A stretch of DNA of 34,221 nt from Verrucomicrobiota bacterium (GTDB taxonomy: Bacteria; Verrucomicrobiota; Verrucomicrobiia; Chthoniobacterales; UBA10450): positions 1-34,221 of the forward strand of contig QHQO01000175.1 in assembly GCA_003221195.1 (NCBI GenBank), in the 5' to 3' direction. The notes beneath the pieces were generated by a model. It was given only the letters and a program-made list of their open reading frames with translations, did not search any database and was not told the DNA's origin. Numbering within the stretch: the stretch's first letter is position 1; the number at the start of each line of letters is the position of its first letter. Below are positions 1 through 34,221 of the stretch, piece after piece. A program made the translations under genes and the position numbers.

Positions 1-81
1 TGCATTGTACCTACACCAAGGCCCACTCCAACACCATGGTCCCGTCCGACGCCAGCGCCACGTCCAACACCGCCACGGTAA
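1..81 (+). CDS. 3' end of a Pro/Thr-rich protein (partial)
   Basis: The first frame is open from the window edge to TAA at 79-81 and encodes 26 residues made almost only of Pro, Thr, Arg and Ala (repeating PTPRPTPTP-like units). Such low-complexity tails are common at the C-terminus of secreted or surface proteins in related genomes. The body of the gene lies outside the window, so no function can be given. The alternative is chance openness of a GC-rich stretch, but the periodic Pro codons argue for real coding. Confidence 0.5.
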   Translation, partial: CIVPTPRPTPTPWSRPTPAPRPTPPR

Positions 82-136
82 GCGACATCGGTTAGTGTAG
101 TAAGAGGTAGCTCCAAACACGTGCCGTAGCGGCGAA

Positions 137-493
137 CTACTGCGGCGGGATAGAAATCGTATAGGTGATCAAAGCACAGACCACAACCATCCCGATCATG
201 GCGACGATAAAGATCCCATCCGCGATTTTTTCGAGGCGATGCATTCTGCGAAGACCCCGCGAGCGTAGCGCCCAGTAAGAAAGCAAACAAGAGATCAGAA
301 ACAGCAGTGCGTCGGCAGCAAGCAAATCATCCGCCAGTGTGTCTGCGGTGCCAAGCGTGATCACAACGCGGATCAATCCAATAACCGTCAGACAAACGCC
401 GACCATCGCCGAAGAGACGGTGAAGATGTGGATGCAAATGTCCTGCTCAAGATGGCTGTCAGGACTGCGTCGCGACTGCTTTTCTCCTTTCAT
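137..493 (-). CDS. Small integral membrane protein, unknown function
   Basis: 118 residues. After a charged N-terminus (many Lys/Arg/Ser, to about residue 20) there are three hydrophobic segments at roughly 23-48, 58-77 and 92-114, with an Arg-rich loop (RSRGLRRMHRLEK) between the second and third, as expected of a cytosolic loop. ATG start; no strong Shine-Dalgarno is visible. It is transcribed away from the metallo-hydrolase gene, so the two probably share a divergent promoter region at 494-585. I do not recognise the family. Confidence 0.6.
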   Translation of the reverse strand: MKGEKQSRRSPDSHLEQDICIHIFTVSSAMVGVCLTVIGLIRVVITLGTADTLADDLLAADALLFLISCLLSYWALRSRGLRRMHRLEKIADGIFIVAMIGMVVVCALITYTISIPPQ

Positions 494-585
494 GCGATCG
501 TTATTTAGACTGATCGCGAAACCGACTGTTCAGAGAATTGCGCGGCTGATAGAAGAATTGAAAGGTGCACTAACAAGAACTGCAT

Positions 586-1977
586 TTGAAATTCATTAAC
601 CTGACACGCCGCACGGAGATTGGTGCGAATTCGTATTACCTCGAGATGGGCCGCCATCGACTGGTGCTCGATTGCGGTATGCATCCCAAGGAGACCGGTG
701 AAGATGCGCTGCCGAATTTCAAAGCGATCGCAGGTCGGGAGATCGAGGCGATCCTGGTCTCGCATGCCCACCAGGATCACATAGGCACATTGCCGGTACT
801 CATGCGACGCCTTCCAACCGCGCGCGTTTTCATGACGGAAGCCACAGCTGAGATCGGCAACGTGCTTTTGCACAACTCGGTTAATGTGATGACCCGCCAA
901 CGCGAGGAGATTGGTCGCGCCGTCGCGGGGTTATATCCGCTTTTCACGCATCGGGAAACCGATCGCGCATCGGAACGCTGGCGTTGGTGTCCGATGCGTC
1001 AACGAATCTCCATCACGGGCGAGCGCGCACCTCAGCGCGAAAAAGACACGCTAACATTCGAGTTTTTCGACGCAGGACACGTGCTGGGCTCCAGCGGAAT
1101 TCTGCTGCGCGCGGAGGGGCAAACGGTCTTTTACACTGGGGACGTTAATTTCGACGACCAAACGATCATGGAAGCGGCAGTTTTTCCGGAGGAAAAGATT
1201 GACGTCCTGATCATGGAATGCACGCGGGGCGACCACGCAAAGCCCGCTGGCTGGACACGCCCTGTTGAAGAGCGACGCCTGGCAGAAGCGATCGCCACGG
1301 CTTTTGAGCGCCGCTCGTGCGTGCTCATACCGGTCTTCGCGCTCGGAAAAACGCAAGAGCTCCTGGCAATGCTTTACAAATTCCGTCGTGAATCCCGAAC
1401 GCTGTCGGGAGAGTTTCCAATTTATATCGGCGGCCTCAGCTCCAAGATGACCGATATCTACGATCGGCGCGCACACATGACTCGCCGGCAATTGCCGCGT
1501 CTGCAATTAATGCGAGAAGCCGCTCCGTTCATTTTGAACGACGAAACAGTGCGTGACGCGCCGCTGCGCCCAGGCCGGGTCTACGTGCTCTCCAGTGGAA
1601 TGATGATACCGAAAACACTCTCCAATATTCTTGCGCGTCGATTAATCGAGAATCCGCAGCATTCGATCTTTTTTGTCGGCTACGCCAGCCCCGAAACGCC
1701 CGCCGGTCTTCTGCGCGACGCGAGAACGAATGGCGAGGTTGCTCTTGATCCCGACCAACCGGCCCAGCGTGTCCGCTGCAATATCGAACAGTTTCAGTTC
1801 AGCGCGCACGCTACGCGCGAGGGGCTCATCGATTACGCCAAAAAACTTTCGCCCGGCAAGATTGTTCTTGTACACGGCGATCCACCAGCCGTGGATTGGA
1901 TGCGCGCAACCTTGTCGGCAGCGCTTCCCCGATCAGAGATTATTGTGCCGGCGCCGGGCGTGGAGCTGGAACTGTGA
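586..1977 (+). CDS. MBL-fold beta-CASP metallo-hydrolase (RNA-processing type)
   Basis: 463 residues. The metallo-beta-lactamase zinc signature HAHQDH lies at residues 60-65, preceded by the DCGMHP strand-end motif near 29. Further metal ligands are visible at H165 (DAGHVLGSSG) and D186 (YTGDVNF). The C-terminal half has the beta-CASP marks: an acidic motif (IMECTRGDH, ~209), a conserved His in QFSAHATREG and a final His in VLVHGDPP. This is the architecture of bacterial and archaeal CPSF73/YSH1-like ribonucleases, which cleave or trim RNA in the cytoplasm. The start is TTG; the next residues (KFINLTRR) match the beginning of the fold, so the rare start looks right. Substrate is not deducible. 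Confidence 0.88.
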   Translation: MKFINLTRRTEIGANSYYLEMGRHRLVLDCGMHPKETGEDALPNFKAIAGREIEAILVSHAHQDHIGTLPVLMRRLPTARVFMTEATAEIGNVLLHNSVNVMTRQREEIGRAVAGLYPLFTHRETDRASERWRWCPMRQRISITGERAPQREKDTLTFEFFDAGHVLGSSGILLRAEGQTVFYTGDVNFDDQTIMEAAVFPEEKIDVLIMECTRGDHAKPAGWTRPVEERRLAEAIATAFERRSCVLIPVFALGKTQELLAMLYKFRRESRTLSGEFPIYIGGLSSKMTDIYDRRAHMTRRQLPRLQLMREAAPFILNDETVRDAPLRPGRVYVLSSGMMIPKTLSNILARRLIENPQHSIFFVGYASPETPAGLLRDARTNGEVALDPDQPAQRVRCNIEQFQFSAHATREGLIDYAKKLSPGKIVLVHGDPPAVDWMRATLSAALPRSEIIVPAPGVELEL

Positions 1978-2071
1978 GAGGTGATCAGTGAGAGGTGAGA
2001 GGTGAGAGGTTACCGATGAGGCGTAAATTGCGTGCTTCAACTTCTCACTTTTCACTTCTCACGTCTCACGA
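1978..2071 (+). repeat. Intergenic hairpin of GTGAGAG-type words
   Basis: The left arm repeats GAGAGGT/GTGAGAG units (tgagaggtgagaggtgagag); the right arm (2041-2069) consists of the complementary words CTTCTCAC and TTTTCACTTCTCAC. The two arms can pair into an imperfect hairpin that fills the whole gap between the metallo-hydrolase stop and the xth ATG. One of several such junctions in the window, each using a different word. Confidence 0.75.
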
Positions 2072-2836
2072 ATGAAGATCGTTTCCTGGAACATTAATTC
2101 GCTGCGCAAGCGCCAGGACCGCTTATTCGCCTGGCTGGAGGCGAGAAGGCCGGACATTGTTTGTTTGCAGGAGACAAAATGCACCGACGATCAATTTCCG
2201 GCGCTCGCTTTACAGGCCGCCGGTTATTATGCGGCTTATCATGGGGAAAAATCGTACAACGGTGTCGCGATTCTATCGAAGATAAAATTGTGCGATGTGC
2301 GCCCATCGCTCTGCGATGAAGTAGTCGACCAGCAAGCGCGCGTAATTGCGGGAACTGTTGATCGCGTGAGGGTGTTTTCGATTTACGCGCCCAACGGACA
2401 GGCGGTCGGATCCCCCGCCTACGAATACAAACTGCACTGGTATCGTCGCCTGCGAGATTGCATCGCAAAAGAAAAATCCAGCGATGTTGTGGTGTGCGGC
2501 GATTTCAATGTCGCACCCGAAGATATCGACGTTTACGATGCCGACCTGTGGCGTGGCGCCATCATGTGTTCCGATCAAGAGCGCGCTGCGTTTGAGGGAT
2601 TGTGTCAGACCGGCTTATGGGACACGCTGCGGATGCATCATAAGGAAGGTGAACTTTTCAGTTGGTGGGATTATCAGATGCGCGCGTTTGAAAGAAATCG
2701 TGGCCTGCGCATCGACGCGATTTTGGCCACCGAAAAGCTAGCGAAACGCTGCAGTGCATCAGGGATTGACTTTGAAATGCGCAAGGGCAAGGAACCATCC
2801 GATCATGCGCCGGTGTGGGCGGAGTTTACGGATTAA
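2072..2836 (+). CDS. xth: Exodeoxyribonuclease III (AP endonuclease)
   Basis: 254 residues, normal for the ExoIII/XthA branch of the endonuclease-exonuclease-phosphatase superfamily. Catalytic blocks are all present: WNINS with Asn7, the metal ligand Glu34 in CLQETK, NGVAILSK, GDFNVAPEDIDVYD (catalytic Asp/Asn), and the C-terminal SDHAPVW with the Asp-His pair. The enzyme removes abasic sites and 3'-blocking groups during base-excision repair of chromosomal DNA. The ATG directly follows the word-repeat hairpin, so the ribosome-binding region itself is repeat-derived (cttctcacgtctcacga), with no canonical Shine-Dalgarno. Confidence 0.95.
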   Translation: MKIVSWNINSLRKRQDRLFAWLEARRPDIVCLQETKCTDDQFPALALQAAGYYAAYHGEKSYNGVAILSKIKLCDVRPSLCDEVVDQQARVIAGTVDRVRVFSIYAPNGQAVGSPAYEYKLHWYRRLRDCIAKEKSSDVVVCGDFNVAPEDIDVYDADLWRGAIMCSDQERAAFEGLCQTGLWDTLRMHHKEGELFSWWDYQMRAFERNRGLRIDAILATEKLAKRCSASGIDFEMRKGKEPSDHAPVWAEFTD

Positions 2837-2918
2837 GAAACGCCGAATGCCCGACGCCGACGCTGAATTCAGATTCTGAATTGGACGTTGAGCGTTGGGC
2901 GTTGGACGTTGGGCGCTA
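2837..2918 (+). repeat. Intergenic repeat of (A/G)CGTTGG words
   Basis: Between xth and the next ATG, the right half reads as tandem 7-mers (TTGGACG, TTGAGCG, TTGGGCG, TTGGACG, TTGGGCG). The left half carries complementary CCGACGCCGACGC words around a GAATTCAGATTCTGAATT palindrome. The repeat contains an in-frame TTG (2895) that would extend the next protein by eight residues of repeat-encoded sequence. Confidence 0.7.
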
Positions 2919-4904
2919 ATGGCTAAGGAATCGCGCATTCGCGTCTCGAATCCTCCGCCAAAGCCTCTCATGATTTGGGATGGTGACTGTTATTTTTGCA
3001 AGCGGTGGGTCGAACGTTGGCGCGAAATCACCGCCGGCAAAGTAGATTATGCTCCTTATCAGGAGGCAGCCGCGCGGTTCCCTGAGATTCCAGTCGAGCA
3101 ATTCAAGCGTGCCGTTGCATTCATGGAACCGGATGGCGAAGCTTTCTCTGCCGCGGAAGCCGTGTATCGCTCGTTGCGATATCGATCTTCGAGGCAATGG
3201 CTGGCGTGGAGCTACGATCACGTGCCTGGCTTCGCAGCAATTTCCGAGACTGCTTACAAATTCATCGCCCACAATCGAAGTCTCGGATCAACAGTGACTC
3301 GATTGCTCTGGGGCAACGATGTGCGGCCGCCGACTTATTTTTGGGCGCGGCGCTGGTTTCTCCGCATGCTTGGCCTCATTTATCTCATCGCGTTCGTTTC
3401 GCTTTGGGTCCAAGTCGATGGGCTTGTTGGCAGCAATGGAATGTCGCCGGTAAGTCAGTTTCTGCCGGCAGTTCGGCAGCAAGTCGGGTCAGACGCCTAT
3501 TTTCTTTTGCCGACACTTTGCTGGTTCGACTCGAGCAACACGTTTCTACATTTCCTTTGCGGTGGCGGCGTTGTTCTTTCGTTGCTTTTGATTTTTGGCG
3601 TCGCTCCCGCGGTTCCCCTTGCCTTGCTGTTTATCTTTTACCTGTCACTCACCATTGGTGGACAAGTGTTTTTCAACTTTCAATGGGATGTTCTCCTGCT
3701 GGAGGCCGGCTTTTTGTCGATCTTTCTTGCGCCATGGCGACTGTGGCCGCGGGACCTTTTGTGGCGGCCGGGACCGTCCGCCTTGGCGCGGCTACGGCGC
3801 GACAAGGCGATCCCGACTACAGCAACGACGCCAGTTACGGCGTCTCCCGTCTCACGTGCGGGTTTGTTTCTGCTCAAGTTCCTTCTCTTCAAATTGATGC
3901 TTATGTCCGGCGTCGTGAAGCTAACAAGCGGCGATGATTCGTGGGGTTGGGTGAATCATTCGTTTCATTGGAGCGCGCTCACAGCGCTTGACTATCATTA
4001 CTGGTCGCAACCGTTGCCGACAATCTTCAGCTGGTGGGCAGACAAAACTCCTGAATGGTTCAAACATTTCTCAGTCGCATTTTGTCTCGTGGTCGAGATC
4101 ATCGCGCCATTTTTTATCTGGGCGCCGCGACGCCCGCGGCTGGTCGCTGCGGGACTAATGATCTTCCTTCAAATGGTAATCGCGCTCACCGGCAACTATT
4201 GCTTCTTCAATCTGCTGACGATCGCGTTGTGCTTCCTGCTGATCGATGACTCTGTGGTAGGGACGGACCGCCGGGCCGTCCGCCCGCGCGTCGCCGGCGC
4301 GCCCGGCGGTCGCGCCCTACCAGACCGACTATGCCAATACGCGGCGATTGCAGTAATTGTTGTCACGTTTCCAATCAACGCCTGGCTCATTTTCAGCGCG
4401 TTCAAGCCGCAAAGCCGACCGCCAGGGCGGCTGGCGAACTTCTACGAACAATTGGAAGCATTTCGAATCGTAAATGGCTACGGACTCTTTCGCGTCATGA
4501 CCAAGGACCGTAGCGAGATAGTGATCGAAGGCAGCGCCGATGGCATTAATTGGGCCCCTTATGAATTCAAATGGAAACCGGGTGACGTGAAACGCGCCCC
4601 GGGCTGGTGCGCACCACATCAACCAAGACTCGACTGGCAGATGTGGTTTGCCGCTCTGGAAACTCCCGAGCAAAATCCATGGTTGATTGGACTGATCGTC
4701 AGGCTGCTGGAGGGATCGCGGGATGTAACCGGATTGCTTGCGCATAACCCGTTCCCGGATAAGCCGCCCAGCTACATCCGCGCGATGTTTTATCGCTATC
4801 GTTTTACAAACAGTAAGGAGCGCCCGCAAACCGGCGCGTGGTGGAAACGTCAGGAACTTCGGGAATATTTGCCGACGATCTCGCGGGATCAGCTGCGCCA
4901 GTAG
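2919..4904 (+). CDS. DCC thiol-oxidoreductase / lipase maturation factor fusion membrane protein
   Basis: 661 residues from the ATG at 2919; an in-frame TTG at 2895 lies inside the repeat and is rejected. Residues ~17-130 form a DCC domain: WDGDCYFCKRW has the CxxC pair (C24, C27) after the DGDC signature, typical of thioredoxin-like redox proteins. The rest is polytopic (about 8-9 hydrophobic segments) and matches the lipase maturation factor (LMF1-like) family: DYHYWSQPLPTIFSWW, APFFIWAPRR, a Gly-Asn-Tyr block (LTGNYCFFNLLTIALCFLL) and a soluble C-terminal half with YEFKWKPGDV. In animals LMF1 helps fold lipases in the ER; in bacteria the role is unknown. Fusion to a redox domain suggests disulfide-linked maturation of exported proteins (inference). 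An Arg/Pro-rich insert at residues ~446-468 is encoded by a palindromic repeat. Confidence 0.85.
   Translation: MAKESRIRVSNPPPKPLMIWDGDCYFCKRWVERWREITAGKVDYAPYQEAAARFPEIPVEQFKRAVAFMEPDGEAFSAAEAVYRSLRYRSSRQWLAWSYDHVPGFAAISETAYKFIAHNRSLGSTVTRLLWGNDVRPPTYFWARRWFLRMLGLIYLIAFVSLWVQVDGLVGSNGMSPVSQFLPAVRQQVGSDAYFLLPTLCWFDSSNTFLHFLCGGGVVLSLLLIFGVAPAVPLALLFIFYLSLTIGGQVFFNFQWDVLLLEAGFLSIFLAPWRLWPRDLLWRPGPSALARLRRDKAIPTTATTPVTASPVSRAGLFLLKFLLFKLMLMSGVVKLTSGDDSWGWVNHSFHWSALTALDYHYWSQPLPTIFSWWADKTPEWFKHFSVAFCLVVEIIAPFFIWAPRRPRLVAAGLMIFLQMVIALTGNYCFFNLLTIALCFLLIDDSVVGTDRRAVRPRVAGAPGGRALPDRLCQYAAIAVIVVTFPINAWLIFSAFKPQSRPPGRLANFYEQLEAFRIVNGYGLFRVMTKDRSEIVIEGSADGINWAPYEFKWKPGDVKRAPGWCAPHQPRLDWQMWFAALETPEQNPWLIGLIVRLLEGSRDVTGLLAHNPFPDKPPSYIRAMFYRYRFTNSKERPQTGAWWKRQELREYLPTISRDQLRQ
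4255..4322 (+). repeat. GC-rich palindromic element inserted in a coding sequence
   Basis: About 68 bp whose ends are inverted copies: TGGTAGGG at the left and CCCTACCA at the right, followed inward by ACCGCCGGGC and GCCCGGCGGT (17 of 20 outer positions pair from 4257). It lies wholly inside the LMF gene, keeps the frame open and adds about 23 Arg/Pro/Gly-rich residues right after the hydrophobic LLIDD segment. It looks like an intergenic REP/MITE-type palindrome that landed in frame in a tolerant loop. Confidence 0.75.
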
Positions 4905-5032
4905 CGAGAGAGTGAACGCGTTCTGTGCAATGCGTAAGTAAGTGGTCGGCGAATTATGTTTACCGAAATATCGACCGACCACAGCGGGTCGATCCACCTT
5001 GAGCCGCACGTGCACTTGAATATATTCGGCGC

Positions 5033-5251
5033 GTGTCGAAGGAAGGTCAGATCGTAACGGAAGGCACGGTAACCCAGGTGCTGCCGGGAACGATGTTTCG
5101 AGTCGATCTACCAGGACAACGCAATGTGCTTGCACATATCTCGGGTAAGATGCGGAAGCATTTCATCCGGATCGTCCCGGGAGATAAAGTTTCTGTCGAG
5201 CTTTCACCGTACGATCTGACAAAAGCGCGCATCATTTTTCGCGAACAGTAA
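5033..5251 (+). CDS. infA: Translation initiation factor IF-1
   Basis: 72 residues, exactly the usual IF-1 length, a single S1-like OB fold: [25 protein letters not shown], then [33 protein letters not shown]. It binds the 30S A site with IF-2 and IF-3 during initiation. The start codon is GTG; the second residue (Ser-Lys-Glu) fits the family, fixing the start. It stands alone here, not in a ribosomal-protein operon, which is common outside the S10/spc cluster. Confidence 0.96.
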
Positions 5252-5394
5252 TTTCCTTCTTTGGCAGCAACATTTAAAACCCTCAGAGCATTCAAGTGCG
5301 ATTGGTTTTAGGTGTTCAAGTTCGTCAGGAGATTAGTTTGCCGAATTTGTTAAGCACGCGGATAGTTGCAGCGAAAATCAACCGGAGACTACCA

Positions 5395-5718
5395 ATGGCA
5401 GAAGAGAATAAGGCAGAACAAAAAATGCCCGCCGCGGCGGGCGGACAAGACAAATTGCAAAGCAGCAAGGAACATGCGCGTAAAGCGGCGGAGGATTTGA
5501 AATCAGCAGCGGGCGCTTTCGCTGAAGAATATCGCGGCAAGGCAGAGCAGAAGTGGGGCGAAGCACGCGGCAAAGCAGAACAAGCATGGGGGGATGCGAG
5601 AGATCGCGCCCGTACGTTCCAGGAAGACGCGGAGCAATACGTGCGCGAAAATCCAACGAAGGCGATCTTTACCGCGCTCGGAATCGGGTTTGTTCTGGGT
5701 CTGATCTTCCGGCGTTAA
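5395..5718 (+). CDS. DUF883/ElaB-YqjD-like membrane-anchored protein
   Basis: 107 residues from the ATG at 5395, preceded by CGGAGA about 8 nt upstream; the same frame is open 33 codons further up but without a better start. The body is an Ala/Glu/Lys-rich amphipathic helix (repeating KAEQKWGEARGKAEQAWGDARDRA), followed by ENPTKAIFTALGIGFVLGLIFRR, the glycine-containing C-terminal tail anchor of the DUF883 family. In E. coli the relatives ElaB and YqjD sit in the inner membrane, bind stationary-phase ribosomes and respond to stress. First gene of a three-gene cluster with the two membrane proteins that follow. Confidence 0.82.
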   Translation: MAEENKAEQKMPAAAGGQDKLQSSKEHARKAAEDLKSAAGAFAEEYRGKAEQKWGEARGKAEQAWGDARDRARTFQEDAEQYVRENPTKAIFTALGIGFVLGLIFRR

Positions 5719-5736
5719 CTCCGAAAGCTTTCGGAG

Positions 5737-6168
5737 ATGATCAGTGAGAGCCCTCGGTCCAGCAATCCTGCGGGGCATGTCGGCTTGCTCGGGAACCTCC
5801 TCGCGCTCATAAACGCGCTTGCAGCGTTTTTTGAAAGCCGTTTTGCCCTTGTCGCCGAGGAATCAAAATCGGCCGCAGTGCAATTACTGATACTCGCCGG
5901 TTGCTTGATTTTCGCGCTGCTCCTGTGTGCGCTGGGCTATGTTTTCCTCATAACTGGCGCTGTTGTCGGGATAGCTCATCTGGCTGGAATTTCATGGCCA
6001 TGGATAGCGCTCGCCGCCGCTGCGTTGCATTTTATAATCGCGCTGGTGCTGCTTCTGATTGCGCGGAACCGAATCACCAAGCCGTTTTTCCGCGCCACTA
6101 TGGCTGAATTAAAGAAGGATCGTGAATGGCTGAAAAATCTGCAGGCAAGAAATCAATCGACGAACTGA
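5737..6168 (+). CDS. Phage-holin-family / YqjE-like membrane protein
   Basis: 143 residues. After a short soluble start, residues ~20-45 form an amphipathic helix (FFESRFALVAEESK), followed by two long transmembrane segments (about 47-77 and 86-111) and a basic C-terminal tail with KKDREWLK. This is the pattern of the 'phage holin family' PF07332/YqjE proteins, which despite the name are chromosomal inner-membrane proteins found beside DUF883 genes. The ATG is 18 nt after the previous stop, and the 3' end overlaps the next gene by 43 nt, indicating translational coupling. Confidence 0.8.
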   Translation: MISESPRSSNPAGHVGLLGNLLALINALAAFFESRFALVAEESKSAAVQLLILAGCLIFALLLCALGYVFLITGAVVGIAHLAGISWPWIALAAAALHFIIALVLLLIARNRITKPFFRATMAELKKDREWLKNLQARNQSTN

Positions 6169-6512
6169 GAGCGGAAATCGCAGGGTCACGCGAACGCGTC
6201 GGGCGCGATTTAGGCGGCTTGCGCCATGAACTGGATTTCCCCGCGAAATTCCGCAGATCTTTTCGAGAACAAACGGTTTCGTGGATCACAGCCGCAGCCG
6301 CGGTCGGTGCGCTGATCGCTTTGGCACCAATGCGGAGGAAGAAAATTTACGTGGATGCAAAAAGCAGCCGCAAAACACAAAAGAAGCTGGTCGAAACTGG
6401 CTTTGCGTTGGCCGCGTTAAAAGTCGTCGCCGGGCTGGCCCGGCCCGTGATAGTCGAGTTTGTCAAAAATCGACTGACCGGTTTCCCAGGAAAATCACGC
6501 CGCAAAACATGA
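6126..6512 (+). CDS. DUF3618-like membrane protein of the DUF883 cluster
   Basis: 128 residues. The N-terminus IDELRAEIAGSRERVGRDL resembles the DUF3618 helix (IExxRaxmxxTvdaL). A hydrophobic segment at ~50-66 and a second weak one at ~92-110 are separated by a very basic linker (RRKKIYVDAKSSRKTQKK). It begins inside the preceding gene in another frame (43-nt overlap), so the three genes form one operon. The likely role is envelope or stress related; no enzyme motif is seen. Confidence 0.7.
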   Translation: MAEKSAGKKSIDELRAEIAGSRERVGRDLGGLRHELDFPAKFRRSFREQTVSWITAAAAVGALIALAPMRRKKIYVDAKSSRKTQKKLVETGFALAALKVVAGLARPVIVEFVKNRLTGFPGKSRRKT

Positions 6513-6599
6513 GGCCGTAATCTAATGTGTCCCGTGGGGCGCGCTCGTTTTAGGATTTACGCGCTCGGCGGGGTTGCGTAATAATTGGCCTGGGCGCCC

Positions 6600-7703
6600 A
6601 TGATTGCTAAGTCTCCGGACCTTCCCGTGAAATCGCAGACAATGCGGCACGTGGATGATTATCTCGAGGTCGGCCAAAAAGCCGGCGCCTCTGATGTCCA
6701 TTTAGCCGTGAACGCGCAGCCGCGATGGCGGCTGCATGGACGGTTGGAACCGATCTGGCCCGATGCACCGCTGCTGACTGCTGAGCAAACCGCCGCTCTG
6801 GCTGAGGCATTTGTTCCCGACGTCTATAAAAACGAACTCAATACGCGCGGCGACTCGGATTTTGCGTATGAAAACGAGTTCGCCCGCTATCGCACCAGCG
6901 TGGTTCGTCAGCGGCTCGGGATCGAGATTGTCTTCCGCGTGATCAACAGTCGCATCCGAACCATGGACGAACTGGGGTTACCTGAGCGCCTCAAGCTACT
7001 CACCCGTTACCAGAATGGGCTGATCCTGGCGACCGGTTCAGTAGGAACGGGCAAATCGACGACCCTGGCGGCAATGGTCGAGCAGATAAACATGGAGCGC
7101 CGCGATCACATCATCACATTGGAGGATCCGATCGAATACATTTTGACGTCGAAAAACTGTCACGTTACCCAACGGGAGATCTTCACTCACAGCGACTCTT
7201 TCGCCACAGCATTGCGCGCTTCACTCCGCGAAGATCCGGACGTAATCATGGTGGGAGAAATGCGTGATTTGGAAACGATCTCTCTCGCAATCACTGCCGC
7301 TGAGACCGGCCACCTTGTTTTGGCAACACTGCATACCAGTAGCGCGGCCCGCACGCTTGATCGATTGCTCGACGTGTTTCCGCCTCATCAACAGGAACAA
7401 ATTCGGGTGATGGTAAGCGAATCCCTGCGGGGCGTCATCAGTCACCAGCTAATACCCCGGGCGGACGGCACCGGACGGGTGCTGGCTTTGGAGATTCTTA
7501 CGAACACACCCGCGGTCGCCAACGTTATTCGCGAAGCGAAGACGTACATGTTACCCGGTATTATTCAGACTGGCAAAAAGCAAGGCATGCGCTTGATGGA
7601 TGATACTCTGATCGAACTGTATCAGCGCGGCTTGATCAGCCCCCAGGAGGCTTACGCGCGCGCCGAACAGAAACAAATGGTGCGCCAACAGGTGGGAAAA
7701 TGA
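6600..7703 (+). CDS. pilT: Type IV pilus twitching/retraction ATPase (PilT family), first copy
   Basis: 367 residues from the ATG at 6600; TTG at 6585 and ATG at 6642 (MRHVDDYLEVG) are the alternatives, and the last fits the usual PilT beginning well. Secretion-superfamily ATPase: N-terminal PAS-like domain with GASDVHL, Walker A GSVGTGKST (residues ~146-154), Asp box ITLEDPIEYI, Walker B DPDVIMVGEMRD and His box GHLVLATLHTSSAARTLDR. The Walker A is slightly unusual (GSVGTGKS against the common GPTGSGKS). It powers pilus depolymerisation at the inner membrane. A second paralogue lies directly downstream, separated by a word-repeat hairpin. Confidence 0.93.
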   Translation: MIAKSPDLPVKSQTMRHVDDYLEVGQKAGASDVHLAVNAQPRWRLHGRLEPIWPDAPLLTAEQTAALAEAFVPDVYKNELNTRGDSDFAYENEFARYRTSVVRQRLGIEIVFRVINSRIRTMDELGLPERLKLLTRYQNGLILATGSVGTGKSTTLAAMVEQINMERRDHIITLEDPIEYILTSKNCHVTQREIFTHSDSFATALRASLREDPDVIMVGEMRDLETISLAITAAETGHLVLATLHTSSAARTLDRLLDVFPPHQQEQIRVMVSESLRGVISHQLIPRADGTGRVLALEILTNTPAVANVIREAKTYMLPGIIQTGKKQGMRLMDDTLIELYQRGLISPQEAYARAEQKQMVRQQVGK

Positions 7704-7809
7704 CGAAGCACGAATGACGAATGACGTAACAATATCGAAGTTCGAAATTCGAAACTCGAAACAGATTGGTCTGCGCAAGTTTCGTCATTCGGATTTCGTC
7801 ATTTAAGTC
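7704..7809 (+). repeat. Intergenic hairpin of ATGACGA / TTCGTCAT words
   Basis: The whole gap between the two pilT genes is repeat: the left arm has GACGAAGCACGAATGACGA and similar units, the centre has TCGAAGT/TCGAAAT/TCGAAAC units, and the right arm has the complementary TTTCGTCATTCGG and TTTCGTCATT. The same word family fills the truB-ribF gap at 23970-24100. Confidence 0.8.
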
Positions 7810-8976
7810 ATGGCTTATCTTGATCAATTTCTCAGCGTAATCGTCAAACACGGCGGCTCCGATCTGCATTTCGCGGAGGGACAGCCACCGAAAATGCGCG
7901 TGCATGGAGACATCATGCCCATTCGCGCCGAGGGGATTTCGCGTGATGAAGCCATTCAGATGATGAGCGAAATTTGCGGAGCACGTAACTGGGAAACCTT
8001 TGAACAACGCGGAGACCTGGATTTTGCCTATGAAATGGATGAAGCCTCTCGGTTCCGCAGTAACTACTTCAAGCAGTCAAACGGTTACGGCGCGACGTTC
8101 CGGCTGATTCCCACCCGGATTGCTACGCTCGAAGACCTGGGCATTCCCGTGGTGGTAAAAGACTTTGCGAATATACGCGGAGGTCTGGTGCTTGTGACCG
8201 GTCCTACCGGCTCCGGTAAGACCACCACGCAAGCTGCGTTGATCGACTACATCAATCGGAACTATGCGAAACATGTCGTGACAATCGAGGAGCCGATCGA
8301 ATTTGTGCATGACAACAAGCGAAGCACCATCACACAGCGCGAAGTGCCAACGGATTCGAGTTCGTTCGCGGCTGGACTAAAAGCCGCGCTGCGCGAAGAC
8401 ACCGACATTGTGCTTGTAGGAGAAATGCGCGACCTGGAAACAGTTTCACTCGCTCTAACCGCAGCTGAGACCGGTCTTCTCGTGTTCGGTACACTGCACA
8501 CTAACAATGCGCGCAAGACGGTGGACCGTATGGTGGACGTTTTTCCCGCGGACCGTCAACCGCAGGCCCGTGCCATGCTCGCGAACTCATTGCGCGGCGT
8601 GGTGGCTCAATTGCTTTTAAAAAGAGCGGATCGACCTGGCCGAATAGCAGTAAACGAAATCCTAATCGCGAACGCCGCGGTCGCGGCAATTATTCGCGAA
8701 GGCTCAACGCAGAAACTCCAGGATGTCATCGTGTCAGGCAGAGCGGAGGGGATGCAGTTCATGGACGACGCCATTTGGGCGCTGCTTGAAAAAGGCATTG
8801 TCTCCCCGCACGAAGCTTTCATGAAAGCGATCGACAAAAGCCGGTTCAGGCCATTTCTGCCTCCAGAGGAAGAAGCGCTAGGCAACGCCGCTGGCTCAGT
8901 TCGGAACGATGAAAGGCGGCTTTCTGGCAATTCCGTGAAACCGATCGGCACTCGCGCGCGCATAGGAATGCGCTGA
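7810..8976 (+). CDS. Type IV pilus retraction ATPase (PilT/PilU family), second copy
   Basis: 388 residues starting MAYLDQFLSVIVKHGGSDLHF, a standard PilT-family opening. Walker A GPTGSGKTTT (131-140), Asp box VTIEEPIEFV, Walker B DTDIVLVGEMRD, His box GLLVFGTLHTNNARKTVDR. The C-terminal part (FMDDAIWALLEKGIVSPHEAFMKAIDKSRF) resembles PilU more than PilT, and a ~45-residue Arg-rich tail follows. Tandem PilT/PilU pairs share retraction; PilU usually needs PilT. No other pilus gene is in the window. Confidence 0.92.
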   Translation: MAYLDQFLSVIVKHGGSDLHFAEGQPPKMRVHGDIMPIRAEGISRDEAIQMMSEICGARNWETFEQRGDLDFAYEMDEASRFRSNYFKQSNGYGATFRLIPTRIATLEDLGIPVVVKDFANIRGGLVLVTGPTGSGKTTTQAALIDYINRNYAKHVVTIEEPIEFVHDNKRSTITQREVPTDSSSFAAGLKAALREDTDIVLVGEMRDLETVSLALTAAETGLLVFGTLHTNNARKTVDRMVDVFPADRQPQARAMLANSLRGVVAQLLLKRADRPGRIAVNEILIANAAVAAIIREGSTQKLQDVIVSGRAEGMQFMDDAIWALLEKGIVSPHEAFMKAIDKSRFRPFLPPEEEALGNAAGSVRNDERRLSGNSVKPIGTRARIGMR

Positions 8977-9000
8977 ACGAGAGGATGCCGAAGGACTTCA

Positions 9001-9027
9001 CCGCGGATCATGCTAATCACGCGGATT
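9001..9027 (+). repeat. Remnant of GCGGAT word repeat
   Basis: Within the 116-bp gap after the second pilT, CCGCGGATCATGCTAATCAC is followed by GCGGATT. This is the 'atccgcgtgattagcgtgatccgcggt' type of word repeat also seen at 10305-10510 (CACGGATAACTC, CCGTGTTATCCGCGTAATCC). A short fragment only. Confidence 0.45.
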
Positions 9028-9092
9028 GAAGCGGCTTTGCAAGGATCATCGGTGCCATCCAGGTAGCTTGTGGTTGAAAGCCTGCTCGCTCT

Positions 9093-10304
9093 TTGATCCT
9101 CATAATCCTCACATTCTTCTCTCTGGTGGCTGCTGGACCAAATGCGCAAGCGGTCGGTCCGGAAGCGCCGGACACGGCCTTAGCCGGAGGCAACACGGCG
9201 GATGGGCAACTCGCCCTTGGGGGCTTAACTACCGGTTTATATAACTCGGCGTTCGGTATCTACTCCCTCCTAAGCAACGGCGCGGCCAACTTCAACACAG
9301 GTGTCGGCGCCGGGACGCTCCTTGCCAACACCGCAGACGAAAATACGGCCACTGGCGCCGGCGCGCTATTTAGCAATACGACAGGCGCCAGCAACACAGC
9401 CACTGGAGCGTTCGCGCTTTTCAGCCACATCAGCGGCAACGGCAACACCGCCTATGGTTGGCACGCGCTCCTTAGCGATGCCACCGGCCAACTTAATACT
9501 GCTGTCGGTTCCGCCGCGCTCGCGACGGAGAACAACGGCTTCAATGGCAGCTTCAACACTGCTGTCGGCGCTGGTGCGCTTTTTAGCAACACCGGCGGTG
9601 ACAACACCGCCATTGGCGCCGGAGCGCTCCAAGACAACGTAGACGGTAGTGACAACACGGGGGTCGGCCTTAATGCACTTCTGAACAACTCCAGTGGCAG
9701 CAACAATGTCGCCTTAGGCCGTAATGCCGGCATCAGCCAAACAACTGGCAGTAACGATATTTATATCGGCACGCTTGTGGACGGCGTGGCTGGCGAAAAC
9801 GACAGCTGTTATATCGGCAGCATTTTTAATCAGCTCTCTTCTAGAGGAACTGCGGTTTTCATTAACGCAAACAATAAGCTCGGTACGATGACTTCCTCAA
9901 AACGCTTCAAGAAAGAGATCAAACCAATGGACAAGGCTAGCAACGCGCTTTTTTCACTTAACCCGGTTACCTTCCGTTACAAGAAGGAGATTGACCCGGC
10001 AGGCATATCGCAGTTCGGGCTCGTGGCTGAAGAGGTGGAAAAGATCGATCCCGACCTCGTGTTACGCGACAAAGAAGGAAAAGCCTATAGCGTGCGCTAC
10101 GACCAGGTGAACGCAATGTTGCTCAATGAATTTCTCAAGGAGCATCGCGCCTTTGTCGAGGAACAGCAGAAAGTCCAGCAACAACAGAAAGAGATTAACG
10201 CCCTTAAGGCAGAACTAAAGGAGCAGCGATCTCTCATCCAAAAAGTGAGCGACCGAATTGAGTTGAGGAGTTCGGCGTCGCAAGTAGTCGCGGAAAATCC
10301 GTAA
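9093..10304 (+). CDS. Secreted YadA-like-head protein with C-terminal S74 chaperone domain
   Basis: 403 residues. A short signal-like start (LIILTFFSLVAAGPNAQA) is followed from ~52 to 215 by about ten imperfect ~20-residue units with the motif (x)NTAxG(x)GAL, as in the left-handed beta-roll heads of trimeric adhesins. The end (~270-350: SSKRFKKEIKPM, FRYKKEIDPAG, FGLVAEEVEKIDPDLV, YDQVNAMLLNEFLKEH) is a peptidase_S74 intramolecular chaperone, then a Gln-rich coiled coil. In phage tail spikes this domain trimerises the fibre and cuts itself off at a Ser. The protein is probably a trimeric surface fibre. Start is uncertain: TTG at 9093 is the first possible one after an in-frame stop at 9075, so the signal peptide may be shortened. 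Confidence 0.8.
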   Translation: MILIILTFFSLVAAGPNAQAVGPEAPDTALAGGNTADGQLALGGLTTGLYNSAFGIYSLLSNGAANFNTGVGAGTLLANTADENTATGAGALFSNTTGASNTATGAFALFSHISGNGNTAYGWHALLSDATGQLNTAVGSAALATENNGFNGSFNTAVGAGALFSNTGGDNTAIGAGALQDNVDGSDNTGVGLNALLNNSSGSNNVALGRNAGISQTTGSNDIYIGTLVDGVAGENDSCYIGSIFNQLSSRGTAVFINANNKLGTMTSSKRFKKEIKPMDKASNALFSLNPVTFRYKKEIDPAGISQFGLVAEEVEKIDPDLVLRDKEGKAYSVRYDQVNAMLLNEFLKEHRAFVEEQQKVQQQQKEINALKAELKEQRSLIQKVSDRIELRSSASQVVAENP

Positions 10305-10510
10305 AGACAGGACTGACCACGGATAACTCGCCTTCGGTCGCCGCGGCGACCTTCGGCGTGGCAAGCACGGATTGCACGGAATAGGAAGGAGAATGCCCAC
10401 GAAATACACCAAATACACGAAAGGGGAAAATGCCGCTCTCAAATTTTCGCGTGTTTAGTGGGTAACAAATTTGTTTTCTGTATATCCGTGTTATCCGCGT
10501 AATCCGTGGT
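10305..10510 (+). repeat. Intergenic repeat of CACGGAT / AAATACAC words
   Basis: The gap between the S74 gene and the convergent dehydrogenase holds GACCACGGATAAC, GCACGGATTGCACGGA, then CGAAATACACCAAATACACG and, in the right part, complementary CGCGTGTTTAG and CCGTGTTATCCGCGTAATCC. A GCCTTCGGTCGCCGCGGCGA-type palindrome is nested at about 10331-10360. The right arm runs 20 nt into the dehydrogenase coding sequence and encodes its last residues. Confidence 0.7.
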
Positions 10511-11507
10511 TGTCTTTTCTCCCGGTGATCAGCACCGCGGTCCCACTTAGTTTGCCCGCGCGAAATCGGTCGAGTGCAGTGTTCGCTTGTTCCAAGGGGA
10601 ACGTTTCGGTTTTTGTTTTAATAGGGACACGTGGCGCGATGGCGAAAAATTCTTCGCCATCGCGGCGGGTAAGGTTTGCTACAGACGTAATGGTCCGTTC
10701 CTCCCAAAGATCGGCATAGGGAAAGGAAGGGATATCGCTCATGTGAATTCCGCCGCAAACGACAATGCCACCTTTGGCGAGTGCTCGCAGCGCCGCAGGC
10801 ACGAGCGGGCCGACCGAAGCGAAGATAATCGCTGCATCGAGTTTCTCCGGCGGCATCTCGTCGGAACCACCGGCCCACCTTGCGCCTAGCGTTTTCACGC
10901 TTTGCTGTGTTTCCATGTCGCCCGGTCGCGTGAACACGAAAAGGTCGCGTCCTTCATAAAGGGCAATCTGCGCGATTAAGTGAGCGGCATTACCAAAGCC
11001 ATACAGGCCGAGCCTCCGTGCATCTCCCGTTTTCCGATAGGAACGATAACCGATCAGCCCCGCACAAAGTAGCGGCGCAACCTCAACATCATCGTAACGG
11101 TCAGGCAAATGAAAACAGAATCGTGCATCGGCGACACCGAATTCCGCATAACCGCCATCGATGGTATAGCCGGTGAAACGCGCTCGATCGCACAGGTTTT
11201 CCCGGTTCGATCGACAGTAAACACATTCGCCATCGGTCCAAGCAAGCCACGGAATTCCGACGCGATCTCCAATCGCGAATGACGAAGGAATGTCCGGGCC
11301 TATCTCTTCGACGTATCCGACAATTTGATGACCTGGGATGAGCGGGAGTTTTGGATCCGGCAGTTCGCCATCGACCACGTGAAGATCAGTCCTGCACACC
11401 GCGCACGTTGCGATTCGCACAAGCAATTGACTCTTGGCCGGTCTTGGTTTCTCTATGTCGCGGAGTTGCAGTGGCTGCCGCGGCTTATCCAGAACCATCG
11501 CGCGCAT
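10491..11507 (-). CDS. Zinc-dependent alcohol dehydrogenase (MDR family)
   Basis: 338 residues. GroES-like domain with catalytic-zinc ligands C38 (CAVCRTDLH), H60 (PGHQIVG) and C148 (APLLCAG), then a Rossmann domain with LYGFGNAAHL in place of the usual GxGxxA loop. In the structural-zinc lobe three of the usual four cysteines are present (C95, C98, C106); the first position is Asp92 (TDGECVYCRSNRENLC). It should oxidise alcohols or reduce aldehydes with NAD(P)(H) in the cytosol; the substrate cannot be read. The C-terminal RKDNHGLRG is encoded by the neighbouring word repeat, so the original stop may have been lost. Confidence 0.88.
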   Translation of the reverse strand: MRAMVLDKPRQPLQLRDIEKPRPAKSQLLVRIATCAVCRTDLHVVDGELPDPKLPLIPGHQIVGYVEEIGPDIPSSFAIGDRVGIPWLAWTDGECVYCRSNRENLCDRARFTGYTIDGGYAEFGVADARFCFHLPDRYDDVEVAPLLCAGLIGYRSYRKTGDARRLGLYGFGNAAHLIAQIALYEGRDLFVFTRPGDMETQQSVKTLGARWAGGSDEMPPEKLDAAIIFASVGPLVPAALRALAKGGIVVCGGIHMSDIPSFPYADLWEERTITSVANLTRRDGEEFFAIAPRVPIKTKTETFPLEQANTALDRFRAGKLSGTAVLITGRKDNHGLRG

Positions 11508-11520
11508 GGGCTTCGCTACT

Positions 11521-11560
11521 TTAAAGCGTTAAAGCGTTGAAAGGTTAAAAAGTTAAACCG
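11521..11560 (+). repeat. Five tandem 8-bp units between adh and the RND gene
   Basis: Five head-to-tail octamers: TTAAAGCG, TTAAAGCG, TTGAAAGG, TTAAAAAG, TTAAACCG. They fill the gap upstream of the dehydrogenase start and downstream of the RND stop. A related TTTCAACG/CTTCAACG run lies at 23199-23226. Confidence 0.8.
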
Positions 11561-11564
11561 TGGG

Positions 11565-14500
11565 TCAATGGACGCCCGCTGGTTCAGGTCGCATCTCTCC
11601 TCTCGCGGGCTCGCCTTCGTGATGAGTGTGCGCGCTGCGCAGAAATGGTACCTTGTCGAGCACGTGCTCCTGGAACCATTCGAGCCAGAGATAGATCACT
11701 GGTGTGACGAACAGTGTGATCAATTGGGAGAAAATCAGACCGCCTACGATTACCAGCCCTAATGGACGGCGCGATGCAGCGTCCTGCCCGAACCCGAGCG
11801 CAATCGGCACTGCACCCATAAGCGCAGCGAGCGTTGTCATCATAATAGGACGAAACCGTTCCATACTGGCTTCGTGAATGGCCGACCGGAGGTCCCAGCC
11901 TTCGTCGATTCGTTGCAACGCAAAATCGACGACCATGATCCCGTTCTTCTTGACGATGCCTAACAACAGGAAAAGTCCGATCACGCTGTAAAGTGAAAGC
12001 ACTGAGTGAAAGAGATACAATGTGGCCAGACCTCCGACTACTGCGGGGACGATCGCAGGAAATAAAACTGTGAACGGATGCACATAGCTTTCATAAAGAA
12101 TTCCCAGAATCACATACATAACAAAGACCGCTGCGAGCAGCAGCATTGGCAGAGACCGGAATAGTTGCTGGAACACTAGCGTTTCGCCCTGGAAGGTGCC
12201 CTGAACGGTTGGGTAATTCGGATGGATTTGGGCGAATGCGTCCTCGATGGCCTTGGTAGCATCGCCGATCGCGACGTTTGGCAACAGGTTGAAGTTAAAC
12301 GTAACGCTGGTGAACTGATTCAAATGATTCACCGCTTGCGGGCCAATAACTTCCTTTGTCGATGTTAGAACACGCATCGGCACCAAATTCGCCATGTTAC
12401 CTGTGGTCGTGGCTATGGTACCGCCTCCCGCGCCGGACGCGCTGAAATTGCCGCTCGTGTTACTGCGAACGTATAGGTCGTCCAAGTCGTTAGGGTGCGC
12501 CCGTTCCTTGTCTTTCACTTCGAGAATGACCTGGTATTGATCGTCCGGTTCCTTGATGAGGTAGACGTAGTTTTGCGAGTAAGCATTGCGCAACAGGCTT
12601 TGGATTGCAGAAGTAGAAACACCGTAGGTTGCGGCACGATCCCGGTTGATGTCGATCTTAAGATTTGGCGTGTCGTGGTAGTAATCAGAGCGGACGCTGG
12701 CGAAACCTTTAAACTGTCGCAGTTTTTCCAGCAGTTGGTCGGCCACGGCATAAACATCCTGGGGCACGATGCCGCTAATCGTGTAAGCGTACTGTCCCTG
12801 CGTCTGGCTCGTGGCGCCCACACTGATCTGCAGCACGGGACTCGGCGTTAACACCGCGGTGATGCCGGGAATGGAGCCGAGCGATTTTTGCAGTCGTAAA
12901 ATGATTTGATCAATGGGCGGGCGCTCACCGCGTGGCTTCAGAAAAAGAAACAACAACCCCTGCGATAATGCGGTGCGCGAGGAAAAACCAGCGAGCGTGA
13001 AAAACTGCCCGACAGCTGGATCCGCTTGGAGTCTCTTATTGACCTCCGCTTGATACGCTCGCATCTGGGCGGGAGATGAGCCTTCCTGCGCGATAAACAC
13101 GCCGCGAATGAAACCGCTATCACCCGGTGGCAATAATGTAAACGGCAAATGCGTGAAGAAGAACCACAGACCAAGAATGCAGACGAGCAAGATCGGCACC
13201 GTGAGCCATGCACGATCGAGGAACCAATCCAGGGCGCGACCGTATGCAGCGATCACGCGTTTGATGAAGTTGTTGGTGTGACGTTCCATCCAGGCGCGTT
13301 TGTGTCCGGCCCTGCGCTCGCCCAAGATGCGCGCACACATCAAGGGCGTGAGCGTCAGCGACACAAGACCCGAGGCAAGAATAGCCACGATGATCGTGAC
13401 GGAGAACTCGCGAAAGATGCGGCCGAGAAGTCCCGGGATGAAAACCAGCGGAATGAAAACAGCAGCCAGCGAAAGGGTCATCGACAAGATGGTGAAAGAA
13501 ATTTCGCCTGCGCTATTAAACGTCGCTTTGAGGATCGACTCACCGTGTTCGGCACGGCGCACCACGTTTTCCAAAAACACAATGGCGTCGTCGACAAGGA
13601 AACCGATGGCCAACGTTAGCGCCATCAACGTGAGATTGTTGATGGAGAAATTAAGCATGTACATTACGGCCACGGTGAGCAGCAATGACATTGGCAATGC
13701 CACAGCTGGAATCAGTGTGTCTGTGGCACGACCGAGGAAAACGTAGATGACCAGCACCACCAGCACGAACGCGATGATGAGGGTCCATTTCACCTCGTCA
13801 GCCGAATTGACGATGGTTTGTGACCGGTCGAACACCGGCGTGAACTTGATCGAGCCCGGTAAGCTCGCCCGCAGCTCCGGGAAGAGCGCTTTCACAGACT
13901 TGGCAACTTCCACTGCGTTTGCGCCCGCCTGCCGCGAAACCGCGAGCACGACTACCGACCCGGGCGGATTAAAGCCGCGCATCCAGAAAAAGCGCGAGAT
14001 GCGTTCGTCCTGCACGCTCTGGCGCACATCAGCGACGTCGCGCAGGTAAACCGGCAAGCCGTTTGGGTTGCGCGCCACGATCAAGTCGCGATAGCCGGCG
14101 GCCTGGTCAATCTGCCCATTGGGCTGCAGCACAAAGGTACGATGCGTGCCGTCGAATTGCCCTGCACCGGAATAGACGGTGCCCGATTTAATCCCGCTGG
14201 CTAGATCATCCATGGTCAAGCCGCGCACAGCCAGCGCAGAGGGGTCGGCCTTGACTCGGATCGCGCCTTGCACGCCATAAATGTTCACCTGTGAGACGCC
14301 GGGCAGGATGTTAATGCGCTGCGCGACAGCGGTAGACGCGTACTTATACAGATCCCAATCCGTCAGCGTGTCTGACATCAGGCCTAACAAGTAAACGGCC
14401 TGGTCGTTTGGGTTCGTTTTCGTGAACGTGGGCGGACTCGGCAAATCGAGTGGCATCGTCGTCGGATCAGCGCCGGGATACGAGCAGCTGACTTGAATGA

Positions 14501-14750
14501 CGGGATAATCGACTGCGGGCAAATCGTTGACAGCGAGCTTTCCAAAAGTCGCCAGGCCGGCAACGATCACGGACAACGTCAGCAACACAGTCATCACCGG
14601 GCGGCGAATAAACGGCCCGGAGAGTCCCGAGCCTTCCACTGGAACTAACTTTGCAGTCGGATCGGGCAATTCCTCGCCGAACGAGGTCGATCTGAACCGA
14701 TGCTTATCCTTTACTTCGCGCTCGCCGTCATGTGGTTCGGCATCGTTCAT
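11565..14750 (-). CDS. RND multidrug efflux permease (MdtB/MdtC-like HAE1) with a PN1 deletion
   Basis: 1061 residues from the ATG at 14750, 1 nt after the adaptor stop; the frame is open 33 codons further but that lies inside the adaptor gene. Twelve-TM RND topology, GPFIRRPVMTVLL start, proton-relay Asp pair in GFLVDDAIVFLENVVRR, and LLGIVKKNGIMVVDFAL with the relay Lys. It pumps drugs or other amphiphiles from periplasm or membrane outward with the HlyD-type adaptor and an outer-membrane channel not seen here. Odd point: at residue ~99 (codon 14454) SYPGADPTTM runs straight into PLDLPSPPTFTKTNPND, whereas relatives have about 60 residues between (the VATPLE...QAAI part of porter subdomain PN1). 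The N-terminus has a ~48-residue hydrophilic extension. Confidence 0.93.
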   Translation of the reverse strand: MNDAEPHDGEREVKDKHRFRSTSFGEELPDPTAKLVPVEGSGLSGPFIRRPVMTVLLTLSVIVAGLATFGKLAVNDLPAVDYPVIQVSCSYPGADPTTMPLDLPSPPTFTKTNPNDQAVYLLGLMSDTLTDWDLYKYASTAVAQRINILPGVSQVNIYGVQGAIRVKADPSALAVRGLTMDDLASGIKSGTVYSGAGQFDGTHRTFVLQPNGQIDQAAGYRDLIVARNPNGLPVYLRDVADVRQSVQDERISRFFWMRGFNPPGSVVVLAVSRQAGANAVEVAKSVKALFPELRASLPGSIKFTPVFDRSQTIVNSADEVKWTLIIAFVLVVLVIYVFLGRATDTLIPAVALPMSLLLTVAVMYMLNFSINNLTLMALTLAIGFLVDDAIVFLENVVRRAEHGESILKATFNSAGEISFTILSMTLSLAAVFIPLVFIPGLLGRIFREFSVTIIVAILASGLVSLTLTPLMCARILGERRAGHKRAWMERHTNNFIKRVIAAYGRALDWFLDRAWLTVPILLVCILGLWFFFTHLPFTLLPPGDSGFIRGVFIAQEGSSPAQMRAYQAEVNKRLQADPAVGQFFTLAGFSSRTALSQGLLFLFLKPRGERPPIDQIILRLQKSLGSIPGITAVLTPSPVLQISVGATSQTQGQYAYTISGIVPQDVYAVADQLLEKLRQFKGFASVRSDYYHDTPNLKIDINRDRAATYGVSTSAIQSLLRNAYSQNYVYLIKEPDDQYQVILEVKDKERAHPNDLDDLYVRSNTSGNFSASGAGGGTIATTTGNMANLVPMRVLTSTKEVIGPQAVNHLNQFTSVTFNFNLLPNVAIGDATKAIEDAFAQIHPNYPTVQGTFQGETLVFQQLFRSLPMLLLAAVFVMYVILGILYESYVHPFTVLFPAIVPAVVGGLATLYLFHSVLSLYSVIGLFLLLGIVKKNGIMVVDFALQRIDEGWDLRSAIHEASMERFRPIMMTTLAALMGAVPIALGFGQDAASRRPLGLVIVGGLIFSQLITLFVTPVIYLWLEWFQEHVLDKVPFLRSAHTHHEGEPARGEMRPEPAGVH

Positions 14751-14751
14751 G

Positions 14752-15954
14752 TCACATCGAGCTTTTCGAAGCAGCCGACTCCTGAGAATTGCCGGGGGTT
14801 TGCGCGACACGAGGTTGGGGCGCGACCTTGGCTCCAGGTGCAAGCGCAAGCTGGCCAGTGACCACCACGGTCTCGCCGGGTTTCACGCCGCTCTCAACCA
14901 CTGTGAGATCGCCTTCCTGACTCTGGCCGGGTTTCACCGGGCGAAGATCGACTGTGTTGTCAGGTTTCACCACGAAAACGAACGGCCCACTCTGGCTAAC
15001 CTGGACGGCCTGCGCCGGGACAAGCGCGGCGTTCTTGAGCATGTCCAAGATAAAACGGACACGCACAAATTCTGAGGGCCACAGAGCGCGGTCAGGATTC
15101 GGCGTAACTCCGCGGGCCTTCACGGTTCCGGAGCCGGGCTGCACTGCGTTGTCAATGAAGTAAAGATCCCCGGTGCGCGGCGTAATTGAACCATCCGCCA
15201 GGTAAGTTTGCACCTTTACGTTTGGCCCGCCGAGATATTTTCGCACGAGCGGAAGATCGTTCTCGGCCACCGTGAAATCGGTATAAATCGGGTCGAGGCC
15301 CTGGATCGTGACTAGCGATGGAATCGAAGGCCCAACCAGGTTGCCAACATCGACATTGCGCAGACCCACTCGTCCGTTAATCGGGGATTTTATGTAGCAC
15401 CAGTCGAGGTTCACCTGGGCAGCTTCCGTCGACGCCTGGGATTTCTGGGCGTTCGCCACAGCCGTGTCGTAGTCCTGCTGCGATATGACTTTTCTCGCGC
15501 GCAGGTCCTCCTGTCGCTTCAGCGTCACTTGATCCAACTCAGCTTGCGCTTTCGCCTGGTCGAGAGCGGCTTGAAACGGGCGCGGGTCAATTGTGAAAAG
15601 CAGATCGCCTTTCTTCACGTCGGAGCCATCCTGGAAATGGCGCCCAATGATTACGCCATTAATCTGCGCCTGCACTTGCACGGTTTCGTAAGCCGCGCAT
15701 GTCCCGATTTCATCGAGGTACAGCGGCACATCTTTTGCGACGACTTTGGCCACGGTCACAGGACGCACCGGGGCCTGGGCCGTTCCTGACGTGCCGATAC
15801 CTTGCTGAAAGCTGCGAAGCAGGACTAAAACAGCTAATACGGCAAAAACCACGTAGGCCCAGCGCGGAATGGAGTGCGCTCCCTTCCGCCGAGGTTTCGC
15901 TACCTTCGGTGCTCTACCCGCGACGCGACGCTCTTCCTCTTGCACGATGTTCAT
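14752..15954 (-). CDS. HlyD/MdtA-type periplasmic adaptor of the RND pump
   Basis: 400 residues. Basic cytosolic start, one transmembrane anchor at ~31-47, biotinyl-lipoyl-like halves (VQVQAQINGVIIGRHFQDGSDVKKGDLLFTID and IKSPINGRVGLRNVDVGN) around a coiled coil (LDQAKAQAELDQVTLKRQEDLR...), then beta-barrel and membrane-proximal domains (GSGTVKARGVTPNPDRALWPSEFVRVRF). It bridges the RND permease to an outer-membrane factor. The gene starts inside the regulator gene (41-nt overlap) and ends 1 nt before the permease, so the three genes form one operon. Confidence 0.93.
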   Translation of the reverse strand: MNIVQEEERRVAGRAPKVAKPRRKGAHSIPRWAYVVFAVLAVLVLLRSFQQGIGTSGTAQAPVRPVTVAKVVAKDVPLYLDEIGTCAAYETVQVQAQINGVIIGRHFQDGSDVKKGDLLFTIDPRPFQAALDQAKAQAELDQVTLKRQEDLRARKVISQQDYDTAVANAQKSQASTEAAQVNLDWCYIKSPINGRVGLRNVDVGNLVGPSIPSLVTIQGLDPIYTDFTVAENDLPLVRKYLGGPNVKVQTYLADGSITPRTGDLYFIDNAVQPGSGTVKARGVTPNPDRALWPSEFVRVRFILDMLKNAALVPAQAVQVSQSGPFVFVVKPDNTVDLRPVKPGQSQEGDLTVVESGVKPGETVVVTGQLALAPGAKVAPQPRVAQTPGNSQESAASKSSM

Positions 15955-16435
15955 TTTTTACCCTGGTCGCCATGGTGGACCGCAATTTCGCCATCGCACC
16001 ATTTCCATTTTTCTTCTCCGCTTTTTCGTGAATCCGCGTGAGCACGCGCACGCAAGCACGCAAGTCTGCCGGCGAAATATTTTCCAGTAATTCGTGACGA
16101 AGTTCTTCCGCGGCCGCGTTGATCTGGGAGATCACATTCTGCGCCCGGCGGCCGAGCAACACCATCTTGCAGCGGCGATCATGCGGCGAGGTTCTCCGGA
16201 TAATCCAGTCCTCGTTCTCCAGCCGGTGCAACAGCGTCACCAATGACGGCTCTTCTATGCCCAATCGCTCTGCGATCTCGGCCTGTGTAAGCGAGTCTCC
16301 CGCCAGTGAGAGATGCAGCAGGGTGCGCCATTTAGCCTGGCTCAAACCCATTGGCTTGAGTCGTTCGTCCAACTTCAGTCGCCAAGCACGAGCAGTCCCG
16401 TGAAGCAGCGGCCCAAATGTTTCGCCCTCGGACAT
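15914..16435 (-). CDS. MarR-family transcriptional regulator of the efflux operon
   Basis: 173 residues. Winged helix-turn-helix with LTQAEIAERLGIEEPSLVTLLHRLE (recognition helix) and the wing RRTSPHDRRCKMVLL typical of MarR/SlyA, followed by a dimerisation helix. The C-terminus is a basic, probably disordered tail (KNEHRARGRASRRG) read through the start of the adaptor gene. First gene of the operon, 12 nt downstream of a perfect palindrome; the simplest model is autorepression relieved by a pump substrate (inference). Confidence 0.92.
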   Translation of the reverse strand: MSEGETFGPLLHGTARAWRLKLDERLKPMGLSQAKWRTLLHLSLAGDSLTQAEIAERLGIEEPSLVTLLHRLENEDWIIRRTSPHDRRCKMVLLGRRAQNVISQINAAAEELRHELLENISPADLRACVRVLTRIHEKAEKKNGNGAMAKLRSTMATRVKNEHRARGRASRRG

Positions 16436-16447
16436 GTAACGCAGTTA

Positions 16448-16471
16448 AATTGGTTAGCATGCTAACCAATT
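16448..16471. promoter_or_regulatory. 24-bp perfect palindrome, probable MarR operator
   Basis: AATTGGTTAGCA is followed immediately by its exact inverse complement, giving a 24-bp palindrome without a spacer. It ends 12 nt before the regulator ATG on the - strand. A consensus -35 hexamer TTGACA on the - strand (16491-16486) is placed so that the -10 region (~16468-16463) would lie inside the palindrome. Size, symmetry and place fit a MarR dimer operator that blocks RNA polymerase. Confidence 0.8.
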
Positions 16472-16494
16472 CCAATCTGCCAGCCTGTCAACGT

Positions 16495-17937
16495 TCATTT
16501 AGGGCCAATTTCGTAGAGAAGTAGCTCACGTTTGCGATAATCCCGTACACGAACACGCAGATGCGCACGTCGCGACGCCCATCGTGGGGTGTTCGTCACT
16601 TCCGCTTCCTTGTCGCTTTGAACAAGAAAATAATGAGCATCAGCGGGTAGTTCCTGAAGGTCACTCACGTATCCAAGCGGTGCTTTCACATAGAAAAATA
16701 CCGGCTGGTACTCTGGGTCCACGGCATACAGCGTCTCATTCGGGGAAACCACGGAATTAATTTCGGCGGCAGCCTTCTTTACTTGTTGCCTGTTCCTCAA
16801 GATCACTGCCGTGAGTGGATAACCAATCGCTCCGATGACGAGTCCAACTCCGACGAAGAGCGCAACTATTTTGGCCAATGTTCGCTCGCTTGTCGTCTCT
16901 TTTCCCCATGGCCACTGCAACGCACGCCCGGCGTAGCTCATTGCCAGCAGCCATGAAGCTGGAGCTATTACGGGCATGCTATATCGGGGTACTGCGCCGG
17001 GAACGAGGTTTACGGCGACGAATGGAACAGCAATTGCCCAAGCGAGAGCACGCGCTAGCCGCTGCTCCGCGTAACCATGAAATTTTGAAAACCTGACGAA
17101 GGGGAACAGAAGAACCCAGGGCAGAAAATAGATAAAAGCGCGTGGGACATTTTGAATCCAACTGACCAACTTAAAATCGGTGCCTTGGAGCCGGCCTGTG
17201 AACTGATTCGACCATTTGACCGCCGCCACGTGCGTTGTCGTACTCTGCAAGAAAGGAACCGCCCACACCGCGAAAATCCCCAGCATGATCGCTAGCCCGG
17301 CGAAATGCGCTGGATGAATCAGAAGCCGCCATTCTTTCATCTGCCAAAGGACGGCAAGCACGATTGCATAGAAAAATATGAGATGGGTTGGACCTTTGGC
17401 CAAAAGCCCAAGCCCCAGAACAATGGATGCCGGAACCCAAATGAGCCACGGCGATTTCCGCTGGACCAGACAGCTCAGCCAAAAAATAATCGCAAGACCA
17501 CAGAGGGAGACATAGAGCGCTTCGATTTCAATTAGCCGGCCTTTTTCTATCATTCCGATGTTTGTCATCCAAATGAGAGCGGCGACGATCGATCCTCTCG
17601 AACCCAGACTGGCGCGCGCCACGGTGACAAATGCAATCGCCACCGCAAGCACGGCAACCGCCGATGGCAGACGTGCCGTCCACTCGTTGCGCACTCCAAT
17701 AATTCGAAAGGATGCGGCTACCAGCCAGTTCACCAGAGGCGGTTTCCGGAAATATGGATTTCCTCCCACTTCAGGAACAATGTAGTTACCGGACTTAAGC
17801 ATGCCGATCGCAGGCAGGATGCGTCGTCCCTCCTCTCCTTTGATGGCAAGAGAACCAAGCGCCGGTAAATAGATCACCGCCCACACGAGAAGGACGACAA
17901 GAACGGGTCGGAGGCGCAAATTCATTGGGTGCTGCAT
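16495..17937 (-). CDS. ArnT-like / PMT-family membrane glycosyltransferase
   Basis: 480 residues with about ten to eleven hydrophobic segments. The first periplasmic loop carries KGEEGRRILPAIGMLKSGNY and GNPYFRKPPLVNWL, the acidic and KPPL motifs of the GT83 (ArnT) family, which moves sugars from polyprenyl phosphate onto lipid A or other acceptors at the outer face of the inner membrane. The C-terminal ~110 residues are soluble and periplasmic. Start ATG at 17937, with MNLRLRP four codons later as alternative. It stands alone, divergent from nusA. The exact donor and acceptor cannot be told. Confidence 0.85.
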   Translation of the reverse strand: MQHPMNLRLRPVLVVLLVWAVIYLPALGSLAIKGEEGRRILPAIGMLKSGNYIVPEVGGNPYFRKPPLVNWLVAASFRIIGVRNEWTARLPSAVAVLAVAIAFVTVARASLGSRGSIVAALIWMTNIGMIEKGRLIEIEALYVSLCGLAIIFWLSCLVQRKSPWLIWVPASIVLGLGLLAKGPTHLIFFYAIVLAVLWQMKEWRLLIHPAHFAGLAIMLGIFAVWAVPFLQSTTTHVAAVKWSNQFTGRLQGTDFKLVSWIQNVPRAFIYFLPWVLLFPFVRFSKFHGYAEQRLARALAWAIAVPFVAVNLVPGAVPRYSMPVIAPASWLLAMSYAGRALQWPWGKETTSERTLAKIVALFVGVGLVIGAIGYPLTAVILRNRQQVKKAAAEINSVVSPNETLYAVDPEYQPVFFYVKAPLGYVSDLQELPADAHYFLVQSDKEAEVTNTPRWASRRAHLRVRVRDYRKRELLLYEIGPK

Positions 17938-17982
17938 GTTCGATATTGAGCGTTGGACGTCAAATCAAACCGAACGGGTAGC

Positions 17983-18011
17983 TTGACGAGAAAAGCTTAA
18001 GACGGTAACCT
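17983..18011 (+). promoter_or_regulatory. Candidate sigma-70 promoter of nusA
   Basis: TTGACG (5/6 match to the -35 consensus), a 17-nt spacer and TAACCT as a weak -10. Predicted start near 18018 would give a ~70-nt leader containing the hairpin terminator at 18037-18064. Confidence 0.35.
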
Positions 18012-18036
18012 AATCGCTGAGTCCGCGCGCTGATTG

Positions 18037-18064
18037 GAGTGGGAACTGGCGTCCCACTCTTTTT
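18037..18064 (+). terminator. Intrinsic terminator / attenuator in the nusA leader
   Basis: GAGTGGGA, a 7-nt loop (ACTGGCG) and TCCCACTC form a perfect 8-bp stem, followed by TTTTT. It lies 24 nt before the nusA ATG. The upstream gene is on the other strand, so the terminator can only act on transcripts entering nusA. That suggests premature termination control of the nusA-infB operon, in line with NusA autoregulation known in other bacteria. Confidence 0.8.
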
Positions 18065-18087
18065 AGTCTGCGGGCTGCATATTTTTT

Positions 18088-19338
18088 ATGAACGCAGAAT
18101 TTATTGCGATGCTTGATTATCTGGAGCGGGAGCGCGGAATTAAACGCGAAATTCTGCTCGAGGCAGTCTCGAACGCCCTGCTCTCAGCCTCCAAGAAGAG
18201 CGTGGGCGCTTCGCGCGATCTGCGTATCGACATCAATCCGAAGACCGGGGAAATCCGAGCACTGGCTAACCTCGTGGTAGTCGACGAAGTCACGAATCCG
18301 CAGGATGAAATCGAGCTGTCGAAAGCGCGCAAGATCAAGCCGGACGCGAACGTCGGCGACGCCATGGAAGTGGAAGTGACACCGAAGAATTTTGGACGCA
18401 TCGCGGCGCAAACCGCGAAACAGGCGATGATGCAGCGGATTCGCCAGGCCGAGAAAGAAATGATCTATGAGGAATTCAAAGATCGCGCGGGCGAAATCGT
18501 TAGTGGAACAGTGCGGCGCTTTGATCGCTCCGATGTCGTTCTCGATCTTGGAAAATTTGAGGCCATCATGCCGCAACGCGAGCGAGTCGTGGTAGAAGAT
18601 TACAACGTGGGCGACCGGCTTCGCGCGTACGTGGTCGCCGTGGAAAACGGTATCCGCGGCCCCGAGATCATCGTGTCACGTAGCCATCCCAATTTTGTGC
18701 GCAGACTTTTCGAGTTGGAAGTAAGCGAAATCGCGGACGGCACTGTGGAGATTCGCGGCATCGCGCGAGAAGCAGGCTATCGCACCAAGATCGCAGTCTG
18801 GAGCGCGAACGAAAAAGTGGATCCCGTGGGCGCGTGTGTTGGCATGCGCGGCTCCCGCGTCAAAAACATCGTCCGCGAGCTGAACAACGAAAAGGTCGAT
18901 ATCATCCGCTGGAGCTCCGATCCAAAGGAATACGTTCTGGAAGCGCTTAAGCCGGCAAAGGTAAAGAACCTCGTTTTCGATACTGAGAAGAAAAGCGTGC
19001 AGATTTCCGTGGATGAAGATCAGCTTTCGCTCGCAATCGGGAAAAAAGGGCAGAACGCGCGGTTGACTTCGCGACTGACTGGCTGGGAGATCAATATCGG
19101 CAAGGACACATCCGCGACGACCGTGGTAGAACAAAAGGTGGCGCAAGCAGCGCAGACCCTTGCTGGCGCGCTGCCCGTTAGTGAAGAACAGGCGCTCGCA
19201 CTGGTAAAATCCGGCTTTACGAACCTAGAGGGATTGCGCGATGCAGACGTGCAGGATTTAGTGGATATTCTCGCAGTCGATGAAACAAAGGCGCGCGAGA
19301 TTTACGAGGCCGTCCATCGGCAGGAACTCGTACAATAA
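18088..19338 (+). CDS. nusA: Transcription termination/antitermination factor NusA
   Basis: 416 residues, within the family range (shorter than the 495 of E. coli). N-terminal RNA-polymerase-binding domain (MNAEFIAMLDYLERERGIKR...), S1 domain at ~133-200 (GEIVSGTVRRFDRSDVVLDLG), then two KH domains with VGACVGMRGSRVKNIV and LSLAIGKKGQNARL, and a short C-terminal helix-hairpin-helix segment (SEEQALALVKSGFTNLEGL). It modulates pausing and termination and binds nascent RNA. First gene of the translation cluster; rimP, which usually precedes nusA, is absent here. Confidence 0.97.
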   Translation: MNAEFIAMLDYLERERGIKREILLEAVSNALLSASKKSVGASRDLRIDINPKTGEIRALANLVVVDEVTNPQDEIELSKARKIKPDANVGDAMEVEVTPKNFGRIAAQTAKQAMMQRIRQAEKEMIYEEFKDRAGEIVSGTVRRFDRSDVVLDLGKFEAIMPQRERVVVEDYNVGDRLRAYVVAVENGIRGPEIIVSRSHPNFVRRLFELEVSEIADGTVEIRGIAREAGYRTKIAVWSANEKVDPVGACVGMRGSRVKNIVRELNNEKVDIIRWSSDPKEYVLEALKPAKVKNLVFDTEKKSVQISVDEDQLSLAIGKKGQNARLTSRLTGWEINIGKDTSATTVVEQKVAQAAQTLAGALPVSEEQALALVKSGFTNLEGLRDADVQDLVDILAVDETKAREIYEAVHRQELVQ

Positions 19339-19393
19339 CATGGCTCTGGTTTAGGGAAGCTCGGGCCATGAGCGAAATTTTAAAAGAACAACA

Positions 19394-21622
19394 ATGGCAA
19401 CGAAGACGAGCAGCAAAACTGCAACGCGCAAACAGGCCGCGCGTGGGACTGCTGCTGCTCGCAAGCCAGCAGCCGCGGCCAAGACAAAACTTCCAAAACA
19501 AAAGTTAAAGGAGGACGTTGCGCCCGGAGCAAAGCCGCGCACCTCTCCCCCCTCAAAGTCCGCGCCGGAGACCGCTCGAGCTCCTGGCCACGAAGCAGAG
19601 AGTGTTTCACTCATTGATCGAAAAAAACCGAGCAAGAAGGCCGAAGACGACGAGCCAAAACCGAAGCGCGACGTTTTACCTCCCATTTCACGCATCAGGG
19701 CTTCGCTGGAAACGCCGGTAAAACCAGCGCCGCCTACAACGAGCGCACCCGTGGAATCGGTTACAGTTGATGTGTCAAGCATCGCCGACGTAAAAACTGC
19801 GCCTGATGCAACGGAGCCGCCGCCTACTGAAGAGGAAGCCGCGGCGCACAAGATCATTCTTATCAAGCCCCCAATTGTCGTTAAGCAACTGGCGACTGAG
19901 TTAGGCTTAAAGCCGCATCAACTCATTGCGGAGCTGATGAATTACAACATTTTCGCCAACATTAACCAGACAGTCGAGCCAGACATCGCTTCGAAGATCG
20001 CGGAAAGCCATGGCTTTGTTCTGGAAAAGGAGCGCCGCGAAAAAGGCGGTGGTGTCCACAAGGTTGAACAGGTGGTCGTCGCACCCCCGCGGCCGGTCAT
20101 TGAAAAGAAGGAAGAACTCAAGCTGCGGCCACCGATTATCACGTTCATGGGCCATGTTGATCATGGCAAGACAACATTGATGGACGCCATTCGCAAAACC
20201 CGTGTCGCGGCGGGCGAAGCCGGGGGCATTACTCAGCATATCGGCGCCTATAGCGTTGATCACAATGGCGCGACACTTACCTTTATCGACACGCCGGGGC
20301 ACGCTGCCTTTACGGCGATGCGCGCGCGGGGGGCGAATGTCACCGATATCGTTGTGCTCGTTGTCGCAGCCGACGATGGCCTCATGCCGCAAACCATTGA
20401 AGCGATTAATCACGCTAAAGCCGCGCCGCGCGTGAAGATAATGGTTGCGATCAACAAGATCGATCTTCCTTCGGCAAACGTCGATAGAGTAAAGAAACAA
20501 CTGCAGGAGCGCGGCCTTACTCCCGAAGATTGGGGAGGTGAAACGATTGTTTGTCCCGTCTCGGCAACGAAAGGCACCGGAATCGATCACCTGCTTGAGA
20601 TGATCGCGTTACAGGCGGAGGTAATGGAACTTAAGGCTTCTCCCACCGCCACGCCACGAGGGACAGTGATCGAGGCACAGGTCGAAGCTGGGCGCGGTCC
20701 CACTGCCACGGTCATTGTGCAAATGGGGACATTGAAGATCGGCGACCCGTTCATTTGTGGTGATTACAGCGGCAAAGTGAAATCGCTGCTGGACGACCGC
20801 GGCAAGCCAGTCAAGGAGGCTGTTCCCTCTATGCCGGCGAAGGTGCTTGGTTTTACCGGCCTACCCAATGCCGGCGATGAACTGCTTGTAATGGATTCCG
20901 AGCGTTCGGCAAAGACGTTGAGCGAGGAGCGCGTGTTGGCCAAACGCACCGATAAATTGACCATTCCGAAACGGGCCACCCTTGAGAGCTTGCTCGAAAC
21001 GGCGGGAGGGAAAAAAGTCCTGCGGATCGTGCTAAAGTGCGACGCACAAGGCTCGCTGGAAGCATTGGTTGGAGCGCTGAAACAGATCGAGAGCAAGAAA
21101 GTCGACCTTGAAATCATTCATTCCGCTGTAGGCCCGATTTCGGAATCGGACATTCTACTGGGGAGCGCTTCGAATGCTGTAGTGGTCGGTTTCAATGTGA
21201 AGGTGGAGAACATGGCTGTTTCCGCTGCAAAAAGCGAAGGAGTCCAGGTCAAACTTTACAGCATCATTTATGAGCTGCTCGATCAGATGAAGGAAGCGAT
21301 GGCTGGTTTGCTCGAGCCCGAACACCGGGAAACCGTCATCGGACACGCCGAAGTGAAGCAGGTGTTCAACCTTAGCAAGGGCATCGTTGCCGGCTGCCTC
21401 GTGACTGACGGTCGCATAGCTCGCGTGGCTCGGGCCCGCGTGCTCCGTAAACGGCAACCTGTTTATGACGGCGGGCTTTCGACGCTGCGCCGTTTCCAGG
21501 ACGATGTAAAGGAAGTGCGTTCCGGACTGGAATGCGGAATCAAGCTCGGCGATTTCAGCGAATATCAAGTAGGCGACGTGATCGAGTGCTATCAGCTTGA
21601 AGCTTTCGCGCAAAAATTGTGA
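19394..21622 (+). CDS. infB: Translation initiation factor IF-2
   Basis: 742 residues. A long Ala/Lys/Pro-rich N-terminal region (1-150), the IF2-N helix domain ([21 protein letters not shown], ~162-182), then the GTPase with G1 GHVDHGKT (253-260), G3 DTPGH (299-303) and G4 NKID (354-357), domain II, and C-terminal domains that bind fMet-tRNA ([35 protein letters not shown]). It positions initiator tRNA and promotes subunit joining. The gap to nusA is 55 nt, so co-transcription is likely. Confidence 0.97.
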
Positions 21623-21624
21623 CG

Positions 21625-21712
21625 TCATTCCGAGCGAAGTCGAGGAATCCCGTGGCGAAACCAAAGATGATTTCACGGAATCCTTCGACTCGCTTTCCTC
21701 CGCTCAGGATTA
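21625..21712 (+). repeat. REP-like inverted repeat between infB and rbfA
   Basis: Left arm TCATTCCGAGCGAAGTCGAG followed by GAATCCCGTGG; right arm CACGGAATCCTTCGACTCG then CTTTCCTCCGCTCAGGATTA. The right arm is the imperfect inverse complement of the left. This is the CATTCCGAGCGAAG...GAATC element type met as dispersed intergenic palindromes in several phyla (from memory). It lies inside a transcribed operon and would form an mRNA hairpin before rbfA. Confidence 0.75.
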
Positions 21713-21728
21713 ACAGCGAAAGGCTATT

Positions 21729-22079
21729 ATGAAACATCGAATGCTGCGTGTTAACGAAGTTGTGAAGCGGGAGCTAAGCGGGATCATCGCGCGAGAAATG
21801 ACCTTCGAAGGCGCCCTGGTCAGCATCAATCATGTGGAGGTAACACCCGACTTAAAAAACGCGCACGTGTTTGTGAGCGTTCTTGGAACACAGGCCCGCG
21901 AGAGCGTGATGAGCAAGCTAACGTCTCATCGTCCCGCGTTACAGGCAGAACTTGCTCGTCACGTCACCATGAAGTATACGCCGCATCTTATTTTTCATCT
22001 CGATAACTCCATCGAGCGGGGTACCAGGGTCATAGAAATCATGCAGGAGATCGAAGCGACTCAAGGCGACAAGAAGTGA
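21729..22079 (+). CDS. rbfA: 30S ribosome-binding factor A
   Basis: 116 residues, standard length. RMLRVNEVVKRELSGII and the KH-like core VTPDLKNAHVFVSVLG, HVTMKYTPHLIFHLDNSIERGTRVIEIM are diagnostic. It assists late 16S rRNA maturation of the 30S subunit and cold adaptation. Third gene of the cluster, separated from infB by the REP-like hairpin. Confidence 0.95.
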   Translation: MKHRMLRVNEVVKRELSGIIAREMTFEGALVSINHVEVTPDLKNAHVFVSVLGTQARESVMSKLTSHRPALQAELARHVTMKYTPHLIFHLDNSIERGTRVIEIMQEIEATQGDKK

Positions 22080-22194
22080 AGATTGTAGCTACGGCCCTGT
22101 GGTCCTTGTATCATAGCGAGTCGCCGTCCTTTTTCGCGATCACTTATCCACCTATGCCGAGGGGCTGTAGCGGGACAAAGAGCGCGGCGACTAC

Positions 22195-23199
22195 ATGATG
22201 AGCACTTCCAAATTCCAGGAAATTGGCCAGATATTACGCGACCATCAGCGTTTCGCCATCCTGGGTCACGTTCGTCCGGACGGCGACGCGTTGGGCAGCC
22301 AGCTTGCACTGGCGCTTTCGCTTCAAGCACTCGGGAAAGAAGTGCGCGTGTGGAATGAAGACGGAATGTTGGAGAAGTATTCCTTCCTTCCCCGCGCTGA
22401 GTTGCTCACCAAGCCGCCTTCTACTCCGGAGGATTTCGACGTTGCCATCGCACTTGATACCGCAATTCAAAACCGGCTCGGCACTGCTCTGGTGGCAATC
22501 CGGTCGTCGAAAATTTGGATTAATATTGACCACCATCCGAGCAATCCCGGTTATGGCGACGTGGCTCATATCGATTCGTCTGCGCCTGCCACGGCGGAAA
22601 TCGTTTTTCATCTGATCAAGAGCCAGGGTCTGCCGTTCAATCGAGATATCGCAGAAAATCTTTACGCCGCGATATCCACTGACACGGGCTCGTTTCAGTA
22701 TCCACAGACCAGCGCCCACACTTTCGAGATCGCGGCGGAACTCATTCGGACAGGTCTCGACGTTGGACGCTTGAGTCAGCAGCTCTATGAGAATTATCCC
22801 CGGCGTCGTCTGGAACTTTTGCGCGAACTCCTGCGCACCATGCGTTTCCAGCAAGAAGGTCGCGTCGCAAGTTTTGGTCTTACCTTGAAAACAGCTGCCG
22901 AGCTTGGCGTCCTTCCCGAGGATAACGAGGGGCTGATCGATCACCTGCGCGCAGTCCGCGGCGTTATCGTTGCCGTCTTTTTCGAAGAACTGTCCGATGG
23001 CAAAGTGCGCGTGAGCATGCGTTCCAAAAGTGATACTGTCGATGTTTGCGCTATCTGCCAGAAGTTCGGCGGAGGAGGCCATGCGCTTGCCGCCGGTGCG
23101 CGCGTGCGCGGGTCACTTCCGGAAGTAGAAGAGCGAGTTTTGGCAGAAATTCGCGCCAAGATTGGCTCGCTAAAGGCGGCAGCGCCTCCAATGACTTAA
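22195..23199 (+). CDS. nrnA: DHH/DHHA1 phosphoesterase, NrnA-type nanoRNase
   Basis: 334 residues. GHVRPDGDALGS (24-35) and the DHH triad (NIDHHPSN, 112-114) form the di-metal site of the DHH domain; the C-terminal DHHA1 domain ends with KFGGGGHALAAGARV. Such enzymes degrade 2-5-nt RNAs and, in some bacteria, pAp or cyclic-di-nucleotide products. Position between rbfA and truB is the standard one in many phyla. Start ATG at 22195, or the next codon. The 115-nt gap before it contains a loose inverted pair (TGTAGC at 22084 and GCTGTAGCGG near 22166) without a clear function. Confidence 0.93.
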   Translation: MMSTSKFQEIGQILRDHQRFAILGHVRPDGDALGSQLALALSLQALGKEVRVWNEDGMLEKYSFLPRAELLTKPPSTPEDFDVAIALDTAIQNRLGTALVAIRSSKIWINIDHHPSNPGYGDVAHIDSSAPATAEIVFHLIKSQGLPFNRDIAENLYAAISTDTGSFQYPQTSAHTFEIAAELIRTGLDVGRLSQQLYENYPRRRLELLRELLRTMRFQQEGRVASFGLTLKTAAELGVLPEDNEGLIDHLRAVRGVIVAVFFEELSDGKVRVSMRSKSDTVDVCAICQKFGGGGHALAAGARVRGSLPEVEERVLAEIRAKIGSLKAAAPPMT

Positions 23200-23226
23200 C
23201 GTTTCAACGCTTCAACGTTGTAACTG
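23199..23226 (+). repeat. Short TTCAACG word repeat
   Basis: ACGTTTCAACG, CTTCAACG, TTGTAACTG form three to four degenerate 8-nt units in the 45-nt nrnA-truB gap; they are complementary in type to the TTAAAGCG/TTGAAAGG octamers at 11521-11560. Confidence 0.5.
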
Positions 23227-23244
23227 TGTAATCTTCTTGTCGTC

Positions 23245-23967
23245 ATGTCTTATCCCGTAACTCCTGACGGCGTCCTGCTCGTGGACAAGGCTGAAGGGAT
23301 GACTTCACATGACGTCGTCGCGCTGGTTCGTCGAAATCTCCAGGTCAGAAAAGTCGGTCACTGCGGCACGCTTGATCCCATAGCGACCGGCTTACTTTTA
23401 ATCACTGTGGGACGGGGCACCAAGGTCCAGGATTTACTCATGAGCGAAGACAAGGAATACGCCGGAACATTCGTGCTGGGCGTGACGACCGATACACAAG
23501 ATCGGCAGGGAGAAGTCATCCAGCAGCGACCGGTTCCCGCGCTGGACGAAAATCAAATTCGCGCTGCGTTTGAAAAGTTCAGGGGCGATTTTTACCAAAT
23601 ACCGCCGATGGTTTCGGCGAAAAAGCATGGTGGAGTTCCGCTGTACAAACTGGCACGTCAAGGCAAAGTGGTCGAACGGGAGCCCCGTCTAGTGCATGTC
23701 TATCGCTACACAATTGATAGAATAGTCCTTCCCGAGATCGATTTTAGTGTTTTGTGCAGCAAGGGTTTCTATGTTCGCACTTATGTCCACGAGATCGGCG
23801 AGAGTCTCGGGTGCGGGGCGCACCTAAAGTCGCTGCGGCGCACGAAATCCGGACGCTTCGACGTTGCTAATGCCATTAGTGTCGCTCAAATCAAGGATGT
23901 ACCACGCGAGGAAATTTTGAGCAGGCTCCTAAGCCTTCCAGATGTGTCGCGCATGCGGGGAGCTTAA
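23245..23967 (+). CDS. truB: tRNA pseudouridine-55 synthase
   Basis: 240 residues. GVLLVDKAEGMTSHDVV, then VGHCGTLDPIATGLL with the catalytic Asp44, later KEYAGTFVLGVTTDTQD, PPMVSAKKHGGVPLYKLARQG and GFYVRTYVHEIGESLGCGAHL. It isomerises U55 in the T-loop of tRNAs. The protein ends soon after the catalytic domain without an extended PUA domain, as in shorter TruB forms. Confidence 0.96.
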   Translation: MSYPVTPDGVLLVDKAEGMTSHDVVALVRRNLQVRKVGHCGTLDPIATGLLLITVGRGTKVQDLLMSEDKEYAGTFVLGVTTDTQDRQGEVIQQRPVPALDENQIRAAFEKFRGDFYQIPPMVSAKKHGGVPLYKLARQGKVVEREPRLVHVYRYTIDRIVLPEIDFSVLCSKGFYVRTYVHEIGESLGCGAHLKSLRRTKSGRFDVANAISVAQIKDVPREEILSRLLSLPDVSRMRGA

Positions 23968-23969
23968 AG

Positions 23970-24100
23970 AAATGACGAAGCTCAATGACGAATGACGAAT
24001 TAACGACGAAGCACGAAGCACGAAAAGGCGCGCGCCAGCTTTTTCGTCATTGGTCATTGGGGTTTCCTTCGTCATTCGGCATTCGGCATTCGTCATTTTG
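23970..24100 (+). repeat. Intergenic hairpin of ATGACGAA / TTCGTCAT words
   Basis: Left arm: AATGACGAAGCTCAATGACG, then AATGACGAATTAACGACGA and GCACGAAGCACGAAA. Right arm: TTTTTCGTCATTGGTCATTG, then TTCGTCATTCGGCATTCGG and CATTCGTCATTTTG. The arms are mutually complementary around a GGCGCGCGCC centre. A TTG at 24050 in the right arm would add 17 repeat-encoded residues to RibF. Confidence 0.85.
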
Positions 24101-25036
24101 ATGATGGAAACACTTCGATCCATCGACGAACTATCGCGCCTGCCTGGCCCGATCTTTCTCGCCATCGGGGTCTTCGATGGCGTGCACCGCGGTCATCAAG
24201 CTGTCATTTCCACCTCAGCCGAGCACGCTCGATCGGCGAAGGGTACTCCGGTGGTCGTTACTTTTGATCCGCATCCGATGAAAGTGCTTCGGCCCAGCGA
24301 CGCGCCCCATTTGCTTACGGCCACGCAACACAAGATCAAACTGATTCGCAACCTCGGAGTAGGGCATCTGCTCGTCATCAAATTCAACAAGGCATTTGCC
24401 GCAACTGCGCCGGAAGACTTTGTGCAGCAGCTAGTGACGCATTCAAAACCGCTGCGCGAAATCTGCGTGGGGCATGAATGGTCATTTGGAAAAGGCCGGC
24501 GCGGCAATCTTGCTCTCCTCCGGAAGCTGGGCGTGCAATTCGACTTTGAGGTCGTTGGAATTCCCCCTGTAACACTCGAGAATGGTGAGCTCGTAAGCAG
24601 TACAGCGATTCGTCACGCAGTCGAAGCAGGCGACCTGGCGAAAGCGGCTGAAATGCTGGGCCGTGAGTACACGATCCTGGGGACGGTCGTGCGGGGTGAT
24701 GACTTGGGGAAAAGGATCGGGTTCCCGACGGCGAATCTGAGCGCTCATAGCGAGCAGTTTCCTCCAAACGGGGTTTATTTCGCGGAGGCCATGCTAGAAG
24801 GAAGCGTCTATCCTGGCGTGGTAAATCTCGGCTACCGCCCAACTGTGAGCACTAGTAAATCCGAGCGCGTGCTCGAAATTCATCTGTTCGACTTTGATCG
24901 CGATCTCTACGGCCTGCACCTCGAAGTGCGTTTTATCCGGTATCTCAGGCCGGAACAGAAGTTCGAAAATGTGGATGCGTTAGTCCGGCAGATTGAACTC
25001 GACGTACACCAAGCCCGTAAACTTTGCGTGGATTAG
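24101..25036 (+). CDS. ribF: Bifunctional riboflavin kinase / FAD synthetase
   Basis: 311 residues from ATG 24101 (or 24104). FAD-synthetase half: LAIGVFDGVHRGHQAVI and VVTFDPHPMKVL, KFNKAFAATAPEDFV, CVGHEWSFGKGRRG, VSSTAIRHAVEAGDLAKAAEMLGR. Kinase half from ~185: GTVVRGDDLGKRIGFPTANL, NGVYFAEAML, VNLGYRPTV, HLFDFDRDLYG. It makes FMN and FAD from riboflavin in the cytosol. The frame extends upstream to a TTG inside the word repeat; that N-terminus is repeat-derived and rejected. Last gene of the cluster. Confidence 0.95.
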   Translation: MMETLRSIDELSRLPGPIFLAIGVFDGVHRGHQAVISTSAEHARSAKGTPVVVTFDPHPMKVLRPSDAPHLLTATQHKIKLIRNLGVGHLLVIKFNKAFAATAPEDFVQQLVTHSKPLREICVGHEWSFGKGRRGNLALLRKLGVQFDFEVVGIPPVTLENGELVSSTAIRHAVEAGDLAKAAEMLGREYTILGTVVRGDDLGKRIGFPTANLSAHSEQFPPNGVYFAEAMLEGSVYPGVVNLGYRPTVSTSKSERVLEIHLFDFDRDLYGLHLEVRFIRYLRPEQKFENVDALVRQIELDVHQARKLCVD

Positions 25037-25065
25037 CCGAATCTGCGCGCTGTTTCTTGGACGAG

Positions 25066-25398
25066 TTAAGTTAGCGAGGCCCGGCTTCTGGATATTGCGG
25101 CCGTAGCGCCAGCAGCTGCCATCACCAACCCGCTGGCGAGAGCCAGCACAAAGACCCATAACGCGGGTAAGGCCGCGAGACGCTCAAGACTTACACTGAC
25201 AAAGCGACCGCCACCCGAAACGACATAGGCAAGCACGCTCGCCAGGAAAGTCATTCCCAGAAGAATGACAGCACGCAACAGATCGCGACTGCGTCGGGGC
25301 GCCGGTAACTGTTGCAGTACTCGGACAGTAAATCCATCGTCGTCGATATACGGCGCCGCTTCGCGCAATTCTCGATCAAGCCAATCTTCCTGATTCAT
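25066..25398 (-). CDS. Small two-TM protein encoded after the ECF sigma factor, possible anti-sigma partner
   Basis: 110 residues from the ATG at 25398 (GTG at 25407 is the other choice; GAGG lies just upstream of the ATG and GGGG before the GTG). N-terminal soluble stretch WLDRELREAAPYIDDDGFTVRVLQQLPAP, then two transmembrane segments (~45-62 and ~78-100) and a short basic tail. No zinc-binding HxxxCxxC is visible, so it is not a classical ZAS anti-sigma factor. Its place directly after the sigma gene (about 20-nt gap) suggests it controls or senses for that sigma factor (inference). Confidence 0.65.
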   Translation of the reverse strand: MNQEDWLDRELREAAPYIDDDGFTVRVLQQLPAPRRSRDLLRAVILLGMTFLASVLAYVVSGGGRFVSVSLERLAALPALWVFVLALASGLVMAAAGATAAISRSRASLT

Positions 25399-25418
25399 TT
25401 GCCTCACATCCCCTTTAC

Positions 25419-25955
25419 CTAATTTGGACCCCAGTCGGCAAGCATTCGTTTCAATTTCTCGCGGCCTCTAAGAACATTCGTTTTCACTGTACCAAGAGGA
25501 ATGTCGAGAACGCTAGCAGCTTCATCGTGGGAAAGACCATTCTGGCAACAAAGTAAAATCGCGGAGCGCTCATTCAAGGGAAGTAAATTTAGTGCGCGCA
25601 TAAGGTCATGCCTTAAACCAGGATCGGCAGCCTGAGGATCGTGTTGCGTTTGGAGTTGTTCCTCATCGATTCCCACGAGTTCCTTCCGGCGTCGCGCATC
25701 TTCTCGAAAACAATTGTAGGCGATCCGATAAAGCCACGTGGAAAAGCGCGCTTCGCCGCGAAAACTGCGGATGTTCTTGTAGGCGCGGAGGAAAGCTTGC
25801 TGGGCCAGATCGTCGGCGAGGGCGACGTCGGTGCGGGTAAGCTGGCGTAGTAAACCACGCACACTGGATTGATGCCGCCGAACCAGTTCGCCGAAAGCGT
25901 GCTGGTCGTCATCGACAAGAACTCGCGCGACGAGGTCTGCATCGGTCAGCTCCAC
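25419..25955 (-). CDS. ECF-type RNA polymerase sigma factor
   Basis: 178 residues. Sigma region 2: DDLAQQAFLRAYKNIRSF and STWLYRIAYNCFREDARRR (promoter -10 recognition and melting). Region 4 helix-turn-helix: LPLNERSAILLCCQNGLSHDEAASVLDIPLGTVKTNVLRGREKL. It directs RNA polymerase to a small stress or envelope regulon. It lies between a DUF6249 membrane protein (9-nt gap upstream) and the two-TM protein downstream; the three genes look like one operon. Confidence 0.93.
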   Translation of the reverse strand: MELTDADLVARVLVDDDQHAFGELVRRHQSSVRGLLRQLTRTDVALADDLAQQAFLRAYKNIRSFRGEARFSTWLYRIAYNCFREDARRRKELVGIDEEQLQTQHDPQAADPGLRHDLMRALNLLPLNERSAILLCCQNGLSHDEAASVLDIPLGTVKTNVLRGREKLKRMLADWGPN

Positions 25956-25964
25956 GGCCGCAGA

Positions 25965-26585
25965 TTACGGTAATGGCGGCGGGTTGTCCTTCTTTGTGTC
26001 CAGCTTCCATACAAGCAAATAGCCAGCGCCGATCAGGAGCGGAATGAGGCCCAAGGTCCACGCACCGCCCTCCCAATCACTCGCCGCACCGAGAAACACC
26101 GTCAGACCTATGCCAATCATTGTCAGGACGACACCTTGGCGCACATCGGAACGCTGCCGCTGAGCCGGTGGTGGATTCAGCAGGGCCTCGGGCACGGGCT
26201 GCCCTTTTTCGACCATCATCCGCACCGTTCGATGGAGGGCGCGCTGTCTGGAGAAACTGAAATATAGAATTAGCCCAACGATTAGGACGGGCGCACCAAA
26301 TATCGTCAGGAAAACAATTGCGACGATGGGGATTACCATTTCCGGAATATCGTCGTGCGACTTTCCGTGATCGAGGTCGGAATCGTGGTCGCCTATTGTG
26401 AAACCAAAGTGTTTCTTCTGTTTTTTTCTGATCGACTGCTCGATCTTACTCGCAGGCGTCGAAGTCGAAGAAATAGTAGCCGTTGCCGCAGGTGTACTTG
26501 CGAGCGGCGAGGCAGTCGGTGCCTGCGCAAATGAGCTTATCGCCAGGGCGAGGGAGCAAATGTAGACAAGGATGAATCTGTTCAT
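25965..26585 (-). CDS. Secreted/membrane DUF6249-like protein heading the sigma operon
   Basis: 206 residues. Signal peptide MNRFILVYICSLALAISSFAQA, a Ser/Thr/Pro/Ala-rich linker, a His/Asp-rich patch (GDHDSDLDHGKSHDD, ~65-79), then a transmembrane segment (~83-110), the motif RALHRTVRMMVEKGQPVPEALL found in DUF6249 proteins, and two more hydrophobic segments. The His/Asp patch could bind metal (inference). Likely a sensor or accessory for the sigma factor encoded 9 nt downstream. Confidence 0.75.
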   Translation of the reverse strand: MNRFILVYICSLALAISSFAQAPTASPLASTPAATATISSTSTPASKIEQSIRKKQKKHFGFTIGDHDSDLDHGKSHDDIPEMVIPIVAIVFLTIFGAPVLIVGLILYFSFSRQRALHRTVRMMVEKGQPVPEALLNPPPAQRQRSDVRQGVVLTMIGIGLTVFLGAASDWEGGAWTLGLIPLLIGAGYLLVWKLDTKKDNPPPLP

Positions 26586-26713
26586 AGTGGATGATTTGAC
26601 CGTAGGATGCGTTTAGCGCCCTGTTTGGATTCAACTATTTCTAACCCCCTGGCGACAATTAAAAGGTTGCGCGCTGCGAACGGCTGGACATTATTTGTCT
26701 CCCCCTCAAAACT

Positions 26714-26750
26714 GCGGGTGTAGCTCAGTGGTAGAGCACCTCCTTGCCAA
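26714..26750 (+). tRNA. tRNA-Gly(GCC), 5' half only
   Basis: Acceptor strand GCGGGTG, TA, D-arm GCTC-AGTGGTA-GAGC, A26, anticodon stem CCTCC and loop TTGCCAA (anticodon GCC) fit tRNA-Gly perfectly to position 38. The required GGAGG strand is missing; the sequence continues ATCTGCC. No CACCCGC acceptor partner is found downstream. A T-arm-like sequence at 26913-26929 has an acceptor strand (CCCCGCC) that does not pair with this 5' half. Either a truncated gene, cut at the edge of the anticodon loop as integrases do, or a gene with a non-standard insert. Confidence 0.7.
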
Positions 26751-27031
26751 ATCTGCCTGGCAATTGCTCCCAATTGTTCTCATTTCCCCTCATGCGGGTT
26801 TTCATAGGTAAATGGCACGGTCCTCGTGTTCTGACGTGATCTGTGCTGACCTCAAAAGAAGGTCATCGCCGTACAAAACAGCCGGATAAAAGCTGAGCGA
26901 GATTGAGCGATGGCGGGTTCGATTCCCGCCCCCGCCTCGCCTCTCTTTGATGGGTAAAAGCGAGCATGAGCGAAATGGAAAGTTCCAAATGGGCCGCTCC
27001 GACCGAGATTGGGAAAACCGTCATCTCAGTG
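26751..27031 (+). other. Non-coding stretch with tRNA-like debris
   Basis: No credible ORF. It begins with a tandem pair CAATTGCTCC CAATTGTTCT (26761-26780). A T-arm (GCGGG TTCGATT CCCGC, 26913-26929) is followed by CCCCGCCTCGCC. GCCTCG at 26934-26939 can pair with CGAGGC of the 27032-27057 element, but the 120-nt spacing has no D-arm or anticodon arm. GGAAAGTTCCAAATGGG near 26978 resembles the AAAGTGCCAAATGGG at 28267. I read it as remnants of successive integrations at tRNA genes. Confidence 0.45.
26761..26780 (+). repeat. Tandem 10-bp pair beside the tRNA-Gly half
   Basis: CAATTGCTCC immediately followed by CAATTGTTCT (8/10 identical, period 10), starting 11 nt after the tRNA-Gly break. 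It resembles integrase arm-type site pairs in spacing. Confidence 0.4.
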
Positions 27032-27057
27032 TCTAGGTTCGAATCCTAGCGAGGCAG
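27032..27057 (+). repeat. tRNA 3'-end direct repeat, left copy (att-like)
   Basis: 26 bp identical to 28189-28214: a T-arm (CTAGG, TTCGAAT, CCTAG) followed by acceptor strand CGAGGCA and G. Flanks on both sides differ between the copies, so identity ends sharply. A duplicated tRNA 3' end is the standard footprint of tyrosine-recombinase integration. Confidence 0.75.
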
Positions 27058-27108
27058 TTTTTATAAATCCCTGATAATTTATGACTTCTGCAATATTGGA
27101 ATTTTCGA

Positions 27109-27126
27109 AGTCACAGAAAAGTCACA
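27109..27126 (+). repeat. Paired AGTCACA direct repeats, left
   Basis: AGTCACA at 27109 and 27120 (11-bp period), 52 bp inside the left tRNA repeat. The same pair occurs at 28090-28107 inside the right end; both runs continue AACTTTTG. Confidence 0.6.
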
Positions 27127-27191
27127 ACTTTTGCTTGGAAAGTGTCCTAATTTGAGTGTTTAAAAACGATTCTAGCGTGATCCTAAGACGC

Positions 27192-27260
27192 GGAAAGCGT
27201 TTCGTTATGCGAGCGGATGAAAAGTTAACTGCGTTTCTGGAACTGGAAACGGCGATTCGC
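27192..27260 (+). pseudogene. 3' fragment of a small 'DEKLTAF' family protein
   Basis: Encodes GKRFVMRADEKLTAFLELE followed by TAIR, inside an open frame running 27156-27362. The same protein segment is found on the - strand at 32541-32610 (GPRFVVRSEEKLTAFMELES), where more of the gene survives. Only the C-terminal third is present here; upstream codons are unrelated and the frame runs on into the convergent CTERM gene, so it is a decayed fragment. Confidence 0.55.
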
Positions 27261-27299
27261 CCGACCAGCGCCGAACTTCACTTTCTTACGAAAGCGGCC

Positions 27300-27869
27300 T
27301 TAGCAAGTCAATCTGCGCCGCAAGGCAACCAAGCCGAGCAAAGCGAATCCGAGCAGCGGTAAGGTTGAGCCAGCATCGGGAACGCCCACGCCCGTCGGGG
27401 TAACGCTGACGTCGTCTAGAAACCACAACAGTGGCCCTGTAGAAAAAGAGAATGTCAGAACTGAGGAAGGGCCCAGGGCAGTCGCGTTAAACGTAAACTC
27501 GGTGTAGCCATTTGTCCCGCTAAAAAGATGGCTGAAAACGGTCCCGCCGAACTGTACGCTAAGAGTACTAAGGATGCCGGGGTTGTTGAGGGCCACAAAG
27601 AAGTCAATCACGTAAGTTGCGCCCGTCGTCGTCGCGACAGACTGAGAGAGGGTTCCCCCTGCATCGGCAACCAACTGAAAATTGCCTGAATGCGGCGCGA
27701 TGCCGTTAAACGTGCCCGTCACAAAGGGGCCGCCGGGGCTTATGGTCCAGCCGGTGAGGTCTCCCGTTTCAAATCCCGGGTTTGTAATGAGATTTGCCGA
27801 GGCGGGATGGGCAAATGAGAGAGCCGCAGCTGCGGTTATGGCAAGTAGGATTTTGGTGGGCGTCTTCAT
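27300..27869 (-). CDS. VPDSG-CTERM (exosortase-sorted) surface protein
   Basis: 189 residues from ATG 27869; an in-frame ATG at 27893 would add eight residues before a clear signal peptide (KTPTKILLAITAAAALSFA, cut after ASA). The mature part starts NLITNPGFETGDLTGW, typical of secreted beta-sandwich domains. The C-terminus is a sorting signal: VPDAGSTLPLLG, hydrophobic helix, then RRRLTC, matching the VPDSG variant of PEP-CTERM found in Verrucomicrobia. An exosortase elsewhere should cut it and anchor it at the cell surface. It is the only intact gene between the two 26-bp tRNA repeats, hence possible mobile cargo. Confidence 0.85.
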   Translation of the reverse strand: MKTPTKILLAITAAAALSFAHPASANLITNPGFETGDLTGWTISPGGPFVTGTFNGIAPHSGNFQLVADAGGTLSQSVATTTGATYVIDFFVALNNPGILSTLSVQFGGTVFSHLFSGTNGYTEFTFNATALGPSSVLTFSFSTGPLLWFLDDVSVTPTGVGVPDAGSTLPLLGFALLGLVALRRRLTC

Positions 27870-28040
27870 GCCGAATTTAGCAGCATCGAACATGCCACTG
27901 TCGGGCGAGATATTACATCTAACTGACTGCTAGGATTTTAAAATTTCCCGTTGGTCTCGGCCTTAATGAAAACCTGTAAAACGCGTAAGGAGAACCGACA
28001 ATTATCGAATTGCTTGCTGGTTCAGAGACACCTTGCCGGG

Positions 28041-28077
28041 GTGGTAGCACTCGCTCTTAGGCGAAGTGGTAGCACTC
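28041..28077 (+). repeat. Two GTGGTAGCACTC direct repeats
   Basis: GTGGTAGCACTC at 28041-28052 and again at 28066-28077 (period 25). Multiple short direct repeats of this kind occur at the termini of IS21-type elements and next to recombinase sites; no transposase is present. Confidence 0.5.
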
Positions 28078-28089
28078 CAAAATGATTCA

Positions 28090-28107
28090 AGTCACAAGAA
28101 AGTCACA
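28090..28107 (+). repeat. Paired AGTCACA direct repeats, right
   Basis: AGTCACA at 28090 and 28101 (11-bp period), 82 bp before the right tRNA repeat, same orientation as the left pair at 27109-27126. Confidence 0.6.
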
Positions 28108-28188
28108 ACTTTTGATCTCCAAAAGGGCCTATGTGGACTCGCGATAGGCTGCTTTACCTAGGTAAATCGCATTTAGCTAGGTGATTCA

Positions 28189-28214
28189 TCTAGGTTCGAA
28201 TCCTAGCGAGGCAG
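28189..28214 (+). repeat. tRNA 3'-end direct repeat, right copy (att-like)
   Basis: Second exact copy of the 26-bp T-arm/acceptor sequence at 27032-27057. No tRNA 5' part precedes it, so it is a displaced 3' fragment. The ATG of the PP-loop gene follows one nucleotide after its end. Confidence 0.75.
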
Positions 28215-28215
28215 A

Positions 28216-29121
28216 ATGACTTTTTCACAGGTAAAATCGCAATCCGCCTCGGATGAAAGTGCCAAGAAAGTGCCAAATGGGGTGATTCATATCATAAGCC
28301 TCGGTGGTGGCGTCCAATCTTCGACGATGGCGCTGATGGCTGCACACGGCGACCTAACCCCAATGCCAGAGTACGCTATCTTTGCTGATACGCAGAATGA
28401 ACCGGAAAGCGTTTATAGCTGGCTCGAATGGCTCGATGAGAGGTTGCCTTTTCCAATTGTAAGAATAACCAAAGGATGTCTGCGGGATGCTGTACTAACT
28501 GTTAGGACTTCACGAAAAGGGAATAGTTACACTAACTCAAATGTCCCAGCGTTTTTAAAGACTTCTGGCCTGCGTAAAGAGGGAAAGCAGATGCGCCAAT
28601 GTACGAGAGACTTCAAAATCGATATTATTCTGCGCGAAGTTAGGAAACTTGCGGCACCAAGTATTCGGCAATGGAAATCCAGCAATAAATCACTTCCGAT
28701 TCCTGTGATTCAATGGATCGGAATTTCTCGTGACGAGATATTCCGAATAAAGCCTTCGCGATTGCCATACATTTCCCATCGATGGCCACTGATCGAGTTA
28801 GGAATGACTCGCTGGAAATGCTTGGATTGGATGAAGGATAAAGGTTATCCGCCGCCACCGCGTTCAGCCTGCGTCTTTTGCCCCTATCATAGCGATGCGG
28901 AATGGAGAAGGTTAAGGGATCAAGAACCGTCCGAATTCAAAAAGGCTGTGAAGTTTGAACAGGAATATCAGATCGCTTTGTCTAGAATCGAGCGTCGCCA
29001 AGCCGTTCCTTTCCTGCATCGTTCACTCCTTCCTCTCGACCAGGTTGATTTCTCAACCGACGAAGATCATGGGCAACAAGTGATGTTCGGCAATGAGTGT
29101 GAGGGAATGTGCGGGGTCTGA
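28216..29121 (+). CDS. PP-loop ATPase, PAPS reductase-like (phage/mobile type)
   Basis: 301 residues. The PP-loop SLGGGVQSS (28-36) of the adenine-nucleotide alpha-hydrolase superfamily is followed by AIFADTQNEPESVYSWLEWL, a conserved QCTRDFKI segment, and a C-terminal ACVFCPYHSDAEWRRLRD motif with CxxC plus His that could hold metal or an Fe-S cluster. It ends in FGNECEGMCGV, as in phage- and island-encoded members. These enzymes activate a substrate as an adenylate for sulfur or other chemistry; the true reaction is unknown. The first ~22 residues (MTFSQVKSQSASDES...) precede the fold and lie between the att-like repeat and a fourth paired repeat (AGTGCCA at 28258 and 28269), so the N-terminus may be repeat-derived; a later start is possible. 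Confidence 0.8.
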   Translation: MTFSQVKSQSASDESAKKVPNGVIHIISLGGGVQSSTMALMAAHGDLTPMPEYAIFADTQNEPESVYSWLEWLDERLPFPIVRITKGCLRDAVLTVRTSRKGNSYTNSNVPAFLKTSGLRKEGKQMRQCTRDFKIDIILREVRKLAAPSIRQWKSSNKSLPIPVIQWIGISRDEIFRIKPSRLPYISHRWPLIELGMTRWKCLDWMKDKGYPPPPRSACVFCPYHSDAEWRRLRDQEPSEFKKAVKFEQEYQIALSRIERRQAVPFLHRSLLPLDQVDFSTDEDHGQQVMFGNECEGMCGV

Positions 29122-29540
29122 AAAGCTGATCCCGATCACATATGGTGAAGCTTGTGTTGGATTGAAACCCCGAGCCGATCCCCACACTGTCGCGCTGTGA
29201 AAAACATGAACGCGGCGGGTCCTTCCAGGGGTTGTGTGTGGCGGCGGGTTGGTTCAACTGTCGTCGTTTTCTAGATGAGTTGTTGGCGCAATGCTCCACA
29301 GGTCGGCTCGTAAGACGCTGACACTGAGGACACAGCTACAATGCTGTTGTACATCGAAACAGGTTTATTTTGTGCCTTGTCCAGGTATGCGAAAACTCCG
29401 TTGAGCAGACCAAATGAGCCCACCGCCGAGCAGCAAATCGCGCTGAGGGTCGCTGATACGGCGACGTGAAGCACGCAATGGCCAAGCTAGCGGCAGCGGA
29501 GGGCCGTCTACTCTGGATTCGCCCTGCGAAATCGCTATTT
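29122..29540 (+). other. Stretch between the PP-loop gene and the tRNA-Lys fragment
   Basis: Only a weak - strand ORF (29271-29474) is visible. The remainder contains no recognisable RNA or repeat; GGGGTTGTGTGTGGCGGCGG near 29176 is merely GT-rich. Confidence 0.4.
29271..29474 (-). CDS. Possible small hydrophobic protein
   Basis: 67 residues. The first ~30 are hydrophobic (HVAVSATLSAICCSAVGSFG) and could be a signal or membrane segment with a Cys pair; the rest is polar (VSMYNSIVAVSSVSASYEPT). ATG start, no clear Shine-Dalgarno, no neighbours in the same direction. It could equally be a non-coding open frame; no family recognised. Confidence 0.25.
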   Translation of the reverse strand: MLHVAVSATLSAICCSAVGSFGLLNGVFAYLDKAQNKPVSMYNSIVAVSSVSASYEPTCGALRQQLI

Positions 29541-29578
<38 letters not shown>

Positions 29579-29919
29579 AGATGGTGCCCTCGGTCCATGA
29601 ATGGCGGCGCTACCAAAAACGCTACCGATTTCGACTGCCAATAGGAAGATCTTCCGGTCGTCCCAGCGACTTCTTACAAATCGGCCAAAATGTTACGAAC
29701 CGAGAAACACCTACGCAGGGCAGCACGGGTGAAAACGAGCCTGCTCCGGAAGCCGAAAGGTAAAGAGTCGCTCCCGTAATCCATGTCCCCGGTTGGAGCG
29801 CAGCCTTCACGCGCGCGAGAGAGAAGAAAGGCGCGCACCGAGGGACTTTCGCAAAACTCTACACGCCTGCGTGAGGCATCTGCTTGCATCCCGGCGGGCG
29901 ATTCGAATATTCTCCCCAG
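29579..29919 (+). other. Non-coding stretch right of the tRNA-Lys break
   Basis: Begins with a paired GCTACC repeat (29609 and 29621). Short open frames on both strands have no family features. Sequence resembles neither tRNA nor phage genes that I recognise. Confidence 0.4.
29609..29626 (+). repeat. Paired GCTACC direct repeats beside tRNA-Lys half
   Basis: CGCTACC at 29608 and again at 29620 (12-bp period, A-rich spacer), 30 nt after the tRNA-Lys break. Same arrangement as the AGTCACA and AGTGCCA pairs. Confidence 0.5.
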
Positions 29920-30273
29920 TCAGCACGTGCAATGCAGGATGGCGTAAGCCTGGCCCTTCTTCACTTCCTCCAGCAGCTCACAGACTTCCAATGTCGGCGC
30001 CGCAATGACCTCGATACCGCGCCGTTTCGCCTCCGCTAGGACTTCGTCCATTACCGGAAGCGCGCCATGGGCGCCGGTTCCGACAATGAGCCGCTTGCCT
30101 CCCCAGGGAATTTCTTCCCCGGTCGAAAGCGGCGTGTGGCCGAACTTTTCGCGGAATTCCTTGGAAGGCCCTTTCTTCCGTTTCCGCACTTTGCCGCCGT
30201 CGATCACCACATCATGCGTGTAGCGCTCTCCCTCGACCTCGATCTCGCCAAATTTGACCAGTCGTGCTTTCAT
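29920..30273 (-). CDS. Mth938-like domain protein (DUF498/NDUFAF3 family)
   Basis: 117 residues from ATG 30273 with GGAG just upstream; ten more codons are open but less likely. Family features: VKFGEIEVEGERYTHDVVI, KRKKGPSKEFREKFGHTPLS, then LIVGTGAHGALPV and the helix-strand end EVIAAPTLEVCELLEEVKKGQAYAILHCTC. Members are small single-domain alpha/beta proteins; the human relative NDUFAF3 helps assemble respiratory complex I, and the bacterial role is unknown. It stands alone, with no operon partner visible. Confidence 0.82.
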   Translation of the reverse strand: MKARLVKFGEIEVEGERYTHDVVIDGGKVRKRKKGPSKEFREKFGHTPLSTGEEIPWGGKRLIVGTGAHGALPVMDEVLAEAKRRGIEVIAAPTLEVCELLEEVKKGQAYAILHCTC

Positions 30274-30548
30274 ATCTCCATGTTCTGCTGACTCGAGCTT
30301 CAAGGCAAGAGACAGAGATTCTAAGACGATGCAGCGTTTTGACCGCTTCCCCCTCTGTGCGGCAAGAAATAGGTTAGGCCGCTTTTCGAGTCACTTGACG
30401 TTGACAGCAATCGCAATCGTGGGGCCGGGCATCGCATGCCTGGTTCCGAGTGGGCGCTCAGAGCCTCGCGCTGTCCCTCGAAACGCCAAGAAATAGATTG
30501 CAGAATGCGGTCTAATTATAGTTAGGCCATCGAAAGCCCATAGCCCCG
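30274..30548 (+). other. Upstream region of the Mth938-like gene, no gene seen
   Basis: Contains AAGAAATAGGTTAGGCC (30365) and AAGAAATAGATTGC (30489) as a loose direct repeat, and GTTAGGC heptamers at 30373 and 30521. No ORF with recognisable features. Confidence 0.4.
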
Positions 30549-30638
30549 ATGAAGCGCCTTATTCTCTTGATGCTGGTCGGTATCGGACTACCAGCGGCTA
30601 TCTTCGCTCAAAGAGCGAAGTATCAAATTCGACACTGA
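30549..30638 (+). CDS. Orphan signal-peptide micro-ORF (29 codons)
   Basis: ATG at 30549 encodes KRLILLMLVGIGLPAAIFA followed by Q and RAKYQIRH, then stop. This is a near-perfect Sec signal peptide with an AFA cleavage site but almost no mature part. Either the start of a secreted protein truncated by a later rearrangement, or a tiny secreted or membrane peptide. No clear Shine-Dalgarno. Confidence 0.4.
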   Translation: MKRLILLMLVGIGLPAAIFAQRAKYQIRH

Positions 30639-30727
30639 CCCGCCTCAACACCTCGACGCGCGTTTTCGTCTGTTCAAGACAGACAATTAGTGGAATTTTC
30701 TACTTCTCGATACACGTCTAGGGCTTC

Positions 30728-30756
30728 TTTACCAGGTTTAATACTCGGTAGATAAT
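30728..30756 (+). promoter_or_regulatory. Candidate sigma-70 promoter of the 30793 gene
   Basis: TTTACC, 17-nt spacer, GATAAT (5/6 match to TATAAT). Predicted start near 30763; GAAAGGAAA at 30775-30783 could serve as ribosome-binding site for the ATG at 30793. Confidence 0.5.
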
Positions 30757-30792
30757 AAGAAAGGAATCCCACCCGAAAGGAAACCGAAAACC

Positions 30793-31224
30793 ATGAACCA
30801 AGAACAATCACCAATAGCTAATCGCGAAGTCTCCGGGGACCGCGAATGCCAAAGGAAAAACGCCCGCGATAACCTCATCCACGCCGGAGAATTTACAAAG
30901 ATCGAAAATACCGCCATCGTCTACGTCCTGCGCGGCTGGTTCGGCGCGCTAATACGCCCCGAAAACGCTACCGAAATCGTCCAGGCAAGCGACGATGTCT
31001 GGGCAGCGCAAACCCTCTTTGAACACTTCGACAGCGAACTAAACTCCGATTCCACTACCAGAACGCGAGAAAGCCGCCGCGTCCTAGCCGAACTCAAAGC
31101 CCGCGCCGAAGCCGCCCAGGAACACTTAAACCAACTTTTAGGCGGCGACACCGACGAAGACGAACGCATAAACCAACTCACCGATAAGGAAGTAAAAGAA
31201 GTCCTGAAAAAACTCGGCCTGTGA
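30793..31224 (+). CDS. Hypothetical cytosolic protein
   Basis: 143 residues, no family recognised. Central segment KIENTAIVYVLRGWFGALIRPENATEIVQASDDVWAAQTL, then a helical, charged C-terminus (RRVLAELKARAEAAQEHLNQLL, LTDKEVKEVLKKLGL). No membrane segment or signal. The coding strand is markedly T-poor and A/C-rich (AAC, GAA, ATC codons), unlike the neighbours, which may point to a separate origin. Good candidate promoter upstream. Confidence 0.65.
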   Translation: MNQEQSPIANREVSGDRECQRKNARDNLIHAGEFTKIENTAIVYVLRGWFGALIRPENATEIVQASDDVWAAQTLFEHFDSELNSDSTTRTRESRRVLAELKARAEAAQEHLNQLLGGDTDEDERINQLTDKEVKEVLKKLGL

Positions 31225-31249
31225 CAAACGCCCCCGCAAAGATCGACGG

Positions 31250-31383
31250 GGCTTCGATCTAATCTCCGACCGGCTGCCATTCGGCGCTCTCTGGTACGGC
31301 GAACTCGCAGACGCAATTGACTAGGTTTTCCAGCCGCTCGCATGATGCTGTGATTCGCGTTTACGATGAAGCTGACAACGTGA
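31250..31383 (+). pseudogene. Frameshifted remnant of a short 'FDLISDRLPFG' family protein
   Basis: Frame one (31250-31324) encodes GFDLISDRLPFGALWYGEL then ADAID and stops. From 31332, in another frame, SRSHDAVIRVYDEADNVI continues. Together they resemble a short protein I recall from Verrucomicrobia (...LPFGRLWYG...YAKFYSRSHDAVIRVYDEAGNVI). One frameshift and one stop break it. Confidence 0.55.
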
Positions 31384-31394
31384 TCCTGTCGGCG

Positions 31395-31682
31395 TTATTT
31401 AGTGGCAGCAGTCATCAAAGGAACATCTGCCGCATTTCGGGCATGTGTCACTTGTTTCCGTTCTCGCACCATCGACGTGAGCCGTTCTTTGATTGAGGCG
31501 GAAGCTTTCTCCGGGCGCAAACTAAGAGCGAATGTTTCACGTAATACATAACATTGTGTGATGAAATCTTCCGCCCTTTTGCCGGACTTTTTGCGCTCTC
31601 TCTCAAATTCCTCCAATTCTGCAGGCTCCAGTGCGCCAATGACATAAAGTCGCGATTGGTTTTGGAATTCCTCAAAATTCAT
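31395..31682 (-). CDS. Short anti-sigma-factor-like N-terminal domain protein
   Basis: 95 residues. RLYVIGALEPAELEEFERE resembles the 'YvLGALdpeErxxFE' helix pair at the N-terminus of RskA-type anti-sigma factors, followed by EDFITQCYVLRETFALSL and ASASIKERL. The usual transmembrane segment and extracytoplasmic domain are missing; the chain ends ADVPLMTAATK. No sigma gene adjoins it. It may be a truncated anti-sigma factor or a soluble sigma-binding protein. ATG preceded by GAGAG. Confidence 0.55.
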   Translation of the reverse strand: MNFEEFQNQSRLYVIGALEPAELEEFERERKKSGKRAEDFITQCYVLRETFALSLRPEKASASIKERLTSMVRERKQVTHARNAADVPLMTAATK

Positions 31683-32068
31683 CTCTCAGCTCCGTCCGAC
31701 CATCATGGATTTTTTAAGTCCCAATTCCAGCCGTGTCTCAAGCGCACCTAACGGTTTATTCGTTTTTGCGGCGATTTTCGCGCTGGCCCATACCACGAGT
31801 AATGCAAAATTTCTCTGTTGTTGGACCGCACACGACGACCGGCGCTGCCGATTGCGTTTTCGATAAAGGGGTAATGTGCTTGAGACGCATGAACAAGCTG
31901 GCGAGTTGAAAGAGTCGTGAGTTCCGCCGATTTAACCCGGACAAGGATAGAAAAAATGATCTAGAAGGAACTGTTGCAACTCCTGATCATCTCTGATCGA
32001 CGAACCATCCTCCTCACGCAGCGCGCTACGAGTTTGTGGACTAGATCGCTTCGTAGTATTATCAGTGG
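31683..32068 (+). other. Intergenic region, no gene seen
   Basis: 386 bp without a credible ORF. CTACGA at 32028 and TCGTAG at 32051 are inverted (6 bp), shortly before the next gene. No tRNA or word repeat. Confidence 0.5.
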
Positions 32069-32503
32069 TTGTACCAGCGACTGACGAGAATGATCGTCCT
32101 GTTATCGCTCATTGGGTTTCTAAGAATGGGCGATGTCGCCGAGGCTGGCTCGTTCATGGACTTATTGAAGGCGATCGGGAATTCGATTGCTCATCCGCAA
32201 AAGAAATCAAAAGCGCGCACTAAAAGCACGAAGCAGCCGGGCAGTAAAGATGTAGCATCGGCCAAGCCAACTCTTAGCCCGAGCTCTAGGCCGCCCGACG
32301 AAGACAATGTGCGCGCAGCATCGGCCGCTCCAGAAGCAAAACGCGGAAAAGCCGATGTTCCGTACGCCATTCCGGTTCCAGGAAAACAGGGTTTTGTCAT
32401 CAGCCCGTTCGCGCCCGAGTCAGGTTATATCGATGTCCGCCAGTTTCCGCCCGGAACAGCCGTGAAAGATCCGTTCACGGGGAAGGTTTTTCGGACGCCC
32501 TGA
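32069..32503 (+). CDS. Small secreted protein, unknown function
   Basis: 144 residues from TTG 32069; ATG 32090 is the alternative, but the TTG start gives a proper signal peptide (basic YQRLTR, hydrophobic MIVLLSLIGFL, AEA cleavage). The middle is a Lys/Ser/Pro-rich disordered region (~42-95); the C-terminus is well formed: DVPYAIPVPGKQGFVISPFA, then YIDVRQFPPGTAVKDPFTGKVF. I recall similar short secreted proteins in Verrucomicrobia but no function. A GAGGCG-CTAA-CGCCTC hairpin (32529-32544) lies 26 nt downstream and may end the transcript. Confidence 0.65.
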   Translation: MYQRLTRMIVLLSLIGFLRMGDVAEAGSFMDLLKAIGNSIAHPQKKSKARTKSTKQPGSKDVASAKPTLSPSSRPPDEDNVRAASAAPEAKRGKADVPYAIPVPGKQGFVISPFAPESGYIDVRQFPPGTAVKDPFTGKVFRTP

Positions 32504-32534
32504 TTGCTAAAGGATCGGCAACAACGCTGAGGCG

Positions 32535-32727
32535 CTAACGCCTCGCCGATTCAAGCTCCATAAACGCCGTGAGCTTTTCCTCTGATCGTACAACAAACCT
32601 CGGTCCATTGTCGCGATGCGCGTCAACAATCCAGATCGTTCGTCCTTTGCAATCCGACAATTGCCACGCAGCCCCAACTCCAACCGGCTTTGCTGAGATT
32701 TTCAGCGATGATTTCCCAGTACTTCAC
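32535..32727 (-). pseudogene. Frameshifted 'DEKLTAF' family gene
   Basis: On the - strand GTG at 32727 encodes VKYWEIIAENLSKAGWSWGC and VA; after a one-base shift the next frame continues LSDCKGRTIWIVDAHRDNG then PRFVVRSEEKLTAFMELES and ARR, stop at 32535. The 193-bp length (not a multiple of three) confirms the frameshift. The C-terminal part matches the fragment at 27192-27260, so the window holds two decayed copies of one short-protein family. Confidence 0.65.
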
Positions 32728-32816
32728 GCGGCCCGATTCTGCCTGTTTCGCTCTTCACACAGCAATGACAAAGTGATATATCCGATTCGCAATGAATCAG
32801 ACCACCGCAAATCCTT

Positions 32817-33140
32817 ATGTCGTGCCACAGAAACGCAGATGAAAAAATCAAGGAAGCGATCGCGAAAGGAGAATTCGACAATCTTCCCGGTAAAGGCAAG
32901 CCTCTTGATTTGCGTGCCTATTTTGCCACGCCTGAACATTTAAGAATGAGTTACTCCATCCTGAAGAGCGCAGGCATTATTCCTGAAGAGATGGAACTGC
33001 TGAAACAGATTGAGGGCCTGAAAAAATCTTTGGGTTCGTGCACCAGCCAGATCGAGAAAAGAGCGATTCAAAACCAACTCTCTGAGAAAATCACAAACTT
33101 CAATTTGAGAATGGAACGATACAGGAAAGAACACAGCTAA
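32817..33140 (+). CDS. DUF1992 / DnaJC28-like conserved domain protein
   Basis: 107 residues. NADEKIKEAIAKGEFDNLPGKGKPLDL is the signature of the DUF1992 family (conserved region of DnaJ homologue subfamily C member 28), followed by helices (IIPEEMELLKQIEGLKKSL, EKRAIQNQLSEKITNFNLRMERY). Members are small helical proteins of unknown function, sometimes linked to chaperones. ATG start; the stop lies 22 nt before the first integron-like GTTAGGC. Confidence 0.8.
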   Translation: MSCHRNADEKIKEAIAKGEFDNLPGKGKPLDLRAYFATPEHLRMSYSILKSAGIIPEEMELLKQIEGLKKSLGSCTSQIEKRAIQNQLSEKITNFNLRMERYRKEHS

Positions 33141-33163
33141 CCCGGCACGGATCTTGTGTCTCG

Positions 33164-33715
33164 TTAGGCCTATGCCGCTCTGCGCCGAGAATCAACCTGC
33201 ACAATCAAATGTCTATAAAATCAATTCCTGACGGATTCCACGCCATTACTCTCTACCTATTCGCCCACGGCGCTTCGCGGGTGATTGAGTTCATCTCCGC
33301 GGCATTCGACGGCGAGCTGAGGTTCCGCGAAACCCGGCCAGATGGCGCAATCATGCATGCGACAATGCAAGTCGGAGATTCGATGCTCATGTTGGCCGAC
33401 GCCACTCCACCATTTGGACGGATGCCTGCCTCAATCTATCTCTATGTGCACGACTCCGACGCCTTTATCATTCCGCGCTTAACGCAGGCGGAGTTTCGAT
33501 TTTTCCCATCATGACGTTGCCTTCGGGTGAACGGTATGGGGGCGTCAAAGACCCGTGCGGCCAATATTTGGTGGGTGGCCACCCACGTCGAAGATGTGCC
33601 ACCCGACGAGCAGGAACGGCGCTGGAAACAATTCACAATGCCGTCGATGAACAGTGATCCGAGCAAGGCCTAACCAATCGATGAATCAACTGCCGCCCGC
33701 CGCTGAACTCAAACG
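33164..33715 (+). mobile_element. Integron-type gene cassette 1 (VOC/PhnB-like)
   Basis: Bounded on the left by GTTAGGC (33163-33169) and on the right by attC at 33668-33721, whose first box GCCTAAC is the exact complement of GTTAGGC, as expected when a circular cassette's own ends formed the site. 552 bp between the G|TT cut points, one gene filling most of it, stop codon inside the first attC box. No integrase gene is in the window, so this may be a detached attC cluster or the inner part of a longer array. Confidence 0.6.
33209..33673 (+). pseudogene. VOC-family (PhnB/glyoxalase-like) gene with two compensating frameshifts
   Basis: Frame A encodes MSIKSIPDGFHAITLYLFAH through RMPASIYLYVHDSDA (PhnB-like VOC fold: VIEFISAAFDGELRFRE, MHATMQVGDSMLMLAD). 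Near 33464 the reading shifts to frame B (YHSALNAGGVSIFPIMTLPS, GERYGGVKDPCG), and near 33562 it returns to frame A (NIWWVATHVEDVPPDEQERR, WKQFTMPS), ending at TAA 33671. Frame A alone stops at 33512. Joined, it is a normal ~155-residue VOC protein, so either a recent pseudogene or two sequencing or assembly errors. Confidence 0.8.
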
Positions 33716-33721
33716 TTAGAT
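33668..33721 (+). other. attC-like recombination site 1
   Basis: R'' box GCCTAAC (33668-33674), then CAATC, GATGAATC, a short central part, TGAACTC, AAAC and R' box GTTAGAT (33715-33721): the RYYYAAC...GTTRRRY layout of integron attC sites, with the characteristic GAACTCAAACGTTAGAT right end. 54 bp is at the short limit, and the central stem pairs only weakly. It overlaps the stop of the VOC gene and the start of the next gene. Confidence 0.6.
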
Positions 33722-34203
33722 GTCCAAGCCCGGTGAGTCAGTCGTAAGCATGGACGCAGGTAGGGCGTCGGACTGGCTGCACTTGCTCGCCTTCGGTTGC
33801 GGGTTAGCAGCTGCATCTGCCATTCTCGGAGCCGTCGTCGGTTTCATTTTTCGCGGGCGCATAGTCGCGCAGCTCATCGCAAGCGTTATCGTGAGCATTG
33901 CGTTTTTTGCAGTGCTAGAGTGGCGTCTTGGGGGTTCAGACGAGTGGTCGTGGCGTTATCCCAGTACGAGCTTGGCTTATTTGTTCGTGCCAGCCGTTTT
34001 ACTTATCGGCGCACCCACATTATTCGCAGCACTTTTGGTCGGTCGGTTGTGTATGCGACACAAAAGCATCTAACCAATCGATGAAGGTTCTTAATCAAGG
34101 AAAAAGTGTGTAGCTCCGCCGGCCCCATAAGGATCGGACATTTTTGCCGACTGGGGTTGGGAGGTGGAGCGTCTCTTCGGGCAGTCCGCGCGGTGGTGAT
34201 TAG
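33716..34203 (+). mobile_element. Integron-type gene cassette 2 (small membrane protein)
   Basis: Begins with TTAGAT of the first attC and ends at an R'' box ATCTAAC (34068-34074), the exact complement of its own GTTAGAT start. The second attC shares 16 bp (CTAACCAATCGATGAA) with the first. A third GTTAGGC follows at 34203. The single gene starts within the first site and stops within the second. Confidence 0.55.
33720..34073 (+). CDS. Small membrane protein carried in cassette 2
   Basis: 117 residues with three hydrophobic segments (~22-45, ~47-66, ~87-110), ending in a basic tail (LCMRHKSI). The ATG overlaps the R' box of attC 1 (GTTAG-ATG) and TAA lies in the R'' box of attC 2, a compact arrangement typical of cassettes. 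Two such segments are Gly/Ala-rich (FGCGLAAASAILGAVVGF). No family recognised; many cassette genes are of this kind. Confidence 0.6.
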   Translation: MSKPGESVVSMDAGRASDWLHLLAFGCGLAAASAILGAVVGFIFRGRIVAQLIASVIVSIAFFAVLEWRLGGSDEWSWRYPSTSLAYLFVPAVLLIGAPTLFAALLVGRLCMRHKSI

Positions 34204-34209
34204 TTAGGC
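34068..34209 (+). other. attC-like recombination site 2 (end assignment uncertain)
   Basis: R'' ATCTAAC at 34068-34074 followed by the same CAATCGATGAA as in site 1; the best R' is GTTAGGC at 34203-34209, preceded by GATTA, which pairs with the left AATC. The 142-bp length is at the upper limit of known attC sites, and the right half lacks the usual AACTCAA stretch, so the right border could lie elsewhere. Twelve bases of a possible third cassette remain before the window ends. Confidence 0.45.
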
Positions 34210-34221
34210 AAGCAAGGATCG

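What the first reader, a model, noticed from the sequence alone, without database searches (positions are those of the whole stretch)
33163..34209. Integron gene-cassette array (or CALIN) at the right edge
Two consecutive units begin with GTTRRRY and end with RYYYAAC boxes. Each end box is the exact complement of that unit's own start (GTTAGGC/GCCTAAC; GTTAGAT/ATCTAAC), the rule set by excision and circularisation of integron cassettes. The boxes hold the stop of one gene and the ATG of the next, and both sites share CTAACCAATCGATGAA. No integrase is visible; upstream is a chromosomal DUF1992 gene. Integron cassettes in a verrucomicrobium-like genome are worth following to the right.
Basis: partly seen in the sequence, partly recalled or inferred. 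Interest (0 to 1): 0.85.

Follow-up and report, generated by a model that had tools for sequence, protein, structure and literature searches.

The report
Cassette array broken by attC-seeking insertion sequence
The right end of this contig from a soil bacterium (Udaeobacter-type Verrucomicrobiota) holds two real integron gene cassettes, and the second cassette's recombination site is split at a fixed position by a mobile element of the RNA-guided IS110 kind that seems to have evolved integron-site targeting separately from the known ones.

Summary
The attC motif CTAACCAATCGATGAA recurs genome-wide (15 sites at up to 2 mismatches, control 1); the same MAG has an integron integrase on contig C19, an attI-like site and 23 attC-model hits. 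Window site 33668-33721 is a short, weak attC (19.1 bits). The supposed last unit is not an attC (3.2 bits): from 34086 to the contig end lies the terminus of a ~1.55-kb insertion sequence found at the same point of other attC sites, between CTAACCAATCGATG(A/C)A and GCCAACGGC. Joining the flanks of a relative's copy restores a canonical 123-bp attC. Its DEDD transposase matches IS621 in fold (16% identity) and falls outside the IS1111 references, the family of the known attC-targeting ISs. The ~375 nt behind the transposase gene predict a 73-91-nt seekRNA-like hairpin with attC-matching segments; 40%-identical relatives, in genomes without detected attC sites, lack those words. RNA guidance is inferred, not shown. 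Best call: CALIN plus a new attC-targeting lineage of the IS110 superfamily.

The parts
33135..33169 (+). Truncated attC-like remnant at the left edge of the array: AGCTAAC (33135-33141) ... TCTCGTTAGGC (33159-33169). The upstream DUF1992/DnaJC28-domain gene (32817-33140) shows no start box and is taken as chromosomal.
   Evidence: attC model 16.6 bits on the - strand; DJC28_CD Pfam match for the gene; sequence
33163..33714 (+). Cassette 1: starts GTTAGGC, carries a decayed VOC/glyoxalase-family gene (from ATG 33209, at least two frameshifts), ends GCCTAAC 33668-33674.
   Evidence: intact homologous cassette gene on C51 = L032:5418-5855(-), Pfam Glyoxalase
33668..33721 (-). attC of cassette 1 (54 bp; the folded strand is -): short, atypical, arms poorly complementary.
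   Evidence: attC model 19.1 bits, E 0.00019 in 2.2 kb but 0.27 genome-wide; DNA fold z -0.05
33715..34085 (+). Cassette 2 up to the interruption: GTTAGAT, gene 33720-34073 (117 aa, hydrophobic, no family above cut-off), R'' box ATCTAAC 34068-34074 and the spacer to 34085.
34068..34085 (+). Left half of cassette 2's attC, ATCTAACCAATCGATGAA, cut off from its right half by the insertion sequence.
   Evidence: same half site before the same IS end on C19, C232, C35 and in relatives
34086..34221 (-). Terminus (transposase-distal end, 136 of ~1550 bp) of an IS110-superfamily element; its transposase gene would lie on the - strand beyond the contig end. The GTTAGGC at 34203-34209 is part of this element.
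   Evidence: 100% identity to C19:3-126 and C51:15334-15428; C51 leads into the transposase; attC model only 3.2 bits

Best explanation
This is the edge of an integron cassette array without an integrase on its contig (CALIN), in a Udaeobacter-type Verrucomicrobiota MAG that has an integron integrase gene elsewhere. Cassette 1 holds a decayed VOC gene and a short attC; cassette 2 encodes a small hydrophobic protein. Cassette 2's attC has been split by a ~1.55-kb insertion sequence of the IS110/IS1111 superfamily, which inserts in one orientation between the R'' spacer and the L'' arm of attC. Inferred mechanism: the DEDD transposase is guided by a seekRNA/bridge-like RNA encoded just downstream of its gene; one RNA segment (ACCAAT(G)CG(A/C)TTG) matches the R'' half of attC and another (GTTTGGC) the L'' half, so the element recognises the conserved bases of many attC sites rather than one locus. 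Insertion separates R'' from the rest of attC and should lock the cassette until the IS leaves precisely. Shown: position, orientation, both junctions, restored attC, transposase family and fold, a conserved hairpin. Inferred: RNA guidance and the effect on cassette mobility.
For: Complementary boxes; motif enrichment; integron integrase on C19 and attI-like GAATTCTCGTTAG; 23 attC hits in the genome. IS: identical end on C49, C19, C51; left junctions after CTAACCANNCGNTG(A/C)A or its like in eight copies and right junctions before GC(C/T)AAC in four; L057 has both, and its joined flanks give a 123-bp attC with the canonical hairpin, z -2.3. Transposase: Pfam Transposase_20; DEDD residues and a serine invariant in 8 relatives; best PDB fold matches are IS621-bridge RNA complexes, E 1.3e-11. 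RNA: downstream non-coding region, stem closing 73-91 nt in six versions, one with changed but still pairing bases, sizes and guide order as in published IS1111 seekRNAs (PMC11187229). Host range: the five genomes with the close transposase all have attC hits; three genomes with 40% relatives have none at E 0.01 and their non-coding regions lack the attC words.
Against: No complete IS copy with both junctions in this genome: the window copy is cut by the contig end and the C51 copy lacks its transposase-side terminus. One copy (G021:C330) sits at a site without an R'' box. Guide matches are short: the 8-nt ones occur in 16-23% of shuffles, the 10-nt ones of two versions in 7 and 3 of 500. Model pTM is only 0.61. 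The window attC 33668-33721 is weak.
Confidence: 0.82

Rival explanations
1. One reading: an ordinary array whose last unit ends in a long (142-bp) attC at 34068-34209.
For: An R''-like start and a GTTAGGC at the right spacing exist.
Against: 3.2 bits against 19-78 for the others; the same DNA is a repeat that leads into a transposase; no attC-like fold.
Confidence: 0.03
2. The element is a diverged member of the known IS1111-attC group (ISKpn4, ISPst6, ISPa25, ISPa21), so attC targeting was inherited, not re-evolved.
For: Same kind of target, non-coding region downstream of tnp as in IS1111, weak terminal inverted repeats with 7- and 3-base extensions (read).
Against: The trees put it, with its 40% relatives, outside the four IS1111-type references (100/100); those relatives show no sign of attC targeting; best plasmid match 27%.
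Confidence: 0.12
3. The transposase lineage is separate but took over attC guides from an IS1111-attC element by exchange of the RNA-coding region.
For: Natural replacement of the target-detecting region is described for ISEc11/ISXne4 (PMC11187229).
Against: No similarity of the IS end to any plasmid record; the RNA stem is conserved within the present lineage.
Confidence: 0.1
4. Mis-binning or mis-assembly: the array contigs do not belong to this MAG.
For: A contig with the 100% identical transposase is filed under an Acidobacteria MAG of a soil series (L055); the MAG is fragmented (276 contigs, contamination 4.3%).
Against: The same arrangement recurs in other Verrucomicrobiota MAGs, one of them a Candidatus Udaeobacter MAG of another isolate series; it would not change what the element is.
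Confidence: 0.06

Closest known systems
Integron cassette arrays without integrase (CALIN) and chromosomal integrons
   Same: Complementary R''/R' boxes, folded attC sites, small unknown or decayed genes, integrase elsewhere in the genome
   Different: Nothing essential; only the host group and a poor first attC
IS1111-attC group (ISKpn4, ISPst6, ISPa25, ISPa21; Tetu & Holmes 2008, Post & Hall 2009, as cited in PMC11187229 and PMC11616780)
   Same: IS110-superfamily DEDD transposase, non-coding region behind the gene, one-orientation insertion at a fixed place of attC, RNA segments matching both target halves
   Different: Transposase outside the IS1111 references in the trees and only ~23% identical to an IS1111-type enzyme; target bases are those of verrucomicrobial attC; conserved S-D where IS1111/IS110 enzymes have S-G. 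Whether the insertion point is the same could not be checked
IS621 and other bridge-RNA recombinases (IS110 group)
   Same: Overall fold, DEDD residues, conserved serine, predicted RNA in a non-coding end
   Different: 16% identity; the predicted RNA lies after, not before, the transposase gene; attC as target
Group IIC-attC introns
   Same: Mobile elements that insert at attC sites
   Different: Here a DEDD transposase and no intron; from general knowledge, not tested further

Membership tests
Integron cassette array (CALIN) | Several attC sites recognised by a structure-and-sequence model | tested here: met
   23 hits in the genome, up to 78 bits; the window's own site scores 19.1 bits. The model was built here from this lineage; IntegronFinder's was not available
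Integron cassette array (CALIN) | Cassette start and own R'' box complementary | tested here: met
   Two cassettes in the window and the first cassette of C19
Integron cassette array (CALIN) | No integrase near the array | tested here: inconclusive
   None on the 34-kb contig; integrase on C19; contigs end in the IS, so linkage is unknown
IS110/IS1111 superfamily | DEDD RuvC-like domain, PF02371 domain and catalytic serine | tested here: met
   PF02371 45.4 bits; D12, E61, D99, D102, S266 invariant; IS621 fold match. NCBIfam NF033542 below its cut-off, 81.6 against 140
IS1111 family | Transposase groups with IS1111 members | tested here: not met
   Outside the clade of IS4321, IS5708 and two similar enzymes, 100/100
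IS1111 family | Longer non-coding region downstream of tnp | tested here: met
   ~375 nt after the stop codon, short leader
IS1111 family | Sub-terminal inverted repeats of 11-13 bp with 7- and 3-bp extensions | tested here: inconclusive
   TCATTAATTGGGG against TCTTAATCAAGG, imperfect; extension lengths fit if these are the repeats (read)
IS1111-attC group | Specific insertion in attC, one orientation | tested here: met
   Eight left and four right junctions; one exception at G021:C330
IS1111-attC group | Close transposase relationship to ISKpn4/ISPst6/ISPa25 | tested here: inconclusive
   Reference sequences not obtained; best of 72,556 plasmids 27%
seekRNA / bridge-RNA systems | RNA bound to the transposase and needed for targeting | not testable with these tools
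   Only a predicted hairpin and sequence matches

The most novel reading that the evidence does not exclude
A lineage of RNA-guided recombinases outside the IS1111-attC group independently acquired guides for the conserved bases of attC and lives as a parasite of a whole class of integron sites in soil Verrucomicrobiota, blocking cassette movement while inserted.
Probability: 0.65. Interest if true: 0.65.

Novelty: new variant of a known kind. Interest (0 to 1): 0.55.

Why it matters
If RNA guidance holds, attC targeting has arisen at least twice among bridge-RNA/seekRNA recombinases. The lineage offers natural guide versions with their targets, and relatives that target something else, to test how such RNAs cope with a variable, structured target family. 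It also points to a selfish element that can freeze integron cassettes in little-cultured soil bacteria, where integrons turn out to be common (37 of 83 genomes of the family).

Tried and rejected
Third attC at 34068-34209: rejected. The IS end read as a short peptide gene: dropped once it proved to be an IS terminus. DNA search of plasmids with the attC/IS end: no match. Rfam on four element loci: nothing up to E 0.5. PDB by sequence: nothing. Attempt to get an IS1111-attC reference through plasmid hits: none of the fetched elements was in an attC, and Tetu & Holmes 2008 is not held. Joining C49 directly to C19: rejected, both arrays run the same way into the IS. DUF1992 gene as a cassette: no start box upstream. 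Single-copy statistics for the guide matches: weak. Papers on integrons in Udaeobacter: none relevant.

Full report
What is in the window. The window is the whole contig C49 of a 3.1-Mb, 276-contig MAG. The shared motif CTAACCAATCGATGAA is far from chance: 15 matches with up to two mismatches in the genome against one for the reversed control. Many of these matches lead into textbook attC sites on other contigs, whose bottom strands fold into long hairpins with unpaired bases.

Integron context. The genome has an integron integrase gene (TIGR02249, 428 bits, C19:618-1520) beside an attI-like ...GAATTCTCGTTAGGC and a first cassette that obeys the complement rule. 37 of 83 genomes of the family have a TIGR02249 match at 1e-60 or better, 33 of them over the curated cut-off, so integrons are ordinary in this family; no relevant paper on integrons in Udaeobacter was found in the held library. 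A covariance model built from 12 attC sites of this genome and one relative gives 23 hits on eleven contigs of the genome. The window contributes 33668-33721 (19.1 bits, weak) and a remnant at 33135-33169 (16.6 bits); 34068-34209 scores 3.2 bits. Cassette 1 carries a broken glyoxalase-family gene whose intact homologue lies on C51; cassette 2 a 117-aa hydrophobic protein with no family above cut-off.

The insertion sequence. From 34086 on, the window equals the ends of contigs C19 and C51 (124 and 95 bp, 100%). C51 continues into an IS110-family transposase. The left junction is CTAACCANNCGNTG(A/C)A-like | GGTTCTTAATC on C49, C19, C35, C232, L052/L059, L055 and L057, and CAAACCAATCGATGAA | on C34; the right junction is ...TTAATGACGA(C/T)TCA | GC(C/T)AAC in L053, L054, L057 and L052/L059. 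L057 has both ends: the element is 1542 bp and the joined flanks make a 123-bp attC, the length of several uninterrupted ones, with the canonical hairpin (z -2.3). The L052 copy is 1573 bp. The insertion point lies between the R'' spacer and the L'' arm, and in every copy with a gene the transposase points against the cassette direction. Contigs end here because the IS is a repeat. One copy (G021:C330) sits at a site without an R'' box, and the C51 copy lacks its transposase-side terminus.

Transposase. DEDD residues and a serine are invariant over eight relatives. The AlphaFold model (pLDDT 77, pTM 0.61) has IS621-bridge RNA complexes as best matches (E 1.3e-11, 16% identity), followed by ISCro4 and TIGR-Tas proteins. 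In maximum-likelihood trees the attC-inserted enzymes group with 40-42% relatives from three other genomes of the phylum (100/100), outside the four IS1111-type references, which form their own 100/100 group. NCBIfam's IS110 model scores below its cut-off (81.6 against 140), and the best match in 72,556 plasmids is 27% identical. According to PMC11187229 the known attC-targeting elements ISKpn4, ISPst6 and ISPa25 are IS1111 family members. The present lineage therefore most likely came to attC separately, but a direct comparison with those elements could not be made here.

Predicted guide RNA. The ~375 nt behind the gene (the side typical of IS1111 elements) contain a conserved stem TACCCGG...CCGGGTG closing 73-91 nt in six versions; version D pairs with changed bases, TCCGCA/TGCGGG. 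Inside are CCCGACCAAT(G)CG(A/C)TT(G/A), matching the R'' half of attC, and CG(T/A)TTGGC, matching the L'' half, in the order reported for IS1111 seekRNAs of 82-96 nt. The 40% relatives, in genomes with no attC hit at E 0.01, lack these words. Statistics on single matches are modest: the 8-nt matches occur in 16-23% of shuffles, the 10-nt matches of versions D and E in 7 and 3 of 500. The argument rests on position, conservation and the known mechanism of the superfamily, and stays an inference.

Verdict. The more interesting object is the attC-targeting insertion sequence, a new variant of a known kind.

Noticed in passing
L026:1485-1768 (G000:C19), inside intI: The integrase gene is interrupted just before its catalytic Tyr segment by a ~284-bp insert with 12-bp terminal inverted repeats (CCCCGTGAGATA/TATCTCACGGGG) carrying a small GIY-YIG ORF (Pfam PF01541) that looks frameshifted. 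The insert's first codons read GHSPREITKTYAKV, putting a Tyr at the place of the native GHKDVSTTMIYTHV.
   Followed up: partly
L142:1335-1590 (G117:C285) and L124 reverse complement ~1265-1480 (G053:C97): Two other genera have GIY-YIG remnants with the same inverted repeat right behind an intact intI; in G117 the remnant is followed by a second copy of the intI tail KDVSTTMIYTHVLNKPGIGVKSPLD, as on C19. It may be an intI-associated homing-type element.
   Followed up: partly
L139, - strand ~1252 (G024:C63): Another stray intI tail, IYTHVLNKPGIGVKSPLD, fused to unrelated sequence beside an intact intI.
   Followed up: no
L028, reverse complement (G000:C35:4162-4092): Only the first 21 bp of the IS end remain between an attC left half and a following GCCTAACC site: scar of an IS deletion.
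   Followed up: no
L029:6900-8813 (G000:C34): A degraded IS copy (stop codon inside the transposase) after CAAACCAATCGATGAA, next to an intI N-terminal fragment and an ftsH-like gene; no proper R'' box remains.
   Followed up: partly
L055 (QIAB01000135.1): A contig with the identical transposase and its own attC array is filed under an Acidobacteria gp1 MAG from soil: mis-binning or very recent transfer.
   Followed up: no
L032:6364-6837 (G000:C51): A SET-domain gene (Pfam PF00856) lies directly beside the truncated transposase-side end of the IS, within a cassette region.
   Followed up: no
L118 / G021:C330:242-262: An IS copy in the first cassette behind attI, at a junction ending ...GTTGAGCGCA without an R'' box: off-target insertion or a damaged attC.
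   Followed up: partly
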